A model generated the notes under the pieces. It did not search any database, was not told where the DNA came from, and saw nothing but the letters and a program-made list of their open reading frames with translations. Below are positions 1 to 64,000 of a DNA stretch of 64,000 nt, in pieces. How positions within the stretch are numbered: position 1 is the stretch's first letter; each line of letters begins with the position of its first letter. A program made the translations under genes and the position numbers. Source of the DNA: Pseudobdellovibrionaceae bacterium (GTDB taxonomy: Bacteria > Bdellovibrionota > Bdellovibrionia > Bdellovibrionales > Bdellovibrionaceae); contig JAHBUW010000004.1 of NCBI GenBank assembly GCA_019637875.1, positions 124,001-188,000 of the forward strand, given 5' to 3'.

Positions 1-1078
1 ACTGCTCGACGGCCTTGATCATTTCGTTCGGAATTCGGTCCGGAGCATAAAGGATCTTCACATCTTTGTGTTTCCAGGATTTTTTTAAGTCATCCATCGA
101 GTTTTTTTCTATCTTGGGAGGCGTAGAGGAGTATAGCTGTTGGCCTTTCGGATAGACTTGGTCGGCAGGCACCGCAAATTCGACGATTTCGGAGAGAGCT
201 TTAAAATCTCCGTGAGTTCTTAGATACTGAATAAGGGTACGGAATTCTCGGACATCTGATCGGCCCGCGAAACGTAGAGAAATTAGCCCATCTAGATGAC
301 GTCGCCAAGACGTAGGCATTGGCCCGAGAAGCGCAACGTCTTTTTTTAGTGCGAAGCTAGGGATGTTGATAACCATTGGCCATGTGTCATCTTTCAATGT
401 CCGGACAGAGACTGGCGCTTTTGGGCGACGGACAATTACCGTATCGAACATACGATCGTGCGTATGAATCCAGTAGGGATTTTTGGAAAGCTCAAGTTCT
501 GTTTCTGATGCGCGCTTTAGAACGTATGCGCCTGAGCTAACGTTCGTACTCATTTCTCCATTTTCAATTCGAGCCAATCCGTACATTGGCTCACAGAGCC
601 TTTCGAGAAACTTCATGGCCGATATATTTTCACGTAGCTCGAAGTTAACTTCGCGCGGCGATTGAGCCTTGATGCTAACATAGGAGTTGAAGACGCTTGG
701 AACGTCTTTCGAAATTGCTCGCTTGGCGTTGTTGAAGCTGGATACAACATCGGAGGCCGTGATGGCTTCTCCATTGGACCACTTAGTATCTCTAAGGCGG
801 AACGTTAAAGATCTTTTCGAGGCATCGATCTTCCATGATTCGGCGAGCGCGGCAGTAATTCCGCCGCGCCCGTCAAACTCCACGAGACCCGTACCGATAG
901 AATACGATATCTGAACGTCCGGCATAATCGCCACTCGCCGTAAATCGACGGGAAGGCGATAGTCCTGATAGATATGCAATGTACTTCTATCCACGTTCGA
1001 GCCTTTCGCCGCGAAAGAGAGGATCATCGCGGATGAAACCGTTTTCAAAAGCTTAAAAAGTTGTAGTCGGATTGACAT
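1..1078 (-). CDS. Family-5 extracellular solute-binding protein (OppA/DppA-like), 3' end outside window
   Basis: The frame is open for 359 codons from an ATG at 1078-1076 to the window edge, so the C-terminus is missing. Residues 1-25 are basic then hydrophobic, as in a secretion signal. Residues 91-108 (LTFRLRDTKWSNGEAITA, followed by a conserved-type SDVVSSF) are the usual entry of SBP_bac_5 proteins, which bind peptides or similar ligands in the periplasm. The first 26 bases overlap the end of the small secreted-protein gene, so the two are probably translationally coupled. No permease or ATPase gene accompanies it here. It may therefore act as a sensor or scavenging partner rather than as part of a complete transporter. 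The family call is good; the ligand is unknown. Confidence 0.8.
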   Translation of the reverse strand, partial: MSIRLQLFKLLKTVSSAMILSFAAKGSNVDRSTLHIYQDYRLPVDLRRVAIMPDVQISYSIGTGLVEFDGRGGITAALAESWKIDASKRSLTFRLRDTKWSNGEAITASDVVSSFNNAKRAISKDVPSVFNSYVSIKAQSPREVNFELRENISAMKFLERLCEPMYGLARIENGEMSTNVSSGAYVLKRASETELELSKNPYWIHTHDRMFDTVIVRRPKAPVSVRTLKDDTWPMVINIPSFALKKDVALLGPMPTSWRRHLDGLISLRFAGRSDVREFRTLIQYLRTHGDFKALSEIVEFAVPADQVYPKGQQLYSSTPPKIEKNSMDDLKKSWKHKDVKILYAPDRIPNEMIKAVEQ

Positions 1079-1409
1079 CACGAACGCCAGCGATCAGTAT
1101 CTGCAATCTTTGAACTTCTGACTTCATCAGCTCGAGTTCTTCGCGGGTTCCAAGAGATTCGATTTCTCCTTTTTCGTTCAGGCCAAAAATTTCGCCTTGT
1201 AGTCGAGATTTTTCTGCCGTGATCGCCAGCGAGCGCAGCAGATCTTCGACGTCTCGGCTTTCGCTTACGACTTTGCGAGGTGCATGGAATAGCGAGCTTT
1301 TAAGTAAACCTGTTTGGTCTCCTTGGATCTCGCTTTTGCTGAGAGCAGCATGTACGTTGGGACCTGTAGCCAGGATTCCCGTTAAGCTAAGAATCAGTTT
1401 TTTCAGCAT
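1053..1409 (-). CDS. Small secreted coiled-coil protein, unknown family
   Basis: 118 residues. A signal peptide is clear (MLKK, a hydrophobic core, cleavage after about residue 21 at NVHA). The mature part is charged and mainly helical. Residues 55-108 form heptad-like runs (ELELMKSEVQRLQILIAG) suggesting a short coiled coil. The protein ends in NPTTTF. I recognise no family. It sits 9 bases after the YcaO-domain gene and overlaps the next solute-binding gene by 26 bases, so all three belong to one operon. It could be a periplasmic adaptor. Serving as a substrate for the YcaO enzyme is possible but speculative, because a Sec signal peptide is atypical for a modified-peptide precursor. Confidence 0.65.
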   Translation of the reverse strand: MLKKLILSLTGILATGPNVHAALSKSEIQGDQTGLLKSSLFHAPRKVVSESRDVEDLLRSLAITAEKSRLQGEIFGLNEKGEIESLGTREELELMKSEVQRLQILIAGVRDVNPTTTF

Positions 1410-1418
1410 CTAGCCTCC

Positions 1419-2411
1419 TCAGGCGACAAAGTGCCTTTTTAGTTTGAGATTTGGACTTTCCTTGAATTCCAGTTTCAAAAAGTCAGGAGACGTGGCTTTC
1501 ACCACATGTAAATCCCCCTGCGCTAAGCGTTGGATATTGGCGGCTGCGATCACGGGCATCGGTAAACCGCGCCAAGATTTCTCGACTTTATGCCAGCTCC
1601 ATACTTCGCCATTCATCCACTCGATCTCTGTTGGGGAGGCTTTCCATAGGGCTGTGATGTGCTTGAATATCTCGTCCTTTGGATCTTTGGACTGGGCAAG
1701 CCAAGGTAAAAGCTCAGCGCACGCGACGCTACGAGAGAGTTCCGTATGGGATCGCATATAGGCTTTATGTGCAGTCTCTCCGGAACCGTGCGATATCAAT
1801 GGCCGCCCCGGTTGAACTAGCGACTCCGCGAGAAGGCTGATGGTCGAAGTTCGACCGGCAGTCCCCAACATGACTTGAGTTATTAGATAGCCATGTGCCA
1901 GCATCCGGTTCGTTTCGAACTGCTTAGGCAAAGTTTCTAGAGAGATATGAACAAATGGGATCTGACCGTAGTAATGTCTTAACACGGTATCACGTTCTGC
2001 TAACTCTTCCACGGCATTGCGAACTGCTTGATTTAAGCATGGGTGAGCGGCGAAGCCGTTCGAATTCGAGGATCCATGAAAGAACCGATTTAAGTGGAAC
2101 AAGCAGCGCTCATAGGCCTCGGAGATCGATTTCTGTATTGCGAGAGCTGGTACTTGCGCGCAGCCTGAACCCTTAAATATGCGTCCCATGCAGGTCAGTG
2201 AAGCTACAAATGTGTGGCCATGTTTGGGGTGGAATTTGGACCAGTCCTCTAGACGAGTCAGTCGGACATGAAAGCTCTCGCCCGAGCATACGTTTGTCTG
2301 CGCGCGCGACAACAGGCGTTCGAATACATTCCGATTTGCAACGCTTCCCCAGATTTCACCTAGCACGGTCCCCACCTTGAGTTTGCTGGATACTAAACGA
2401 AAGAGTGTCAA
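1419..2411 (-). CDS. YcaO-domain protein
   Basis: 330 residues from a TTG start (2411-2409), with AAGAG a few bases upstream; no ATG start was found nearby. The YcaO ATP-binding signature is readable in order: SISEAYER (95-102), SNGFAA (117-122), EELAERD (135-141) and a later TELSR (223-227). YcaO proteins use ATP to activate peptide amides, making azolines, thioamides or amidines in modified peptides, or assist RimO-type methylthiolation. The protein is shorter than most full cyclodehydratases, and no partner E1-like or dehydrogenase gene is visible. It lies between two periplasmic solute-binding-like genes and a small secreted protein, a context I do not know from described pathways. Domain call strong, reaction unknown. 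Confidence 0.8.
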   Translation of the reverse strand: MTLFRLVSSKLKVGTVLGEIWGSVANRNVFERLLSRAQTNVCSGESFHVRLTRLEDWSKFHPKHGHTFVASLTCMGRIFKGSGCAQVPALAIQKSISEAYERCLFHLNRFFHGSSNSNGFAAHPCLNQAVRNAVEELAERDTVLRHYYGQIPFVHISLETLPKQFETNRMLAHGYLITQVMLGTAGRTSTISLLAESLVQPGRPLISHGSGETAHKAYMRSHTELSRSVACAELLPWLAQSKDPKDEIFKHITALWKASPTEIEWMNGEVWSWHKVEKSWRGLPMPVIAAANIQRLAQGDLHVVKATSPDFLKLEFKESPNLKLKRHFVA

Positions 2412-2455
2412 ATCGCTCTTTCGAAGTACGGTAAAATCTGATTCCAGGTAGATAG

Positions 2456-2481
2456 CTGTTAACTGTTGATTTTGTTAACAG
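2456..2481. promoter_or_regulatory. Perfect 8-bp inverted repeat upstream of the YcaO gene
   Basis: CTGTTAAC (2456-2463), ten bases, then GTTAACAG (2474-2481). It ends 45 bases before the TTG start of the YcaO-domain gene. No T-run follows it on the minus strand, so it looks like an operator rather than a terminator. Function inferred from position only. Confidence 0.4.
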
Positions 2482-2507
2482 GCATATTTTTCTATGAGGG
2501 ATGGATG

Positions 2508-2524
2508 CGCTAATTCTGTTAGCG
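2508..2524. promoter_or_regulatory. 6-bp inverted repeat between solute-binding and YcaO genes
   Basis: CGCTAA (2508-2513), loop TTCTG, TTAGCG (2519-2524). It lies in the 160-base gap after the upstream solute-binding gene. It could be a weak transcript-end hairpin for that gene, but no T-run follows, so it may equally be a protein-binding site. Confidence 0.3.
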
Positions 2525-2571
2525 GAGTCCTACGTTTTTTGCGTGGGCGCATAAAACCTGATACTGCATTT

Positions 2572-4029
2572 TTAAAGCCCCAGCATGTCAATAAGTAGGA
2601 ACTCCTGCCGGAACTTCGTCTTCTTGATAGTCTTAGTGTCTTTCGCGTAGATCGTCGTTGGAAGAAGCAAGAGCGGAAAGGCGCATCCTGACTCCGAAAT
2701 GGAGTTGGTCACGGCGGTGAATGCGTCGATGCGTTTCTTCGGTTCATGGATTTTTCCTGCGTCTGCGAGGAGGCGCAAAAATGATTCCTGACCACAGTAG
2801 TGCATCCACCAGAAGCTGTTATCATGAAAGATAAGGGTCGCTAACCCGGGGTCCGGGATGATTGTCGAAGCTTCCGAAAACATGACGTCGACAGATTGAG
2901 GTTTCTTGAATGCTGAGTCGACAAATTCTACTTCCGGAAGCTTCAGTTCTTCGATCAATAGATCTTTCAAGTATGGAGGAAATAATTGGTTGTTGAATGG
3001 AAGGCGGAGCTTCATACCGGTTGGCCAGTTCGCGGCTTGGTTGGCGATTTCGGAAGTGCAGGCCGGGGACTTCAGCGCATCCGGAGAGAGATATTCGGGC
3101 GGCAATAGATGCGAGAGCGATGTAATCCCGGATCCGGACTTCTCGGCCCAACGGCCAAGGGCTTTCCAAATACGACATCCAATTGTTCTTCTCGTTTCGG
3201 GAGTTAGAGAGGACATAGTTTCAGTATTGAACCCACCGATTAAGAATCCAGTGCTGCCGATGTCGATTTTTTCGAGCTTTGTTTGGAATTCCCCTTCTTT
3301 GACCGTCGGACTCAGAAGTGCGTCAACTTCGTGTTTGGAAAGGAGCTCGCGGATGTGGTCAGCCTCGAAACAAACGTCGAATCTAACCTTCGCACCTGTG
3401 GCTTTGGATTCCGTCTGGACCATATCGCAATCGTTTTGCAGCTTTTGTGCTGAAACCACTCTGTAAGGCCCGTAAGAGATACCTTTCATGATCAGATCTT
3501 TGGGTGGGAAAATCGCGAAGGACGGGCGCGCAAGAGTCTGGAGAAGGAAAGGGTAAATCTGTTTGAAGCGAAGGCTGAATTTGATGCCAGTCTCGGTTTT
3601 CGAGACACTTTCCAATCGCATGTCGAGGGGGCGGATGATTTGGGCACCGATGGAGCTATCCTCCGTGCGAAGACGTTCAAAGATCATACTCGGCAAGGAC
3701 TCTAGACGGGGGGCCCCCTCCATAGAGAAGAGAGGATGACTGGCATTGATCTCGAAATCCACGCGGTTTGCTACGTGATCGATATGCCAACGTTCAATGA
3801 GGCCCGAGTACACCTGTCCGTCACGACCGGGTTCAATAAGGCTTTGTCCGAAGAGCTGATAGAACATCTGGTGATAGATGATAAAGGCGTCAGCCATACT
3901 CCAATCGAGGGGGCGCGAATGGATGAGTATGTGCTTACTCCCACGAACTGACCAAAGATTTGTCAGGGCGAAAATTCCTAAAACGGCGGCGAAAAGGCCG
4001 CCGAGCAGACCCCATCTTGAAAAGCGCAT
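2572..4029 (-). CDS. Membrane-anchored solute-binding-like protein
   Basis: 485 residues from the ATG at 4029-4027; a TTG 36 bases upstream (4065) would add 12 residues. Residues 5-25 form one membrane anchor or uncleaved signal (WGLLGGLFAAVLGIFAL). The rest resembles a divergent family-5 solute-binding protein: paired lobes, a SGLIERW segment where the family has its entry motif, and a C-terminal block with VDVMFSEA and PDPG. It is more diverged than the partial paralogue at the window start. It heads the minus-strand operon leading to the YcaO gene and is divergent from the histidine kinase at 4090, only about 60 bases away. A ligand-sensing role for that kinase is an inference. Confidence 0.65.
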   Translation of the reverse strand: MRFSRWGLLGGLFAAVLGIFALTNLWSVRGSKHILIHSRPLDWSMADAFIIYHQMFYQLFGQSLIEPGRDGQVYSGLIERWHIDHVANRVDFEINASHPLFSMEGAPRLESLPSMIFERLRTEDSSIGAQIIRPLDMRLESVSKTETGIKFSLRFKQIYPFLLQTLARPSFAIFPPKDLIMKGISYGPYRVVSAQKLQNDCDMVQTESKATGAKVRFDVCFEADHIRELLSKHEVDALLSPTVKEGEFQTKLEKIDIGSTGFLIGGFNTETMSSLTPETRRTIGCRIWKALGRWAEKSGSGITSLSHLLPPEYLSPDALKSPACTSEIANQAANWPTGMKLRLPFNNQLFPPYLKDLLIEELKLPEVEFVDSAFKKPQSVDVMFSEASTIIPDPGLATLIFHDNSFWWMHYCGQESFLRLLADAGKIHEPKKRIDAFTAVTNSISESGCAFPLLLLPTTIYAKDTKTIKKTKFRQEFLLIDMLGL

Positions 4030-4089
4030 ATCATGAAGATATATTGCGATGCATAATTCCGACAAGTTATTAAAAGCTTAGGGAAATCC

Positions 4090-5535
4090 ATGAGAGCCGA
4101 GCCGTCGACTGCAAATGAAAAATCCGAGCGCCGGGCTGCTCCCGAACTAGGGGCGATGATCGTGCGCCCGTTTCGCTCAGGCCTTAAGCTTCTAGGGTTT
4201 GTGATCGGGGTTATGCTGATCTTTGGCTACTTTACCCATTGGTTTTCGACTAACTCGAGCTATCGACAGTTTCTTCAAGGTTTTTACGTTCCTGAGATGC
4301 GGTCTCGGCTAGTCGATGGACGTTGGAGTGAAATTCAGCTGCTATGTGAAAGAATCGCAGAGATGTCTGAAATTGGACGAATCCAGTTCGTTCGTCCGGA
4401 CGTGATCGAAGCTCCGGTATGTGACGTCGTCGTACAGACGCCGCGGGTGTGGACACTAGTGAGTGAGATCGAAATTCCGTTCGGTTTTTCTAAGGCTTCT
4501 CCTGGGCAGCTTGGGACTCTCAAGGTTCAGCGCTTCGATCATCACAGTCTCCCGCTACTCGGTCTATTTTTAGCAATGGGATCATTGCTTTATGTCGTCA
4601 TCAGCCGGATGTGGATGCGTAAGGTGCAAACCACGATTTCGAATCACGTGCGCTCGGTGACGGACATCGTACGGCTTATCCGGGAGGACGACGGTGGATC
4701 GCCCTTGGCAGAGTCGGTTCGAAATGTCCCTGTCGAAAGCCGTGAGATGGAGGTGATCCAAACGTCGATTTCCAGTTATCTGGAGAAAACGGCACGGTTG
4801 CGGGACTTGGAAATCGAAAGCGCAAAAGAAACTGCGCAAAAAGAGATGCTCCGTCAATTGGCGCATGATCTACGCTCTCCACTGTCTTCATTGAAGTTGA
4901 TCTCCGGAACCAAAAAATTCTTTGCGGACATGAAGGCCCAGCAGGTCCTATCGGCGGCGGTAAATGCAATTCAGCGACAATTGGAGCAGGCGATGGCCGC
5001 GACACGTGAGACTCCACAAATGGCCTCCAAGACGACGACAATGTTTGATATTCGAAATGTCCTCCAGGAAATCGTTCAGATGAATCGTATGGCTCATCCG
5101 AACATTGAGTTCGCTCTTGAAATGGAGGAGGGCGCAGGGATTTGTGCCGTTGACGTTGTGGCTCTTCGGCGAGTGCTGCAAAATCTCGTTACGAACAGCC
5201 GAGAGAACCTGGAGTCCATCGTCGGGCGGACCGATCCTCGAGTTACAATCGGACTTCGTCTGTACGATGGAGACCTGATATTGTCGGTTCAGGACAATGG
5301 GTCTGGTCTGCCTCCGGAGGTGCGGTCGAGCTTCGGTCAGAAGGGGCTTAGTATTGGTAAAGAAAGTGGAAACGGCTTAGGTTTGGCCGCCGCTGTTGCA
5401 TTCATCCAAGCGTCCCATGGTGACATCGAGGTTTTGAGTTCGCCTTCGGAAGGCACTGTGATCCGTTTCAGAATTCCGGCGGAGATTCGGTTGAATGGGG
5501 TTTCTGAGCTGGCTTCTCGTCGCTACGAGCCTTAA
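4090..5535 (+). CDS. Membrane sensor histidine kinase, orphan
   Basis: 481 residues, ATG preceded by AGGGA. Two membrane segments (about 31-51 and 154-174) enclose a periplasmic domain of about 100 residues of no recognised type. A linker then leads to the phospho-acceptor helix with LAHDLRSPLSSLK (H259). The ATPase domain shows the N box (LVTNSREN, N369), the G1 box (DNGSG, 402-406) and the G2 box (GNGLGLA, 427-433). All catalytic motifs are present, so it should autophosphorylate. No response-regulator gene lies beside it. It is divergent from the solute-binding-like gene, and their shared short promoter region suggests joint control. The signal is unknown. Confidence 0.88.
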   Translation: MRAEPSTANEKSERRAAPELGAMIVRPFRSGLKLLGFVIGVMLIFGYFTHWFSTNSSYRQFLQGFYVPEMRSRLVDGRWSEIQLLCERIAEMSEIGRIQFVRPDVIEAPVCDVVVQTPRVWTLVSEIEIPFGFSKASPGQLGTLKVQRFDHHSLPLLGLFLAMGSLLYVVISRMWMRKVQTTISNHVRSVTDIVRLIREDDGGSPLAESVRNVPVESREMEVIQTSISSYLEKTARLRDLEIESAKETAQKEMLRQLAHDLRSPLSSLKLISGTKKFFADMKAQQVLSAAVNAIQRQLEQAMAATRETPQMASKTTTMFDIRNVLQEIVQMNRMAHPNIEFALEMEEGAGICAVDVVALRRVLQNLVTNSRENLESIVGRTDPRVTIGLRLYDGDLILSVQDNGSGLPPEVRSSFGQKGLSIGKESGNGLGLAAAVAFIQASHGDIEVLSSPSEGTVIRFRIPAEIRLNGVSELASRRYEP

Positions 5536-5603
5536 TGTTTTTGCTCGCTATCTCGCCGCTTTTCTTCATGGACATGACCCGCACGCGTGCTAACTTATAA
5601 AGA

Positions 5604-6365
5604 ATGTCGCGTTCATCCGAAATCCGTGAGGAATTCCGTCCGGTTCAGCATATTGCAGTCAAGACGCGCATGCAGGCGTTGATCTACCATCTTCGCCGGA
5701 CTGTGGACCTTCAGTTCAATACCGTTTATCGTGATATGGCTAAAACTTTGCACCATGTGCGCGGGCAGGTTTTGGATGTTGGCTGCCGCAATGGGCCTTT
5801 CAAGCATCTGCTGGGGCCCGAAACTCGTTATACCGGTTTGGATATTGAATCCACCTCGGTCTTTGGCCGACGGAATCCCGACGTGATCTACTACGATGGA
5901 CGTACGATGCCGTTTGCCGATGCCTCCTACGACTTCGTGATCTGTTCGGAAGTTCTAGAGCACGTGCCAGACACCGAAACCTTCATCGCCGAAATCTTCC
6001 GAGTGCTCAAACCGGGCGGGCGGGCGATTTTCACCGTGCCCTGGTCGGCGCGCTATCACTTCATTCCGCATGACTACTACCGCTTCACGCCCAGTGCCTT
6101 TGAGCGGATTTTTGCGAACTTCAGCGATCTGAGTGTTCGCGCCCGCGGCACCGAGATCAGCGCAATCGCCGCCAAGTTTGTGGCGTTGAATGCGCGTCTC
6201 ATCTTGCAAGGATTGCGACCGACCCGCTGGCTGACTGGGCTAGTTCCGGGGCTTCTGCTGCTTCCGGTGACCGCGTTGGCGCTGCTGTTCGGGCAGCTGG
6301 GAATCTATTTTCGCGTGGGATCGGACGTCGATCCTCTAGGATATACGATCGAACTTACGAAGTAG
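5604..6365 (+). CDS. SAM-dependent methyltransferase with C-terminal hydrophobic segment
   Basis: 253 residues. Motif I VLDVGCRNG (56-64; arginine where a glycine is common), acidic residue at GLD (78-80), SEVLEHV (115-121) and LKPGGR (135-140) define a class I Methyltransf_11-type enzyme. A hydrophobic stretch at about 211-235 suggests membrane association, which fits a lipid-linked or polysaccharide substrate. A perfect palindrome GCACGCGTGC lies at 5581-5590, about 13 bases before the ATG, and the ribosome-binding site is weak. The end overlaps the convergent methyltransferase gene by 11 bases. It marks the left edge of the polysaccharide locus; its exact substrate cannot be read from the sequence. 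Confidence 0.8.
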   Translation: MSRSSEIREEFRPVQHIAVKTRMQALIYHLRRTVDLQFNTVYRDMAKTLHHVRGQVLDVGCRNGPFKHLLGPETRYTGLDIESTSVFGRRNPDVIYYDGRTMPFADASYDFVICSEVLEHVPDTETFIAEIFRVLKPGGRAIFTVPWSARYHFIPHDYYRFTPSAFERIFANFSDLSVRARGTEISAIAAKFVALNARLILQGLRPTRWLTGLVPGLLLLPVTALALLFGQLGIYFRVGSDVDPLGYTIELTK

Positions 6366-7101
6366 GGCTTTGGTCCGCTGCATCGCTCTTGGTGGCGACC
6401 AAAAAGATCGACTGCGCCAGAAAGCTGAAAGGCGTACGCTCGAGCAGATCGCCCAACCAAATGAGCGGTTTGATAAGAAAACTCGGAGTATTCGGTAAGA
6501 GAAAGTCCCGGCAGCGGAGTTCGTGCACGATATAGCCGTTTCGTTGCAGGCGTTCGGCGATCCAGGATTTGGTGAAGGCCATTTCGTCGGGATCAAGTCG
6601 CATGAGCCGACGTCCGAGTTTCGTGCCGAACATGAAGTACACGAGCGGGTTCTGTAGATTCGGCTCCCAGAAGACCAAGCGGCCGCCGGGCTTCAGGATG
6701 ACCCGCAGGTTCTTGAAGACGCCATCGATGTTATTCACAAGGTGGTGCAAGATTCCGTTCCCGATGACGAAGTCGAATTGACCCTTATGCTGGTTCAGGA
6801 AAGCCGGTGCCGTCACATCCGCCAGTTGAAAACGGATGTTGGGACGGGCGGGCTGTGACTGCGCGGCCTCGATGAACTTCGGGGAAATATCCGCCGCCGT
6901 CAGTTGGATGCGTGGGTCATTCGCGACCAGAAATGACATTTCGGCCGTTCCGCAGCCGATTTCCAAAGCACGAACCGGGTTGGACGGCGAGGCGAGCAGC
7001 GCCTCGCGAATCCGGTCGGCGCGACGATGAGTGCGAACCGTCATCGCGGGCGATGGACGGAAAATCTGGTTAATGCCGTTTTCGTCAGTGATCAGTTCCA
7101 A
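6355..7101 (-). CDS. SAM-dependent methyltransferase
   Basis: 248 residues. LEIGCGTAE (46-54) is motif I, AADIS (69-73) holds the acidic ribose-binding residue, and GNGILHHL (114-121), ILKPGGR and WEPN follow in order. The EPN..NP end of this core is shared with the methyltransferase at 11101, so the two may be related. It starts one base after the end of the epimerase-glycosyltransferase fusion gene and is the last gene of a minus-strand operon with the split transketolase. A role in O-methylating the product of that operon is likely but inferred. Confidence 0.8.
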   Translation of the reverse strand: MELITDENGINQIFRPSPAMTVRTHRRADRIREALLASPSNPVRALEIGCGTAEMSFLVANDPRIQLTAADISPKFIEAAQSQPARPNIRFQLADVTAPAFLNQHKGQFDFVIGNGILHHLVNNIDGVFKNLRVILKPGGRLVFWEPNLQNPLVYFMFGTKLGRRLMRLDPDEMAFTKSWIAERLQRNGYIVHELRCRDFLLPNTPSFLIKPLIWLGDLLERTPFSFLAQSIFLVATKSDAADQSPTS

Positions 7102-7102
7102 A

Positions 7103-9118
7103 TCAGTTTTTCTTTCTATCGCGCGCGAGGTAGTCGGCTTCCGAGTAAGCGACCTTCCCGCGCGTAACGGAAGTGCGGATGAATTTTGGCCGCGACTTCA
7201 CCTCTTCGAGGATCTTCTTGATGTATTCGCCGAGGATGCTGATGGCAAGAATTTGCAATCCACCTAGTCCCAACGAAAGGACAACGATTGTCGTGAACCC
7301 CTTTGGGGCGGTGTTTCCCGAGAGGAACGTGTAGGCGACATAAAACACCCCGAGAGCGAAAGAGAGCGCCGTTACGGCCAAACCCAACGCCTGCATGAGG
7401 TCGAGGGGCTTCGAGCTAAACGAGAAGATCGCTTTCTTTGCCCACCAAATGTTCTTCGTGAAGTTATTTGTGGTCGTGCCGAACATACGCTCGGGACGCA
7501 CGTAGGGGACGCCGGTCTGTTTGAAGCCGACCCAAGCCCGAAGTCCGCGCAAGAACATGTCGCGCTCAGGGAGTTGCAGCATCTTGCCTGCGACCTTCCG
7601 GTCGATGAGGGAAAAGTCGCCGGCATCTTCCGGAATCTTCACGTCAGCCATCCGAGAGAACAGTCGGTAGAAGGCTTTGTAGAAGAACTGCATGTGTAGA
7701 GGTGCTTCGCGCTGCACGCGCACGCCGTAAACCACATCGTAACCCTCGAGCCAACGCTCGGCGAGTTTCGGGATCATTTCGGGTGGGTCCTGTAGATCCC
7801 CATCGAGCAGAACGACCGCATCGCCGGTTGAAAGCTCCATACCGCTCATGAATGCCGCTTGGGATCCGAAGTTCCGCGAATGCGAAATTCCGATCACCGA
7901 GATGTCGCGTGCACAGATTTTCGCGATCACTTCAGCATCGTTTTCGGGACTGTTGTCGTTGACGAAAATGATTTCGTAGTCGCAGCCGATACTCGTGATC
8001 GACTCCTTCAGACGTTCGTACATGATCGGAATGGCTTTTGAGTCGCGGTAACAAGCGATGACGGCCGAGATCTTGCGTTGCTGGGGTTGAGTTTTCGTAC
8101 CCTGCAAAAGACCGTGCGCGGCCGTCTCCCATTCGGCGGTCAGGCGAAGGCCGGTGGCAAGGTCCACTCGAGGGCGCCAGTTCATTTCGCTCGCAGCGAG
8201 TTCCCCGTTGCCGTACCATTCCGTGAGATCCCAGCGGCGGGGAGGCATGGTCCCGAAGTTCGGCTCACCGGGAATTTTGAAAACCTCACGAGCGGTTTGT
8301 GCGAGTGACGCAAGCGTGACTTTGCGGCTTGCGCAAATGTTGACGGATTCACCACGACGGTTGCGGCAAATCGTCGAGGCGGCACGAACGAAGGCCATCA
8401 AACAGTCGTCGACGTAAACGAAATCTCGCGAGATATCCGGATTCGTCAGAGACGGGTATTTGCCTTCAAGTGCGCGGTTGACGAGCGTCGGGATAAGCCG
8501 ATTGCGGTCCTCCCAGGGGCCGTAAATCGAATACAGACGTAGATTGGCGCAGGGGAAGTCGTGCTTCAGGCCGAAGAACTTGATCATGAGCGCGGCGGCG
8601 CCCTTCGAGACGGCGTAATGACTATTGGGCAGCAGGGGGGCGTTCTCTTTCGGGCCCGCGGCGTTCATGCCGTACTCTGAAGATGACCCGGCCTGTACGA
8701 GAGCGTAGCAGCCCGTCTCTTGCAGGACTTCGATCAGATTCAGAAGTCCGATGTAGTTCACGTCGTGAATCTTCTGACTATCGCTTTGTCGCTCGTAAGC
8801 GCCATAAGCGGACAGGTTGAAGACCACTTGTGGACGGAACCGCTCCACGATACCGCGGATGTTGTCTTTGTCGGTGATGTCGCCGACGGTCAGATGTTTC
8901 GCCAGATCGATGCCTTCAGGAGCCGCCTGCAAACGCCATCCCAGATCTTTCGTGCGCACGAGAGCGAATACGTCTTGTCGGTGCTGTAGAAGTTGAAACA
9001 GAACGTGTGCGCCGATGAATCCGCCCGCGCCGACTACGAGGATCGGTCCGGGAAGCTTTTTGATTTCGGCGATGTCCTCCGCTGTCAGGGTCGACCGAAA
9101 CAGAGCTTCGGTGTTCAT
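7103..9118 (-). CDS. Fusion: NAD-dependent sugar epimerase/dehydratase + family 2 glycosyltransferase with membrane tail
   Basis: 671 residues in one uninterrupted frame. Residues about 20-330 are an extended SDR: nucleotide-binding GAGGFIG (30-36) and catalytic YAVSK (168-172) with SSSEYG upstream. Residues about 348-560 are a GT2 domain of dolichol-phosphate-mannose-synthase/GtrB type (AVIACYRDS, FVNDNSP, LLDGDLQDP at 437-445). Two membrane helices follow (about 575-600 and 610-640), as in lipid-phosphate glycosyltransferases. The two activities are normally separate proteins. Fusing them suggests that the nucleotide sugar made by the first half is passed to the second, which would place it on a lipid carrier. 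The start overlaps the transketolase C-terminal gene by ATGA-type coupling. Confidence 0.88.
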   Translation of the reverse strand: MNTEALFRSTLTAEDIAEIKKLPGPILVVGAGGFIGAHVLFQLLQHRQDVFALVRTKDLGWRLQAAPEGIDLAKHLTVGDITDKDNIRGIVERFRPQVVFNLSAYGAYERQSDSQKIHDVNYIGLLNLIEVLQETGCYALVQAGSSSEYGMNAAGPKENAPLLPNSHYAVSKGAAALMIKFFGLKHDFPCANLRLYSIYGPWEDRNRLIPTLVNRALEGKYPSLTNPDISRDFVYVDDCLMAFVRAASTICRNRRGESVNICASRKVTLASLAQTAREVFKIPGEPNFGTMPPRRWDLTEWYGNGELAASEMNWRPRVDLATGLRLTAEWETAAHGLLQGTKTQPQQRKISAVIACYRDSKAIPIMYERLKESITSIGCDYEIIFVNDNSPENDAEVIAKICARDISVIGISHSRNFGSQAAFMSGMELSTGDAVVLLDGDLQDPPEMIPKLAERWLEGYDVVYGVRVQREAPLHMQFFYKAFYRLFSRMADVKIPEDAGDFSLIDRKVAGKMLQLPERDMFLRGLRAWVGFKQTGVPYVRPERMFGTTTNNFTKNIWWAKKAIFSFSSKPLDLMQALGLAVTALSFALGVFYVAYTFLSGNTAPKGFTTIVVLSLGLGGLQILAISILGEYIKKILEEVKSRPKFIRTSVTRGKVAYSEADYLARDRKKN

Positions 9119-10023
9119 AACATCCCTTTCATCGCTTCGATGATCGAGGCGGGATCAAGCCCGGACTCTCGTTGATGGAATTTCTGTGAACCATAAGTCC
9201 CTGAGGGATAGCCTTGGGCATGTTGGTGGCGGAACATCGCTGGGGACGTCCCGCCCCGCGCGAGAAGATAAACCAAATGCTCACCCAGTCCACCGCGCGC
9301 AACATGCTCTTCCAAAACTAAAAGTTTTCCGGTTTTTGAGAGGCTTGCGCGGATCTCAGTGATGTCGGCGTCCGTAAGTGGAAGTTGCGAAACGCTAAAA
9401 AGGTCCGCGTCGGTTCCGGAGTTTTGCACGGCTTCCCAGGCATTTCCCAAAAGCGGTCCGAGGACGACGACGGTGAGTGCCCGTCCTTCACGACGACGTT
9501 GGACCGCAGAGTAGGTGGTGAAAGTATCCAGCTTGCCCTTTGCGGTGAATGCTCCCAAGCGCAGGTAGGTGGGGCCTTCCCATCGCATCATCTCGTCACA
9601 GGCGATTCCGACTTCTTCGTCGCAGCAAGGAACGTACGCACGAAAGTGCGGAAGGCAGGTCGTGACCGCCAGGTCTTCCAGTGCGTGGTGAGTCGCGCCC
9701 ATGATGCCGTAACCGTAACCGCCGCCATTTCCGACGACTTTGACGTTTTGCTTGTGAATGCCGGCATCCAGTCGCAGTTGTTCCATGGGGCGGAAGATCG
9801 CGAAGGGGGCGATGCTGTAGCACAAAGTTTTGTAACCGAAGCTCGCCATCCCGGCGGCCATTGAAACCATGTGTTGTTCGCAGACGCCCGCATTCAAAAA
9901 GCGTTCGCCCAGGGCTTTCTGCAATCCTTCGAAGGCGTTGTAACCCAGGTCTCCCGTCAGAAAGAAGCAATCCGTCGATGCGGGAAGAACGCGTTCCGTC
10001 CAGTCGCTGAAGGCTCGTCTCAC
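9115..10023 (-). CDS. Transketolase-like, C-terminal subunit
   Basis: 302 residues covering the pyrimidine-binding and C-terminal domains of a thiamine-diphosphate transketolase. NAGVCEQH (45-52) carries the cofactor-activating glutamate (E49), and GIMGATHHALEDLAV is typical. It pairs with the N-terminal subunit gene, whose stop overlaps this start by four bases (10020-10023). Split transketolases of this kind occur both in central metabolism and in biosynthetic loci. Here the coupling to a sugar epimerase-glycosyltransferase fusion and a methyltransferase points to making an unusual ketose or branched sugar for the polysaccharide; that substrate is inferred. Confidence 0.88.
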   Translation of the reverse strand: MRRAFSDWTERVLPASTDCFFLTGDLGYNAFEGLQKALGERFLNAGVCEQHMVSMAAGMASFGYKTLCYSIAPFAIFRPMEQLRLDAGIHKQNVKVVGNGGGYGYGIMGATHHALEDLAVTTCLPHFRAYVPCCDEEVGIACDEMMRWEGPTYLRLGAFTAKGKLDTFTTYSAVQRRREGRALTVVVLGPLLGNAWEAVQNSGTDADLFSVSQLPLTDADITEIRASLSKTGKLLVLEEHVARGGLGEHLVYLLARGGTSPAMFRHQHAQGYPSGTYGSQKFHQRESGLDPASIIEAMKGML

Positions 10024-10844
10024 GTTTTCCTCACCTGTTCGATCGCGTTGGCGAATTGTTCATCATTCATGGGTAGGTAGTGCCACTCGAATTTGTTTTC
10101 CATGTAGTCGACGCCAGCACCTTTGGTGGTTCGCGCGATCAGCATTTTCGGCTTCGCAGAAGTACTCGCCAGAATTCCGCGCATTTCTTTCGCTAAGGCT
10201 GAGTATGTATTTCCTTGCGTGGTTTCAAAACACTCATGACCGAAGCTCTCAGCTTTTGCGCGCAGGGGTTCGAGATTCATGATCTCCGTGGCGGAGCCGA
10301 GCCCCTGCAGCCCATTCGCATCGACGATTGTGATCAGGCGTCCCAGCTTCAGTTGGGCTGCACTCATTAAGGCTTCCCACGTGGAGCCTTCGTTCAGATC
10401 ACCTTCCGAGACGATGACGACGGTCCAAGCCTCGTGCTTGGCGAAACGTTGCGCGAGCGCCATGCCCACGGCTAGCCCTAAACCGTGACCCAAACTGCCA
10501 GTTCCGAAGGGGACACGTGGAAGCGGCGATTTACAGGGAGGATGCGCGCTTAAGCGAGTCCCTTCTTTGTAGAAGTCAGTCAAGGGAACGCCTAAAAGGC
10601 CCAGTTCATCGAGCACGCAATAAAGTCCGCCCGCGGCGTGGCCTTTCGATAGGACCACACGGTCATGTTCACCGCGAAAAACGGAATGGCAGAGCATCAG
10701 GATTTCGAGACAGCTGAGCGAAGAGCCGATATGCCCAGCGTTTGCGCTTTTGTAGAGGTTCAGAAGTTTCTCGCGAAGCGCGGCACGACGGCTTTCGAGA
10801 TGCGCGATATCTGAATCACGAATTTCATGTTTGTGCGCGTTCAA
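10020..10844 (-). CDS. Transketolase-like, N-terminal subunit
   Basis: 274 residues, the thiamine-diphosphate-binding half. HIGSSLSCLEIL (38-49), LSKGHA (66-71), SLGHGLGLAVGMA and the ThDP signature beginning GDL (148-150) and ending in DANG (175-178) are all present. It is the first gene of the minus-strand operon 10844 to 6355 and is divergent from the methyltransferase gene at 11101. The 256-base gap between them must hold both promoters. It should form an active enzyme only with the neighbouring C-terminal subunit. Confidence 0.88.
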   Translation of the reverse strand: MNAHKHEIRDSDIAHLESRRAALREKLLNLYKSANAGHIGSSLSCLEILMLCHSVFRGEHDRVVLSKGHAAGGLYCVLDELGLLGVPLTDFYKEGTRLSAHPPCKSPLPRVPFGTGSLGHGLGLAVGMALAQRFAKHEAWTVVIVSEGDLNEGSTWEALMSAAQLKLGRLITIVDANGLQGLGSATEIMNLEPLRAKAESFGHECFETTQGNTYSALAKEMRGILASTSAKPKMLIARTTKGAGVDYMENKFEWHYLPMNDEQFANAIEQVRKT

Positions 10845-11100
10845 CTCAGCACCTCGTTGAGCGTGAAAAAGTGAGGGATGTCATAGACTAAAATAGGGTA
10901 GCGCGGACGTAAAATGGAGGGGAGAGGTTTGGTTTGAGTGAGCACGATTCAAGCCTTGGGTCGGAGGTCTTCCGAGGACCACCATGAATCTTAATAAGTC
11001 CTTGATCACGCAAGGAAATTACGTTCTTTCGTCGGTCCAGGCAAGACCTGTTTTGATCGCAAAAATTGTCCGTTTGATGATCATGACCTAAGCTACATGA

Positions 11101-11862
11101 ATGCAAGCAGATACATCGAAAGCAAAGAAGAACGTCGAACAGTTCAACTTGGATGTCAGCAATGATGGTTCCTATTCCTATACAACGACCGAATCCCTAT
11201 CGGGTCGCTTCTCGAACGGTCGATTGTCTGATTCCATAGCATCTGCTTTTGAGTACCGCGATCAGCGGGTCCTCGACTTAGGTTGTGGGGATGGGGCTTA
11301 TACCGTGGAGTTCGGGGCCTATCAGCCGAAGGAAGTCTTGGGAGTTGACCCCGCGGAGCTCGCAGTTGCTGCGGCAAAAAAACGTGCCGTAAATGTGGGC
11401 GTGGACCGAGTTGTCAAATTCCGAGTTGGAAATATCTACGACCTCGATCAAGTCTTAAATCTCAACGATTACGACTGCATCGTGATTCGCGGTGTTCTTC
11501 ATCATCTTCCAGATCCGAAGAAGGCCATTCAGCTACTCAAAGGTTTCAAAGGAACGGTTGTCATTTTGGAACCCAACGGAAATAACCCGGTTTTGAAATT
11601 GATCGAGCGTCTCTCGCGGTACCATGTCGATCACGAAGAGCGTTCGTTCTTTCCGATGACGATCAACTGGTGGCTGGAGGATGCTGGATTTGATTTGCGC
11701 AACACTCGCTACGTGAATCTCGTACCTTTTTTCTGCCCAAATTGGATGGCTAGACTTCTACGTGTCTTTGAGCCGCTGGTGGAGCGAATCCCCCTTGTTC
11801 GTAACTTCGTCTGTGGTCAGGTTATGATCACGGCGAAAGCCCATTCAAGCCGCCGGCGATAG
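11101..11862 (+). CDS. SAM-dependent methyltransferase
   Basis: 253 residues. Motif I VLDLGCGDG (57-65), GVDP (81-84) with the acidic residue, RGVLHHLPDP (130-139) and LEPNGNNP (156-163). It resembles the enzyme at 6355 in the EPN..NP segment. It stands alone between divergent and downstream promoters: a 256-base gap lies before it and a 150-base gap with inverted repeats after it. The ribosome-binding site is weak. It probably modifies a sugar or lipid carrier of the surrounding locus. Confidence 0.75.
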   Translation: MQADTSKAKKNVEQFNLDVSNDGSYSYTTTESLSGRFSNGRLSDSIASAFEYRDQRVLDLGCGDGAYTVEFGAYQPKEVLGVDPAELAVAAAKKRAVNVGVDRVVKFRVGNIYDLDQVLNLNDYDCIVIRGVLHHLPDPKKAIQLLKGFKGTVVILEPNGNNPVLKLIERLSRYHVDHEERSFFPMTINWWLEDAGFDLRNTRYVNLVPFFCPNWMARLLRVFEPLVERIPLVRNFVCGQVMITAKAHSSRRR

Positions 11863-11868
11863 CATCTA

Positions 11869-11889
11869 TTCCGCAGCTTTTAAGCGGAA
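11869..11889 (+). terminator. Short hairpin after the methyltransferase gene
   Basis: TTCCGC (11869-11874), nine-base loop, GCGGAA (11884-11889), starting 7 bases after the stop codon. There is no T-run after it, so termination would be weak or factor-dependent. Confidence 0.3.
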
Positions 11890-11954
11890 GTCCGAGTGAA
11901 TTTCGCCCATGGCGCGGAGAGTAATTTTCCCGAGTTCTCGCTCAGAGTTGGTCA

Positions 11955-11998
11955 AACCGATATCGGTTGTTTCATATTCCTATGCTCTCCAGTAGAGC
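11955..11998. promoter_or_regulatory. Perfect 14-bp palindrome and a second inverted repeat upstream of the membrane-protein gene
   Basis: AACCGATATCGGTT (11955-11968) is a perfect palindrome ending 44 bases before the ATG at 12013. GCTCT-CCAGT-AGAGC (11984-11998) follows 15 bases later. Their position fits operator sites for the gene at 12013. No regulator is identified. Confidence 0.35.
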
Positions 11999-12012
11999 TG
12001 TAGGTATCAGGA

Positions 12013-13563
12013 ATGAATAAGCTCAAATTCGCACAAGACCGCACCTACCTAACAGAGTGGCAAATCGCCGTATTATTGGCTCTAGCTTTGAGCGCGGCGA
12101 TTTTCGTCTGGCAAATTCCTTACGGACTGAACCTATGGGATGAAGGCTTTCTCTGGTATGGCGCTCAGGCGGTTTTGCGTGGAGAAGTGCCCATTCGTGA
12201 TTTCATCGCTTATGATCCCTTCAGATATTATTGGTCTTCGTGGTTCATGACTGCTTTGGGAAGTGATGGTGTTATTCCCGTCCGATATGCCGCGATGGTC
12301 TTACAGAGCGTGAGTGTTGCTCTTGGTGCTACGTTAATGCTGGGGCGGGCAAGTCTGAGTGGTTGGCGATGGGTGATGGTTTTGAGCTACATCGTCATCG
12401 CGACATTGTGGATGCTGCGGTGGTATAAGGGCTTCGACATCTTCGCGTCGGTCTTGTTAGTTTTCACGACATTCCATGTCCTAACCCATCCGAGTTCAGC
12501 CAGATTCTTCATGGCGGGAGTGGTAGTTGGAGGAGTCGCCGTCTTGGGTCGAAACCATGGTCTTTATGGTGTCGTCGGTTTTGTCATCGCGACGGTGATG
12601 ACCTCCTTTCTGGAGCGCAAAATAATCTCGATGAATCGTGTTCTACTCTTCGCTATTGGTGTCGTGCTTGGTTTCTCGCCCCAGCTCTTCATGCTGTGGT
12701 TGATTCCGGGATATTGGGCGGCATTTCTAGACTCTGTTCTTTCGATCATCGAGATGGGAGCAACGAATCTTCCGCTTCCCATTCCGATGCCTTGGGATGC
12801 ATTTGGCGGCGGTGGGGCGTTGAGGCAGTTGAAAGATTTGACCGTGGGCCTACTCTTTCTGGGAATCGGTTTATTTGTCGCTGTTCCCTACGTCTTACGC
12901 AGATTTAAGATCGATCTTGAAGAGCGAACTCGTTTGGTCCTTATTGCTTGCGCTAGCTTTTCATTACCCTACGCGCACTATGCCTATTCACGGGCGGATT
13001 TAGAGCATTTGTCGCTGGGGCTCTATCCATTTCTAATCGGTATCTCGCTTCTCGCGCTCAATGTTCGCGGCAAAGGACGATTTGCAGTGGGTGTTATCAT
13101 CATCCTGCTTCTGATGATTCCGTCTAAATTTGCGATCTTGCCTTGGAACATCCGAGAATTTGTCGCAGTCAATATCTCCGGGGAACGTTTGTGGATATCT
13201 CCTGAGGTCCAAGCGGAAATTCAGTTGATCGAGAAGATTAACCGTGAGTTCAGCTCTCGTGAGAATGACATTGCTTTTGTTCCTTTGTGGCCTGGTGCGT
13301 ATTCCGTGCTTCGAAAAATCTCACCGATCTGGGAAATCTACGGTGTCCTGCCGAGAAACGACCGGTTTGAAGAGAAGGAAATCGCTTTGTTGCGTAAGAA
13401 TGCCCCGAAGGCCATTCTAGTCTGGAACCTTTCGTTGGATGGTCGTGAAGAGTTGCAGTATCGTCATACCCATCGTGCAACGTATGAGTACATCCTAAAA
13501 CATTATAGAGATAATCGGAGCTTCCTTGAGGAATTGCCTTACGAGTTTTTTACTAGTCAATGA
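12013..13563 (+). CDS. Polytopic membrane protein, GT-C-like, paralogue of 22710-24299
   Basis: 516 residues with many hydrophobic helices. After the first helix comes LWDEGFLWYGAQAVLRGE (41-58). An acidic pair (D43, E44) in the first extracytoplasmic loop is the catalytic signature of GT-C glycosyltransferases such as ArnT and PMT, which use lipid-phosphate sugars on the periplasmic side. The C-terminal 120 residues are soluble. The protein matches the product of 22710-24299 along its whole length, for example DEGFLWYG, YDPxRYYW, LGRNHG/VGRNHG, PYxHYAxSRAD and PGAYxxxxxxSPxWxxY. It is the only plus-strand gene of this part and precedes the low-GC block. Activity is inferred from fold motifs only. 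Confidence 0.7.
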   Translation: MNKLKFAQDRTYLTEWQIAVLLALALSAAIFVWQIPYGLNLWDEGFLWYGAQAVLRGEVPIRDFIAYDPFRYYWSSWFMTALGSDGVIPVRYAAMVLQSVSVALGATLMLGRASLSGWRWVMVLSYIVIATLWMLRWYKGFDIFASVLLVFTTFHVLTHPSSARFFMAGVVVGGVAVLGRNHGLYGVVGFVIATVMTSFLERKIISMNRVLLFAIGVVLGFSPQLFMLWLIPGYWAAFLDSVLSIIEMGATNLPLPIPMPWDAFGGGGALRQLKDLTVGLLFLGIGLFVAVPYVLRRFKIDLEERTRLVLIACASFSLPYAHYAYSRADLEHLSLGLYPFLIGISLLALNVRGKGRFAVGVIIILLLMIPSKFAILPWNIREFVAVNISGERLWISPEVQAEIQLIEKINREFSSRENDIAFVPLWPGAYSVLRKISPIWEIYGVLPRNDRFEEKEIALLRKNAPKAILVWNLSLDGREELQYRHTHRATYEYILKHYRDNRSFLEELPYEFFTSQ

Positions 13564-13645
13564 CGTTATCTGTGCAAAATAGGCAGACTGTGGGCGATTG
13601 AGCGGGAATGTGAATGTCTTATTCAAATCTTTCTAAAATTGTGAT

Positions 13646-14299
13646 CTAGCGAGGGATCTTCAGGCCGTCTAAATGTTCCTTTATCGGTTTAGCTGGCGCA
13701 CCGACCCAGGTATGATGCGAGACATGGTCCTTGTTCAGGTATGAAAGCGCACCTAGCAAAGTATGCTCGCTCACATTCATTTTTTCTTTCACTACTGAAT
13801 TGAAACCGAAAAAACAACAGTCAGAAATGTTGCAGTGGCCACCAATAACAGCGCCAGCGGCGAAAAAATTGTGATTACCTATTTGTGTGTCGTGGCAGAG
13901 TACAGCATTTGTCCAAATAACATTGTTGTTTCCAATTTCCACACCGTGCTCAGCCACCGCCTGATCAAAGAAGATGTTGTTTACTCCGAGTTTGACCGAA
14001 CTATGTATCTTGGCGTGATTTGAAACGAGGTTTACGATCTTTAATTTTGCATTATGGCATCTTTCGAATACTGATTTTCGTGCCTCCATATCCCGGTAAC
14101 CTACAGCAATGATGAAGTCATCGCGTAGGTGTTTTGACTGAAGGAAATCATGCCAAGCGATGGCAGGTTCAGAGAAAATTAAGTCAGCGGTTGGATTATC
14201 AACTACAAATTTAATCGAGTGGTATCCGCAATTTTCGAGCGCGAGTTTAGCAACGCTGATGGCGAGAGAGCCTGCTCCGAACACTACTAAATTTTTCAC
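13646..14299 (-). CDS. NeuD/PglD-like sugar O- or N-acyltransferase
   Basis: 217 residues. The N-terminal part (FGAGSLAISVAKLA from residue 8) is a small Rossmann-like domain. Residues about 95-190 form the imperfect hexapeptide repeats of a left-handed beta-helix, ending in TWVGAPAKPI. This is the layout of NeuD/PglD-type acyltransferases, which transfer acetyl or other acyl groups to sugar amines or hydroxyls. It is the last gene of the minus-strand low-GC operon; its GTG start overlaps the upstream methyltransferase stop by four bases. N-acylation of the amino sugar made by the WecE-type enzyme is the likely job (inferred). Confidence 0.8.
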   Translation of the reverse strand: MKNLVVFGAGSLAISVAKLALENCGYHSIKFVVDNPTADLIFSEPAIAWHDFLQSKHLRDDFIIAVGYRDMEARKSVFERCHNAKLKIVNLVSNHAKIHSSVKLGVNNIFFDQAVAEHGVEIGNNNVIWTNAVLCHDTQIGNHNFFAAGAVIGGHCNISDCCFFGFNSVVKEKMNVSEHTLLGALSYLNKDHVSHHTWVGAPAKPIKEHLDGLKIPR

Positions 14300-15153
14300 T
14301 TAATGAGTACTACCCGTAGGTATTTGAATAACGACTTGCTGGCGGGGAGAATCGATTGAAGATAGCCCTCGATTCCTTCTGAACTTTCTCGGGTGCTACC
14401 GTGAATGATCCTTGCTTGATCAAGATACCATTCATATTCGAAATTGCATTCGCTGAATCCAATTTCTCTCGCCGCGAGTTCAAACTCCTTCGCACAAAAA
14501 CCTCTAGAGATGGTCTTTCCAGGTTCAGCCTTTTCAAGCATAGTTGCATCGAGGCCAAAAGTTTTTTGGTAGTAGTCACCGTTATGTAGCGATCCCAAAA
14601 TCTCTTTTCTTAAGATGGCAGGCAGTGTTGAATAGTCCGAATTTTCTCTTGAAATTCTGTCGAATAGTTCGATGAAATCTCTATTAGGATTTAAGTCAGA
14701 GTAGAAAACGCCTCCCGTTCGCAGCACGCGATATGCCTCGCGAAGGCATGCCTTGTAGTCCACTAGGTGATCCAAAAATGAATAGGCTGTGGCTAAGTCA
14801 AAAAGGTCACCTCCGAAGGGAGTATTCTCAGCAGGCGAAAGGTGTAGACTGATTTTTCCTGACGAAAGGTCGATTTGTTTCATCATATCTTCTGTGATAT
14901 CGATGCCGTCAACGTGCTGAGAGAAATCGGTCAGCATATGTGTTAAGAAGCCTGTTCCACACCCAAAATCGATCGATCTTTGGCATTTATTGTGAAGGTA
15001 TGTCGATACAATTCTTCCTAGGATATTCCGTACCTTCTCTTTGTTCTCAGGACGAAAATGTGGACTCTTATTGTACTCGCCTGAGTTTGCGAGAGCAGAG
15101 TGTACAAATATGTTTGCTTCAATTGCCTCTTGGCGGGCTTTTTCGTTTTTCAT
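14296..15153 (-). CDS. SAM-dependent methyltransferase
   Basis: 285 residues. Motif I IDFGCGTGFL (61-70), the acidic residue in GIDIT (83-87), SFLDHL (125-130) and YRVLRTGG (141-148) identify a class I enzyme. It is 6 bases after the family 2 glycosyltransferase gene and overlaps the acyltransferase gene by four bases. The substrate could be the amino sugar or its acyl group. The C-terminal third (about 185-285) matches no motif I know. Confidence 0.75.
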   Translation of the reverse strand: MKNEKARQEAIEANIFVHSALANSGEYNKSPHFRPENKEKVRNILGRIVSTYLHNKCQRSIDFGCGTGFLTHMLTDFSQHVDGIDITEDMMKQIDLSSGKISLHLSPAENTPFGGDLFDLATAYSFLDHLVDYKACLREAYRVLRTGGVFYSDLNPNRDFIELFDRISRENSDYSTLPAILRKEILGSLHNGDYYQKTFGLDATMLEKAEPGKTISRGFCAKEFELAAREIGFSECNFEYEWYLDQARIIHGSTRESSEGIEGYLQSILPASKSLFKYLRVVLIK

Positions 15154-15159
15154 TTAGCC

Positions 15160-16101
15160 TCAATTCTCGCCTTCAAAGTTAAAAGACTCCGCCACTAGAT
15201 ATCTGGGGCGATTTAGTACTTCTTGATAAATTCGGAAAAGATAAGTTCCGATAATTCCAAGAAAGACCAAAATACTTCCGAGTGAAATAAGTGATACGAG
15301 CACTAGCAACGTAAGACCCGTCGGTAATGCCCTTCCAAGCATAGCGAATTGAATAAAAATAGTGGTTCCCCACACAATAACGATAAATAGAAGTAGGGAT
15401 CCGAAGTAAATAGATACTTTGTGAGGGATATCAGTATAGCTGATGAGAGAGTTGACTGCCAACTTGAGGCGTTTAGTGAAAGTGTAGGAGCTCTTTCCGT
15501 TGCTTCTATCTCGAAAATCTAGAGTTACGAATGAGCTTCGGAATCCCATGAAAAACATGAGTGGACCATAGAGCACCTCAACTTCCTTGAATCGCAATAA
15601 TGCGTCTAGAAATTTTCGATTGAACATTCGAAATGTACCGACATTCGTGGGCACAGAAGTCCTGACGATTTTCGAGAAGGTGTAGTGATAGAGGACCGAG
15701 GTAATCCTGGAAGAGAATTTCTTTTCTCCGCGCTTTTTGATGCAGTACACGACATCAACTTCAGATTCGTCCATCTGACGGATTAGGTACGGGATGTCTT
15801 CCGGCGAGTCCTGAAGATCTGCATCCATAAGGACTATCCTCGATCCTTTCGCATTCTCGAAGCCGGCACAAATGGCAGGATGTTGGCCGAAATTGCGCGA
15901 TAGAGAAAGAACTTTGCATCTGACGTCTTCGGTAGCAATTGTTCTAAGAACTTCGAGCGAGGTGTCTCGGCTGCCATCGTTTATCAGTAGAACTTCAAAG
16001 GATTTGCCAAGTGAAGTGAACGTAAGTACGAGGCGTTCAAATAGTTCTCGTACTGTTGCCGAGTTATTATATACTGGAATTACGACTGAGTATTCAATCA
16101 C
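15160..16101 (-). CDS. Family 2 glycosyltransferase with two C-terminal membrane helices
   Basis: 313 residues from a GTG start, with AAGGA overlapping the preceding stop codon. VVIPVYNNS (6-14), NDGS (41-44) and LMDADLQDSP (91-100) are the GT-A donor-binding motifs. RNFGQHPA is typical of dolichol-phosphate-mannose-synthase/GtrB/ArnC-type enzymes. Helices at about 225-250 and 262-295 anchor it in the inner membrane. Such enzymes transfer a sugar from a nucleotide donor to undecaprenyl phosphate. The membrane GT-C-like proteins of this locus could use the resulting lipid-linked sugar. Confidence 0.85.
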   Translation of the reverse strand: MIEYSVVIPVYNNSATVRELFERLVLTFTSLGKSFEVLLINDGSRDTSLEVLRTIATEDVRCKVLSLSRNFGQHPAICAGFENAKGSRIVLMDADLQDSPEDIPYLIRQMDESEVDVVYCIKKRGEKKFSSRITSVLYHYTFSKIVRTSVPTNVGTFRMFNRKFLDALLRFKEVEVLYGPLMFFMGFRSSFVTLDFRDRSNGKSSYTFTKRLKLAVNSLISYTDIPHKVSIYFGSLLLFIVIVWGTTIFIQFAMLGRALPTGLTLLVLVSLISLGSILVFLGIIGTYLFRIYQEVLNRPRYLVAESFNFEGEN

Positions 16102-16104
16102 GCT

Positions 16105-16923
16105 CTATCCTTGATTGGCTTTATAAAGCCGCTGGTCCTCAGGCACAAAAAACTCTTCTAATGTTTTGGGTAAACGTGTGTCAAAGCCGATAAGTCTCCG
16201 TGCTTGCTCATTAAGTTGGGACGATATTTCTGGCTTAACAAAATGCACCCAATCCATGCGCTGTTTCATGAAGGACCTACAGCAGTTCATTGTCATCGAG
16301 TGTCTCCAAGCATCTGACCGATTTGCTCCAGTGCGATGCCACAAGCGGGCATGGAAAGTAATTAGCGAGCCGGCTTTGCAAATCACTTTTTGCGCGTTGT
16401 TATTGAAGTGGCTTTCGCTTGGAGAGTCTTCAACATGATGGGAGCCGGGCAGAACTTCTAAAGCCCCATTGTCTTCAGTGTAGTCACTTAAAACCCAAAT
16501 GACGCCCAGATTGAACGCATATCCAAGTTGAAATCTAGGTGAATCAATGTGAATTCGATTCGAATAGTTCGTCCCGTTTGGGGGAATGGAAGAGGATGTT
16601 GCTGCGTACATGATCCACGACTTCCCAAGGAAGTTACCGATCAAGGGTTGTAGGCGTGCATCTTCAAGGAGGCCCGCGAAATCCAGGTCGTAGGTAATTA
16701 AGTCGTGCAATTGGTGACGATCAAGATGGCTGCGAGCCGAGTTAGGGACCGGAGAAAACTCTGACACCGCACTTTGAAGTTTATTGCAAAGTTTAGAGCA
16801 CAACGGAAGCGGAAGAAAGTTAGGGATGACGTCAAATCCGCGAGTCAAGATATTGTACTTTTGCGTTTCTTGCTCATCTTGGGAAATTGGACGCAATTTA
16901 AACTGGGAATCAAGAAGATTCAT
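16105..16923 (-). CDS. Phytanoyl-CoA dioxygenase family (Fe(II)/2-oxoglutarate) protein
   Basis: 272 residues, ATG with GGAG seven bases upstream. The metal-binding facial triad is readable: H125-I-D127 in RIHIDSPR and H196 in RLWHRTG. R207 lies where the 2-oxoglutarate-binding arginine is expected, and LPGSHH (158-163) matches the PhyH family. The protein should hydroxylate or oxidise a small molecule in the cytoplasm. In this operon a sugar, acyl group or nucleotide sugar is the plausible substrate. A second, different 2-oxoglutarate oxygenase lies at 36743. Confidence 0.8.
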   Translation of the reverse strand: MNLLDSQFKLRPISQDEQETQKYNILTRGFDVIPNFLPLPLCSKLCNKLQSAVSEFSPVPNSARSHLDRHQLHDLITYDLDFAGLLEDARLQPLIGNFLGKSWIMYAATSSSIPPNGTNYSNRIHIDSPRFQLGYAFNLGVIWVLSDYTEDNGALEVLPGSHHVEDSPSESHFNNNAQKVICKAGSLITFHARLWHRTGANRSDAWRHSMTMNCCRSFMKQRMDWVHFVKPEISSQLNEQARRLIGFDTRLPKTLEEFFVPEDQRLYKANQG

Positions 16924-16939
16924 TTTCGTACTCCTGAAC

Positions 16940-17629
16940 TCACTTTTTACCGAACTTCATAAATTGGGGTGATGTTTTTCCGCAATTAAATAGCAGATCT
17001 AAGATCGACACAGCATGCTCGAACTCTCCCCATAGCTGCGGATAAGGAGGATAGCCTTCGTAACTAAACCATTCTGTTTGAATATTTGAGCGATCAAACA
17101 ATTCGTCCGAGATATAGGCCTTAGCCGCTGGGCCAGACACATATACCTGAGCATCCGCTTGTCGGCAAATATTCACGAGTCTTTCGTTTCTATCTCCCAA
17201 AAGTTTATAGTCCCAGCTCGTTGACAGTTTTGTAACGATGCCGAGGTACTCGCAAATTTTTCCTATCAAAGCATGATTGAGTTCTGACAAAGAGGTGAAC
17301 CTACGGTTCAAGTACAATGGCGAAATTAAATCCGCGATCTCGTCAAATTGCGGCGCTTGTTTATAATTTAACTGGAGGGCTCTCCAGTGCTTGGCCTGCC
17401 AATCACTATTTGGTAGAGTTACTTCCCTAATTGTCCGACTTATGTTTTGGCCAACTGGAACAGATAGCCAAGCGGCACCTTGAGGCGTTTTAATTTTATT
17501 TCGGTTACGCCAGTCATTCTTCGTGAACTGCATGTCATCGTAGAATACAAATTCATCGACCGAGCCGATGAGGTCAAAATACCCCTTCCAAGGAATATAG
17601 TTGGATTGGAGGATAGCAATTTTCTTCAC
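16940..17629 (-). CDS. WbqC-like family protein
   Basis: 229 residues from a GTG start. ILQSNYIPWKGYFDLI (5-20) followed by FYDDMQFTKNDWRNRN is the family signature. WbqC-like proteins are common in O-antigen and capsule loci, often next to WecE-type aminotransferases. Their reaction is not firmly established, though aminoacyl or acyl transfer to amino sugars has been proposed. The gene precedes the PhyH-like gene by 16 bases and follows a 156-base gap in which I see no clear hairpin; that gap may carry a promoter. Confidence 0.8.
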   Translation of the reverse strand: MKKIAILQSNYIPWKGYFDLIGSVDEFVFYDDMQFTKNDWRNRNKIKTPQGAAWLSVPVGQNISRTIREVTLPNSDWQAKHWRALQLNYKQAPQFDEIADLISPLYLNRRFTSLSELNHALIGKICEYLGIVTKLSTSWDYKLLGDRNERLVNICRQADAQVYVSGPAAKAYISDELFDRSNIQTEWFSYEGYPPYPQLWGEFEHAVSILDLLFNCGKTSPQFMKFGKK

Positions 17630-17785
17630 AATAACCCGGACGTTTTCAGGATTTCGCGATATGGCCTATAGTAGGCACAGACCATCTATTCTTACTGATC
17701 TAATATCAAGGTTCATCTTACAGCAGATAGCGAGATAATGCTTCTTACCGAGGCTCGCCGCATTGCTTCAGGGATGCTCAGACCT

Positions 17786-20005
17786 TTAACTTTTGAGTTG
17801 GGGGCGAGATTTCCGCGTGAAATTACCTAGAAAATTGAATGTCAGACCGAGAGCGATAACTAGCCAGAATATATTTACCCAGATCATGAAACGGCCGAGT
17901 GCTTTAAATTCCGTTTTTAAGCTCGATGAGCCCTTCGGAAGATAATATGCCTGATAAACTCCGGCGAACGGGAAAGTGCGGAGAAGACGTTCATTTCCTT
18001 CTTCGTCTATGGACGTGCCACTCCAGTTCTCGTGAAAGATGTGACTAAAAACTGCGATGGAATCCGTTGGTACGCGCAAAATGAATTCGAATGAGTCCGA
18101 TTCTTTTGAATTTGCATTCAATTTCGATCCGATAGGCAATTGATTTTTGTGCAGGTGTTGATCGATTTTATCTGCTGGAAATACCTGCCCGAATCCGAAA
18201 GGGTTCTTCACCTTGGAGAAGTGGAGTCCGTCAATTGCTAAGGTTGGAAGACTGCACGAGGACTCTGATCTTGCTTCAGATGAAACAAGAATCTCGATAT
18301 TACTTAACTGGAAAATTATGTCGTCACAAGATGGGGAGATGTACAGGTTCGATCGTCCTAATGTTGACATTTTTCCGCCAAGGCGACCGATTGCGCGATG
18401 ATAGAACTTAGATGATAGGCTATTGTAAGTATGTGCGCTGGAAAGGTTTAAAGCGGCATTACTGTTAGGGGGAAGGAATGAAACATCGTTGCTGGTAATG
18501 GCAAATCTTCCCCATTGAGATAATTCATTGACGAGGTAGTTGGTGCTTCGCGATCTCTGCCTCATGTCTGAGTAGGGCTGCCATACGATTAGTTTCAGGT
18601 TTAGCAGTACAACGAAACTCAAGGCTACTAGAACAACTGCCGTACTGCGGACGTGATGATTTGTAGTGAACAACACTACCAATAGCATTGCGTAAGGTAT
18701 GAAGGCGACCCAGCTTAGGCGTAGTCCTAAGGCCGCAGTACACCAAACTGCTGAACCAAGAAGTATAAGAAGTACTGCTCCTATCAAGAGGAGTTTAGAC
18801 CTTTTTAGTCGGTCTCGTAAAAGTAGATCGGCACCATTTAAACCAAGGATGAACAACGGAACGAAGGCATAACTGAGTGGGTTTCCACGAGAAAAACCGA
18901 AGCCTAAATATTTGATTGAGAACTCATAGACTCTTGGTGAGAACGCCATCAAGGCTAGTGCGCTCAAAATAGCAATCAATGGAAGTTGTGATCTGGACAA
19001 CCTTAAACCGGCCAGAACGAGAAGAAGTGCGGGCCATGGTAACGACACTGCTGCGAAGGGAAGTGGGTAATCGTTCCGGATCGGACTGCCAACAAGGTCT
19101 GGTGTGAAAGTGACAAGGAAGAACTTTGCTAGGTCATTAAGATTGGCAAAAGCGGTTTGGCTTTGAGCAAAAAAACTATAGCCCGCACTGATGCGTGAGG
19201 AATTCTGATGCATATGGTACACGTCAATAAACGGAGTTATGCTAGCTAAGACGCCGATACAGACACCAGCAAATGCGGTAACCCAAATCATTCGCCCGCG
19301 TGAGCTGCGGTACGAAAGCCAAGTAAGAAGAGCTGCGAAAATGTAAGCCGCGTAGACTGAAGCTTGTGGTGTCGCTATCATTAAGTGGCTGTAAACGCAG
19401 AATCCTAAAATCAAGCTATTTGATATGTTTTGGACTTGAGTAAGCCTAATTAGTGAATAGTAAATTCCTAGAGACCAACACCAAATTCCGATGAAGAGTG
19501 GAAAGCTCGTCCAGAAAAGAACAGCTGGAGAGGTAGCGGAGACGATAGCGCATATTAATCCTGCGATTGGGTGTGCTTGGGATTTGCGTCCTATTTCGAT
19601 AGCAAAGAAACCGATTAGATAGATGAATCCTAAAACAAAAATCGTTTGAAAAATCCAAGCATCTTTAACTAGGAACGAAAGAATCCATGATGGAAAGTAT
19701 GCGGGGCTTAAGCTACCTACATGATATTGTGGGCTTCCAAGTTCATTTCTCATGCTCCAAAACTTAAGATTACGAGAGCTGTCATTGTTTAGCTGTATAT
19801 GGAGTCTAGGTATAAAACTGTTGCCATAATCGGAAAACTCCCGCCGCTCGAAAGACGAATTAGTCGGAAGATTGACGTCATCACCAGGCGGGTATGGCGC
19901 AATTACGAAGCCGTTCAGAGCAGGTAAAGAAATGACTATGGCAATTATCAGCCACACGATATGGATTGTTTTGTACGATAGTGAGCGGAGTCGACTGAGG
20001 TACAT
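17786..20005 (-). CDS. Large polytopic membrane protein, YfhO/GT-C-like
   Basis: 739 residues. There is a helix at about 12-32, then an extracytoplasmic loop with PPGDDVNLPT, then about ten more helices up to about residue 470. A soluble domain of roughly 220 residues follows, and a last helix lies near the C-terminus (about 703-725). This order resembles YfhO-type and other GT-C membrane proteins that add sugars to surface polymers from lipid carriers. The acidic DD pair in the first loop fits the catalytic position of that fold. The assignment rests on topology and should be treated as tentative. Confidence 0.55.
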   Translation of the reverse strand: MYLSRLRSLSYKTIHIVWLIIAIVISLPALNGFVIAPYPPGDDVNLPTNSSFERREFSDYGNSFIPRLHIQLNNDSSRNLKFWSMRNELGSPQYHVGSLSPAYFPSWILSFLVKDAWIFQTIFVLGFIYLIGFFAIEIGRKSQAHPIAGLICAIVSATSPAVLFWTSFPLFIGIWCWSLGIYYSLIRLTQVQNISNSLILGFCVYSHLMIATPQASVYAAYIFAALLTWLSYRSSRGRMIWVTAFAGVCIGVLASITPFIDVYHMHQNSSRISAGYSFFAQSQTAFANLNDLAKFFLVTFTPDLVGSPIRNDYPLPFAAVSLPWPALLLVLAGLRLSRSQLPLIAILSALALMAFSPRVYEFSIKYLGFGFSRGNPLSYAFVPLFILGLNGADLLLRDRLKRSKLLLIGAVLLILLGSAVWCTAALGLRLSWVAFIPYAMLLVVLFTTNHHVRSTAVVLVALSFVVLLNLKLIVWQPYSDMRQRSRSTNYLVNELSQWGRFAITSNDVSFLPPNSNAALNLSSAHTYNSLSSKFYHRAIGRLGGKMSTLGRSNLYISPSCDDIIFQLSNIEILVSSEARSESSCSLPTLAIDGLHFSKVKNPFGFGQVFPADKIDQHLHKNQLPIGSKLNANSKESDSFEFILRVPTDSIAVFSHIFHENWSGTSIDEEGNERLLRTFPFAGVYQAYYLPKGSSSLKTEFKALGRFMIWVNIFWLVIALGLTFNFLGNFTRKSRPQLKS

Positions 20006-20011
20006 ATGTGA

Positions 20012-21160
20012 CTATCGAGTCTCTTTTAGAGCTTGATTGAGCACCTCCACCACTCGAGCAACGTCTGTAATGGACATTCCAACCCAAAGTGGCAGTCTTA
20101 AAATTCGCTCAGATAGGTCGTCAGTTATATTCAAACTTCCGCCGGTCTTCCCATATTTTTTGCCCCCTGGTGAAGAGTGAAGAGGCACGTAATGAAACAC
20201 TGCGGACACGCCAGATTCTTTAAGTTTTGCAAGAATACGTTGTCGGTCAATGCCCCGGTCGAGAATTACGTAGTACATGTGAGCGTTATGACCGCAATGT
20301 CTTGGTATTGTCGGGCGTCGAAGGTACTCCGCACTCTCTAACGCTTCTAAGCATTTGTGATATTCTTCCCATACCTGCATTCGCAATTCCGTAATCTTTT
20401 CTGCATCCTCTAGTTGTGCCCACAGAAACGCGGCGATGAGTTCGCCTGGAAGAAAAGATGAGCCAACGGTTTGCCAAGTATACTTGTCGACTTCTCCACG
20501 AAAGAATCGGCTTCGGTCTGTGCCTTTCTCGCGAATGATTTCGGCTGTCTGAATATATTCTCGGTTGTTAACAAGGATAGCTCCTCCCTCACCTGAGATT
20601 ACATTCTTTGTTTCATGAAAACTGTAGGCGCCGAAATCTCCGATCGCGCCCAATGCTCGTCCCTTGTACGTCGACATAACACCTTGAGCGGCATCTTCGA
20701 CGACAGGGATCTTGTACGTTCTTGCCAAATTGATAATTTCATCCATTTCGCAAGCAACGCCAGCATAATGAACAGGTACAATTGCACGAGTCTTCTCGCT
20801 GATTGCGCTTTCGATTAACCTTTCATCAATGTTGAGGGTATCCTCTCGAATGTCGATAAAGCGCGGAACAGCGCCCCTCAAAACAAATGCATTTGCCGTT
20901 GAAACAAATGTGTACGATGGCATTATGACTTCGTCCCCTGGCTGTAATTCCAAAAGTAACGCCGACATTTCCAAAGCAGCGGTGCAAGAATGAGTCAAAA
21001 GAGCAGAAGATGCTCCAGTTTTCTCCGTGAGCCACCGATGGCAACTCTTAGTAAACGGGCCATCGCCGGCAAGCTTTCCGTTCGCATGGCATTTTGCGAT
21101 ATATTCTAGCTCTTTGCCCGTCATGTGGGGCCAATTGAAGGATAGTTGCATTTTAGACAT
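20012..21160 (-). CDS. wecE: dTDP-4-amino-4,6-dideoxygalactose transaminase (WecE/RffA type)
   Basis: 382 residues, the usual length. It is a PLP-dependent DegT/DnrJ/EryC1-family enzyme: EDAAQG (155-160) holds the pyridine-binding aspartate and SFHETKN (180-186) the Schiff-base lysine K185. The FHETKN form, the REKGTDRSRFFRG segment and VFHYVPLHSSPGG match WecE closely, so the expected product is dTDP-4-amino-4,6-dideoxygalactose. Its substrate, dTDP-4-keto-6-deoxyglucose, would come from RmlA and RmlB, encoded at 38.9-41.0 kb. It lies six bases before the YfhO-like gene and 10 bases after the membrane gene at 21170. Confidence 0.88.
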   Translation of the reverse strand: MSKMQLSFNWPHMTGKELEYIAKCHANGKLAGDGPFTKSCHRWLTEKTGASSALLTHSCTAALEMSALLLELQPGDEVIMPSYTFVSTANAFVLRGAVPRFIDIREDTLNIDERLIESAISEKTRAIVPVHYAGVACEMDEIINLARTYKIPVVEDAAQGVMSTYKGRALGAIGDFGAYSFHETKNVISGEGGAILVNNREYIQTAEIIREKGTDRSRFFRGEVDKYTWQTVGSSFLPGELIAAFLWAQLEDAEKITELRMQVWEEYHKCLEALESAEYLRRPTIPRHCGHNAHMYYVILDRGIDRQRILAKLKESGVSAVFHYVPLHSSPGGKKYGKTGGSLNITDDLSERILRLPLWVGMSITDVARVVEVLNQALKETR

Positions 21161-21169
21161 AGTGTCTTT

Positions 21170-22717
21170 CTATGGTTGATGATTCACTTCATAAATTTGG
21201 AAAAGCCAAGGTTCGATACTTCGAGCGTTTGTTCGTAGTCCGTAACGTTCCATGTAGTATTGCTTGAGAATAGATATTCGAGCCTCATCCGCAATGATTG
21301 CGGTGCGAGAATTGTTGAGCGTGTAAAGATAGATGTCATCAAAACCAAGGCGCTCCATCCAATAGTCGTTAAACGGAGATTGCGACGTTGCTCCGAGACC
21401 GAAAAGGTTTATCATCCGAAAGGATTCAAGGCTATCAAGGGGGTGGACGAATTCGATCCTAAGCATTGGCCCCCACAAGACAACGAGATCTAGCGGCATT
21501 GACCGTAGGGTTTTTAAGCGCTCACTTAACTGTTTGTTTTCGTTTGTGAGCTCAATTTTCTTGGCACTTATCTTGTGATAAGAGAACGCCAATATGAGCA
21601 TTGAAAGTAGAGTTAAGGTTAGTTTTCGTTTCGAGACATGCCGTGGCCGAACGAGCATCAAAGGCTGTAAGATAATCGCGTCACCTACTCGATCAGGCAT
21701 CTTCAGAAGGAGCCCCAGCCCGAAGAACAATATTGAGGATAACGCAAATTGAAATAAGCTGTCGCGAAAGCCACCCGAAAAAAAGACGACCAGGGCTACC
21801 AACATCGACAAGAAAAGATATTCGGGCTGTAAGTATCGAGCGAAAGTTTGAACGCGATCCAGTCTGAAGTAGTTGTCCAAAGTAAAGGCGCCGAGCGCCC
21901 TTAAAACATCGATCGAAAATACCTTTCGATCAGCGTAGTTCCACGTTCGAAGCATCTCGAAATCATTTGCTGAGAGACTCGAATTTTGAACTGCTTCACT
22001 GTCGCTACGGACCAAATTATAGTCATTGATGTTTGCTCGTAGTTCGTTGAACTCGAAAAAACCTTCCCACCCTTCACGGTCGTAGTGGCTAGTGTTAAAG
22101 TAGGACCCTATACCCATTAAGACAATCAAAGCTACTGTCGTAAGAATAGAGTTAGGATTTATTCTGCGCTCGCGAAATACAGTTGCGAGTTGCATAACTA
22201 CTAGGGTGAATAACCCCAGGTATGAGGCCATTGGCCGTATCAAGTAGGCTATCAACATTAACGTCGCACCACAAAATTGATTGCGCTTCTCATTCTGAGT
22301 CATCAAAGAGACTGAAGTTATCGAAGTAACCAATGCTACAGTGGTGAAGTTGAACTGTAGGACTAGGAGTATCGCTAGAGCGGCTGAGAGCAAAATGCAG
22401 GTTGCTATTCCAGCAGCTGAGTATTTTAGTCGAATAACTATGTAAATCGATAAGATTCCCAAAATATATAAGATCAAGAAGTGCCAACTCACCGACGGGA
22501 ATGAGTCGAAGAGAATATTTAATAATCGGCCATATAGGTAGTGTGTGAAAACAGTGAACTCTGTTCCAACTGGAGACAAGCCGACGCCCTTCGTCCACAT
22601 TAGAATAGCGACATCGTCATTTGTGCGGTAATAGGAGGGTAGCCATGCGACCATGGAGATAAGCGCACCTAAACTCGAGAAGTGTAGAAGACACCTTGCT
22701 AAGATGGATTTAGTCAC
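21170..22717 (-). CDS. Polytopic membrane protein, unknown family
   Basis: 515 residues from a GTG start that overlaps the upstream gene by eight bases. About eleven hydrophobic helices lie in residues 1-385; the last 130 residues are soluble. The first periplasmic loop reads YYRTNDDVAILMW (29-41), an acidic pair where GT-C enzymes have theirs. I know this N-terminal pattern from uncharacterised membrane proteins of polysaccharide loci. It could be a glycosyltransferase or a polymerase (Wzy role), since no classical Wzy is visible in the locus. Confidence 0.55.
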   Translation of the reverse strand: MTKSILARCLLHFSSLGALISMVAWLPSYYRTNDDVAILMWTKGVGLSPVGTEFTVFTHYLYGRLLNILFDSFPSVSWHFLILYILGILSIYIVIRLKYSAAGIATCILLSAALAILLVLQFNFTTVALVTSITSVSLMTQNEKRNQFCGATLMLIAYLIRPMASYLGLFTLVVMQLATVFRERRINPNSILTTVALIVLMGIGSYFNTSHYDREGWEGFFEFNELRANINDYNLVRSDSEAVQNSSLSANDFEMLRTWNYADRKVFSIDVLRALGAFTLDNYFRLDRVQTFARYLQPEYLFLSMLVALVVFFSGGFRDSLFQFALSSILFFGLGLLLKMPDRVGDAIILQPLMLVRPRHVSKRKLTLTLLSMLILAFSYHKISAKKIELTNENKQLSERLKTLRSMPLDLVVLWGPMLRIEFVHPLDSLESFRMINLFGLGATSQSPFNDYWMERLGFDDIYLYTLNNSRTAIIADEARISILKQYYMERYGLRTNARSIEPWLFQIYEVNHQP

Positions 22718-24299
22718 CTGGAATCATGCCTTCGGCTGCAGATGAATTCTTCGGTCCGTAATATAGCCGCACGTGCGAATTGACGATTTTGAATTTCGCA
22801 AACTTCTGCTCGATGTAAGTTAGGACTCTTGGATTTGTACTTGCAAAGTTCAATTCTTTTCTTCCGTCGAGATCTTGTAGGTCCAGAAGAGCGAAACTAA
22901 TTTTTGATTCTTCCATTCGTTGAATCTCTCTAAGCTCCGCCTGCTCTCCTCTTGCCCACAGCGCGTAAACTGCCCACATCGGCGATCTTGCCGAGTATAG
23001 CGCGTATGCTCCAGGCATAAATGGGGCGACCAGAAAACCATTCTCCTTGCCTCCAAAACTAGATACAGCATCTTGTACTACTGAAATCTCCGAATACTGG
23101 TTAGCGTCCACGGCTATTTGATCACCATGCACTTCGACAATATGGCATGGCTGTTCCGCAAGGCATTTCCAGCCTGAAATATAGGGCAGTGCTAAAGTAA
23201 GACCTGAAGCAGTTAGTGCGAGTAGAATGAGTGTTCGATACGGCTTGCATAATTGTACAAGTGCGATCGTGAAGAAAAAAATCGGAAATATTCCAAGTGC
23301 AAAATGACCGATATCGGCGCGCGAAAATGCATAATGAACATAAGGAAGAACTAAACATGCGCTGCCAATCAACATTGGGCTTCGGAGGGATGGGAGCCAG
23401 CGACTCAAAAACAGAACTGCGGGCGCGAGAAAGCAGCAGAGAGCGAACCAAACAAATCCAATGCCAAGCAATAGATCTCGAACCTCTGCTAAGGAAAAAC
23501 TACTTATGATTCTGGACGGCGTGGGCCAAGGAACCGGGAGGGGAAGATTTGTGGATTCGATGGTGAACAAAAACAGAACGCTATCTACAAACGCGCCAAA
23601 GGCTCCTTGGTAGAATAGCATCCACACAGCAATCGGGCTGTAGCCAACGATCACGCCCATTGTGAACGAATTGATCGAGCGAATGCGGCAATTACCTTCT
23701 TGTGATCCATGCCAGAGAGATGTCGAATACGCGAGTATTGCGCCAAACAAGGCATACACGCCGTGATTTCTTCCAACTAGCGCTGCGAAGCCAACGGCTA
23801 GTCCGAGCCTAAATTCGTTCCATCGTTCATTTGGGTTGCTCAGAAAAACAGTTACGCTAAATACGCTGAAAATTGCTATGGCTGCATCGTATGTCTTGTG
23901 CCTTGGACTCATCCATGCGGCCAATGCGATCGAGAGAATCGCCACCATAAATGGGTGAATTGTTATTTTCTCTTGTTGGAGTATGCGGATTCCGTAGAAG
24001 ATTCCTAAGGCCTGAATAATTGCAATTGAGAAACGAATGGGTACAATTCCTTCGTTGCCCCAGAGAACTGAAAATACTGCGCTCCAGTAGTAACGGAGGG
24101 GATCATAGGACATAAAATCTCGGAACGCTGTCTCGCCCTGTAAAACGCGTTGAACCCCGTACCAAAGAAAACCCTCATCCCACAAGCTTAAGGATAGCCT
24201 CGAGAAGAGCAAGTACATCAAGCCCGCGACTGTGCTCGCCCAGATGGCCGCGGCATACCGTCCAGCACCGCGGGAATGAAAGAAAAACTTAGTTCGCAT
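22710..24299 (-). CDS. Polytopic membrane protein, GT-C-like, paralogue of 12013-13563
   Basis: 529 residues. LWDEGFLWYGVQRVLQGE (39-56) places the acidic pair D41-E42 in the first external loop, and FRDFMSYDPLRYYW follows. Full-length resemblance to the plus-strand protein at 12013 is obvious at protein level. DNA identity looks moderate, so the duplication is not recent. Together with the lipid-sugar synthases of this locus it may decorate the polymer with side sugars in the periplasm. It starts the low-GC operon just downstream of manC. Confidence 0.7.
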   Translation of the reverse strand: MRTKFFFHSRGAGRYAAAIWASTVAGLMYLLFSRLSLSLWDEGFLWYGVQRVLQGETAFRDFMSYDPLRYYWSAVFSVLWGNEGIVPIRFSIAIIQALGIFYGIRILQQEKITIHPFMVAILSIALAAWMSPRHKTYDAAIAIFSVFSVTVFLSNPNERWNEFRLGLAVGFAALVGRNHGVYALFGAILAYSTSLWHGSQEGNCRIRSINSFTMGVIVGYSPIAVWMLFYQGAFGAFVDSVLFLFTIESTNLPLPVPWPTPSRIISSFSLAEVRDLLLGIGFVWFALCCFLAPAVLFLSRWLPSLRSPMLIGSACLVLPYVHYAFSRADIGHFALGIFPIFFFTIALVQLCKPYRTLILLALTASGLTLALPYISGWKCLAEQPCHIVEVHGDQIAVDANQYSEISVVQDAVSSFGGKENGFLVAPFMPGAYALYSARSPMWAVYALWARGEQAELREIQRMEESKISFALLDLQDLDGRKELNFASTNPRVLTYIEQKFAKFKIVNSHVRLYYGPKNSSAAEGMIPGD

Positions 24300-24325
24300 T
24301 TAAGATTGGGCCTTACTTCAAAAAG

Positions 24326-25708
24326 TTACGTTCGACTATAATCGTCTTGATATCGAGTGATATCATCTTCGCCAAAGTAGCTTCCGAGCTGAACTTCGAC
24401 GAACTTCATGACGGACGTACCGGTATTGCGGATACGGTGCTTGGCTTGCAGTGGGATCTTCACGTAACTGCCCCGTTCGACGGGTATGTCCTGTTCGTCG
24501 AGCACGACGACGCCGCGTCCTTCGACGACAAGCCAATGCTCTTCGCGTTTGGTGTGCGACTGATAGCTGATCTGTTGACCCGGGTTCACGAAGACGACTT
24601 TGGATTTGAACGAATCTGTATTCTTGAGAACTTCAAAGCCCCCCCAGGGACGTTCCTCATCAGGATGCTGCTGCAGGAGTGAAGGTGCTCGACTACCGAC
24701 TTGTTCGACGACCTCTTTCACTTTTTGCGATTGCCCTCTGCGGGTAATAAGAAGTGCGTCCTTGGTATCCACGACGATCAGGTCGTCCACTCCGGCGAAG
24801 CTGTAGAGTTTGTCGGGAAGCGTATGCACATAGTTGTTCTCGGAGTCCACGGTGACATGATTTGGCGTTTCAAGTTTGCCTTTGATCTCTGCAATCGCGT
24901 CCCAGCTACCAACGTCATCCCATCCCATATCACACGGGACACAGGAAAGTTCTGTAGGCCCTAGCTTCTCAATAATTGCGTAATCGATACTGATGTTTTT
25001 AATCTGCGAGTAAACCGTTTCAAGATTACTAAGGTCGAGTTGGACGCTTTCGATAAGTCTCCACATCTCGGGTTGATGAAGACGGAGTAGGTCGGCCATC
25101 GTGCCAATCTGGAAAATAAATATTCCGGCGTTCCAGTAGTGCAACCCACTTTGCAGGAATTTCTTCGCGGTTGGGAGGTCAGGTTTTTCGTGAAAACGCT
25201 CGACGGACTTCAAAGTCTCACGAGCGCTTGCCGGTACTTCTGAGCTCGTCTGAATGTAGCCAAAGCCGGTCGCGGGATAGTACGGACGAATGCCTAAAGT
25301 GACGACTTTGCCTCTTGCGGCCTCGGACTCGGCGGCGCGGACAGCGATCTGAAAGGATTTTTCCTGAGTAATAAGCTGATCTGCCGGAAAAATACCGACG
25401 AGTTGATTCCTGTCGGTGTTTTGACGGAGTACATGGCAAAGCAACGCGATAGCGGGCGCCGTATTGCGGCCCACGGGCTCTAGAATCAGATGCTCGAGAG
25501 GGATCTGCAATTGCTTTAGTTGGAGAACCGTCTGATCGCGCAATCCTTTGTTGGTAACAATCCAAGGTGATCCAAAAGCTGTCAGTCGACGCAAAGTCAT
25601 CTCTTGTAGGGTTTGCTCGAAAAAGTGGCAAAATTGTTTCGGCGTCTTGGCTCGAGAAAGAGGCCAAAGGCGGGTGCCGCTGCCGCCGGATAGGATGACT
25701 GGGATCAA
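24326..25708 (-). CDS. manC: Mannose-1-phosphate guanylyltransferase / mannose-6-phosphate isomerase
   Basis: 460 residues from a TTG start that has a near-perfect GGAGGA five bases upstream. The pyrophosphorylase signature GGSGTRLWPLSR (8-19) with TPKQF is intact. The C-terminal cupin isomerase domain (from about residue 353, ERPWGGFEVL) carries YQSHTKREEHW and the metal-ligand histidines. The bifunctional enzyme makes GDP-mannose. No GDP-mannose dehydratase is visible, so mannose itself may be used. It is divergent from the glycosyltransferase at 25810, with 101 bases between the genes. Confidence 0.92.
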   Translation of the reverse strand: MIPVILSGGSGTRLWPLSRAKTPKQFCHFFEQTLQEMTLRRLTAFGSPWIVTNKGLRDQTVLQLKQLQIPLEHLILEPVGRNTAPAIALLCHVLRQNTDRNQLVGIFPADQLITQEKSFQIAVRAAESEAARGKVVTLGIRPYYPATGFGYIQTSSEVPASARETLKSVERFHEKPDLPTAKKFLQSGLHYWNAGIFIFQIGTMADLLRLHQPEMWRLIESVQLDLSNLETVYSQIKNISIDYAIIEKLGPTELSCVPCDMGWDDVGSWDAIAEIKGKLETPNHVTVDSENNYVHTLPDKLYSFAGVDDLIVVDTKDALLITRRGQSQKVKEVVEQVGSRAPSLLQQHPDEERPWGGFEVLKNTDSFKSKVVFVNPGQQISYQSHTKREEHWLVVEGRGVVVLDEQDIPVERGSYVKIPLQAKHRIRNTGTSVMKFVEVQLGSYFGEDDITRYQDDYSRT

Positions 25709-25809
25709 GGAACTCCTCCAAAGTTACTTAATAGCCTAGAAATCGGAGGTGTGGAAACATAACACGCAGCAGTGTGAGTCCCTAAGTAGAACGGAGTATT
25801 TTTCCGTTC

Positions 25810-27036
25810 GTGCAGCGCCTTCGAATCCGTATCTATTGCCCATATTTTCCGTACCCCATCACAGAAGGGGCTTACCAAGTCATGTTCGATCAGATTCGGA
25901 GCCTGGCGCAATGGCACGATGTGGAGCTAGTTACTTGGAAAGAAAGTGCGGATCGAATCTCTAGAAAGACTCAATTGTCTGACCCGTTTCAGGGAAAGGT
26001 CAAAGTCGTTAGCTGGGGAGAAGATGAAACAAGCCGTGAGGGGATTGGTAAACGTACCCTGCGAACGCTGAATAGCCTGTTCAGCGCAGCACCAAGTCCA
26101 GCCGACTTCTACTACCCACGCTCCTTGGACCACCGCCAAGAGTTGTCTGAAGTTGATCTGGCGATCTATCATTATACATATGCGTGGAACTGGTTATCAT
26201 CCAGGGACAATGTGCGAGAGAAGACGCGGGTTCTGCATTTTCACAATATAGAATCCGACCTCTATCGCTTGAGGGCCGAAAACGAGAAAATTGGCCCTTT
26301 TCGGGTTATCCACCGAATGAATGCGCGAAAGCTGACCGACATCGAAAGGATACTGCCAAACCTCGTGGACGAGTGCTGGTACGTCAGTGCCAAGGACGCA
26401 TCGGATTTCCAAACTCGTCTTGGACATCCTGCCGCCTGCCAGCGAGTCAGGCCCCCGAGTTATGACCCCGCCCGCCTTCTCCAGCGCCAGCGGCGATTTG
26501 TCGAGGACCTCGATCAGAGTCGGCGCATGGGGAGCGTTCTGGGTTTTGTCGGGACGCTCGACTTCGCGCCGAATATCTTGAGCCTCGAGTGGATCCTGGA
26601 TCGCCTCGGTCCCGAGCTTCTTCGTCGGGGTTGGTCCGGAACCCTTCGTGTCGTAGGTCGCAATCCGAGCCCCGAGATGCGGGAGAAGTTGAAGCAATAT
26701 CCTTTCGTAGAGTATCTCGGTTTTCTGACTGATATGGAGGATTTCTGGTCCAGTCTCTCGGCTTTTCTGATCCCGCATATTGAGGGATCGGGCGTTAGAG
26801 TTAAACTTTTGGATGCTGTGGCTTCGGGAATTCCTACTTTGGCGAATTCAGCGGCAGTCGAAAGAGTCGACAAAGCACTTATTGGATCTTCCCTTCTATG
26901 GGTTTCCGACGATCCTCAGGATTGGGTTCGTCGGATACTCTCAATAGACGGCCACCAAGAGAGAAAGTTATTGGCGATGAAGCCTCTAGAGCAAGTCTTG
27001 GACGGGAATTTTATTTACGGAGACTTCCGTGAGTAA
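25810..27036 (+). CDS. Glycosyltransferase, GT4-like (GT-B fold)
   Basis: 408 residues from a GTG start. The N-terminal IYCPYFPYPITEGA is the usual acceptor-domain entry. The C-terminal donor half has LGFVGTLDFAPN, VVGRNPS and GSGVRVKLLDAVASGIPT, the GT4 donor-binding stretch, though with aspartate where the family often has glutamate. GGAG lies about 14 bases before the GTG, rather far. The end overlaps the flippase-glycosyltransferase fusion by eight bases. It is probably a cytoplasmic enzyme adding one sugar to the repeat unit. Confidence 0.78.
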   Translation: MQRLRIRIYCPYFPYPITEGAYQVMFDQIRSLAQWHDVELVTWKESADRISRKTQLSDPFQGKVKVVSWGEDETSREGIGKRTLRTLNSLFSAAPSPADFYYPRSLDHRQELSEVDLAIYHYTYAWNWLSSRDNVREKTRVLHFHNIESDLYRLRAENEKIGPFRVIHRMNARKLTDIERILPNLVDECWYVSAKDASDFQTRLGHPAACQRVRPPSYDPARLLQRQRRFVEDLDQSRRMGSVLGFVGTLDFAPNILSLEWILDRLGPELLRRGWSGTLRVVGRNPSPEMREKLKQYPFVEYLGFLTDMEDFWSSLSAFLIPHIEGSGVRVKLLDAVASGIPTLANSAAVERVDKALIGSSLLWVSDDPQDWVRRILSIDGHQERKLLAMKPLEQVLDGNFIYGDFRE

Positions 27037-29548
27037 TACCGATCAAGAGTTGGGTGCGATGTCGGTGCGCCCCGCCGGGCACTTGCTGGCTCGCAACGTA
27101 TTCATCAACATCATCGGGCAGGCACTGCCGATTCTCATCGCGTTTTTCTCGATCCCTGGATTGATTCGTGCTTTGGGGACCGAAAAGTTCGGCGTTTTGG
27201 CTTTGGCTTGGGTGCTCGCGGGATACTTCAATCTCTTCGACCTCGGGCTGGGCCGGGCCGTTGTGCGAACCGTGGTTCAGAAAATTCCCTTGCGTAACTC
27301 TGAGCTTTTTCAGGCGATTTGGGCGGCACTCCTCATTTCGGTCTCCCTGGGTATTTTGGGCGGTGGGATTCTTTACTTTTCGTCGGAGTGGTTAACGGTT
27401 CATTTCTTTTCCGTCGACAATCGGCTGCACGGCGAGGTGTTGAATAGTCTAAAGATCATGGGGATCGTCATTCCTTTCGTGGTGAGCTCGACCATATTTC
27501 GCGGGACTCTTGAGGCTTTTCAGAAATTCGATTGGATCAACTTCATACAGGTTCCCATTGGGGCGTTGACCTACCTTTTACCGTTAGCGATGACGGCTTA
27601 TACCATCGAGCTTCCCTGGATCATCGCCACGTTGGTCTTCGCGCGAATTCTGATGTGGGTGCTGATGTTAGTCATGTGCGGTCGCTGCCTTTCGGGATAT
27701 CCCAAAGGCTTTCGGGTGCCGCGAAATGTCCTGCGGGAGCTACTGAGTTTTGGATTCTGGATATCCATGTCCAATCTGATTCAGCCCTTCCTTTCGTATC
27801 TGGATCGCTTTCTGATCGGTTCGATGATTTCGATGGTGGCCGTTGCGTACTACACGGCGCCGATGGAAATCGTGCTGAAGTTTTGGATTCTACCGGGCGC
27901 CGTGATTAGCGTGATCTTTCCGGCGTTCTCCGCGCAGGCTGAGTCTTTGCCTTCACTCAGAACTTTATATTTCCGAAGCACCAAGTTTCTGGTGATCGTC
28001 ATCGCGCCGCTGTCCTTTTCTCTGTCCGTTCTTTCGGAAGAGATTCTTCGCCTGTGGATTAACCCCGAATACGCACATCAGTCGGCCGCCGTACTTTCGG
28101 TCCTTGCGCTCGGAATTTTCGCGAACTGCATCGGTTTTGTACCCGCGGCCTTCTTGCAGGCCATCGGAAAGCCTTCGCTCCCCGCGAAACTACACGTCGT
28201 GGAGTTTCCCTTGTACGCGCTCTTTCTCTATGTCGGCCTCCGATTCAATGGCGTTGTCGGTGCGGCGGGAGCATGGATGGTGCGTGTGCTTTTCGATAGT
28301 TTGGCCTTGCACTACGTGTCGCTCTCGCGCCTGAAGGCAACAGAAGGGTTGGCGCGCGCGGTCTTAGGGATTCTTCTTTTCTTTGGCCTCGCGGCCGTGA
28401 CGATGCCTCTTTCTTTGTCGTTACGTATCGCTTCTGCGGGCGCCGTTTTTCTTCTGACGCCGATCGTGGGCTGGTACTGGGTTCTCAGCCTCGAAGATCA
28501 GAAGTATCTGTTGAACCGCATTTTGAGATTTAAGACGGTGGGTCCATCCTCGGGATTGCGTCGCGGCGGGGTTCGAAAGGTGGGCATTGCCATGGCCGTC
28601 TACGATCCGGATCCGAGGATGTTCGTAAGGCAATTGCGTTCCCTGAGGGCACAGGACTTCCGGAGTTGGGTTTGCTATCTCACGGTTGATTCGTCGGTTG
28701 CCGAGATCACAAAGAACTTGGAGGTCGCGGCCGAGCTTTCGGACCCTCGTTTCCGCATCTTTGAGAATTGTGAGAGGCTAGGGGCAACCAAAAATTTTGA
28801 ACGTGGCGTCTCGATGGTTCTGGCGGAAGATATCGACGCCGTCGCGTTCTGCGATCAAGACGACGAATGGTATCCGCAGAAGCTTTCGAGGTCTGTGCAC
28901 TTTTTGGAATCGAAGCCGATGGGATCTTTGGTTCATTGCGATATGCGGGTTGTCCGTTTCACGGATCGCGGGAATGAGTTGATCGCGGAGTCGGCCTGGA
29001 GACATGAGGATCGGCAAGTGGAAGAGCAGTCACCCGCCCACTTCCTGATCCGCAACTGTGTCACTGGAGCGGCCAGCCTGATGGACGTGGAACTTCTGCG
29101 CTCCCACTGGAAAATCCCGGACTCTTTCAAGTATCATGATCAGTGGTACGCCCTCGTGGCGGCGGCTCGCGGAGGTGTCTATCCGATTCCCGCTTCGCCG
29201 CTCTACGACTATGTTCAGCATGATGGGAACGCCGTTGGCGTCGTTCCTTACCAGGGTTTCTTCTATCGTCCACCGGGGACGAGCTTTCAGGAACTCAAGG
29301 GGCGCGCCATTGAGTCTTGGAGAATCACGGATCGTATGATCGCGGACTATATGAGTTTTGGATTCAAGCTTGGCCTCGTCGAAAGAGGTTGGCGTTCGAG
29401 CACTTGGTTCGGAGGTTTGTTGTATATCGGGGTCGGACTTTTGCACCTTCGGATCGACCCCTCTTTCGCGCGGGCGTGCGCGATCAAAGGCTGTGGCCGG
29501 ATCCTCGATCGATCCGCCGTTGCGGATGAAGCATATGGCGTTCGGTGA
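27029..29548 (+). CDS. Fusion: Wzx-like polysaccharide flippase + family 2 glycosyltransferase
   Basis: 839 residues in one frame. Residues 20-490 are a 12-14 helix oligosaccharide flippase of the Wzx/RfbX type (NVFINIIGQALPI, FNLFDLGLGRAVVR). From residue 515 a GT2 domain follows: GIAMAVYDPDP (519-529), ENCERLGATKNFERG, and the DxD-type AFCDQDDEWYP (606-616). A short hydrophobic tail may follow near 765-780. Flippases are normally single-domain, so the fusion would place the transferase next to the lipid carrier just before or after export. It overlaps both neighbours and belongs to the plus-strand operon 25810-30404. Confidence 0.88.
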   Translation: MSNTDQELGAMSVRPAGHLLARNVFINIIGQALPILIAFFSIPGLIRALGTEKFGVLALAWVLAGYFNLFDLGLGRAVVRTVVQKIPLRNSELFQAIWAALLISVSLGILGGGILYFSSEWLTVHFFSVDNRLHGEVLNSLKIMGIVIPFVVSSTIFRGTLEAFQKFDWINFIQVPIGALTYLLPLAMTAYTIELPWIIATLVFARILMWVLMLVMCGRCLSGYPKGFRVPRNVLRELLSFGFWISMSNLIQPFLSYLDRFLIGSMISMVAVAYYTAPMEIVLKFWILPGAVISVIFPAFSAQAESLPSLRTLYFRSTKFLVIVIAPLSFSLSVLSEEILRLWINPEYAHQSAAVLSVLALGIFANCIGFVPAAFLQAIGKPSLPAKLHVVEFPLYALFLYVGLRFNGVVGAAGAWMVRVLFDSLALHYVSLSRLKATEGLARAVLGILLFFGLAAVTMPLSLSLRIASAGAVFLLTPIVGWYWVLSLEDQKYLLNRILRFKTVGPSSGLRRGGVRKVGIAMAVYDPDPRMFVRQLRSLRAQDFRSWVCYLTVDSSVAEITKNLEVAAELSDPRFRIFENCERLGATKNFERGVSMVLAEDIDAVAFCDQDDEWYPQKLSRSVHFLESKPMGSLVHCDMRVVRFTDRGNELIAESAWRHEDRQVEEQSPAHFLIRNCVTGAASLMDVELLRSHWKIPDSFKYHDQWYALVAAARGGVYPIPASPLYDYVQHDGNAVGVVPYQGFFYRPPGTSFQELKGRAIESWRITDRMIADYMSFGFKLGLVERGWRSSTWFGGLLYIGVGLLHLRIDPSFARACAIKGCGRILDRSAVADEAYGVR

Positions 29549-30404
29549 GGTGATCCTCGTTTATCTCGAGTGGGGGGACCGAAATCGCGAGGTGGCGCTC
29601 AGGACCGCTATCGAGACGACGAGTCGAATTTTTGCGGATATCCCGTTGAGAATCGTGATCGTCGACAACAAGAAGATCTGCGTGCCATTTGATCAAGCGG
29701 TGGTTCTGGAAGGGGACAACTCGGGGCGTGAGTTTTCCGGTTGGGATGTCGGGATTCGGCACATCTTCTCTCGACCCGCGGCCGCGACGGCGGTGTTCGT
29801 TTTCGCCAACGATACGCTCGCGGTGAATTATGGCGGGGGCTTTCTTAAGATGTTTCGTCCTTCGGAAATCCAGAAGCGAGTTCAGGCTGGATGGACCTGC
29901 GGTTATGTGGACGAATATCCGTCGGGTGTCGAGTTTTTCGGATATTCACTTCGGAGCTGGATTCGGACAAACTATTTCGTGATGCCCGCGGTGACAGTGC
30001 GTAAGCTGGGGCGCTTTTCCTTCGAGATGGATTGGTCGAAAGTGTTCGGTGGCGAGTCTCTCTTCGCGAGAGAGGCTTTGGTGAGCCCCAGTCTTCGTGC
30101 TTACTTGCATGAGTGGCTGACCGGAAGAGTGGACCCTGGTTATCGCTTGGGCGCAACATGGCACTCGGCGAAACCTTGGACCCAGGAAAACCATGAGAAT
30201 TTACGTCTGAAGGCTCAGATGATTTTGACTGAGCTTGTTCTTAGCCAAAGAATTCGCAAGGTCTCCCCGGGGATTTTTGATGTTCGTACATCTTTGTTTC
30301 GTGCCGGGGGCCTCTATTATGTCGCCGAAGCTCTGCGAGTTCTGCGCCTCGCCCGACGTCTTCGCGCGAAGTTTTGGCGTGTCGGGGGCGAAAGTACTAA
30401 GTAA
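29526..30404 (+). CDS. Putative glycosyltransferase, RgpF/rhamnan-synthesis-like segment
   Basis: 292 residues from the ATG at 29526; an ATG at 29535 is equally possible. Either start overlaps the fusion gene. The beginning (VILVYLEWGDRNREVALR, then IVIVDNKK) is a GT-A-like first half, and NSGREFSGWDVGIRHIF recalls the N..G.D.G segment of rhamnosyltransferases of the RgpF type. A DxD motif is not obvious. The same frame is open further upstream, but that part is the shadow of the fusion gene. It is the last gene of the plus-strand operon and ends eight bases inside the convergent glycosyltransferase. Confidence 0.6.
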   Translation: MKHMAFGEVILVYLEWGDRNREVALRTAIETTSRIFADIPLRIVIVDNKKICVPFDQAVVLEGDNSGREFSGWDVGIRHIFSRPAAATAVFVFANDTLAVNYGGGFLKMFRPSEIQKRVQAGWTCGYVDEYPSGVEFFGYSLRSWIRTNYFVMPAVTVRKLGRFSFEMDWSKVFGGESLFAREALVSPSLRAYLHEWLTGRVDPGYRLGATWHSAKPWTQENHENLRLKAQMILTELVLSQRIRKVSPGIFDVRTSLFRAGGLYYVAEALRVLRLARRLRAKFWRVGGESTK

Positions 30405-31296
30405 GAGCTTTGCGCAACGACTTCGCCGTGCGGAAGAGGAGCTGGTTTTTCCGTAGGGCATGTTCTATGCGAGATCCCCATGTCGCGAATTTTTCCTCGA
30501 GATAACCGCGTTGGGGGCGGAAGTAGAAGTGATAGAAGTGATTGAGGCTGTGGTCCAAAAAACGCAGCCGGACGTCGGAGTCGGCAACGACCGTTGAGGA
30601 AATAATATTCACCGCTCGCAAATAGCTTTCACCCATACTGCGAATATCTTTACACATATTAGTACCATGTTGACGATAAAGACAGACGGTATCTTCGATG
30701 GTTAAAGACTTTCCGATATTCAGGAGTTCCGCCCAAAAAATGAAGTCTTCTTTCGCCCGCATCCCCGAACGGAACGGACCATCGGCGTTCAGCTTTTGAA
30801 GGGTCGTGCGGCGGAAAAGAGCGCTGTGAATCGGAATCGAAATCGAGGTCTCCCAGCCGAAAAGAATGTCTGCACCGGTGACATCTGTCGCGAGTGGCGG
30901 CAAGTCGCTGCCCCAGGTTTGGACGAGTTCTCGATCACTAAAAAGATATTTACCGATGACGACATCTACTTCCGAATGTGTGAGGAAAGCCTTCAATTGT
31001 TTTGCGGAGTCAGGCAAGAGCACATCGTCGGCATCCAAGAAGCGAACAAAATCTCCTGTGGCCTTGCGAAAGCCTGCATTTCGCGCTTCGGCCAAGCCGA
31101 CATTCACCGAAAGAACTTCTGCACGCACACCCGGAATTTTTGTGAAGGTAAGAATTTCTTTCTCGATCTCTTCCGAGTTGCCATCGCTGACGACAATGAC
31201 TTCGTGCTCGACGTCGGTCTGAAGGAAACTGCTTTGGATGGCATCCAGCAAATACTGGGTGTCACGGAAGACAGGGATAACCGTTGTGATTTTCAT
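30397..31296 (-). CDS. Family 2 glycosyltransferase
   Basis: 299 residues. TTVIPVFRDTQYL (4-16), VVSDGNS (35-41), GLAEARNAG (67-75) and FLDADDVLLP (87-96) give the complete GT-A donor site with DADD at 88-91. No membrane helix is present, so it should act at the cytoplasmic face. Its ATG overlaps the stop of the previous glycosyltransferase gene (ATGA). It is the last gene of a long minus-strand operon that begins with rmlB at 39997. Confidence 0.88.
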   Translation of the reverse strand: MKITTVIPVFRDTQYLLDAIQSSFLQTDVEHEVIVVSDGNSEEIEKEILTFTKIPGVRAEVLSVNVGLAEARNAGFRKATGDFVRFLDADDVLLPDSAKQLKAFLTHSEVDVVIGKYLFSDRELVQTWGSDLPPLATDVTGADILFGWETSISIPIHSALFRRTTLQKLNADGPFRSGMRAKEDFIFWAELLNIGKSLTIEDTVCLYRQHGTNMCKDIRSMGESYLRAVNIISSTVVADSDVRLRFLDHSLNHFYHFYFRPQRGYLEEKFATWGSRIEHALRKNQLLFRTAKSLRKALT

Positions 31297-32090
31297 GTCA
31301 GGCCGTCCTTCTCAAGTGCTTTGGATATCTTGGTGGCGCCAAGTCGTCGAATCAAGAAATCTCGGGGAGCCCATTTCGCGAAGAGCGCTTTCCATTCGGC
31401 TTTGATGGAGTCCGGGTTCCTGAATACGATGGCATTTGTAATTTGGCCGGGATCCTCGACATTGATACCGATCCACGGCTTGTCTAAACGCTTCACGCGC
31501 GGACTCCGAAGCTTAAGAATGGCCAGATAGTGATCCACGTCCAATAGATATTTGAATTGCTTGTCATAGTCTTCAAGACACTGACTCCGGAATGTCACGG
31601 CCGAAGGTGTCGATGCAAAATTGGTCCCGAAGAGTTCCAGCATATAGCCCGCGTTCAGTTTGAGAATTTGCCTTTTCGAAGGGCCGCGTTGAAGACGAGT
31701 CGGGGAGAGTGGCCGAATCCAGCTGGATCTTGCCATCGTCATCCCTATCGACGGATCGCTAGAGTAAACCTGCGCGAGCTTTGCAAGGTAGTCGTTTCTC
31801 AGGAAGAAGTCGTCATGGTGAAGGAGAGTCAAAACGTCTCCCGTCGCGAGGCGAAGAGCCTTATTCCAGTTTCCCGGTGCGCCCAGACTCGGTTGATTGC
31901 GGACGTAGGTGATATCCGTTCCTTTGTCCTGGAACTGTCGAACCACATTTTGAACGGCATCGGACCTGGAGTCATCTGTCACGACAATCTCGGTCTGAAA
32001 ACCCTCTCCACTTTGGCTCACCACGGAAAGAAGGGCGCGAAAGAGAAGTCGTGGGGCCTCGTAAGCGGGGATACAAATGCTGATCTTCAA
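31293..32090 (-). CDS. Family 2 glycosyltransferase
   Basis: 265 residues. I place the start at the TTG 32090-32088 because GGGAG and GGAG lie just upstream, the stop of the epimerase gene overlaps it as TTGA, and the family's KISICIPAYE begins exactly there. A longer frame would add 19 non-family residues. IVVTDDS (35-41), LGAPGNWNKAL (69-79) and LLHHDDFFLR (89-98) form the donor site, with HHDD replacing the more usual DxDD. Confidence 0.85.
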   Translation of the reverse strand: MKISICIPAYEAPRLLFRALLSVVSQSGEGFQTEIVVTDDSRSDAVQNVVRQFQDKGTDITYVRNQPSLGAPGNWNKALRLATGDVLTLLHHDDFFLRNDYLAKLAQVYSSDPSIGMTMARSSWIRPLSPTRLQRGPSKRQILKLNAGYMLELFGTNFASTPSAVTFRSQCLEDYDKQFKYLLDVDHYLAILKLRSPRVKRLDKPWIGINVEDPGQITNAIVFRNPDSIKAEWKALFAKWAPRDFLIRRLGATKISKALEKDGLT

Positions 32091-33004
32091 CTCCGTGTCT
32101 CCCTGGTTATACGCAAAGATGCGCCGAAGTTTGCCTCGCTCTGCCATCCAAGAACGGTCTGGATTTTTCGGGAGTCCCCTCTTGAGTGCATGATTTCAAA
32201 CCCACCGAACTCCTCATTTCGTCTAAAGAAGGGGCGGCCGTAGATGGATTCGATCATATCCGCGAGCTCGTTGACCGTCATGGCGCGGCCCGAGGCCACA
32301 TTGAAAACACCGCCTGGTGAGTCAGACGTGGCGGCGTCGACGACCGCCCGGGCGACGTCCCCGACATAAACAAAGTCCCGGGTTTGTTCCCCGGAGCCGC
32401 GAATGGTGAGAGGGCGATTCTCTTCGCAGGCTCTCATAAAAATCTCGATGACACCGGAATACGGAGAAGTCCGGTCCATGCCGGGACCGAAGACGTTGAA
32501 AAAACGCAGAACGATGGTCGATAGTTGCGGGTGCTCGTTCTGAAAGAGGAAACGTTCTGAAAAAAGTTTTTGCAGTCCGTAGTTTGAGAGGGGGGAGGTG
32601 GGAGAATCTTCGCTGGCTTGGGCATGCCCGAGGTCGCCGTAGACGGCCGCGGAACTTGCAAAAACGAAACGTTGCTTTTTCGTAGAGCTTCGAATCGCGG
32701 ATCGCAAGGCGATCGTGGTCATCACGTTATTGGCGTAAGAGACTTCGAGCTCAGTTTCGCACTGTTTGACGTTCACAGTTGCCGCGAGGTGAATGATGGC
32801 GTCGGCGGTTTTCAGTTCGGACGCAAAGGCCGAGGAGTCGCGGGCGTCGCATTGGATGTAGCGGAGGTTAGGAGCCCGCAACTGTCCTGGCTTCAGGTCG
32901 ACAATCACCACGGAAAAACCACGACGGAGAGCTTCCCTTGCGCAATGCTGGCCGATGAAACCACTTCCGCCGGTGATCAACAAGAGACGCGCGTGTTCAT
33001 TCAT
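32087..33004 (-). CDS. NAD-dependent epimerase/dehydratase (extended SDR, GalE-like)
   Basis: 305 residues. TGGSGFIG (11-18) binds NAD(P); SSAAVYGD (118-125) and YGLQK (142-146) give the catalytic Ser/Tyr/Lys. The length and the RGSGEQTRDFVYVGDVA segment fit sugar-nucleotide 4-epimerases or related dehydratases. The exact substrate cannot be read. It is encoded between the WbdD-like gene (one base apart) and a glycosyltransferase (TTGA overlap), so it likely makes a donor for the export-linked polymer. Confidence 0.85.
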   Translation of the reverse strand: MNEHARLLLITGGSGFIGQHCAREALRRGFSVVIVDLKPGQLRAPNLRYIQCDARDSSAFASELKTADAIIHLAATVNVKQCETELEVSYANNVMTTIALRSAIRSSTKKQRFVFASSAAVYGDLGHAQASEDSPTSPLSNYGLQKLFSERFLFQNEHPQLSTIVLRFFNVFGPGMDRTSPYSGVIEIFMRACEENRPLTIRGSGEQTRDFVYVGDVARAVVDAATSDSPGGVFNVASGRAMTVNELADMIESIYGRPFFRRNEEFGGFEIMHSRGDSRKIQTVLGWQSEANFGASLRITRETRS

Positions 33005-34741
33005 TCAGCGCCCCTTCCGCGAGGCGGCGGCAAAACGTTTGAACTTTCGGAGATATTTCATTCCCGGAAGCCGGTGAATACGCGCGAGTTTATCGGTGAA
33101 AGTGCGTAACTCCGCATTCAAGCGAACTTGCTCGGCGAGCAAAATCTCGCGCTCACGCGTAAGGAATGAAAGCTGGCGTCCGAGATCGGTGATGCGGACT
33201 TGCGGTCGTTTGGAGGCGATGAAGTCGGCTTTGAGATCCTCAAAATGACCACTTTGGCCGTTGAGTTCGACTTGAACTTGGATCTCAAATCCGATCCATC
33301 GATCAAGCTCCGGCAGAACGGCAAGACGTTCGCAGCTCGCTTGGTAGAAGACATCCAAAGTGCCGAATCGCTCGGCGAGATAAGATTTGACGTAGGGACT
33401 TAAGGAAGAGATTCCACGATAGATGAGGTACGAGATCTCAAGATCTTCGTTGAGTTCCCATTCCAAGTCGATGGGAGTCAGTCCATCGTCATTCTGAATG
33501 ATGTTTCGTGGAATTAAGTCCCACTGATTTGAGGGGACGGTCGTGCCGTCACGGCTTTGCGTGATCAGGGCTTCGTACGCGGCCCAGATTTGATCAAATC
33601 TATTGTCGTCGTTGAAGTAACTCGAACGTAGCAGCGCAAAGCTCACCGGCGTCGTGCCTTTGACGATCGTCGGCGGGGGGGCGATCCACTTGAGACCTTT
33701 CGAGGTTGTTGGACCGTGAATATGAGATTTCGTCACTTCGATCTGACCCTGGCGTTCGGTGAACTGAGTTTGGGTCAGCGGGCTTGTCGTAGACGAGTAA
33801 AGAGTGGCGAGTTCTCGCGGTCCGGCGACCTCTCCGAGGGGGCTGGCTTGGATCAGAAAAGAGTTCGAAAACTGGTCCAGCAGTTGTCCATCAGAGAAAG
33901 CAGAAACAAAGAGCTCGTCCGGAACCAGTTCGCTCCGATGTCCTGAATAGTCCCGACTGTATGTTGAGAGACTGAGCTCCTTAAACAATGAGGGGTTCAG
34001 GTCGAACAACTCCTGCTGGAGAACGCCTTTCGGCATTTTGTAATCCGGTACGGGATATGAAAAACGGGTCTGCCCGAAACCGGCATTCGAGAAGAGCTCT
34101 TGCAGTTCATGACGAGAGAATGTTCGAGGAGAGCGCGCTCCTTTGTAGCCGACGATGCCGTCAAACAGCTGGGCGGTGTGGTCTTCGGTGGCACCGTTAA
34201 AATACTTGAAGCCCAGGCGATTTTCGATTGCAAGAATAAGCTGGCCTTCTGGTCTAAGGTGTTTTCGGCATTTCGTCAGAAAATCTAGAAACGGACTTTC
34301 CCCACCCCATATCACATCGGCGTATTCCAGCACGCCAATGACGACGACACGGTCGTAGAGTTCATCACTCTCGAAGGCCTTGAAGTCTCCGATATGGACA
34401 GCGATGTTTTCTAGATCCCGCACTCGTGACTGAAGGACTTCGGCACGGGATCGCGTGCCTTCGACGACCGTGACGCGAGAGGCACTTTCGGCAAGAAAGC
34501 GGGTCATCGCTCCCATTCCCGCGCCAATCTCTAGAGCCGAGCAACCGGCAAAGGAAAGGTGACGGAGCAAGTTCGCTCGCCGGTGGCTCAAATGATATTC
34601 GAAAGCCCAGTTCGCATGGCGCTCCGGAGCGATGGACGTGGTTGAGCTTAGCGTGTTCGCTTGTTGGACGGTCGCCAAAATTTCCTTTTCCACGTCGCCA
34701 TCGGAATAATCGATATCGGATGAGATTCGGTGATTATTCAA
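33005..34741 (-). CDS. WbdD-like methyltransferase with kinase-like domain and C-terminal coiled coil
   Basis: 578 residues. Residues 65-180 are a class I methyltransferase: ALEIGAGMG (69-77), VVEGT (92-96), VIGVLEYADV (134-143) and LRPEGQL (162-168). Residues about 330-450 carry protein-kinase-like traits: a strand with K338, then WDLIPRNII (407-415; D408 and N413 like a catalytic loop), then PIDLEWE (423-429; metal-binding acidic motif). Residues about 515-555 are a coiled coil (LAEQVRLNAELRTFTDKL), followed by a basic tail. This order matches WbdD, which caps O-antigen chains with methyl or phosphate and sets chain length. It is encoded directly after Wzt, as expected for a chain terminator. 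The kinase assignment is by eye. Confidence 0.65.
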   Translation of the reverse strand: MNNHRISSDIDYSDGDVEKEILATVQQANTLSSTTSIAPERHANWAFEYHLSHRRANLLRHLSFAGCSALEIGAGMGAMTRFLAESASRVTVVEGTRSRAEVLQSRVRDLENIAVHIGDFKAFESDELYDRVVVIGVLEYADVIWGGESPFLDFLTKCRKHLRPEGQLILAIENRLGFKYFNGATEDHTAQLFDGIVGYKGARSPRTFSRHELQELFSNAGFGQTRFSYPVPDYKMPKGVLQQELFDLNPSLFKELSLSTYSRDYSGHRSELVPDELFVSAFSDGQLLDQFSNSFLIQASPLGEVAGPRELATLYSSTTSPLTQTQFTERQGQIEVTKSHIHGPTTSKGLKWIAPPPTIVKGTTPVSFALLRSSYFNDDNRFDQIWAAYEALITQSRDGTTVPSNQWDLIPRNIIQNDDGLTPIDLEWELNEDLEISYLIYRGISSLSPYVKSYLAERFGTLDVFYQASCERLAVLPELDRWIGFEIQVQVELNGQSGHFEDLKADFIASKRPQVRITDLGRQLSFLTREREILLAEQVRLNAELRTFTDKLARIHRLPGMKYLRKFKRFAAASRKGR

Positions 34742-35933
34742 TTTGGACTCCGATCTGGGGCGCGAACACTCCCGTGCCGTTTTGGGTGGGGAGAATCGTT
34801 AATGATTGGCAATTGTAACGACGATGTACGATTTTAAGTGCGCCCGATTCGTCTTTTCGGGTCAAACCGAGAGAAAGCAGATATTGGCCTGAGCGCAGGT
34901 CCAATGGCAGCTTGAATTTCACCGACCGGGCTCCGCGAGCGAAAGATCGCGAGAGGTCAATAGCCAAGAGTTCGGTGTTTGATCCGACGACGTCCAATCC
35001 TTCGACCGAGCGAATGGCGAAGGCGCAGATCAATCCTGGAAGAAGTGCATCGCCTTCGATGTTGATCTTGATCTCGACCAAATCACCTTGCAGATACTCC
35101 GGTCCCGTTCGGTCGTCCCTTCCTTTGATCTCAAACGAAGCGATGGTGAGCTCCTTTGAACCGTAGTTGTCGGTATCATCCTTTTCGGCGGTGGGAGTGC
35201 GACCTGAGTCGATTCGGCGGTAGGCGTTGATGACCGCATGGGGTGTTCCTTCCGCGACGAGTCTTCCCGCGTCCAGGAGGATGGCTGAGCTACAGACCTT
35301 CGCCACCGTTTCGAGGCTGTGGGTGACGAATAGGATGGTTTTACCTTCCTTCTTGAAAGAATCGAATTTCGCGAAACACTTCGCTTGGAAGAACACGTCT
35401 CCGACGCTTAAAGCTTCGTCCACGATGAGGATGTCTGGATTGACGTGAATGGAGACCGCGAAGGCCAAGCGTGCGAACATCCCACTCGAATAAGTTCGGA
35501 CGGGTTGCTCGATGTGCGCGCCGATGTCGGCGAACTCCTCGATCGAGCGTAAGTTCTCGGCCATACGTTGGCGGGGAAGACCTTGGAGAGCCCCGCTCAA
35601 ATAAATATTCTCTCTGCCCGAGAGGTCTGGGTTGAAGCCCGCGCCGAGCTCAAGTAACGCCGAGACTCTTCCATTCACGGTGCAGGTTCCCGAAGTCGGC
35701 GTGAGGACTCCGGCGATGATCTTCAAGAGCGTCGACTTTCCGCTCCCATTTTTGCCTAACACCCCGAGCGTTTCGCCGCGTGGGACCGTCAGGTGAAGCG
35801 AATTTAAGGCGTGGAACGGTTGATGTCTCGGACGTCCGAGAGGATCAATCATCTCCATCAATTGTTGAAAGGGATGATTGTAAACGCGGTAGACTTTGGA
35901 AATATCGCGGATCACCAATGCGTCCATCATCAC
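34734..35933 (-). CDS. wzt: O-antigen ABC transporter ATP-binding protein with C-terminal domain
   Basis: 399 residues. The ATPase part has Walker A LGKNGSGKST (59-68), signature YSSGM, Walker B ILIVDEAL and the GRVSALLELGAGFNP segment typical of Wzt/TagH proteins. Residues about 260-399 form an extra beta-rich domain, as in Wzt proteins that recognise the capped non-reducing end of the polymer. The start overlaps the wzm stop; three consecutive start codons (GTG ATG ATG) leave the exact start open by two residues. Confidence 0.92.
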   Translation of the reverse strand: MMMDALVIRDISKVYRVYNHPFQQLMEMIDPLGRPRHQPFHALNSLHLTVPRGETLGVLGKNGSGKSTLLKIIAGVLTPTSGTCTVNGRVSALLELGAGFNPDLSGRENIYLSGALQGLPRQRMAENLRSIEEFADIGAHIEQPVRTYSSGMFARLAFAVSIHVNPDILIVDEALSVGDVFFQAKCFAKFDSFKKEGKTILFVTHSLETVAKVCSSAILLDAGRLVAEGTPHAVINAYRRIDSGRTPTAEKDDTDNYGSKELTIASFEIKGRDDRTGPEYLQGDLVEIKINIEGDALLPGLICAFAIRSVEGLDVVGSNTELLAIDLSRSFARGARSVKFKLPLDLRSGQYLLSLGLTRKDESGALKIVHRRYNCQSLTILPTQNGTGVFAPQIGVQIE

Positions 35934-36721
35934 AGCACATCCGCGAAGTGATTCTTTGCTCGGCCGTAGACGAGTTTACTGAGGCTGGCGAAGAGGATCA
36001 CCAGAGTCCAGAATTTGATCAGCGCGGCCCCGTCATCCCAAAAGTTTGATTGATCAAACAACACGTGTCGATAACCCGTGATGATGTAGGCCATTGGATT
36101 GAGCTCGACATAAGGTCTAAAGTGGGCGGGAAGTTTCTCGACGGACCAAAAAATAGGAGTGGTCCAGAACCCAATTTGCACGGCGAGCGAGACGACCTGG
36201 GCACAGTCGCGATAGAAAACGGTGATCGTCGCAAGCAACCACGCTGCGCTCATTACGAGTGCGAAAAGCGCTATCGTGTAGTAGGCAAACTGAATCCAAT
36301 GCCATGTCGGGTAGAATCCGTAGGCCGCAAGCACGAAGACGAAGATCAGCGCCAGAGTGGTGAACAGAACTCCGGCGACGAGGAGTTTGATGAGCGGAAG
36401 CATCGAAAAATCGAAAACGACTTTTTTGACGAGGTAAGACTTTTCCGTAATTGAGGTCGCGGCGCTCAGAACCGATTCGGAGAAGAACATCCACGGGATC
36501 ATCCCCGTCAGGAGCCACAAAATAAATGGGACTCCTTCACGCGGGGTGGTTCTCACTCCGAATTCGAACGCGAACCAAATGATCGCGATATTCAGAATCG
36601 GGAGAAGAAAAACCCATACCAGTCCAAACGCCGAAGCGGAGTACTTTTGGCGCATCTCAATTTTCGTAAGTTGCCACAAGAGCTGGAGGCGCTCGCGGCG
36701 TCGCATTTGGTTTGATGCCAC
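35930..36721 (-). CDS. wzm: O-antigen ABC transporter permease
   Basis: 263 residues with about six membrane helices (for example LVWVFLLPILNIAIIWFAF and VICTLLVLFA-like segments toward the end). It is of the ABC2_membrane type, with the usual length for Wzm. It is coupled to wzt by overlap. With Wzt it would move a completed lipid-linked polysaccharide across the inner membrane. It is encoded 21 bases after the 2-oxoglutarate oxygenase gene. Confidence 0.92.
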   Translation of the reverse strand: MASNQMRRRERLQLLWQLTKIEMRQKYSASAFGLVWVFLLPILNIAIIWFAFEFGVRTTPREGVPFILWLLTGMIPWMFFSESVLSAATSITEKSYLVKKVVFDFSMLPLIKLLVAGVLFTTLALIFVFVLAAYGFYPTWHWIQFAYYTIALFALVMSAAWLLATITVFYRDCAQVVSLAVQIGFWTTPIFWSVEKLPAHFRPYVELNPMAYIITGYRHVLFDQSNFWDDGAALIKFWTLVILFASLSKLVYGRAKNHFADVL

Positions 36722-36742
36722 GTGAATGATCCGCCTAAATCC

Positions 36743-37531
36743 CTACTTTTTCCGGTAAACTTCGTTTGCGGATTCAATGCCGGATCTTCGCCGTATTAAC
36801 TCCATCACTTCGGGGTTGTTCTTTTGATCCATATGAGGAGCGAAGAGGGCCTTACCCCGCCGGCTCGCCTCGGCCCGGGGATCAGTCAGATAATAAATGG
36901 CGAGTGACTGTCGCACTACTCCTTCTGGGCACTGCAGGGGATCGGGTAGTCCGTGCCAACTGTTCTGAGTGGTGTCGAATAAAACGGCACGATTGAACAC
37001 GTTGTCCACGGTTTTTTCGCATCGGCCGGGGGCTTCATTTTCCGCATCATGACTCCACAGTTGAAGTCCTCCGCCCCAAGATGCATCCCAACGAGGGCTG
37101 AGATAGATGATGAGGTTCAATCGTCTTTCGAGTTCGAGCTTGGGGTGAATAGAATAATCAAGATGAACATTTAGTTTTCCTCCACGCTTGTGCGCATGGA
37201 GGCCCCCGCCATTCAATCCCACATCGGGATGGAGCTCGGGAATTCCCGTGATCCGCTCTAACTCCCTTAGGCATTCGGGGGAATTCAGGTAAGCGAACAA
37301 CCGATACGTATTTTTTTGGAAGCGATCCCATGAGTTCATCGCGCGTTTATCTTCGATTTGGTTTTCGTAGGAGTACCAGATCGGAGAAGAAAACTCGGGG
37401 AACTCGGAACTCACCTCGCTCGCGAGTTGGGAATCCAAAAAATCGTCGATGACCAAATGGTTAAACGGCGCCGAATCTTGAAAGCTCTTCCTGAGGCGTT
37501 CTTGATCTTTGGGCCAAATCACGTGTGACAT
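36743..37531 (-). CDS. 2-oxoglutarate/Fe(II) oxygenase, prolyl-4-hydroxylase-like
   Basis: 262 residues. H123-L-D125 (NVHLDYS), H193 (NSWHGLP) and an arginine at about 207 (VVRQS) form the iron- and 2-oxoglutarate-binding set. GGGLQLW (153-159) fits the 2OG-FeII_Oxy_3 family. Such enzymes in polysaccharide loci may hydroxylate sugars or acyl groups. The start overlaps the end of rmlC by 13 bases, and the gene is part of the rmlB-to-glycosyltransferase operon. Confidence 0.8.
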   Translation of the reverse strand: MSHVIWPKDQERLRKSFQDSAPFNHLVIDDFLDSQLASEVSSEFPEFSSPIWYSYENQIEDKRAMNSWDRFQKNTYRLFAYLNSPECLRELERITGIPELHPDVGLNGGGLHAHKRGGKLNVHLDYSIHPKLELERRLNLIIYLSPRWDASWGGGLQLWSHDAENEAPGRCEKTVDNVFNRAVLFDTTQNSWHGLPDPLQCPEGVVRQSLAIYYLTDPRAEASRRGKALFAPHMDQKNNPEVMELIRRRSGIESANEVYRKK

Positions 37532-38103
37532 GGAGCCTCGCTTCGTGAGTTCCAGAAGAACTTGGGATTGTTACGATATTCTTCGAATGAGGGCAGTTGC
37601 ATATCTTTGGAACTCAAATGTGGTGATGAGACCTGCCAGTCGATCCCAAGCTTCGGGTCTTTCCAGAAGATTCCTCCTTCGCCGCCCGGACCCCAGCCCG
37701 CCGTCACTTTGTAAAGGACGTGCGCGGGTTCCTCGCCTAATACACTGAATCCATGCGCGAACCCCGCGGGAAGCCAAAGCCAGGTTGGCGTACGCGCATT
37801 GAGTTCCACCTTATAGTGTTGGCCAAAGGTCGGCGAATTGAGTCGGATATCGACGGCCACGTCCAGGATCTTTCCGGAGATGCAGGTTACAAGCTTCCCC
37901 TGAGCGGGCTGATGCTGGAAGTGGAGCCCGCGAATGACACCAGGCTTCGACCAGGAGAAGTTATCTTGAACGAAAGGCTCTGCAATTCCGTGTCGTTTAA
38001 ACAAGTCCGTGCGATAGCGCTCGGTGAAATACCCCCGGTCATCCGAGAAGATTCGGTTTTGAATAAGAATGAGCCCTTGTAAGGGTAGGGTTTCGAAGGT
38101 CAT
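37519..38103 (-). CDS. rmlC: dTDP-4-dehydrorhamnose 3,5-epimerase
   Basis: 194 residues from the ATG at 38103-38101, which overlaps the rmlD stop as ATGA. A longer frame starting 39 bases upstream is not supported. The cupin enzyme shows DDRGYFTERY (21-30), RGLHFQ with catalytic H61, SGKILDVAVDIR (76-87), LPAGFAHGFSVL (111-122) and LYKVT (130-134). It converts dTDP-4-keto-6-deoxyglucose to dTDP-4-keto-L-rhamnose. Gene order here is B-D-C, with rmlA divergent. Confidence 0.93.
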   Translation of the reverse strand: MTFETLPLQGLILIQNRIFSDDRGYFTERYRTDLFKRHGIAEPFVQDNFSWSKPGVIRGLHFQHQPAQGKLVTCISGKILDVAVDIRLNSPTFGQHYKVELNARTPTWLWLPAGFAHGFSVLGEEPAHVLYKVTAGWGPGGEGGIFWKDPKLGIDWQVSSPHLSSKDMQLPSFEEYRNNPKFFWNSRSEAPCHT

Positions 38104-38972
38104 CTGAGTCTCCCGATGATTTGTCGAAGATCTTCTTGCCATGGCCTCATTCGGAGACCGAACTCTTCGAAGAAGAGGTCGTCCGACATGCGCGAGTTAT
38201 GCGGACGACGAGCCGGGGTCGGATATTCTTCGGAAGAGATGGCGTTTACTTTTTTAACTTTCAAGTCGAATCCGCTGTCGCGGGCGCACGCGAAAATGGA
38301 TTGTGCGAAATCGTGCCACGAAACGTAGGGCTTCGAGGACAGATGATATGTACCTCCGCCACGAACTTGATCAGCCTTGAGGATCATCAAACGTGAGAGT
38401 TCCGCAATACTTCTTGCGGACATGGGGCTTCCGATCTGATCGTGCACGACGCTCAGTTCGTCTCGCTCGCGTCCGAGCTTGAGCATGGTCTTTACGAAGT
38501 TGTGACCGTATTCAGAGACGACCCAAGAAACGCGGAGGATGAAGGCGTCGGGAGCATGGACCCGAAGCTGGTTTTCGCCTTCGAGTTTGCTTGCTCCATA
38601 GGTATTCACGGGGTCTGTCGCATCGAAGGGAGTCCACGCGCGCTCACCTGATCCCGGGAAAACATAGTCCGTGGAATAATGTAGAATCCGGCTGCCGCGT
38701 GAAGTGGCCCAGCGTGCAATGGCTCCGACCGCTTCACCATTGATGAGAAAAGCGTCCTTCCGCTCTGACTCGGCTTTGTCTACGGCCGTGTAGGCGGCCG
38801 CATTGAGAATAAACCGGGGAGGGGTTTCGATGTGCCTATCCAGCTGAGATGCGATAAGATCGGGACGGGTGAAGTCGACTTCGGTTGAACCCAGAGCCAA
38901 TACTTCCTCGTCCCAAACGAGATCTTGAAGGGCGCGTGCGATCTGTCCATTGCGTCCAAGAATCAAAATCAT
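38100..38972 (-). CDS. rmlD: dTDP-4-dehydrorhamnose reductase
   Basis: 290 residues from the ATG at 38972-38970, overlapping the rmlB stop (ATGA). MILILGRNGQIARAL begins exactly where the family begins. YSTDYVFPGSGE and the catalytic YGASKLEGE (Tyr and Lys) are present. The nucleotide motif reads GRNGQIA where GxxGQLG is usual. It performs the last, NAD(P)H-dependent step of dTDP-L-rhamnose synthesis in the cytoplasm. Confidence 0.92.
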   Translation of the reverse strand: MILILGRNGQIARALQDLVWDEEVLALGSTEVDFTRPDLIASQLDRHIETPPRFILNAAAYTAVDKAESERKDAFLINGEAVGAIARWATSRGSRILHYSTDYVFPGSGERAWTPFDATDPVNTYGASKLEGENQLRVHAPDAFILRVSWVVSEYGHNFVKTMLKLGRERDELSVVHDQIGSPMSARSIAELSRLMILKADQVRGGGTYHLSSKPYVSWHDFAQSIFACARDSGFDLKVKKVNAISSEEYPTPARRPHNSRMSDDLFFEEFGLRMRPWQEDLRQIIGRLR

Positions 38973-39997
38973 TTCGCCGAGTTCCTTGAGCGAAGCTTTG
39001 CCAGCCACTCATCGGCTTTCAGGTACCAGTCGATGGTTGAGGCAAGACCATCTTCGAATTGGTCGAAACGTCGTTTGAAGCCGATCTCATTCGCCGCTTT
39101 GCGATCGTCGATTGCGTAGCGGAAGTCGTGGCCTAGTCGATCAGAGACGAACTCAATTTGCGTTTTGTAGCTTCTGCCGTCAGCCCGGGCCATTTTTCGG
39201 TCCAGAATTTCGCAAATCGAGTGGACCACTTCGACGTTTTTGCGTTCGGAGTTGCCGCCCAGGCAGTAGGTTTGGCCACTTTGACCGTTCTCGAAGGCTT
39301 GCAGGACTCCGCGAGCATGGTCTTCAACGTGAATCCAGTCGCGAATGTTTTCCCCTTTTCCATAGATCGGCAGCGGCTTTCCTTCAATCGCATTAAGAAT
39401 CATTCGGGGGATCAGCTTTTCGGGGAATTGCCTTGGACCGTAGTTGTTCGAGCAATTTGTGATGATCGTCTCGAGACCATAGGTGTGATGCCAAGCCCGC
39501 ACGAGATGATCCGAGCTCGCCTTGCTCGCGGAATAAGGAGAGTTCGGTGAATAGGCGGTGGTCTCAGAGAACTTTCCGGTCGGCCCGAGTTCTCCGAAGA
39601 CCTCATCGGTTGACACATGAAGAAAGCGAAACGCTTTTTTCGAGAGCTTTGAGTATTCGCGTGCGGTCTCGAGAAGTGAAAACGTACCCATGATATTCGT
39701 TTCGAGGAAAACCTGAGGACCATGGATCGAGTTGTCCACATGGCTCTCCGCCGCGAAATGAACGATCCCATCGGGATGATGATCAGCCATTGCTGCGCGC
39801 AGTCCGCCGCGATCGCGAATGTCGGCGTGAATGAAACAGTACTCGGGATGCTTCTCAACGTCGTTCAGATTCGCGAGATGCCCAGCATAAGTCAGCGCGT
39901 CGAAATTGATGACCCGATATCCATTGTCTAAGGCAATGCGAACGAATTGACTTCCAATAAAGCCGGCTCCACCGGTCACAAGTAGGCAACGCCCCAT
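38969..39997 (-). CDS. rmlB: dTDP-glucose 4,6-dehydratase
   Basis: 342 residues. TGGAGFIGSQF (8-18) binds NAD, STDEVFG and YSASK give the catalytic Thr-Asp-Glu and Tyr-Lys, and NCSNNYGPRQFPEKLIP is diagnostic of RmlB. The product dTDP-4-keto-6-deoxyglucose is shared by RmlC/D and the WecE-type transaminase. It is the first gene of the minus-strand operon; a 116-base gap separates it from divergent rmlA. Confidence 0.95.
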   Translation of the reverse strand: MGRCLLVTGGAGFIGSQFVRIALDNGYRVINFDALTYAGHLANLNDVEKHPEYCFIHADIRDRGGLRAAMADHHPDGIVHFAAESHVDNSIHGPQVFLETNIMGTFSLLETAREYSKLSKKAFRFLHVSTDEVFGELGPTGKFSETTAYSPNSPYSASKASSDHLVRAWHHTYGLETIITNCSNNYGPRQFPEKLIPRMILNAIEGKPLPIYGKGENIRDWIHVEDHARGVLQAFENGQSGQTYCLGGNSERKNVEVVHSICEILDRKMARADGRSYKTQIEFVSDRLGHDFRYAIDDRKAANEIGFKRRFDQFEDGLASTIDWYLKADEWLAKLRSRNSAK

Positions 39998-40062
39998 TTA
40001 GTTCCCCTCTCGCAAAGGCATATGTCTGCCAAACTCCCTAGACAAGGACAATCATCTTTTGT

Positions 40063-40074
40063 ACCTATTTAGGT
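40063..40074. promoter_or_regulatory. Inverted repeat in the rmlB-rmlA divergent promoter region
   Basis: ACCTA-TT-TAGGT, 12 bases, in the middle of the 116-base gap that must serve both rml directions. A shared operator is possible. It is short and could be chance. Confidence 0.25.
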
Positions 40075-40113
40075 TTCTAAGTCTGCGAATCAAAAAAGGA
40101 ATGGGGTTGTCTC

Positions 40114-40992
40114 TTGAAAGGAATATTGCTCGCTGGAGGATCAGGAACGCGCTTGGCTCCGTTGACGGATTCCGTTAGCAAACAGCTGTTGCCCGTTTAC
40201 GATAAACCCGTCATTTATTATCCGCTAGCCACCCTGATGATGGCGGGGATACGCGAGGTCGTTTTAATATCGACGCCTCGCGATCTGCCACTGATCCAGA
40301 GCCTGCTCGGGAGTGGTGAGCAATTGGGCATGAAGTTTCACTATCGAGAGCAAGCTAAACCTGAAGGTATTGCCCAGGCGTTTCACCTTGCTGAAGATGA
40401 CCTCAAGGGCTCTCCAGTGTGTCTCGTGTTGGGTGACAACCTTTTCTATGGACATGACCTGCCGACGAAGCTTCGGAATGCCTCTAAATTGAGCAAAGGC
40501 GCCGACGTTTTCGCCAGCCATGTGAGTGATCCTGAGCGTTACGGAGTCGTCGAATTCGACAAGTCGTGGAAGGCATTGAGTGTCGAAGAAAAACCCAAAG
40601 TTCCGAAGTCAAACTGGGCAGTCACGGGACTTTATTTCTACGACGAGAAGGTTTTCGATTACGCCCGTCAGATCAAACCCTCGGCTCGTGGCGAGCTTGA
40701 AATCACCGACGTCAACCGGATCTACCTCGAAAAAGGTCAGCTCCAGGTGACGACGCTTGGCCGCGGTTTCGCGTGGCTCGACACCGGCACCTTCGACTCT
40801 CTTTTGCAAGCAAGCCAATTTGTGCAAACGATTGAAGCACGCCAAGGGATGAAGATCTGCTGTATCGAAGAAATCGCCTACACTCAGGGGTTCATCGACA
40901 AAGCTCAGCTTCTCAAGATCGCAGATAAGTATTCCAAAAATGGCTACGGTGACTATCTGAGGAGAATCTCGGCCGATTCGGGATTGGGCTGA
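40114..40992 (+). CDS. rmlA: Glucose-1-phosphate thymidylyltransferase
   Basis: 292 residues from a TTG start. GGSGTRLAPLTDSVSKQLLP with YDKPVIYYPL is the RmlA substrate-binding entry, and LGDNLFYGHD and the RGELEITDVN segment are typical. It makes dTDP-glucose, the first step for both rhamnose and 4-amino-4,6-dideoxygalactose. It is transcribed away from rmlB-D-C and overlaps the phosphatase gene by one base. Confidence 0.95.
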   Translation: MKGILLAGGSGTRLAPLTDSVSKQLLPVYDKPVIYYPLATLMMAGIREVVLISTPRDLPLIQSLLGSGEQLGMKFHYREQAKPEGIAQAFHLAEDDLKGSPVCLVLGDNLFYGHDLPTKLRNASKLSKGADVFASHVSDPERYGVVEFDKSWKALSVEEKPKVPKSNWAVTGLYFYDEKVFDYARQIKPSARGELEITDVNRIYLEKGQLQVTTLGRGFAWLDTGTFDSLLQASQFVQTIEARQGMKICCIEEIAYTQGFIDKAQLLKIADKYSKNGYGDYLRRISADSGLG

Positions 40993-41918
40993 TGCCATCC
41001 CCGATCTCGGCGCACCTTCTTGACGACCTGAAGCGTGACTGTCCCGAGCTCATTCCAGTTTTAGTCACGCTATGGACAAAAGGCCACCTCGGTGTCGATG
41101 GTGGAAGTCTCACGGGCGAGGAGCTCCGTTGGCTGATCGAGCATTTTCCCGACGTCGTTGTGCATGAAAATCCCGAAATTTCGGTGCCGCGCGATCCGAG
41201 AAGTAGCGTCATTCTTGGAGTATCCCATGAGCTTGATAACGTCGATCGCTTCTCTCCAGCCCATTCTTTGAAGTTGCCAATTCGGGATCCCGAATTTCGG
41301 AACAGAGCGAGCGCGATGCTGAAGCGAATTGCCGAGAATGAGCCTACCCGAATTGCGACGCCAAAGCTTGGACCCGAGCCAAGAACGCTTCCGTCTGCTC
41401 AGCCGATCGCGGCTCTCTTTTTGGATCGTGACGGCACGATTATCGATCTGGTTCCCTACATTACGGATCCTGCCGCCGTGGTCCTCAAAGACGGAATTGT
41501 ACCGTTGATTCGCTGGGCGAGGGGCCGGGGTATGATGGTCGTCTGCGTGACGAATCAGTCCGGTATCGGTCGAGGATGGTACACTTGGGAACAGTTCGAT
41601 GCGGTCCAATCGCGAATGGATGAGTTGCTGGCCGCCGAAGGTGTCCATTTAGATGCAACCTTCGCCGCAGGATATTTTCCGGATTCCGCCTTCGTCGAGG
41701 GGCTGGTCGCGCCGGGACTGCGCAAGCCCTCACCGGGAATGCTAACCTGGGCAGCATCACGGCTGAACTTGGATCTTTCGCGTTCGGTGATGATCGGCGA
41801 CTCCGATGTGGACGTGGAGGCGGGCCAGCGTGCTGGTTGCCTAGGAGCTTTCAAAATCACTCCCGATTTGGAACTCACGGAGATTCTAAAGCAGGTTGAG
41901 AGCCTTACCGACAGATAG
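40992..41918 (+). CDS. HAD phosphatase, GmhB/HisB-like, with N-terminal extension
   Basis: 308 residues. From about residue 138 it is a HAD enzyme of the histidinol-phosphatase/heptose-bisphosphatase type: FLDRDGTI (143-150, nucleophile D145), TNQSGIGRG, KPSPGML and MIGDSDVDVEAG. Residues 1-135 are an extra domain of no recognised family, absent from ordinary GmhB of about 190 residues. Placed between rmlA and a heptosyltransferase, removal of the 7-phosphate of heptose-1,7-bisphosphate is the likely role (inferred). Confidence 0.8.
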   Translation: MPSPISAHLLDDLKRDCPELIPVLVTLWTKGHLGVDGGSLTGEELRWLIEHFPDVVVHENPEISVPRDPRSSVILGVSHELDNVDRFSPAHSLKLPIRDPEFRNRASAMLKRIAENEPTRIATPKLGPEPRTLPSAQPIAALFLDRDGTIIDLVPYITDPAAVVLKDGIVPLIRWARGRGMMVVCVTNQSGIGRGWYTWEQFDAVQSRMDELLAAEGVHLDATFAAGYFPDSAFVEGLVAPGLRKPSPGMLTWAASRLNLDLSRSVMIGDSDVDVEAGQRAGCLGAFKITPDLELTEILKQVESLTDR

Positions 41919-41957
41919 CAGTATGGATGCCAAGCGTCGAGGTGATCTCTTCATGCC

Positions 41958-43040
41958 ATGGCTTCGGTCTTGCCTCGTCTCTCGGACAATGAAACCATTT
42001 GCCGCATGCAAGACGCTGAAACCCAAACAATGACTGCCGCGCCAACGGGCAAACGCGTGCTTTTCGTGAAGCTGGGGGCGATCGGCGACGTCATCATGGC
42101 GCTCCCCCTTTCACGCAGTCTTGCCCGGCAAGGCGTTGAGGTGACTTGGGTTTGCGGTCAATCCTTGGAACCGCTCGTACGTACTTTTTCTGACGCTCAA
42201 ATCATTGAAACCATCAATGATCGAAAACTTTTTGCAGGCAACCTGACGGCGAAGCTGACCGTGTTCGTGCAGGTTTTTCTTCGATTCCTGGGGCGCCGAT
42301 ATGATGAAGTCCTCATCGGACATGCAGATCCGCGCTATCGTCTTCTCTTCAAAGGGGTTCGTGGTCCCGTTTTTAGCTTCGGGAGTCATCTTGGAGGGAA
42401 TCGGATCCCAACCGGGACGAGGCACCATTCCTACGAATACCTGAAACTGGCGACACGTGAAGATTCAAGCATGGCGCCGGATCCCAAACAATTTATGCCC
42501 AGGCCCCTGAAGGTCTGGAAAGGTCAGGGTTCGAAAGTGATCGCGTTCGCTCCTGGTGGAGCGCGAAATCTCCTTGCCGATGATCGCCTTCGTCGCTGGC
42601 CGATCACGCACTACCGTAAGCTTGCTGAAGAACTCCTCGCGAATGGTTTCGACGTTCAAATCTTTGGAGCTCCGACCGACGCATGGGTGATGCAGAGTTT
42701 CCAAGGACTGAATGTGAAAAATCGCATCGGCGAGTTGGATCTTCTCGGATTCGTCGGTGCACTCAGCGAAGTTGAAGCTCTCGTGACGCACGACTCAGGC
42801 CCCCTGCACATCGGTGGACTGGCCGGCGTTCCCGTTTTTGGCCTCTTCGGTCCCACCGAGGGAAGCTGGCGTTTTCCGATTGGTAACCGTGGGCGCATCC
42901 TACAGCTCGCCGAAAAGCTTCCGTGTCAGCCCTGCTATGATGGCAAGAACTTCGCCCCTTGTAGCGACAACCGCTGCTTAAGTGCGATTTCGCCCCATCG
43001 CGTATTCGAAGAGATTCAACAAACGCTTGCTCGTACCTGA
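41958..43040 (+). CDS. GT9 glycosyltransferase (ADP-heptose:LPS heptosyltransferase family)
   Basis: 360 residues from the ATG at 41958; ATG codons at 42006 and 42030 are possible shorter starts, and the family sequence begins only at about residue 31 (VLFVKLGAIGDVIMALPL). The donor half has IAFAPGG, THDSGPLHI and FGLFGPTEGSW, the GT9 donor site. A cysteine-containing tail (QPCYDGKNFAPC) resembles many WaaF-like enzymes. It likely transfers heptose or a related sugar to the LPS core or O-chain. Confidence 0.85.
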   Translation: MASVLPRLSDNETICRMQDAETQTMTAAPTGKRVLFVKLGAIGDVIMALPLSRSLARQGVEVTWVCGQSLEPLVRTFSDAQIIETINDRKLFAGNLTAKLTVFVQVFLRFLGRRYDEVLIGHADPRYRLLFKGVRGPVFSFGSHLGGNRIPTGTRHHSYEYLKLATREDSSMAPDPKQFMPRPLKVWKGQGSKVIAFAPGGARNLLADDRLRRWPITHYRKLAEELLANGFDVQIFGAPTDAWVMQSFQGLNVKNRIGELDLLGFVGALSEVEALVTHDSGPLHIGGLAGVPVFGLFGPTEGSWRFPIGNRGRILQLAEKLPCQPCYDGKNFAPCSDNRCLSAISPHRVFEEIQQTLART

Positions 43041-43083
43041 TCTTTACTTTGCGCGCCTCCAAGACCCATGACAGTCTGAGGCG

Positions 43084-45402
43084 ATGATGAGTGTTTTTGT
43101 TTTGTGGGCGCTCGGTTTCTCTGCCGTGGCCGGGGCGCAAACCCCCGCCACGGTCCCCGCATCCTACTTCCACGACCACATCCAGCCGATCTTCAACGCG
43201 CGCTGCATCTCCTGCCACAGCTGCTACGAATCGCCCTGCCAGATGAATCTGCAGAGCTACGCGGGCACCCAGCGCGGCGCCAACCTGCTTTCGGTCTATC
43301 AAGGCGACCGCCTTCAGGAGATGGCGCCCACGCGGATGTTCGAAGATGCCAAAGACACCCGCGAATGGCGCGAGAAGGAGTTCTTCGACGTTCTCGCCCA
43401 CGGCGAGAAATCGGTGTTCTGGAGGCTCATCGAGATCGCCAAAAAGCGGACGAGCTATCCCAGCCTCACGGTCCGCGAGAACACCATGTGCGTGCGAACC
43501 GAGCGGGACGTCTTCGCCCTTGAGAAAAGCCATCCCGAATTTGCCATGCCTTACGCCTTACCGGCGTTGACCGCGGACGAGGAACTGAAGATCAAAACCT
43601 GGCTCAAGGCCGGCGCCCCCGGGGAAATCGAAACACTGCAGCTGAAAGGGCTTTCGCCGAAGGAGCTCAAGATCGTTCGCGACTGGGAGGCCTACCTCAA
43701 CGCGAAGGACCTGAAATCGCGGCTCGTCGCGCGTTACCTTTTCGAGCATTTGTTCCTGGCCCGCTTCGCCTTTCCGGGAAAGCACTCTGGCTATCTGAAG
43801 CTTGCGCGGTCGTCGACCGGTTGCACGACGGCCATCACGCCCGTCCGCGCGCGCCAGCCGAACGACGACCCAGGCGTGAAAGAGTGGCACTACTGTTTCT
43901 ACGAGGACGTCGGCGCAACGGTCGCGAAGAAACATATTCCCTACGAGATCAGCGAAAAGAAACTCGACTGGATCAAACGCAACTTCGCGCAAGAGAAATG
44001 GACGGCCCGCGAGTTCCCCTCGTTCGCCCGCGAGGTTTCGGGGAATCCCTTTGTCGCCTTTCGCGAAATTCCCGTGGCCGCGCGCTACCGGTTTTTGCTC
44101 GAAGACGCGCGTTACCACATCATGACGTTCATCAAAGGCCCGGTTTGTAACGGCAGCGTCGCGGTCAACGTCATCCGCGAACAGTTCTTCGTTTTCTTCA
44201 TCGATCCCGCGAAGGACGTGATGCTTTTGGACCCCGAGTTCGCCCAAGAGTCCGAGCGGCTTTTGCTTCTGCCCGGGAACTTGGATGCCCGTCTGGGGCT
44301 CGTGCGCGCGTTCAAGGATTTTCAAGCCATCACCGAACTGCGCAATCGTTATCGGCAATTGAAGGCGCGGCAGCTCGAGAAGCGTTTTCCCAAGGGGCTC
44401 GACCTCTCGCACATCTGGAACGGGGAGGGGGAAAACCCCAACGCCTTGCTGACCGTCTTCCGTCACGACGACAATGCCGAAGTCGTTTTCGGAGCGAAAG
44501 GGGATCTTCCACGTACGGTCTTCATGTTGGACTATTCGATTTTTGAACGACTGGTCTACAACCTGGTCGTGAATTTCGACGTCTTCGGTGACGTCAAACA
44601 TCAAGCCATGACCCGTCTTTACATGGACCTGATCCGTATGGAGGCCGAGAACAACTATCTCGATTTCTTGCCGCCCGAAGAGCGCTTGAAGGTCAAAAAA
44701 TTCTGGTACCAGGGGACGCTCACGCAAATGAAGCTGAATCTCTTGAATGAGGACCAGTTTCCGAAAATTCCGGCGGCGCTTTCGTTCGAGGGGCAGGCCG
44801 ACACACACGCGCATCTCCTGGATCGGATTCTTTTCACACGCCTTGCGCCCGCAATTCGCGGAGCCGACGGTTTGAACCGGAAGAAACTTCGCCCGCCCGA
44901 GGACAAACTTCCGCCGGTCGCGAGCGCGCTCCGTGAGCTGGCCTCGGTTTCGGTTCACGAAAAATCCTACTTCGCGAAACGGATGCCGGAGTTCTCGCTT
45001 CTGGTCCTTCAAGAGAAGGGCGAGGTCACCGAGTTGTATTCACTCATCCGCAACCGCGAGTACCAGAATATTTCGTGGATGTTCGGGGAGGGGCATCGTC
45101 TGGATCCCGACAGCGACACGCTGACGATCCTGCCGGGTGTGCGGGGATCTTATCCCAATGACATTTTCGTCGTGGAAGGGCATGAGCTCACGGGGTTCGT
45201 GAAAGGTCTAAAGAAAATCGGGCTGAAGCGCGACTTCGAAGCCTTTCATCGCAAGTATTCGCTCAGCCGTCGGTCCCCCGATTTTTGGCGGGTCTTCGAC
45301 CAAATCCAAGAGGTGAATCGCCGGGAGGATCCCGCCGAGGCGGGATATCTGGATCTTTCCCGCTACCGGATGGAAGTGGGGCGCTCTCCGGCGGATCCGT
45401 AG
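43084..45402 (+). CDS. cti: Fatty acid cis/trans isomerase (Cti-type), periplasmic
   Basis: 772 residues, the normal length. A signal peptide ends near AVAGAQT. Residues 41-52 (CISCHSCYESPC) hold the cytochrome-c-type haem motif CxxCH in the extended form characteristic of Cti. The enzyme converts cis- to trans-unsaturated phospholipid acyl chains in the membrane, stiffening it against solvents or heat. GAGG precedes the tandem ATG. It is not coupled to its neighbours; the sugar locus ends upstream. Confidence 0.9.
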   Translation: MMSVFVLWALGFSAVAGAQTPATVPASYFHDHIQPIFNARCISCHSCYESPCQMNLQSYAGTQRGANLLSVYQGDRLQEMAPTRMFEDAKDTREWREKEFFDVLAHGEKSVFWRLIEIAKKRTSYPSLTVRENTMCVRTERDVFALEKSHPEFAMPYALPALTADEELKIKTWLKAGAPGEIETLQLKGLSPKELKIVRDWEAYLNAKDLKSRLVARYLFEHLFLARFAFPGKHSGYLKLARSSTGCTTAITPVRARQPNDDPGVKEWHYCFYEDVGATVAKKHIPYEISEKKLDWIKRNFAQEKWTAREFPSFAREVSGNPFVAFREIPVAARYRFLLEDARYHIMTFIKGPVCNGSVAVNVIREQFFVFFIDPAKDVMLLDPEFAQESERLLLLPGNLDARLGLVRAFKDFQAITELRNRYRQLKARQLEKRFPKGLDLSHIWNGEGENPNALLTVFRHDDNAEVVFGAKGDLPRTVFMLDYSIFERLVYNLVVNFDVFGDVKHQAMTRLYMDLIRMEAENNYLDFLPPEERLKVKKFWYQGTLTQMKLNLLNEDQFPKIPAALSFEGQADTHAHLLDRILFTRLAPAIRGADGLNRKKLRPPEDKLPPVASALRELASVSVHEKSYFAKRMPEFSLLVLQEKGEVTELYSLIRNREYQNISWMFGEGHRLDPDSDTLTILPGVRGSYPNDIFVVEGHELTGFVKGLKKIGLKRDFEAFHRKYSLSRRSPDFWRVFDQIQEVNRREDPAEAGYLDLSRYRMEVGRSPADP

Positions 45403-45411
45403 GCGGGGCGC

Positions 45412-45750
45412 TTAGCCCTTCAGGTAGCGTTTCAAATCCACGAAACCGCCGACGAGTTTTCCCTTGTGGAAGATCATCGGGTACGTGGGCCAGCCCACCC
45501 ACATCTTCAAGGCGAGGCGCGGTTTCCACATCGAGAAGTACGAGCCGTAACCCACGTAGTGATACTTGATTCCTTGCTCGTCCAAATATTTACGGGCGTT
45601 TTTCACGACGGGATTCATCTTCATGCCGACGACGAGCCACTCGTGCGTGGTGCGCAGGGTTTCGACTTCTTTCACGATCCAGGGGTGAAACTGCTCTTGG
45701 CAGCGTTGCGCGTTCGGGACGACCAGTTCGTTGGACAGTAGCGGTCTCAT
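45412..45750 (-). CDS. Glutaredoxin-like protein lacking the active-site cysteine
   Basis: 112 residues, ATG with GAGGA upstream. Residues 42 onward have a glutaredoxin fold pattern (MKMNPVVKNARKYLDEQGI, then WVGWPTYPMIFHKGKLVGG with the cis-proline), but the CxxC/CGFS position reads MNPV. Similar cysteine-free glutaredoxin-related proteins occur in many proteobacteria. Redox catalysis by the usual mechanism is therefore unlikely. It is divergent from the Fic gene. Confidence 0.75.
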   Translation of the reverse strand: MRPLLSNELVVPNAQRCQEQFHPWIVKEVETLRTTHEWLVVGMKMNPVVKNARKYLDEQGIKYHYVGYGSYFSMWKPRLALKMWVGWPTYPMIFHKGKLVGGFVDLKRYLKG

Positions 45751-45811
45751 GGGTTCCTCAAGTCTTCTATAATTGATTTGAATTCATCTAAGTAAATAAA
45801 ATTATAAAAAA

Positions 45812-45889
45812 TGTGAGTTATTTATTGTGACTTACAAAAATGAGAGTTACTTTAAATAGCTAACAAATTTGCCCAAAATTGAGAGTTAC
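45812..45889. promoter_or_regulatory. Four direct repeats TGWGASTTAY upstream of fic
   Basis: TGTGAGTTAT (45812-45821), TGTGACTTAC (45826-45835), TGAGAGTTAC (45841-45850) and TGAGAGTTAC (45880-45889). The last copy contains the GAGAG ribosome-binding site and abuts the ATG at 45890. The A+T-rich context suits an operator array. Autoregulation by the winged-helix end of the Fic protein is a reasonable guess. Confidence 0.55.
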
Positions 45890-47071
45890 ATGAAGGCTGA
45901 CTTTAAAGACAGAGTAGGAACATGGCAAGTCGTTAAAAGCGGCGAAGAGACCTACAAATCCTACGTGCCGAAGCCGCTTCCCCCGAAGCCAGAGATCGAT
46001 CTTTCTCGGCTTTATCCGCTGATTGATAAGGCGGTGATTGCCATAGGTCGTCTCGATGGGATGAGTCGAATTCTGCCCGATGCATCGCTTTTCATCTATA
46101 TGTACGTCCGCAAAGAAGCTCTCCTTTCTTCACAGATCGAGGGAACGCAGTCTTCACTTTCCGATCTATTAATGTACGAAAACGCCGCCGCTCCTGGTGC
46201 GCCGATGGATGACGTGGTTGAAGTCTCCAATTACGTTTCTGCGATGAACTACGGGTTAACGAGATTGAAAGAGTTCCCTCTCTCGCTGCGGATCATTCGG
46301 GAAATTCATGCCGAACTCATGCGCAAAGGTCGCGGCAACTTGAAGCAACCGGGCGAATTCCGGACTTCCCAGAATTGGATCGGCGGAAGCCGCCCAGGGA
46401 ATGCTTTGTTTGTTCCGCCTCCGGTGGGCGAGCTGATGAGAGTTCTCGGCGAATTCGAAAGCTTCCTGCACGATCCGAAAGTCAAAATGCCCGTCCTGGT
46501 GAAGGCCGCGTTGGCGCATGTTCAGTTCGAAACGATTCACCCCTTTTTGGATGGAAACGGCCGTCTGGGGCGACTGCTCATTACATTCATGCTTTGCATG
46601 GAAGGAGTTCTGTCGGAGCCTCTTCTTTACTTGAGTTTGTATTTCAAAACTCATCGTGAGCGTTATTACGAGCTTTTGCAGTCCGTACGGGTCACCGGCA
46701 ACTGGGAGGAGTGGATCGAGTTCTTCCTCGTTGGGGTCGAGGAAACCGCGTCGCAAGCGACAGAGACCGCGCACAAAGTTCTGACCGTTTTCAAAAATGA
46801 TCGCCGTAAACTGGAAGAGGCGTCAGTTTCCGCGGGTATTCTTTCGGTTTTCGAAGTGTTGCAGCGCCGACCCATATGCAATACGTCGATTGTCCGCGAG
46901 GAAACGGGACTCTCTTTGCCGACGGTTCTTCGGGCTTTCGAAATTTTGATTCAGTTGGGGATTGTCCGTGAAATCACCGGTAAGGATCGGCACAAGACGT
47001 TCGTGTATCACGACTATCTCAATATTCTTTCGCAAGGAACCGAGCCGATCAAGAGGTCGCCGACCTCGTAA
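45890..47071 (+). CDS. fic: Fic family protein with N-terminal inhibitory motif and C-terminal winged helix
   Basis: 393 residues from the ATG at 45890, chosen because GAGAG lies six bases upstream; a TTG at 45869 would add seven residues. SSQIEGT (80-86) is the (S/T)xxxE(G/N) inhibitory helix of class II Fic proteins. HPFLDGNGRLGRLL (217-230) is a complete catalytic motif, so AMP transfer to a protein hydroxyl is expected, held in check by E84. The last 80 residues resemble a winged helix. The end overlaps the convergent ABC exporter gene by 23 bases. Confidence 0.9.
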   Translation: MKADFKDRVGTWQVVKSGEETYKSYVPKPLPPKPEIDLSRLYPLIDKAVIAIGRLDGMSRILPDASLFIYMYVRKEALLSSQIEGTQSSLSDLLMYENAAAPGAPMDDVVEVSNYVSAMNYGLTRLKEFPLSLRIIREIHAELMRKGRGNLKQPGEFRTSQNWIGGSRPGNALFVPPPVGELMRVLGEFESFLHDPKVKMPVLVKAALAHVQFETIHPFLDGNGRLGRLLITFMLCMEGVLSEPLLYLSLYFKTHRERYYELLQSVRVTGNWEEWIEFFLVGVEETASQATETAHKVLTVFKNDRRKLEEASVSAGILSVFEVLQRRPICNTSIVREETGLSLPTVLRAFEILIQLGIVREITGKDRHKTFVYHDYLNILSQGTEPIKRSPTS

Positions 47072-48818
47072 TGAATTGACGTTGCAGAAGTTGGAAATAC
47101 AAACCTTGTCGATCGGCGGCGAGTTCCTCGTGCGAACCCACCTGCTGGATCTGGCCCTGGTCCAGCACGAAGATGCGGTCCGCGTCCTTCACCGTCGCCA
47201 ACCGGTGGGCGATGATGAGCGTCGTGCGCCCCTTCATCAGCCGCGACAGCGCCTCTTGCACCAGGTGCTCCGAGGCGGTATCGAGATTGGACGTGGCCTC
47301 ATCCAAAATCAAGATGCGCGGGTCTTTCAAAAGAGCGCGGGCGATGGCGACCCTTTGCTTTTGCCCGCCCGAGAGTTGAATCCCTTTTTCGCCGACGAGA
47401 GTGCGGTAGCCTTCAGGAAAAGCCGCGATGAAGTCATGGGCATTGGCCGAGCGGGCCGCCGCGATCACTTCGTCCGTGGTCGCCTCGGGTCGGCCATAGC
47501 GGATGTTCTCTTCGATCGTGGAGGAAATCAAAACCGGCTCTTGCGAGACGATGCCGATGCGCTCGCGCAGCCACGCGAGATCGAACTCACGCAAGTTCAC
47601 CCCGTCGACTTCGATGGAGCCCGCGCGGGGATCGTAAAAACGGGTCAGGAGCGACGCCACCGTCGTCTTGCCGCCGCCGGAACCGCCAACCAATGCGACG
47701 GCTTCGCCGGGCTCGATGTGAAAGTTCATTTGCCGCAGGACCGGAACGTCGGCACGGCTGGGATAGGCGAACTCCACGTCGCGGAATTCGATGCGCCCCT
47801 CCAGGCGCTCCAGCTTCCGCCCGCCGCCGTGAATTTCGGAATCGCGTTCCAGGATGTCGAAGACCCGCTCTGAAGCGCCAACCCCGGCCATCATGTCGCC
47901 CCATAAACTTCCGAGAGAGCCCACGCCGATGGCGACGATCATCAAATAAAGCAGGAACTGTGTCAGATCGCCCACGGACATGGAGCCCAGCACGACCTCG
48001 CGCCCTCCGTACCATAGCACGAACGACACGGCGGCGAAGCCGATCAGCATGGCGAGCGTCATGAACTGCGCGATGCTGGTGATGCGCGCCTTCGCGGTCG
48101 TGAGCGCCACGCCGAGCGCGCCGTCGTAACGTTCAAGCTCCGTGGACTCTTGCACGAAGGACTTCACCGTGCGCACGCCCGAGATGGACTCTTCCGCCAC
48201 GATGGAGGCGTCGGCGATGGATTGCTGAAAATTCTTGGCGTGCTGACGGATACGTTTACCGAAAAAGTTCGCGAAGACCGCGACGGGGGGCACGAGCACC
48301 AGCATCACGAGGGACAGTTTCCACGAGGTGTAGAACATGAAACCGAGCCCGCCCACGACCTGCCCCAGATTGCGCAGTCCCTGCGAGATGTTGACGCTGA
48401 CGGTGTTCTGCAAAGTGGTGCAGTCCGAAGCGAGCCGCGACATCAGTTCGCCCGTGCGGTTGAAGTCGAAGAAGGCGATGTCTTGATTCAGGATGCGGTG
48501 AAAAAGATCGCGCCGTAGTCGCAGCACGATGCGCTCGCCCGCCAGCGTGAAGAAGTAGTAGCGCGCGCTCGAGGTGAGGGCTTGCAACGTGAAGGCCGCG
48601 AACAGCGCGATCACGACTTGATTGAGCAGGGCGTAGTTCTTCGGCTGGAGCACGTTGTCCACCATCCAGCGCACGAGCTGCGGATAAACGAGGCCGGCGC
48701 CGCTCGACAAAATCAGGAACAGCATTCCCCAAGCGAGGAAGGCCCGCTCCGTCCGCGCCAGTCCCGCTAAGCGGCGGTAGGTCGAGGACGTGAATGAGGG
48801 GGACGCCGGGACGGACAT
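47049..48818 (-). CDS. ABC exporter, fused membrane and ATPase domains (MsbA/ABCB type)
   Basis: 589 residues. Six membrane helices occupy about 25-310. The ATPase has Walker A VGGSGGGKTT, Q-loop VSQEPVL, signature LSGGQKQR and Walker B ILILDEATSNLD with the H-switch AHRL. It is a homodimeric half-transporter of the lipid/multidrug exporter group. It stands alone, so the substrate is open. A role in lipid A-core export cannot be excluded, because the polysaccharide locus has no separate MsbA. Confidence 0.9.
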   Translation of the reverse strand: MSVPASPSFTSSTYRRLAGLARTERAFLAWGMLFLILSSGAGLVYPQLVRWMVDNVLQPKNYALLNQVVIALFAAFTLQALTSSARYYFFTLAGERIVLRLRRDLFHRILNQDIAFFDFNRTGELMSRLASDCTTLQNTVSVNISQGLRNLGQVVGGLGFMFYTSWKLSLVMLVLVPPVAVFANFFGKRIRQHAKNFQQSIADASIVAEESISGVRTVKSFVQESTELERYDGALGVALTTAKARITSIAQFMTLAMLIGFAAVSFVLWYGGREVVLGSMSVGDLTQFLLYLMIVAIGVGSLGSLWGDMMAGVGASERVFDILERDSEIHGGGRKLERLEGRIEFRDVEFAYPSRADVPVLRQMNFHIEPGEAVALVGGSGGGKTTVASLLTRFYDPRAGSIEVDGVNLREFDLAWLRERIGIVSQEPVLISSTIEENIRYGRPEATTDEVIAAARSANAHDFIAAFPEGYRTLVGEKGIQLSGGQKQRVAIARALLKDPRILILDEATSNLDTASEHLVQEALSRLMKGRTTLIIAHRLATVKDADRIFVLDQGQIQQVGSHEELAADRQGLYFQLLQRQFITRSATS

Positions 48819-48911
48819 GGAACTGGAGCATACTCCCGGCGGCCCCGCTCACAAGACGCCCTGCGGCTGGGGCTCGTAAGTTTCACCGGGCCATCTTCGC
48901 CTGCTTGGAGG

Positions 48912-48972
48912 GGTCTAGTTTTTAACCCATATGGTCTAAAAATTAGTTCATATGGTCTAAAAATTAGACCAT
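48912..48972. promoter_or_regulatory. Operator-like array: GGTCTAR half-sites at 21-22 base spacing plus palindrome
   Basis: GGTCTAG begins at 48912; GGTCTAA begins at 48934 and 48955. The 19-base unit 48928-48946 is repeated exactly at 48949-48967. The last copy completes a palindrome: ATGGTCTAA (48952-48960), AAA, TTAGACCAT (48964-48972). It ends nine bases before the winged-helix gene, ideal for autorepression. Spacing of two DNA turns suggests cooperative dimers. Confidence 0.7.
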
Positions 48973-48981
48973 CATAAGAGC

Positions 48982-49314
48982 ATGCTTGAATCCATCTTTG
49001 GCAATGCCACGGCGGAAAAGGTCCTCATGTTCATTCACCATCACGGCGAAGCCCATCTGGGGGCGATCGCCGCGGATTTCGCGATTTCCAAAGCGGCCGT
49101 GCGCCAGCAGCTGAACCGCTTCGAGCGGGGCGGAGTCTTGGTTTCAAAAGAGATGGGGCGCACCCGGATCTATACATTCAACCGCAAGTCACCGCTGACG
49201 CGGCCTGTGCGTGAGCTCGTGGAAATGGCCTACGACCAGCTCTCGATTTCTGAGAAAGAGAAGACATTTCCTTCGCGTCGTCGTCCCCGCCGTAAAGGAA
49301 AGCCGGTCACTTGA
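48982..49314 (+). CDS. Winged-helix transcriptional regulator
   Basis: 110 residues. A winged helix spans residues 8-75: AEKVLMFIHHHGE, LGAIAADFAISKAAVRQQL as the recognition helix region, then the wing VSKEMGRTRIYTFN. The tail is basic (RRRPRRKGK). No metal-binding cysteines are seen. Its stop overlaps the TTG of the nucleotidyltransferase gene (TTGA), so the two proteins are made together. The palindromic array just upstream is the likely binding site. The pairing recalls antitoxin-regulators of nucleotidyltransferase toxins. Confidence 0.8.
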   Translation: MLESIFGNATAEKVLMFIHHHGEAHLGAIAADFAISKAAVRQQLNRFERGGVLVSKEMGRTRIYTFNRKSPLTRPVRELVEMAYDQLSISEKEKTFPSRRRPRRKGKPVT

Positions 49315-49850
49315 AAGAGCCGAACTGGAAGACGTGCACCGAGGAAGAGGTTTGGAAATTCGTTGCTTGGCACTTGGCTCGTCATGGAATCGAAACTTTC
49401 CTCGTGGGCGGGGCCGTCGCGGCGATCTACTCCGAAGGCGCATATCAGTCGGGTGATCTCGATTTCGTTTTGCGAACGAGTCTGGACAAAAAAGTTCCCG
49501 GCTTGATGGCCGAGATCGGATTCATCCAGCAGAAAAGCCGCCACTTCGTGCACCCTGACTGCGACAAATTCATCGAGTTCGTCAATGGCCCCGTCGGGAT
49601 CGGGGATGACGTGCGCATCGAACCCGACAAAGTCAAAGTCGAGGGGCAAACGCTCTACATTTACTCGCCGACCGACTGCATTCGTGATCGACTAGCGTCC
49701 TATATCCACTTCCGGGCCCGGGAGTGTCTGGATCAAGCGGTTCTCGTCGCGCGGAAGTTCCCTTTCGACCAAAAGAAAGTCCAAAAGTGGTGCAAGGAGG
49801 AAGGAGCTCCTGAAGCTTTTGACGAGTTGATGCGGCAGCTTCGTCGTTAA
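49311..49850 (+). CDS. Minimal nucleotidyltransferase-fold protein
   Basis: 179 residues from a TTG start overlapping the regulator stop. FLVGGAVAAIYSEG (30-43) and GDLDFVL (48-54; D49 and D51) are the GG...DxD signature of the polymerase-beta-type nucleotidyltransferase fold; E89 in KFIEFVNG may be the third acidic residue. It resembles the small NTases paired with a partner in AbiE- or MNT-like toxin-antitoxin sets, but is shorter than AbiEii. The target is unknown. Confidence 0.75.
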   Translation: MKEPNWKTCTEEEVWKFVAWHLARHGIETFLVGGAVAAIYSEGAYQSGDLDFVLRTSLDKKVPGLMAEIGFIQQKSRHFVHPDCDKFIEFVNGPVGIGDDVRIEPDKVKVEGQTLYIYSPTDCIRDRLASYIHFRARECLDQAVLVARKFPFDQKKVQKWCKEEGAPEAFDELMRQLRR

Positions 49851-49916
49851 CTGCGCCGCGACGTCGGTTGCTTGCGGTGCCCGGTAAAACCAAACTGGTG
49901 CGCGGAGGAACCCACC

Positions 49917-50162
49917 ATGTCCGAAGATATGAAAGCCGAACTGGAACGTCTGAAAGCCGAAAATGCCGCCCTGAAAGCGACGAAGCCCGCGCGTGGCGCG
50001 ATCTCAATGAAGGTGTCGGAAAAAGGCGCCCTTTCGGTTTACGGCATGGGCCGTTTCCCGGTCACGCTCTACAAAGAGCAGTGGATCAAGCTGATGGAAA
50101 TGAAAGAAGAGATTCTGAAATTCATCGGCGACAACAACGACCGCCTGAAAACCAAAGAGTAG
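49917..50162 (+). CDS. Small conserved protein with N-terminal coiled coil
   Basis: 81 residues from the ATG at 49917, which has a strong GGAGGA seven bases upstream; longer frames lack one. Residues 5-20 form a short coiled coil (AELERLKAENAALK). Residues 30-70 (SEKGALSVYGMGRFPVTLY, then KEQWIKLM) form a compact conserved-looking domain I associate with uncharacterised proteins in several phyla. Its function is unknown. It is one base before yheU and probably shares its transcript. Confidence 0.75.
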   Translation: MSEDMKAELERLKAENAALKATKPARGAISMKVSEKGALSVYGMGRFPVTLYKEQWIKLMEMKEEILKFIGDNNDRLKTKE

Positions 50163-50163
50163 A

Positions 50164-50451
50164 ATGAATCCGCAAGCCGCACCCCCGGTCGAAGTCCCGT
50201 GGACGGAGCTCAGCGAAGACGCCCTGAACGGCGTGCTGGAGAGCTTCGTCCTGCGCGAGGGCACCGACTACGGCCGCGAAGAGGTGCAGCTCGCGACCAA
50301 AATCGATCAGGTTCGCCGCCAACTTCAGCGCGGCGATATCAAGATCGTTTTCGATCCCACCTCCGAAAGCATCCAGCTTTTGACCGCGCAGGAGTTCCGT
50401 CGTCTGACGAAAAATGCGCCCACCGAGCGGCACTGGGAAGCAGAGCCTTAG
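50164..50451 (+). CDS. yheU: UPF0270 (YheU) family protein
   Basis: 95 residues. VPWTELSEDALNGVLESFV followed by REGTDYG and KIDQVRRQLQRGDIKIVFD follows the E. coli YheU pattern almost word for word, with about ten extra residues at each end. The family has no established function. It lies one base after the small coiled-coil protein and is convergent with the membrane protein at 50462. Confidence 0.85.
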   Translation: MNPQAAPPVEVPWTELSEDALNGVLESFVLREGTDYGREEVQLATKIDQVRRQLQRGDIKIVFDPTSESIQLLTAQEFRRLTKNAPTERHWEAEP

Positions 50452-50461
50452 TCGTTTCGAC

Positions 50462-50722
50462 TCACTCCTCGTTCCAGACGTAGTAAGCCGCGCCCGAAAG
50501 CGCGACACAGCCGATCCAATCGGCGTAGTCGTTGGGCGCGAAGTAGGTCCACAAAATCAGACTGACCGCGATGACGGCCAGTTTCAGATTCGACTTTTGA
50601 ATCGATTTACGAAAAATCCAAAAGCCCACGGTCCCGAAGAGAAGTCCCGCCAGAAGATTTGAGATCGAGAAGTCCATTCCGTAAGCATAGGTCTCAAGCC
50701 CGGTCTTGTCATCGTCCGCCAA
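50462..50722 (-). CDS. Small two-helix membrane protein, unknown
   Basis: 86 residues from a TTG, or 71 from the ATG at 50677; neither has a good ribosome-binding site. Two or three hydrophobic segments (ISNLLAGLLFGTVGFWIF, LAVIAVSLILWTYFA and a short C-terminal one) suggest an inner-membrane protein. The TTG start would lie two bases from the divergent ABC-F start, so promoters must lie inside each other's genes or the shorter start is used. No family recognised. Confidence 0.55.
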   Translation of the reverse strand: MADDDKTGLETYAYGMDFSISNLLAGLLFGTVGFWIFRKSIQKSNLKLAVIAVSLILWTYFAPNDYADWIGCVALSGAAYYVWNEE

Positions 50723-50724
50723 AA

Positions 50725-52560
50725 ATGCGACATCAGGTTGTGTCGGAAAATCTGCTGCAGCTCATTGATGCCGAAAAAGCCTACGGAACGCGCGTCCTGT
50801 TCACGGGCGCGACCGTTTCCATCAATCGTGATGAGCATATTGGCGTCATCGGCCCCAACGGCGCGGGGAAGTCGACCTTTTTCAAGATCCTGACCGGTGA
50901 TGAGTCCATGGACAAAGGGCGGCTCGTCCGTTCCAAGGAGCTCTCGCTCGGTTATCTTTCACAGCACGATCATTGGAACGAAGGCGAAACCGGCAATCAA
51001 TTCCTGGAGCGCACGACGACGATCCCCCTGTGGGAAGTGAAATCCCGTGGCCGCGAATTGAAAGTCAGCGAAGAGATGCTGGATAAGCCGATCACGTCCC
51101 TCAGCGGCGGCTACCGTATGCGCGTGAAGTTGCTGGCGCTACTGGGCCAAGCGCCGAACCTCATGCTGCTGGATGAGCCGACGAACTATTTGGATCTTGA
51201 AACGACGCTGCTCCTTGAGCGCTTTTTGCAAAGCTTTGACGGCGCGTTCCTGCTGATCAGCCACGACCGCGAGTTCCTGCGCCGCACGACCGACCATACG
51301 CTTGAAATCGAAGCGGGCGAGTTCATGAAGTTCCCCGGCAACATCGACGACTACTTCGAGCAGAAAGAGCTTTTGGCCGAGCAGCTGCGTGCGCGGGCGG
51401 CCAACTTGGCGGACAAACGCGCCTCGGTCATGGAGTTCATCACCCGCTTCGGCGCGAAGGCGACCAAGGCCCGCCAAGCGCAGTCGAAGATGAAGCAGCT
51501 CGAAAAGATGGAAGTCATCGAGATCAAACCGCTGCGCGCTTCGGCGGTGATCAAGATCCCGAAGCCCACCCACACGGGCGAGCAGGTGCTGCAGGTCGAA
51601 AACGCCCATATCGGCTACGGTGAGCGTAAGATCCTGACGAACGTGAATTTGCGGATCAAACGCGAGGACCACATCGGGATCGTCGGTTACAACGGTGTCG
51701 GGAAGTCGACGTTACTCAAGTCGCTGGCCGGAACACTCGCGCCCCAAAGCGGCGAGGTGAAACCCGGCCACAACGTCCGCATCGCCTTCTTCCACCAGCA
51801 CGTGGTCGAGGCGCTCGATCCCCGCGATGACGTTTACTCGTCGCTCGCGGCGGGCGCGCATCCGGAAGTTCTACGCCAAGAGATTCTCGACATGGCGGGG
51901 TCGCTTCTTTTCTCGGGCGACGACGTCAAAAAGCCGATCTCCGTTTTGTCGGGAGGGGAGTGCAGCCGCGTGGCGCTCGGCCGCGTCCTTCTGCAAAAAG
52001 CCCCGGTCCTCATTCTCGATGAGCCGACGAACCATCTCGATTTTCAAACCGTCGAAGCGTTGACCCAGGCGCTGCACGCTTATCCGGGCACGCTCATCAC
52101 CGTCAGCCACGACCGAGGCTTCATCCAGCGGGTGGCGAACAAGATCGTCGAGATCAAAGACGGCGACGCCCATCTTTACCCCGGCACTTACGAAGAGTAC
52201 GTCTGGCGCATCCAAAAGGAGTTGAGCGCCGAGGACGTCGACGCCGCGCCCGTGGTCGCGGCGACGAAGTCGGCGCCGGAGGGCGCGGTGGCGAAGCCGA
52301 CCTCCTCCGGAACCCAGTCCTACCAGGAGAAAAAAGAAGCCGAGAAAAAGCGCCGTCAAGACGAGCGTCGCTTGAAGTCCGTGGAAGAGGAGATGAGCTA
52401 TCTTCAGCCTTTGATCACGGGCCTGACCGACAAGCTGAGCGGGGGCCTGCAAGGTCCGGAGCTGCAATCGGCGATCAAAGATTTGGGCGAAAAAACCGAG
52501 CGCATGAACACGCTCGAGCAAGAGTGGCTGGAACTCAGCGAAACGCTGGCCGCGAAATAA
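50725..52560 (+). CDS. ABC-F family ATPase (Uup-like)
   Basis: 611 residues from the ATG at 50725. Two ATPase domains with no membrane part: Walker A GPNGAGKST and GYNGVGKST, signatures LSGGYRMR and LSGGECSR, Walker B LMLLDEPTNYLD and VLILDEPTNHLD. The linker between them carries the arm with many basic residues. The C-terminal 85 residues are a charged coiled coil, as in Uup. ABC-F proteins act on ribosomes or, for Uup, also on DNA structures; which applies here is open. Confidence 0.9.
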   Translation: MRHQVVSENLLQLIDAEKAYGTRVLFTGATVSINRDEHIGVIGPNGAGKSTFFKILTGDESMDKGRLVRSKELSLGYLSQHDHWNEGETGNQFLERTTTIPLWEVKSRGRELKVSEEMLDKPITSLSGGYRMRVKLLALLGQAPNLMLLDEPTNYLDLETTLLLERFLQSFDGAFLLISHDREFLRRTTDHTLEIEAGEFMKFPGNIDDYFEQKELLAEQLRARAANLADKRASVMEFITRFGAKATKARQAQSKMKQLEKMEVIEIKPLRASAVIKIPKPTHTGEQVLQVENAHIGYGERKILTNVNLRIKREDHIGIVGYNGVGKSTLLKSLAGTLAPQSGEVKPGHNVRIAFFHQHVVEALDPRDDVYSSLAAGAHPEVLRQEILDMAGSLLFSGDDVKKPISVLSGGECSRVALGRVLLQKAPVLILDEPTNHLDFQTVEALTQALHAYPGTLITVSHDRGFIQRVANKIVEIKDGDAHLYPGTYEEYVWRIQKELSAEDVDAAPVVAATKSAPEGAVAKPTSSGTQSYQEKKEAEKKRRQDERRLKSVEEEMSYLQPLITGLTDKLSGGLQGPELQSAIKDLGEKTERMNTLEQEWLELSETLAAK

Positions 52561-52564
52561 AAAA

Positions 52565-52583
52565 AGAGGCCGTCCTGGCCTCT
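52565..52583 (+). terminator. Hairpin after the ABC-F gene
   Basis: AGAGGCC (52565-52571), loop GTCCT, GGCCTCT (52577-52583), five bases after the stop codon. An A-run precedes it and only TT follows, so it is a modest intrinsic terminator. Confidence 0.55.
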
Positions 52584-52721
52584 TCAGCTAACCTCTCTAT
52601 TTTGCCCTCAGAGAAAGTTTGCCCTCCTCAAAAACCTTCACTCTCAAGCGATGAACCTCGGTCCAAGACGGGTACAAAGTACCAGGGGGAAAACCATCTC
52701 GAACCGAAATCCATTTTGGAT

Positions 52722-52877
52722 CTATTTCTGAATCTGACTTGCGGCTTGGATCACTTGGACCGCCGCGGGAGCCGGGGATGATTTCGCTTCGATCCCCATC
52801 ATGATCGCCACCAATAAAGTGAGAACGACTAGTGAAAGGGTTCCGGTCTCTTCTTTCTTCAACATCATCAGTTGCAT
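52722..52877 (-). CDS. Small single-helix membrane protein, 51 residues
   Basis: The ATG at 52877-52875 has GGAGG seven bases upstream, the best ribosome-binding site in this part of the window. The product is MQLMMLKKEETGT, a hydrophobic helix (LSLVVLTLLVAIMMGI), then an Ala/Pro/Gln tail, probably exposed to the periplasm. A longer reading from 52919 lacks a ribosome-binding site. It sits alone between the ABC-F and SDR genes. No family recognised. Confidence 0.65.
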   Translation of the reverse strand: MQLMMLKKEETGTLSLVVLTLLVAIMMGIEAKSSPAPAAVQVIQAASQIQK

Positions 52878-53117
52878 GGTGATGCCTCCGTCGACTCTTA
52901 AGAATGCAAGGAGTGCCAACCCTCAAAACGCCCCAAAAAGCCCCTCGGGGTGGCCGGCCCGATCCACATGGCGACAACATTCCAGACAGTGAGAACTTTT
53001 AGACAGGTCCAGGGTCCACCCCCGACCGAGGTCCGATTGCGAAGAAGGTGGGGGCTCTACGCTTGGCGGCCCCCCAGGACGACGGATAACGTGAAAGAGT
53101 TGTGAAACGGAGCTGAG

Positions 53118-53855
53118 ATGAAGGATCGTGTCATCTTTGGGGCCACGTCCGCGATTGCCGTCGGCGTCGCCCAGATTTGGGCGCGTCGCGGGGATCAATT
53201 GACCCTCGTCGGCCGCAACGGAAATCGCCTGGCGGCCATCGCCAAAGACCTGCAAAGTCGTGGGGCCTCGCAGGTCGAAGTCATCGTCATGGATTTCAGC
53301 GATCCCATCAAACTCTGGGAGCAAGTCGAGGAGTTCTTCGGCGAGAAAGAGCGCGTGGATACGCTGCTCGTCGCCCAGGGCTTCATGGGCTACGGTTCCG
53401 AGCAAGATCTGAAGCCCAAACGCGTTCACGACATCTTGGACGTGAACTTCGAGTCGGCGGCGATGGTTCTTTTGGCCGCGAAATCCCACTTCATCAAAAA
53501 CAACTACGGCACCATGGCGGCGTTCAGCGCGGTCGAAGGGGACGTGGGGCGTTCGACGACCTATCTTTACGGTTCCGCGAAGGCCGCCCTGAAGGTGCTG
53601 CTTTCGGGACTGCGTGAGGAGCTCACCCCGAAGGGCGTGAAGGTCACGACGATCATTCCCGCGCGGGTCGAGACGCCGCTGAATAAAGACGTTCCGCGCG
53701 ACGGTCGCTTTTGGACGAACGTGGAAAAGGTCGCCCAGGACATCGCCTACAAAATCGATGAAGGTGCCAACGTCTATACGCCGATTGTTTGGAAGTTCAT
53801 CAGCTGGCTTCGCCGCGTTCTGCCCGAGGGCCTGGCCCGTAAACTCAAAGTTTAG
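53118..53855 (+). CDS. Short-chain dehydrogenase/reductase, DprE2-like
   Basis: 245 residues, ATG with GGAG seven bases upstream. FGATSAIAVGVA (7-18) is the nucleotide site in the ATSAIA form seen in decaprenylphosphoryl-ribose epimerase subunit DprE2 and relatives. S137, YGSAK (Y151, K155) complete the active site. RGASQVEVIVMDFSD fits as well. No DprE1-type oxidase is next to it, so the substrate is uncertain. It ends four bases inside the convergent gene. Confidence 0.75.
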   Translation: MKDRVIFGATSAIAVGVAQIWARRGDQLTLVGRNGNRLAAIAKDLQSRGASQVEVIVMDFSDPIKLWEQVEEFFGEKERVDTLLVAQGFMGYGSEQDLKPKRVHDILDVNFESAAMVLLAAKSHFIKNNYGTMAAFSAVEGDVGRSTTYLYGSAKAALKVLLSGLREELTPKGVKVTTIIPARVETPLNKDVPRDGRFWTNVEKVAQDIAYKIDEGANVYTPIVWKFISWLRRVLPEGLARKLKV

Positions 53856-54268
53856 TGCGGCGAGGGAACCTGATCCGGACGGCAGGTGAGATCGTGCGCG
53901 AACGCGACGACGCCCGACTGGGTCGACGTGTACCGGCCCGAATCGACTTTTTCATTCAGCTCGACGCGCAAGGTTTCGGCCGCCGTGGTTTCGAGTTCAA
54001 AGACGTAATTCTTGGCGGGATCACGTGAAGCCCGGTGCTTCAAATAGGCATCGAGCGCGAGCGGCTGGCTGAGCTTCGTGAAGTCGCCTTCACCTTCGGA
54101 TTCAAACCAAGCATCTTCCGAGACGGCGACGATGCCCGAACCCATTCGGACCTTCACCCAAAGGGCCGCCTCCGTCAGTGTCGTCGACCGGCATTCGAAA
54201 AGGCGGAAGTCCGCGCGAGCGGAAGGATTCAGCAAAAGCAGCAGGAAGGTCACAACGAGGTATCGCAT
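53852..54268 (-). CDS. Small secreted protein, unknown
   Basis: 138 residues from the ATG at 54268. MRYLVVTFLLLLLNPSARA is a signal peptide. The mature protein starts near DFRLFEC and has two cysteines far apart (about residues 25 and 130) that could form one disulphide. The composition suggests a small beta-rich periplasmic protein. No family recognised. It is convergent with the SDR gene. Confidence 0.6.
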   Translation of the reverse strand: MRYLVVTFLLLLLNPSARADFRLFECRSTTLTEAALWVKVRMGSGIVAVSEDAWFESEGEGDFTKLSQPLALDAYLKHRASRDPAKNYVFELETTAAETLRVELNEKVDSGRYTSTQSGVVAFAHDLTCRPDQVPSPH

Positions 54269-54376
54269 GGCGGGCGTCTTAGCCGTCCTGGGGACCATCG
54301 GTCACGGTGAATCCCCTAATCCTGCACTGATTTCAGGCAATTGACCCTGAATCCCTTTCCCGACTAAAACCACCCC

Positions 54377-54751
54377 ATGTTCTCCTTTGTGACCGGACTC
54401 TTGATCTTCGGTGTCTTTGGCGTCATCCCAGCCCAGGCTCATCCCGAGTGCGTGCGCGAGTGCGGCACGGTGCAGACCTATCTTGGAGTCAGTGGGGAAG
54501 AACGCCTGATCCTGGAAGTGGAAACGGGCTTCGATTGGGAGCGGGGAATGGTGTCAAAGTCACTGTTCGAACTGCGCTCGGCCGTCCCCGGGATGCAGAT
54601 TCACTTTCAGCAAGAGCTTCTCGATCAACTCAGTAGCGGGGACTCGATTTGCGTAACGGGCGCCAAAGTTACACGCGTGGACCGAATTCCCGCGCTGGTG
54701 CCGTTTTCGATCGAAGGCATGAACACCTCTCGGAGTGCAGAATATGATTGA
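54377..54751 (+). CDS. Small secreted protein, unknown
   Basis: 124 residues. MFSFVTGLLIFGVFGVIPAQA is a signal peptide, followed by HPECVREC. The mature part is about 100 residues with three cysteines. SGDSICVTGAKVTRVD near the C-terminus resembles an OB-like strand pattern, but I do not assign a family. The end overlaps the methyltransferase start by eight bases, so the two genes are coupled although their products act in different compartments. Confidence 0.6.
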   Translation: MFSFVTGLLIFGVFGVIPAQAHPECVRECGTVQTYLGVSGEERLILEVETGFDWERGMVSKSLFELRSAVPGMQIHFQQELLDQLSSGDSICVTGAKVTRVDRIPALVPFSIEGMNTSRSAEYD

Positions 54752-55460
54752 TCGCGGATTGAACTACGGCCGTCACTTGATTTCAAAATACTCGGCTCAA
54801 GCTTTGACTGGGGTCATGAATCCACAGGTGCTGGATGTGGGGGCTGGTTCCGGAACGGATCTCGAGTTGGTTCGCGGTGGATCGCCGACGGCAAGCCTTC
54901 ATGCCATTGAAAGCTATCCGCCGAATGTCGAGAAGCTGCGACAGATGAATTGCCAGGCCCACCCGTTGAATCTCGAGGTGGACAGATTTCCTTTCGAGAA
55001 CGAAAGCCTGGATTTAGTTATCGCGAATCAGGTCTTGGAGCATACGAAAGAGATCTTCTGGATCTGTCATGAGGTTTCGCGCACACTGAAGGTCGGTGGT
55101 CATTTCTTGATTGGCGTTCCTAATTTGGCTTCCTTCCACAATCGGGGGCTTTTGCTATTGGGGCGTCAGCCCACCGCGATCCAAACAGCCTCGGCACATA
55201 TTCGCGGTTTCACGAAACACGATATTTTGCGCTTCTTTGGTCGATGTTTTCCGGAAGGTTATGAGCTTGTTGCGTTCGGAGGCAGCAATTTCTATCCGTT
55301 TCCCGCGGCCATTGCCAAACCGCTGGCGGCAATATGGGGCGGAGGTGCGGTGAGTATCTTTCTGCTTCTTCGTAAGAAGTCGGCCTATGGGCGTAGCTTT
55401 GTTGAATATCCGGTCGTCGAGCGGTTGGAAACCAACTATTTCTTAGGCTCACCGAATTGA
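54744..55460 (+). CDS. SAM-dependent methyltransferase
   Basis: 238 residues from the ATG at 54744, with CGGAG nine bases upstream; a GTG at 54735 falls inside that site. VLDVGAGSG begins near residue 31, then ANQVLEHT and TLKVGGHFLIGVPN. The C-terminal part has a hydrophobic stretch (FPAAIAKPLAAIWGGGAVSIFLLL). It resembles the enzyme at 5604 in layout. It lies beside the ligase-type gene (convergent, 25-base overlap), which suggests a surface-glycan role. Confidence 0.75.
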   Translation: MIDRGLNYGRHLISKYSAQALTGVMNPQVLDVGAGSGTDLELVRGGSPTASLHAIESYPPNVEKLRQMNCQAHPLNLEVDRFPFENESLDLVIANQVLEHTKEIFWICHEVSRTLKVGGHFLIGVPNLASFHNRGLLLLGRQPTAIQTASAHIRGFTKHDILRFFGRCFPEGYELVAFGGSNFYPFPAAIAKPLAAIWGGGAVSIFLLLRKKSAYGRSFVEYPVVERLETNYFLGSPN

Positions 55461-56737
55461 AGGCCGTCGCGAAGTGCGACGAGCAGGCCAAGAACCAAGG
55501 CGAGGGTCAGGCGCATTTTCGCGTGTTCGAAATTGCTTTCAAAGGCACCGCCGAAAAGAAAGACGCAAATCGCTCCGATTACTCCGAGAGTCATTCCCCG
55601 TGCGAATTTTTGTTTAGGTGAGAGGTTTCGATACAGTCGAAATCCCCCGATCAAACTAAAGATCCAAAAACCAGCGTAGGCGAGCATTCCGAAAACTCCG
55701 GTGCCCGTAAGGATATGCAAAAACTGGTTGTGGGCGTGGCTGACGAGCAGACCGGGGGGAGCTTCGACTTTTGCGTAATACTCCGTGAGCAGTTGCACAT
55801 TCTGGTTGTAGCCCACGCCGAAGAGTGGTGAGTCCTTCCACATTTCCCAGTTTGCGCGCCAGATCCACAGTCTTTCCGTATCTCCGCCTTGAAAGGCCTG
55901 CAGGATACGGTCATTGAGCGCGGGCCAGGAAAGCATAAGACCCACGACACTCACGAGTCCAAGGAGCGCACCCACCAGGGCCCATGTCCATCGGCGAAGA
56001 CTTAAAATGACTACGCTGGCAATCGGGACCGCCATCCATACGCCACGAGTAAAACTGAGCAAAATCGCGAGACTTCCAAAAATCACGGCGCCCATCCAGA
56101 TCGTGCCACGCGGGCCGCTGGAGCGTAGAGCTTCGAAGCGCGGCAGGTCTTGAATCAAGATCCCGATGGGAATCATGAGCCATAACCCGTACAACTGCGC
56201 GAAGACGATCGCCTGTTGCAGAAAACCACCGGTGCGCACGGTGCCGTCCGGAAAGGCGTCGAGGACGGCGCCGGGTTGCAAGGGATCGTACTTCAAAAAG
56301 AAAATAGAGATGGCCCACAAGCATGCGAGGACGTAGGGCACGAAGTGCGCACGGATAGTGTATTCACTCACACGAATAAAGCTGAGATGGCGGCCCGCCG
56401 CCACCGCAACCAGCAGCCAACGGAAATCTAGAAGTTTCATCCACTGGAGATCGGGAACGCGGTCCGTGTTCCAAAGCAAAGATAAAAGGGTGGCGCCGAA
56501 CCAAAGCCCCGCGAACCACTCGAGCCCCGTACGACGCAAGACCCACGCGCGATAGCGCGAGTCGCGCGCCGCCAAGATCAAAACCCCAAACACGAAAAGC
56601 GCCGAGAAGAAATCCATCGCCGTCTGCGAGATCAGCGTGGACACCGCGAACAAAGATAAAAACACATTCGTGGTTTTCACGAGCGCGCCAGTGTTTGAAG
56701 TTTGGTCAGTCAGATTTTGCAAAGTCATGTGGGACAC
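55436..56737 (-). CDS. O-antigen ligase/polymerase family membrane protein (WaaL/Wzy_C type)
   Basis: 433 residues from a GTG, or 430 from the ATG at 56728. About twelve membrane helices are present, with the large periplasmic loop near residues 290-345. SPLFGVGYNQN and SHAHNQFLHILTGTG carry the conserved H(x)NxxL segment of the PF04932 family. Members either ligate O-antigen to lipid A-core or polymerise it. As the only such protein in the window it could serve the locus at 5.6-43 kb from a distance. Confidence 0.82.
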   Translation of the reverse strand: MSHMTLQNLTDQTSNTGALVKTTNVFLSLFAVSTLISQTAMDFFSALFVFGVLILAARDSRYRAWVLRRTGLEWFAGLWFGATLLSLLWNTDRVPDLQWMKLLDFRWLLVAVAAGRHLSFIRVSEYTIRAHFVPYVLACLWAISIFFLKYDPLQPGAVLDAFPDGTVRTGGFLQQAIVFAQLYGLWLMIPIGILIQDLPRFEALRSSGPRGTIWMGAVIFGSLAILLSFTRGVWMAVPIASVVILSLRRWTWALVGALLGLVSVVGLMLSWPALNDRILQAFQGGDTERLWIWRANWEMWKDSPLFGVGYNQNVQLLTEYYAKVEAPPGLLVSHAHNQFLHILTGTGVFGMLAYAGFWIFSLIGGFRLYRNLSPKQKFARGMTLGVIGAICVFLFGGAFESNFEHAKMRLTLALVLGLLVALRDGLQFGEPKK

Positions 56738-56921
56738 TTAAAGGGGGATTCTGCCAATTTGCGTTCGTAAGAACCAGGAATTGTCGCCGCGAGCGACCGA
56801 ATTCGTCGCCGTACCACGTTAAAGTTCAGCCAAGATTTGGTCCGGAGTCTGCAATGGCTCCCCGCCGGACGGGGCATGAACAGGGGCAGAGTCAAAAGGG
56901 ACTCGCTTTGGGTGGTGGAAG

Positions 56922-58124
56922 ATGGAAATTATGGGCGCGGTTCGCAATGTCGTAGCGTGGTCATGTGTGGTGTTCGGGGTCGTCGCGGGGGCGGAAGCCT
57001 ATTCGCCGCGCAGTTCGGGCATGGTTCGCACCAGCACCGAGCTTCCTTTCTTCGCCCATCCTCCCGGAGAGCTCAAAGAGCAAGCCATCCAGTGGATGCT
57101 TCCCGGCGGCTCGGACGTCATGCGCCAGCAGGGCCTCGAAGCGCTCGTGGGTTCGTCGATGCAGCCGCTCGACTGGCCCGCGCTTCCCCGCGTGTGGTGG
57201 AAGTACGACTCCTACGATACCAGCAGCCGCGACACTTACGTCGGCTTTCAGTGGTCGCAGTCGAAAATCACCGGCTCCACGAAACACACCTTCACCTTGA
57301 AGTATTCGCGTAACGTCGGTCTCGTGCTCATCGGCTCGCTCCGTTCGAAAGACGGCAAGGGCGGGGATCTCGACGCCGACGGCGCGCTCGCCGCCCCCGA
57401 ACTCGTGGTGGAAGATCCCGACTCGGGTTATCTTTATCCCAACGTGCGCGAAGGCTACCCGATGGTCGGCATGTGCGTCTTCGAACTTTCGATGGCGTCG
57501 GAAGAGTCGTCATCGTTCTCGCTCGATTTTCTGGGAAGCGGACACAAACAGGAAAAGGGCAAAGGCTTCGGCACGCCCTTCACGTTGTTCTCGAATTTCT
57601 TCCAGCTCGATACGGAAAAACCCATCATCGGTCATTATCTGAAAGAGCACTGCCAGAAGAAGTTCGAGCAGGCGGTCCGCCCCTGGGCGGAAAAGCAATT
57701 CCAGATGGCGCACCGGGCGTACCGCACGGAAACCATGAGCACGTGCAAACGGGAACGTCACGGCAAGGACCGGCTGGCCGAAGGCGACCGTGACTGCCTG
57801 GCCTGGCACCGCGACACGTTCCCGTCCGAGATTCAGCGCGCAACCACCGCCCGCTGCGAGCGCGGTGAAAACGATCTGTTCACGTGCGTGCTACGCCAGC
57901 GCGACATCGGCGGCGCATGTCCGATGGCCCAGAACCGCGAGGCGCGCTTTGAACCCTCCAAAAAACTCTCGAGCTACCAGCTGCGCAGCTTCCCTTGTGA
58001 CGAGGGCGCGAATCTGACCTGCGTGTCGGCTTGGCCCGCAGCGAACATCGAAGCTTTCGAAAAACAAAGAATCTTCCTCGGAATCGACAAACTGACCGCC
58101 ATGGGTGTTTGCCGACCGAAGTGA
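56922..58124 (+). CDS. Secreted cysteine-rich protein, unknown (first of three)
   Basis: 400 residues; ATG at 56922, or 397 residues from the ATG at 56931. The signal peptide ends near GAEA. Residues about 80-160 look beta-rich. The mature part has ten cysteines, all after residue 180 (for example GMCVFE, HCQKKF, FTCVL, GACPM, GVCRPK), implying a disulphide-bonded domain. I recognise no family. It is seven bases before the next secreted-protein gene, and the 184-base gap upstream probably holds the promoter of the three-gene set. Confidence 0.65.
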   Translation: MEIMGAVRNVVAWSCVVFGVVAGAEAYSPRSSGMVRTSTELPFFAHPPGELKEQAIQWMLPGGSDVMRQQGLEALVGSSMQPLDWPALPRVWWKYDSYDTSSRDTYVGFQWSQSKITGSTKHTFTLKYSRNVGLVLIGSLRSKDGKGGDLDADGALAAPELVVEDPDSGYLYPNVREGYPMVGMCVFELSMASEESSSFSLDFLGSGHKQEKGKGFGTPFTLFSNFFQLDTEKPIIGHYLKEHCQKKFEQAVRPWAEKQFQMAHRAYRTETMSTCKRERHGKDRLAEGDRDCLAWHRDTFPSEIQRATTARCERGENDLFTCVLRQRDIGGACPMAQNREARFEPSKKLSSYQLRSFPCDEGANLTCVSAWPAANIEAFEKQRIFLGIDKLTAMGVCRPK

Positions 58125-58131
58125 GTCCCCC

Positions 58132-59601
58132 GTGAAAACGCTGATGAATGGTGTCTTAAGTGTGGTGCTGGCGACGACCGTCGCCCTGCCGATCCGCCGC
58201 GCGAACGCGCGCCAAAATGAGGAAGGGGAGCGCCCCCACTGCGACGCCTCGGTGGAACTCTCGCTCGAAGAAGGCGACGCGCTTCGCATGTTCCACGCGA
58301 AGTTGAGCCATCTGCTCTCTCACTGGGGAAAGCCCAGCTTCGACGCCAAACTCCAAGAGATCGTCCGAAAAGATTTTCCGCAGCCGCAGGTGCTCGAGCC
58401 TTCGCCTTACTTCATGGAAAAGGCCCTGAACCTTGTCGATCAGGCGCGTTTGAAACACTCCATCGCATTGACCATCGGTACCGATGACGAGGATTGGGGC
58501 TGGTTCGACCAAACCATGCGCCAGATCTCGATCATGGAGATGACCGGCCACAACCTGATGCATCCGTTGGACCGCACGGTGCTTTCGATCCTGAAAAAGA
58601 TCAAAGCCTCTTCGCAAAGCGAGATCGTGAAGGCCGAGGCCCTCATGCGCATGGCGGATATGCATACCTACCTTCTGCGTTGGCGCGTGCTGAACGGCCA
58701 GATGATCGACGATCGGGCCTCCGCTTCGTCGCGCACGATTGCGGTCGTGGCCTTGGGCCTGGTCGGTGGCGGAGTGCTGATTTCGACGCTCGTGGTTTCG
58801 GGGCCCATCGTTTCGGGAGCGGGGGCCGCGACGGCGGGGCTTTCCACGAATCCCGTGGTGGCGGCGCTCCTCGTGAAAGTGGCCGAGACCGCAGCGGGGG
58901 CCGCGATCGGTTTCGTTGGCGCGCCCGCGGCCGTCATCGCGCAGGACTCTTACCACGCCATGACCGAAGCGGTGAAGCAGTCCTACAACCGCGGAACTCC
59001 GCTCGCGTGCGAACTCGGCATCGAGATCAATACGTGGAAAGACAAAGCGCCCGAACGTCTGGCGATGGCCGCGGCCATGGGGGCGGGGGTCGGTGCGGTC
59101 GGCGGCGCGCTCACGTTCTCGTCGACGACCGCGCGACTGGTACTTTACGCGACGGGCTTGGGCGTCGGCGTGGCGCAGCTCTACGCCGTGGGAAAGATGT
59201 CCATCAAAACGGTGGAGTCGCTCGTCTTCTACCGCTTGGCGGAAGAGGCCATGAAAGCCGGCGACCGCACCATGGCGCTTCAACATTTGCACCGCGCCCG
59301 CGACCTCGCGCAAGAGGCGGGTGAGTACGCGCTCGAATCGATCATCATCGCGACCCTGACTTATCACGTGGGCCACAACTTTATGCCGGCGCTCCGGGAC
59401 GGGGCGGGCGCGATCCGCCAGCTGTATGCGGCCTCGGCCGATACGCTGCCGACCGCGGTGAAGGCCGCGATCAAAATGACCGGCGCGGTTCGTCCGATCC
59501 TGGCGGGAGAGTCGACCAGCGAGCGCGTGAGCTGCCCCTCCCTTGATCCCCGTGACGTGAACTGTGTAATTGATGCCGGGGCGATGGCAGGGGTTCCCTG
59601 A
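58132..59601 (+). CDS. Secreted or membrane protein with glycine-rich hydrophobic segments, unknown (second of three)
   Basis: 489 residues from the GTG at 58132; the frame is open nine codons further, but that part overlaps the previous gene. MKTLMNGVLSVVLATTVALP is a signal peptide. Two long Gly/Ala-rich hydrophobic stretches (TIAVVALGLVGGGVLIST onward, and AMAAAMGAGVGAVGGAL onward) could insert in a membrane. Between and after them are helical repeats of TPR flavour (MALQHLHRARDLAQEAGEY). No family recognised. Confidence 0.65.
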   Translation: MKTLMNGVLSVVLATTVALPIRRANARQNEEGERPHCDASVELSLEEGDALRMFHAKLSHLLSHWGKPSFDAKLQEIVRKDFPQPQVLEPSPYFMEKALNLVDQARLKHSIALTIGTDDEDWGWFDQTMRQISIMEMTGHNLMHPLDRTVLSILKKIKASSQSEIVKAEALMRMADMHTYLLRWRVLNGQMIDDRASASSRTIAVVALGLVGGGVLISTLVVSGPIVSGAGAATAGLSTNPVVAALLVKVAETAAGAAIGFVGAPAAVIAQDSYHAMTEAVKQSYNRGTPLACELGIEINTWKDKAPERLAMAAAMGAGVGAVGGALTFSSTTARLVLYATGLGVGVAQLYAVGKMSIKTVESLVFYRLAEEAMKAGDRTMALQHLHRARDLAQEAGEYALESIIIATLTYHVGHNFMPALRDGAGAIRQLYAASADTLPTAVKAAIKMTGAVRPILAGESTSERVSCPSLDPRDVNCVIDAGAMAGVP

Positions 59602-59682
59602 AAAATGGGGGAATTCGGGCACTTGCTGGACAATTAACGCAATATGGCATAAACGACCCCCGATCACAAATTGAGGTGTCGT

Positions 59683-62556
59683 TTGAGCGAACAGACCAAA
59701 TTTTTGAAATGGGGAGCGCGCGCGCTGATCGCGACCTCTCTTTCGGTCACCCTGCCTCTGAATTCCTATGCCTTCCAAGTCAGCTGCGCCTCGCGCGGTT
59801 ACTGGACGGCGCAAGCCTTAGGCGAAATGTCGCGCCTGCAAGAAGTCCTCGTCGAATTGCAAAACGATCCGAACTGTAAAGGCATCGAGTCCGTCGTTCA
59901 GCAGATGCAGTCCGCGAAACGGATCATGCAAGAGCACGATCTGCCCGAAGGTCAAAACTCCACGCGCTTCATGAATCTGCCCGGCGAAATCGCCGCGATC
60001 TATTCCTACGTGAGCGGTGGTGCGACCGGCGCCTTGATGGAAAGCGCGCGCTCGCTCCTCGTGAACAAGATCCTGGGAATGGCCGCCGCGAAAAACAACA
60101 TCGGCGTCCAGGCACCGACCGAAACCAAAGCGAGTTCGAGCCCCGTCGACGATATGCAGATGACCTGGGAGTCCATGGCCGAGCGGACCCGCCGCAGCTC
60201 TTTGACCGGCATGACCATGATGCAGAAGGTGTTCGAAGTGCTGCCGAATTACGAGCAGTGCGTTTCGAATCGTCCGAACCAATCGCTGGCGCTCGTGTCG
60301 GCGGCGATCACCATGTTTGCGGCTTTCGCTTCGGGCGAAAACGGTTCGACTCACGAGCTGGCGCGGACTTTGTCTTCCATGGTCACGTACATGCGGAACG
60401 TGAAATTCGGTCGCATGCTCGGAAAACTCAAACAGATGGAGTACTGGGCGAATCTGAGCTGTCTGTTGGAATCGACCAACAACGTCTATTGTAACGTCCA
60501 AGATACCTACGCGCTGCTCGATTTCCAAAAGGCGGGTTACCGCACGGAATTGGATCGGGCAACCGCCACGGGGCCGACGGGTCTGACCCGCGAGCAAATG
60601 AATCAGCTGGGGCGTCCCGATCACCCCCTGCACGGCTACTACATCATGGTCCGTGAGATCCCGACGATCTCGCGCTGGCTGCAAGAGGTTCAGTTCGGGG
60701 TCGAGCCCAAGCTGAAGCAGGATGCGGATTTCAAGAACGCGACCCTGACCACCATGACGAACTTCCTGGCCGCGATCAACAACATCAAGGCGATCTTCAA
60801 CGAGAAGATGGTCATCTACCAGCGCACGACCGACATCAACGCGCGCCGAAACCAGCTGTTCGCGCTCCTGAAAGACATCGTCGACAATCAGCTCTTGGGC
60901 CGCATGGGGGAAGAGAACTTCTTCTCGATGGCAATTCCGGAAAAGAAGCTGCCCTTCTACCTGATGGGTTACGAGGAAGTTCCCGCAGAAGTTCTGCCCA
61001 ACCAATTCCGGACGCACTCCGCGAACTGGGCGGACTGGATCGAGAACGGGGGAACCTTCCGCGGCGAATGGAGTGATCCGGATAAACTGCTGGAGATCAT
61101 CCGTTCACGCCTGTGGAACGTGATGGACCAGGCGTCGGAACTCGGCTCGAACTGGTTCCGTCAGCGTTTCAACGTCGACCCGATCAACTTGATCTCGCGT
61201 TCCGTGACCGATCCGAACATCAGCGCGGTGGAAAGCCTCGTCAGCGTTTACGGTTACCTCGGCCGCTTGACCGAGCGTCTGTCGAAAGACACGACCAAAA
61301 ACTACATCGTTCTGCCGGATTTGGTCGACACCATCGATCGTCTGCAGAAGGTGTTGGGCGCGTTCCAGCAGATGCGTGAGCTGACCCGTGAGTTCTTCCC
61401 GAACGGCACGAAGTCGGGCCGCGATCTGGGACTGGAGATCGCGCAGCTCGATCCTTTGCGCAAAAAGAAGATCATCGAGACGGCGGGGCAAATCCTCACC
61501 GAAACCTACATTCAATTCAACATCATCCTGCAGCGGGATACCTTCCTGGCGAACCGTTTGAACACGATGGTGATGTACGACTACTCGGACCGCGTTCGTC
61601 GCGGCGAGGGGATGGATCAGTACGTTCGCGACCTGATGGTCGTGACCGGTCGTAACTTGATCGACCGCTTGATCGAAGCGCAGGGCACGAACCCGAACCA
61701 GGCGCGTGTGGATCTCGATACCGCGGTGACCATGCTGTCCACGAACATGGAAGTCATGGAAGAGATGTTCCAGCCCGATTTCGAATCCTACTTGAATAAC
61801 CTGTTGATGAAGGCGGGCGGCACCGTCTTCGTGCAGGGCGGATTCATGAATCCCGGCATGGTCATGAGCATCAAGGGCGACGATACGCCCCAGCGCTCGT
61901 TCGATCAGGCCCGCGCGCGCGTCTGCATGCAGTCGCTGCAGTTCAAGAGTTACCATCGCTTCACCGAGTACTGCCGCGGCACCGTTTGGCGCTCGCAGTT
62001 CGACGAGACGCCCTACAAAGCGCCCGGCGACGAAGAGATCTCGCAAGGTTTCGGCGCGATTTACCAGGCGATGAAGAGTTTCGGCCCCGAGATGAATAAA
62101 CTCATCGCGCAGGCACGCAAGATCGAAAAGAACGGTCAAGTGACCGAAGCGCCCATGGAGACTTTCTCGGATAAGTTCTGGGTCATCTCGCGCGCGCTGT
62201 TCTCGTCGGAAGTTTACCAAGAGGTTTACAAGAAGCCGCCGGTCTTCCACCTGTCGCTCGGTTACGACGAGATGTACAAGATCCGCCGCGAGACGCACCG
62301 GAAAGCCGGTTACAAACAGGTCTGCCTGGTTCGTGATTATCTTCGTCGCAACCACGTTTACTGGCTGACGAAACAGTTCGAGGACTACCAGATGGACCGC
62401 TTCGTCCAGATCCAAGAGTTCGAGAAGAAGTGGGATCAGGTCGAGGAAGAGCGCCGTCGCGAACTTCAGAAAACGAATGAAGCGGCCCCGATTCCGGCGC
62501 CGACCGGCGCGGTGGAAACGCCGACCGGGCCCGAAAACATTCAAACCCGTCCGTAA
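59683..62556 (+). CDS. Large secreted helical protein, unknown (third of three)
   Basis: 957 residues from the TTG at 59683, chosen because GAGGTG lies about five bases upstream. The signal peptide ends near LNSYA. The mature protein is almost entirely charged helices, with no recognised domain, and ends in a Pro/Thr-rich tail (PIPAPTGAVETPTGP). Six or so scattered cysteines occur in the first 280 residues and near the end. An 81-base gap separates it from the previous gene. It is followed by a strong terminator. A structural or surface role is plausible but not shown. Confidence 0.65.
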   Translation: MSEQTKFLKWGARALIATSLSVTLPLNSYAFQVSCASRGYWTAQALGEMSRLQEVLVELQNDPNCKGIESVVQQMQSAKRIMQEHDLPEGQNSTRFMNLPGEIAAIYSYVSGGATGALMESARSLLVNKILGMAAAKNNIGVQAPTETKASSSPVDDMQMTWESMAERTRRSSLTGMTMMQKVFEVLPNYEQCVSNRPNQSLALVSAAITMFAAFASGENGSTHELARTLSSMVTYMRNVKFGRMLGKLKQMEYWANLSCLLESTNNVYCNVQDTYALLDFQKAGYRTELDRATATGPTGLTREQMNQLGRPDHPLHGYYIMVREIPTISRWLQEVQFGVEPKLKQDADFKNATLTTMTNFLAAINNIKAIFNEKMVIYQRTTDINARRNQLFALLKDIVDNQLLGRMGEENFFSMAIPEKKLPFYLMGYEEVPAEVLPNQFRTHSANWADWIENGGTFRGEWSDPDKLLEIIRSRLWNVMDQASELGSNWFRQRFNVDPINLISRSVTDPNISAVESLVSVYGYLGRLTERLSKDTTKNYIVLPDLVDTIDRLQKVLGAFQQMRELTREFFPNGTKSGRDLGLEIAQLDPLRKKKIIETAGQILTETYIQFNIILQRDTFLANRLNTMVMYDYSDRVRRGEGMDQYVRDLMVVTGRNLIDRLIEAQGTNPNQARVDLDTAVTMLSTNMEVMEEMFQPDFESYLNNLLMKAGGTVFVQGGFMNPGMVMSIKGDDTPQRSFDQARARVCMQSLQFKSYHRFTEYCRGTVWRSQFDETPYKAPGDEEISQGFGAIYQAMKSFGPEMNKLIAQARKIEKNGQVTEAPMETFSDKFWVISRALFSSEVYQEVYKKPPVFHLSLGYDEMYKIRRETHRKAGYKQVCLVRDYLRRNHVYWLTKQFEDYQMDRFVQIQEFEKKWDQVEEERRRELQKTNEAAPIPAPTGAVETPTGPENIQTRP

Positions 62557-62576
62557 CGACGAATCCTGAGAACTGT

Positions 62577-62598
62577 AAAGGCCCCGCGAGGGGCCTTT
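62577..62598. terminator. Bidirectional intrinsic terminator
   Basis: AAAGGCCCC (62577-62585), GCGA tetraloop, GGGGCCTTT (62590-62598), followed by T then ACATTT. The A/T ends give U-runs on both strands, so it serves the large secreted-protein gene and the convergent truC gene. Confidence 0.85.
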
Positions 62599-63386
62599 TA
62601 CATTTCCAGATCCATGCGCGGGCGGCAGCTGCCGCCGCTGGAAAGATCGGGCGCGTGGACCTCGTGGGCGCGAACGAAGTCGTAGATCTTTTCCCATTTG
62701 GGCGTGGGCTCGGCCGCGAACATCTCTTGCCGACCGCATTCGAAATTCAGACGAGATTGTATCGCCCGTAAACACAAACCGCCGATTCCGAATTTCTCGC
62801 GGAAGTAGCGATTGTGGCGCGAGTCGCCGTGATCGTTGTCGCCGATGATCGGACGCGAGACGCGGTTCAAGTGACGGCGGATCTGGTGCCAGCGGCCCGT
62901 GACCGGACGGGCTTCGAGAAGTGCGTAGCGTGAACGCGGATACTTTCCACCCGGTAGCGCTTCGACTTCGAAGCGGGCGAGGGAGCGGAACTTCGTCAGC
63001 GACGGCACCTTGGCCTTCGTTGAGTCCAACTCGAGCTCCAGGTCCACGTCGAACTCATCCTCGGTCCACCCTCGGCAGATGAGATGATAAGTCTTCTCAA
63101 TGCGTCCGAGATCTTGGAGTCGGGAGTAGGCGCGGGCCATCTCTTTAGATAAAGCAAAGACGAGGACTCCGCTGGTCGCCACGTCCAATCGGTGCACGGG
63201 GTACAAATAGAGTCCGAGCTGTCGGCGAAGGTTGGAAAGCACGACTTTCTCGGGGCTTACGAACTTCCGCTGGTGATCGTCCTCGGGCGGGTGCACGTGA
63301 TAACCCTCGGGCTTGTCGATGACGACGAAGTCCTCGCAGATCGAGAGCACGCGGTACTGAAAATCAATCGAGGAAGTTTCGGACAT
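62598..63386 (-). CDS. truC: tRNA pseudouridine synthase C-like
   Basis: 262 residues from the ATG at 63386; the frame is open further, but that part has no family sequence. VVIDKPEGYHVHP (21-33), VHRLDVATSG (64-73; catalytic D68) and TGRWHQIRRHL, then PIIGDNDHGDSRHN, follow the TruC pattern. TruC modifies U65 of some tRNAs; RluA-family relatives act on rRNA, so the target is likely but not certain. It is divergent from the small gene at 63442. Confidence 0.85.
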   Translation of the reverse strand: MSETSSIDFQYRVLSICEDFVVIDKPEGYHVHPPEDDHQRKFVSPEKVVLSNLRRQLGLYLYPVHRLDVATSGVLVFALSKEMARAYSRLQDLGRIEKTYHLICRGWTEDEFDVDLELELDSTKAKVPSLTKFRSLARFEVEALPGGKYPRSRYALLEARPVTGRWHQIRRHLNRVSRPIIGDNDHGDSRHNRYFREKFGIGGLCLRAIQSRLNFECGRQEMFAAEPTPKWEKIYDFVRAHEVHAPDLSSGGSCRPRMDLEM

Positions 63387-63441
63387 TGGTCCCGTTGTTT
63401 GACGACAGCCAATTGTTACAGTCAAGGCAGGAGATCCTTCC

Positions 63442-63826
63442 ATGTCGAAATACGCTCCAGGCTCACGCGGATGTTGTTCGCGCACCCGCGATCTTCTCGG
63501 GGAGCGTGGACACGCCGGCCCTGCTCGTGCAGACCGCGGGACAACCCACGAAGTACATGACCGTTTACTTCGCACGCGGCCGTGCCCCGCTGATCAGCAC
63601 CGAAGGCAAACAGATCCTGCTGAACGAAGTGAAGGCCAAGGTCCGCGTCCAGCTGAGCGGCAGCTCGGTCGTGATCCCGCCCCGGCAGGTCACCAAGCGC
63701 GGGGTCTTCGCGGCCTACAACTACCTCGTGTTGGTTTTTCACAACCAAGAGCAGTTCGTGTGGCTGAACGCCGATGACAGCCTGCCCGAGAATGAAAGTT
63801 CCAGCGGCACGCCCCAGGCGCGCTAG
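63442..63826 (+). pseudogene. Small gene with a probable frameshift near its start
   Basis: The ATG at 63442 has GGAG eight bases upstream and begins MSKYAPGS, but its frame then becomes an Arg/Pro/Gly-rich sequence typical of a wrong frame. The +1 frame from about 63467 reads like a real protein (ADVVRAPAIF, AYNYLVLVFHNQEQFVWL) up to TAG at 63824, yet has no good start. One surplus base near 63466 would explain both. After the TAG the same frame stays open for 27 more codons to 63910. It may be a sequencing error, a pseudogene, or programmed. Confidence 0.5.
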
Positions 63827-63921
63827 GTGATCGTCCTGGATGCTCTGGACATCAACAAATTGCCCGTGAATCAACAGGGTCAAAAGCGGATTCAGATTGA
63901 CGCTTTCTAAGTGAAATTTTA

Positions 63922-63953
63922 GGTTCTCCGTCAGTCCTTTTTGACGGAGAACC
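63922..63953 (+). promoter_or_regulatory. Perfect 12-bp hairpin enclosing the ribosome-binding site of the next gene
   Basis: GGTTCTCCGTCA (63922-63933), eight-base loop GTCCTTTT, TGACGGAGAACC (63942-63953). The right arm contains GGAG (63946-63949), six bases before the ATG at 63956. No T-run follows, so it is a poor terminator but a good candidate for translational control. Confidence 0.65.
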
Positions 63954-63955
63954 CG

Positions 63956-64000
63956 ATGTCCACGGCACCGAATAGCCTTGCCCATAAGTCTTACCTTTCG
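63956..64000 (+). CDS. Start of a gene, cut by the window end
   Basis: Fifteen codons (MSTAPNSLAHKSYLS) remain open to the edge. The start is supported by GGAG at ideal spacing inside the hairpin arm. Nothing can be said about the product. Confidence 0.5.
   Translation, partial: MSTAPNSLAHKSYLS

Follow-up and report, generated by a model that had tools for sequence, protein, structure and literature searches.

The left end of the window (the 64,000-nucleotide stretch of a Pseudobdellovibrionaceae bacterium contig that was analysed) carries genes for a solute-binding protein (SBP), a small secreted protein, a YcaO enzyme, a membrane-anchored SBP-like protein and a sensor histidine kinase (HK), all five at the positions originally predicted. 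The operon, on the minus strand, starts with the gene of a standalone YcaO enzyme (1419 to 2411, 330 aa), followed by those of the small secreted peptide, a putative peptide precursor (1053 to 1409, 118 aa), and of SBP2, a family-5 periplasmic solute/peptide-binding protein and the operon's putative receptor (1 to 1081, continuing to -415, 498 aa). An intergenic region (2412 to 2571) separates ycaO from the gene of SBP1, a divergent membrane-anchored SBP-like protein and putative second receptor (2572 to 4065, possible start at 4029, minus strand, 497 aa), and HK1, divergent from SBP1, is encoded on the plus strand (4090 to 5535, 481 aa). To the left of position 1, where the original prediction could not see it, the operon continues into a second HK gene (-412 to -1674) and, as its last gene, a nitroreductase gene (-1671 to -2438). 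A third SBP/HK pair also lies left of the window (-5307 to -2467); in all, two divergently arranged SBP/HK pairs flank the operon in addition to its own.

The transporter missing from the window was not found beyond it either, as the DNA left of position 1 shows the HK and the nitroreductase and not Opp/Dpp genes. Permease and ATPase genes were absent from the operon and its flanks in a Pfam scan, therefore an ordinary Opp/Dpp transporter was rejected. Among the PF00528 permease matches listed for the genome, none was on the window's contig.

The YcaO protein was matched by the Pfam YcaO family with 39.5 bits (cut-off 25.7), and the glutamates of its ExxER and ExxERD ATP/Mg motifs were invariant in 28 aligned members, which bears out the ATP-binding motifs initially read in it. 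These motifs were kept in alignments against MJ1094 and TruD, the AlphaFold model matched MkYcaO, MjYcaO, LynD and McbD, and the protein fell in the YcaO-first clade with a support of 0.96. Its sole NCBIfam match was TIGR03604 (36.9 bits, below the cut-off of 219); both scores are modest. The C-terminal PxPxP motif is absent from the protein, which ends in RHFVA; in the relatives, PxPxP was found in 10 of 96 C-termini and a PH/RH-type motif in 47 of 96. In the Pfam scan of the operon genes and flanks no E1-like/ThiF partner was matched, and likewise no TfuA was seen there. As far as the sequence can tell, the TIGR03604 cut-off, PxPxP and E1-like/ThiF partner tests for an azoline-forming YcaO of SagD type are thus not met.

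The two family-5 SBP-like proteins were also confirmed as such. SBP2 was matched by SBP_bac_5 with 76 bits, and its AlphaFold model (pLDDT 86) had OppA, MppA, NikA and AapF as best PDB matches; the SBP family profile reached the pheromone receptor PrgZ (4faj) with an E value of 8e-17. SBP1 had no Pfam match, but was recognized (E 8e-10) by the SBP profile of the family from which it had been left out, and its single N-terminal TM segment (residues 19-37) agrees with the predicted membrane anchor. HK1 proved to be the full, divergent sensor kinase that had been expected, with a HATPase_c domain (65 bits), a HisKA trace, the H-box AHDLRSPL at residue 258 and two TM segments; an HK profile of the family, likewise made without HK1, recognized it with an E value of 4e-42. 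The nitroreductase belongs to PF00881 (28.4 bits in Pfam) without a SagB-type NCBIfam match; none of the other operons in the set had one, and it was therefore rejected as a standard component.

To collect related loci, a tight YcaO alignment was used. YcaO relatives were detected in 50 of the 141 genomes of the order and in 94 of the 369 of the phylum (Bdellovibrionota). An SBP gene adjoined ycaO in 84 of 96 loci, and YcaO, SBP and HK occurred together in 79 of the 96 neighbourhoods, so the gene order is conserved beyond position 1, as the original prediction had asked to be checked. YcaO genes without SBP (L174-L176) were counted as non-members. The one match labelled outside the phylum, a proteobacterial MAG (L137), has YcaO but neither SBP nor HK, therefore spread beyond Bdellovibrionota is not demonstrated. 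The arrangement is not due to chance, as dozens of genomes have the same gene order: the set, not described before, is frequent among Bdellovibrio-type bacteria, and the window cuts through one copy. No literature on this combination was found, although as the search was limited to open-access publications this absence is weak evidence of novelty.

The small secreted protein stands where it was first placed, but rather than as a coiled-coil protein it is better described as the likely precursor of a modified peptide (RiPP), the modification itself being inferred. Its N-terminus is signal-peptide-like (MLKKLILSLTGILATGPNVHA) and is followed by a leader and by the C-terminal proposed core RDVNPTTTF (1056 to 1082, minus strand). 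It aligned with the precursors of relatives along the leader block GLNEKGE, and in the core NPTT faces QPTC, EPSC or QPSS. In 75 relatives, too, a precursor ORF occupies this position directly before the SBP gene. The cores are short and rich in Cys/Ser/Thr (HPTTICVG, EPSCW and QPTCW, compared with NPTTTF in the window). Cys was present in the last 18 residues of 51 of 72 precursors vs. 23.5 in shuffles (maximum 36 in 5000 shuffles), and the motif [STGP]x0-2C in 49 of 76 precursors vs. 7 of the 57 remaining small ORFs of secreted type from these loci (p 6e-10). About one-third of the cores, including that of the window, lack Cys, with one Cys or none being usual. In two loci (L027 and L161) the GGATC site was shifted to the N-terminal half of the precursor; therefore, it is this site and not the C-terminus that is conserved. 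The signal peptides were judged by hydropathy only, and were in part selected for, because the rule used to choose the ORFs required a hydrophobic N-terminus.

By sequence, the tests for a RiPP cluster of YcaO type appear to be met: a YcaO with ATP/Mg motifs and an adjacent short precursor with a variable Cys/Ser/Thr core. Alternatively, the small protein could assist the SBP/HK sensor in the periplasm as an unmodified accessory, with YcaO modifying something else; in favour of this, a YcaO partner protein is absent, the YcaO C-terminus is degenerate and several cores have no Cys. Yet in 75 of the 84 SBP-bearing loci the precursor gene adjoins those of SBP and YcaO, its conserved feature is a site of Cys/Ser/Thr, the residues used by YcaO cyclodehydratases, and L027 and L161 keep the site in the N-terminal half, so we regard this alternative as unlikely.

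The original prediction found no response regulator (RR) in the window, which is correct for the window operon; nevertheless, an NtrC-type sigma-54 regulator (Response_reg+Sigma54_activat) is present in 48 of the 96 neighbourhoods. These relatives unite all four parts (precursor, modifying enzyme, HK, RR) in a single operon; the window operon has the first three but no RR. No operon-linked response regulator was found in the window genome, where 11 strong NtrC-like matches elsewhere could not be assigned. Sigma-54 sites preceded the first gene in 23 of 51 regulator-bearing or YcaO-first operons (11/19 YcaO-first, 12/32 of other order with regulator) against a background of 1.8% of 495 genes (p 7.5e-13 and 5.6e-11), and in none of the 28 operons of other order without regulator. 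Unlike the regulator-bearing relatives, the window has no sigma-54 (-24/-12) site upstream of ycaO (best score 10.2 vs. a threshold of 14.5).

Many copies lie beside conjugation machinery. A conjugative TraC gene was located within 20 kb of 30 of the 83 YcaO loci of the order (2.5 expected), and the module is carried by about a quarter (30/111) of the TraC-bearing conjugative systems that were detected there. The regulator was present in 27 of 28 T4SS-linked loci, the remaining one being cut by a contig end, and one element carries serine recombinase, TraG/TraD, CagX and TraC-like genes. Before the T4SS operon itself few sigma-54 sites were detected, and weak ones sit in a comparable position behind the HK; as they occur in some loci only, a sigma-54 promoter of this operon as a general rule was unsupported. 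In the window genome TraC had no match, and linkage to a T4SS was not met. The window copy is a divergent chromosomal version: a linked regulator, a sigma-54 site and conjugation genes are all missing, two SBP/HK pairs are additional, and its output is therefore unknown.

The original prediction of a system that senses or takes up a modified peptide, with the SBPs as receptors, is supported, neither of the two outcomes named as refuting it having occurred; sensing is favoured over uptake, with the modification and the identity of the ligand inferred. To this the analysis adds the precursor, a sigma-54 feedback and a link to conjugation. As many copies adjoin conjugation machinery, the genes may serve peptide pheromone signalling in Gram-negative bacteria. 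We put at roughly 0.7 the probability that it produces a Sec-exported, YcaO-modified peptide pheromone, sensed by SBP and HK, autoinduced via sigma-54 and often encoded on conjugative elements. The operon would then be a self-contained peptide signalling system, in which the small precursor would consist of a signal peptide for Sec, a leader and, at its C-terminus, a short core. Backbone amides beside the core Cys/Ser/Thr would be modified by the standalone YcaO in an ATP-dependent reaction, probably to azolines, an inferred chemistry, and in the window species alone the nitroreductase could oxidise these to azoles. The peptide would leave through Sec and be trimmed; in the periplasm, the family-5 binding protein, acting as receptor and not as importer, would capture it and present it to the membrane HK; that the peptide is the ligand and signals between cells is again inference. 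In relatives, the kinase would phosphorylate the NtrC-type regulator, which would turn on the sigma-54 promoter of its own operon, closing an autoinduction loop. Many copies stand next to an operon for conjugative type IV secretion, in whose control the signal probably has a part, also by inference. Counting against this pheromone reading, there is no experimental evidence of modification, export or binding, and no route across the outer membrane is known. As the precursor cores provide a list of testable signal sequences, the hypothesis is directly testable.

The autoinduction of a RiPP through HK and RR is also the logic of nisin, and the sigma-54 feedback would fit an autoregulated nisin-like antimicrobial, in which the modified peptide kills competitors and the induction of its own operon through the HK is incidental. 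This is no more probable than an unmodified accessory, as the conserved part consists of precursor, YcaO, SBP, HK and RR only, without exporter, immunity or protease genes, and chromosomal versions retain just the precursor, YcaO and the receptors. Slightly less probable still is a periplasmic metal binder of bufferin/methanobactin type, whose metal complex the SBP/HK pair would sense: Sec-exported Cys-modified copper-binding RiPPs exist (bufferins, PMC12452194) and the SBP fold also matches NikA, but no MNIO enzyme was matched by Pfam among the window operon genes, no metal importer was seen in the operon, most cores have one Cys or none (none in the window), and the conjugation linkage and sigma-54 feedback would be left unexplained. 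Finally, a decayed Opp/Dpp peptide-uptake locus that retained SBPs of that family beside YcaO as a chance neighbour is hardly credible, as the operon has neither permease nor ATPase and the conservation of the same YcaO/SBP/HK set across the phylum already contradicts it.

If the pheromone reading is true, it means Gram-negative peptide signalling assembled from components for which no joint function is known: a YcaO-superfamily RiPP enzyme serving communication, a YcaO substrate exported by Sec, an Opp-type binding protein turned kinase co-receptor, and control of conjugation by peptide pheromones outside Gram-positives. A wider proposal, rated somewhat short of even odds, is that such Gram-negative pheromones (standalone YcaO, Sec export, SBP-HK-sigma-54 sensing) form a class spanning the phylum and gate the conjugation of integrative elements in predatory bacteria; extra YcaO-less SBP/HK pairs, such as those of the window genome, would be listeners for other pheromones.

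Among known systems, enterococcal pCF10 has, like the system proposed, a family-5 SBP as peptide pheromone receptor (PrgZ), a small peptide from a signal-peptide-bearing gene and a linkage to conjugation. PrgZ, in a Gram-positive host, feeds Opp import to the cytoplasmic PrgX without YcaO or HK, whereas the YcaO system has a HK, a sigma-54 regulator, a modifying enzyme and a Gram-negative host. Agr, ComQXPA and nisin autoinduction rest on an autoinducing operon that comprises a precursor, its dedicated modifying enzyme, a HK and an RR, as is proposed for the relatives with a regulator, but their enzymes are AgrB, ComQ or Lan proteins and not YcaO, and their kinases bind the peptide directly, without SBP or sigma-54 activator. 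TOMM or azol(in)e RiPP clusters (SagBCD, McbBCD, cyanobactin heterocyclases) share the YcaO ATPase, a Cys/Ser/Thr core and, with the window operon, a nitroreductase-family enzyme; in contrast, the window system has no E1-like/ThiF partner and no PxPxP in YcaO, bears a putative Sec signal peptide on the precursor and has putative receptors in place of toxin export. A Sec signal peptide on the precursor, unusual among RiPPs, would be shared with bufferins and other Sec-exported MNIO RiPPs (PMC12452194), which differ in their MNIO enzyme with a DUF2063-type partner, their copper binding and the lack of a sensor operon (PMC12452194). In ChiS-CBP of Vibrio a sensor histidine kinase is under the control of a periplasmic binding protein that belongs to this SBP family too (PMC7564644), although there the ligand is an environmental chitin disaccharide and not a self-made peptide (PMC7564644).

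All five genes listed in the original prediction were found at their coordinates, and the SBP_bac_5, YcaO and kinase ATPase domains were confirmed with Pfam. The operon is read on the minus strand in the order ycaO (2411..1419), a small secreted protein gene (1409..1053), SBP2 (1081..-415), encoding a family-5 solute-binding protein (SBP; SBP_bac_5 in Pfam), HK2 (-412..-1674), encoding a histidine kinase (HK) with an H-box AHDLRSPM and two TM segments, and finally a nitroreductase-family gene (-1671..-2438; PF00881, 28.4 bits vs. a cut-off of 23.5), negative positions denoting DNA left of the window. To the right lies the divergent SBP1/HK1 pair and to the left its mirror image, HK3 (-5307..-4102) and SBP3 (-4077..-2467). 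SBP1 and SBP3 had no Pfam match; they matched a family SBP profile built without both (E 8e-10 and 3e-11, respectively), and all three kinases matched an HK family profile from which they had been left out (E 4e-42 to 2e-60). No close relatives of SBP3 were detected among 65 other genomes of the family. The two additional pairs may be listeners for other peptides.

Two further loci were noticed in this region. The row of genes at -13073..-8043 (L002:6927-11957) may be a split borosin-like peptide cluster. It comprises a short ORF (...LLKLLAEIEAQESSQDQDAQ), a methyltransferase of tetrapyrrole-methylase fold (37.7 bits), a pair of proteins bearing HExxH-like motifs, an ABC-type ATPase/membrane protein and a 2OG-Fe(II) oxygenase. 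At 7103-9118, within an apparent polysaccharide cluster, a single 671-aa ORF seems by eye to fuse NAD-dependent epimerase-like and GT2 glycosyltransferase-like parts.

The window YcaO as sole query matched 15 of 60 relatives, and a profile of 13 YcaOs (A1) was found in 50/141 genomes of the order and 94/369 of the phylum, the named records with matches being Pseudobdellovibrionaceae, Bdellovibrio sp., Bdellovibrionaceae and Bdellovibrionia. Two operons (L131 and L134) came from a public MAG, CALQIT02, labelled Streptomyces griseus; its contigs match those of a Bdellovibrionales genome (G019) in length, so that the label is probably wrong. When 96 neighbourhoods were examined with profiles for YcaO, SBP, HK, regulator and TraC/VirB4, YcaO was adjoined by an SBP in 84, by SBP plus HK in 79 and by a regulator in 48, so the grouping of these genes is conserved. 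The regulator (RR) is NtrC-type, with Response_reg, Sigma54_activat and AAA lid domains and, in most cases, HTH_8. Two gene orders recur, YcaO > precursor > SBP > HK > RR (Y-S) and RR > precursor > SBP > YcaO > HK (S-Y); the Y-S order is that of the window operon, whose YcaO clusters in the Y-S clade (tree support 0.96).

The small secreted protein is, as judged from sequence, likely the peptide precursor. Of the 84 loci with an SBP, 75 have an ORF of ~45-170 codons, hydrophobic at its N-terminus, directly upstream of the SBP gene and often overlapping it. The hydrophobic N-terminus was partly selected, as ORF choice demanded it; the C-terminus played no part in that choice. In the last 18 residues Cys is 4.9-fold enriched, Gly, Thr, Pro and Ser are also enriched and Leu is depleted. 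Cys occurs there in 51/72 precursors (23.5 expected from shuffles; maximum 36 in 5000) and [STGP]x0-2C in 47/72 (13.7 expected; maximum 25), the latter motif being present in 49/76 precursors vs. 7/57 other small secreted-type ORFs from the same loci (p 6e-10). Examples of Cys-bearing cores are HPTTICVGASGITK, KPSSICVGANGGITK, EPSCVSM, GNPTCWTK, TQPTCWGH and SRGGTICF, and some families have Ser/Thr-only cores (APSSIGMS, QPSSIGG, QPTTISV). The window protein could be aligned with Y-S precursors over the block GLNEKGE, identical in L072, and over the core, RDVNPTTTF in the window against QDVTQPTCWGH. The precursors of L027 (10908-11198) and L161 have the conserved GGATC site not at the C-terminus but in the N-terminal half of the mature part, with a helical region after it, so that leader and core seem to have changed places. 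Another locus (L035:11814-12592) has a tandem precursor pair whose leaders are related but whose C-termini differ (SSGKCEGI; TTGRCETI), as though two signals came from one operon.

Regarding the chemistry, the glutamates of ExxER and ExxERD, placed as ATP/Mg motifs by alignment with MJ1094 and TruD, are invariant across 28 aligned members, and an AlphaFold model of the YcaO (pLDDT 83) matched MkYcaO, MjYcaO, LynD and McbD. The sole NCBIfam match of the window YcaO was to SagD-type TOMM cyclodehydratase, at 36.9 bits far under the cut-off of 219. The PxPxP motif is associated with azoline-forming YcaO (PMC12338566); it was exact in 10/96 YcaOs, a PH/RH-type motif terminates 47/96, and the window YcaO ends in RHFVA. 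The ATP motifs of this YcaO are thus intact, no partner protein is visible and its chemistry is uncertain. Because the cores carry Cys/Ser/Thr, azoline formation is a first guess, thioamide or amidine also being possible. Nitroreductases are the enzyme superfamily of azoline oxidases, and among the operons examined only that of the window has such a gene.

A role of the SBP in import found no support left of position 1, where HK2 and the nitroreductase-family gene occur instead: neither the operon nor the DNA directly beside it has a permease or transporter ATPase gene. As the transporter is missing and SBP-HK adjacency is conserved, the SBP is read as a receptor. The SBP2 model (AlphaFold, pLDDT 86) matched OppA, MppA, NikA and AapF, one AapF entry being complexed with a signalling molecule, and the SBP family profile extends to PrgZ, the enterococcal pheromone receptor. 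A histidine kinase switched by an SBP has a precedent in CBP/ChiS (PMC7564644).

Sigma-54 sites were scored under one scheme for all genes (consensus TGGCACG-N4-TTGCW, between 150 bp upstream and 40 bp downstream of the start of the first operon gene), with a threshold of 14.5 carried over from a preliminary scan of these loci. Sites such as TGGCACCTTGTTTGCT, ~40-65 bp upstream of the start codon, were detected in 11/19 Y-S operons (15 of these 19 with a linked regulator), 12/32 regulator-bearing S-Y operons and 0/28 S-Y operons without regulator, against 1.8% of 495 other genes at the same loci (p 7.5e-13 for Y-S and 5.6e-11 for S-Y with regulator). Promoter presence thus broadly follows activator presence, as autoinduction predicts. 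The window operon has neither a linked regulator nor, under this scheme, a sigma-54 site.

A TraC/VirB4 gene was within the examined stretch in 28/96 loci, 27 of them with a regulator, the remaining locus ending at a contig end. Across the genomes of the order, 30/83 YcaO sites were ≤20 kb from a TraC_F_IV match, where random positions in a genome of 3.3 Mb would give 2.5. Of 111 TraC sites, 30 had a YcaO module nearby. In S-Y loci the TraC gene is usually co-oriented with the HK and begins 2-5 kb downstream of it; in Y-S loci ycaO and the transfer genes run divergently. The T4SS linkage was found in several separate YcaO clades of the tree, and one element (in genome G030) carries a serine recombinase, a TraG/TraD coupling protein, CagX and a TraL-like protein alongside the TraC-like gene. 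The window genome has no TraC match. Only some loci have sigma-54 sites ahead of the transfer operon, so direct control of transfer is only inferred. Where T4SS operons lie 3' of the HK (e.g. L080, L095), their first gene often encodes a conserved small zinc-ribbon protein (KCPKCGSKEILTLGMDQMCCDCDW), with a weak sigma-54-like site ~45-85 bp before it in several loci. Downstream of one YcaO-bearing conjugative element (L190:9921-11363), genes for a caspase-domain protein and then a TIR-like protein may form a defence pair.

The reading of the set as modified-peptide sensing with SBPs as receptors is favoured in the form of a peptide signal (probability roughly 0.7), modification and binding being inferred. 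From adjacency and core conservation, YcaO would modify the precursor, which Sec would presumably export; the SBP would capture the peptide and pass it to the HK, an inference that rests on fold, adjacency and precedent. The HK may then signal to the NtrC-type regulator, as gene adjacency in relatives suggests, with putative sigma-54 autoinduction resting on the promoters of relatives. The least secure part of this scheme is cell-to-cell signalling, because the route over the outer membrane is unknown, and peptide action could alternatively be confined to a single periplasm. For the peptide signal, the output of element-borne copies would be conjugation, on linkage only; a pheromone gating conjugation remains tentative, slightly short of an even chance. 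No output is assigned to chromosomal copies like that of the window, without regulator or T4SS.

No publication on the YcaO/precursor/SBP/HK combination was found in the open-access literature, within which it is apparently undescribed. For a RiPP precursor, a Sec signal peptide is described as rare, most known cases being MNIO RiPPs (PMC12452194). The system fails several of the tests for a TOMM; its receptor is PrgZ-like, and its working logic is similar to modified-peptide two-component autoinduction as in Agr, ComQXPA and nisin, although it does not satisfy all the criteria for any of these.
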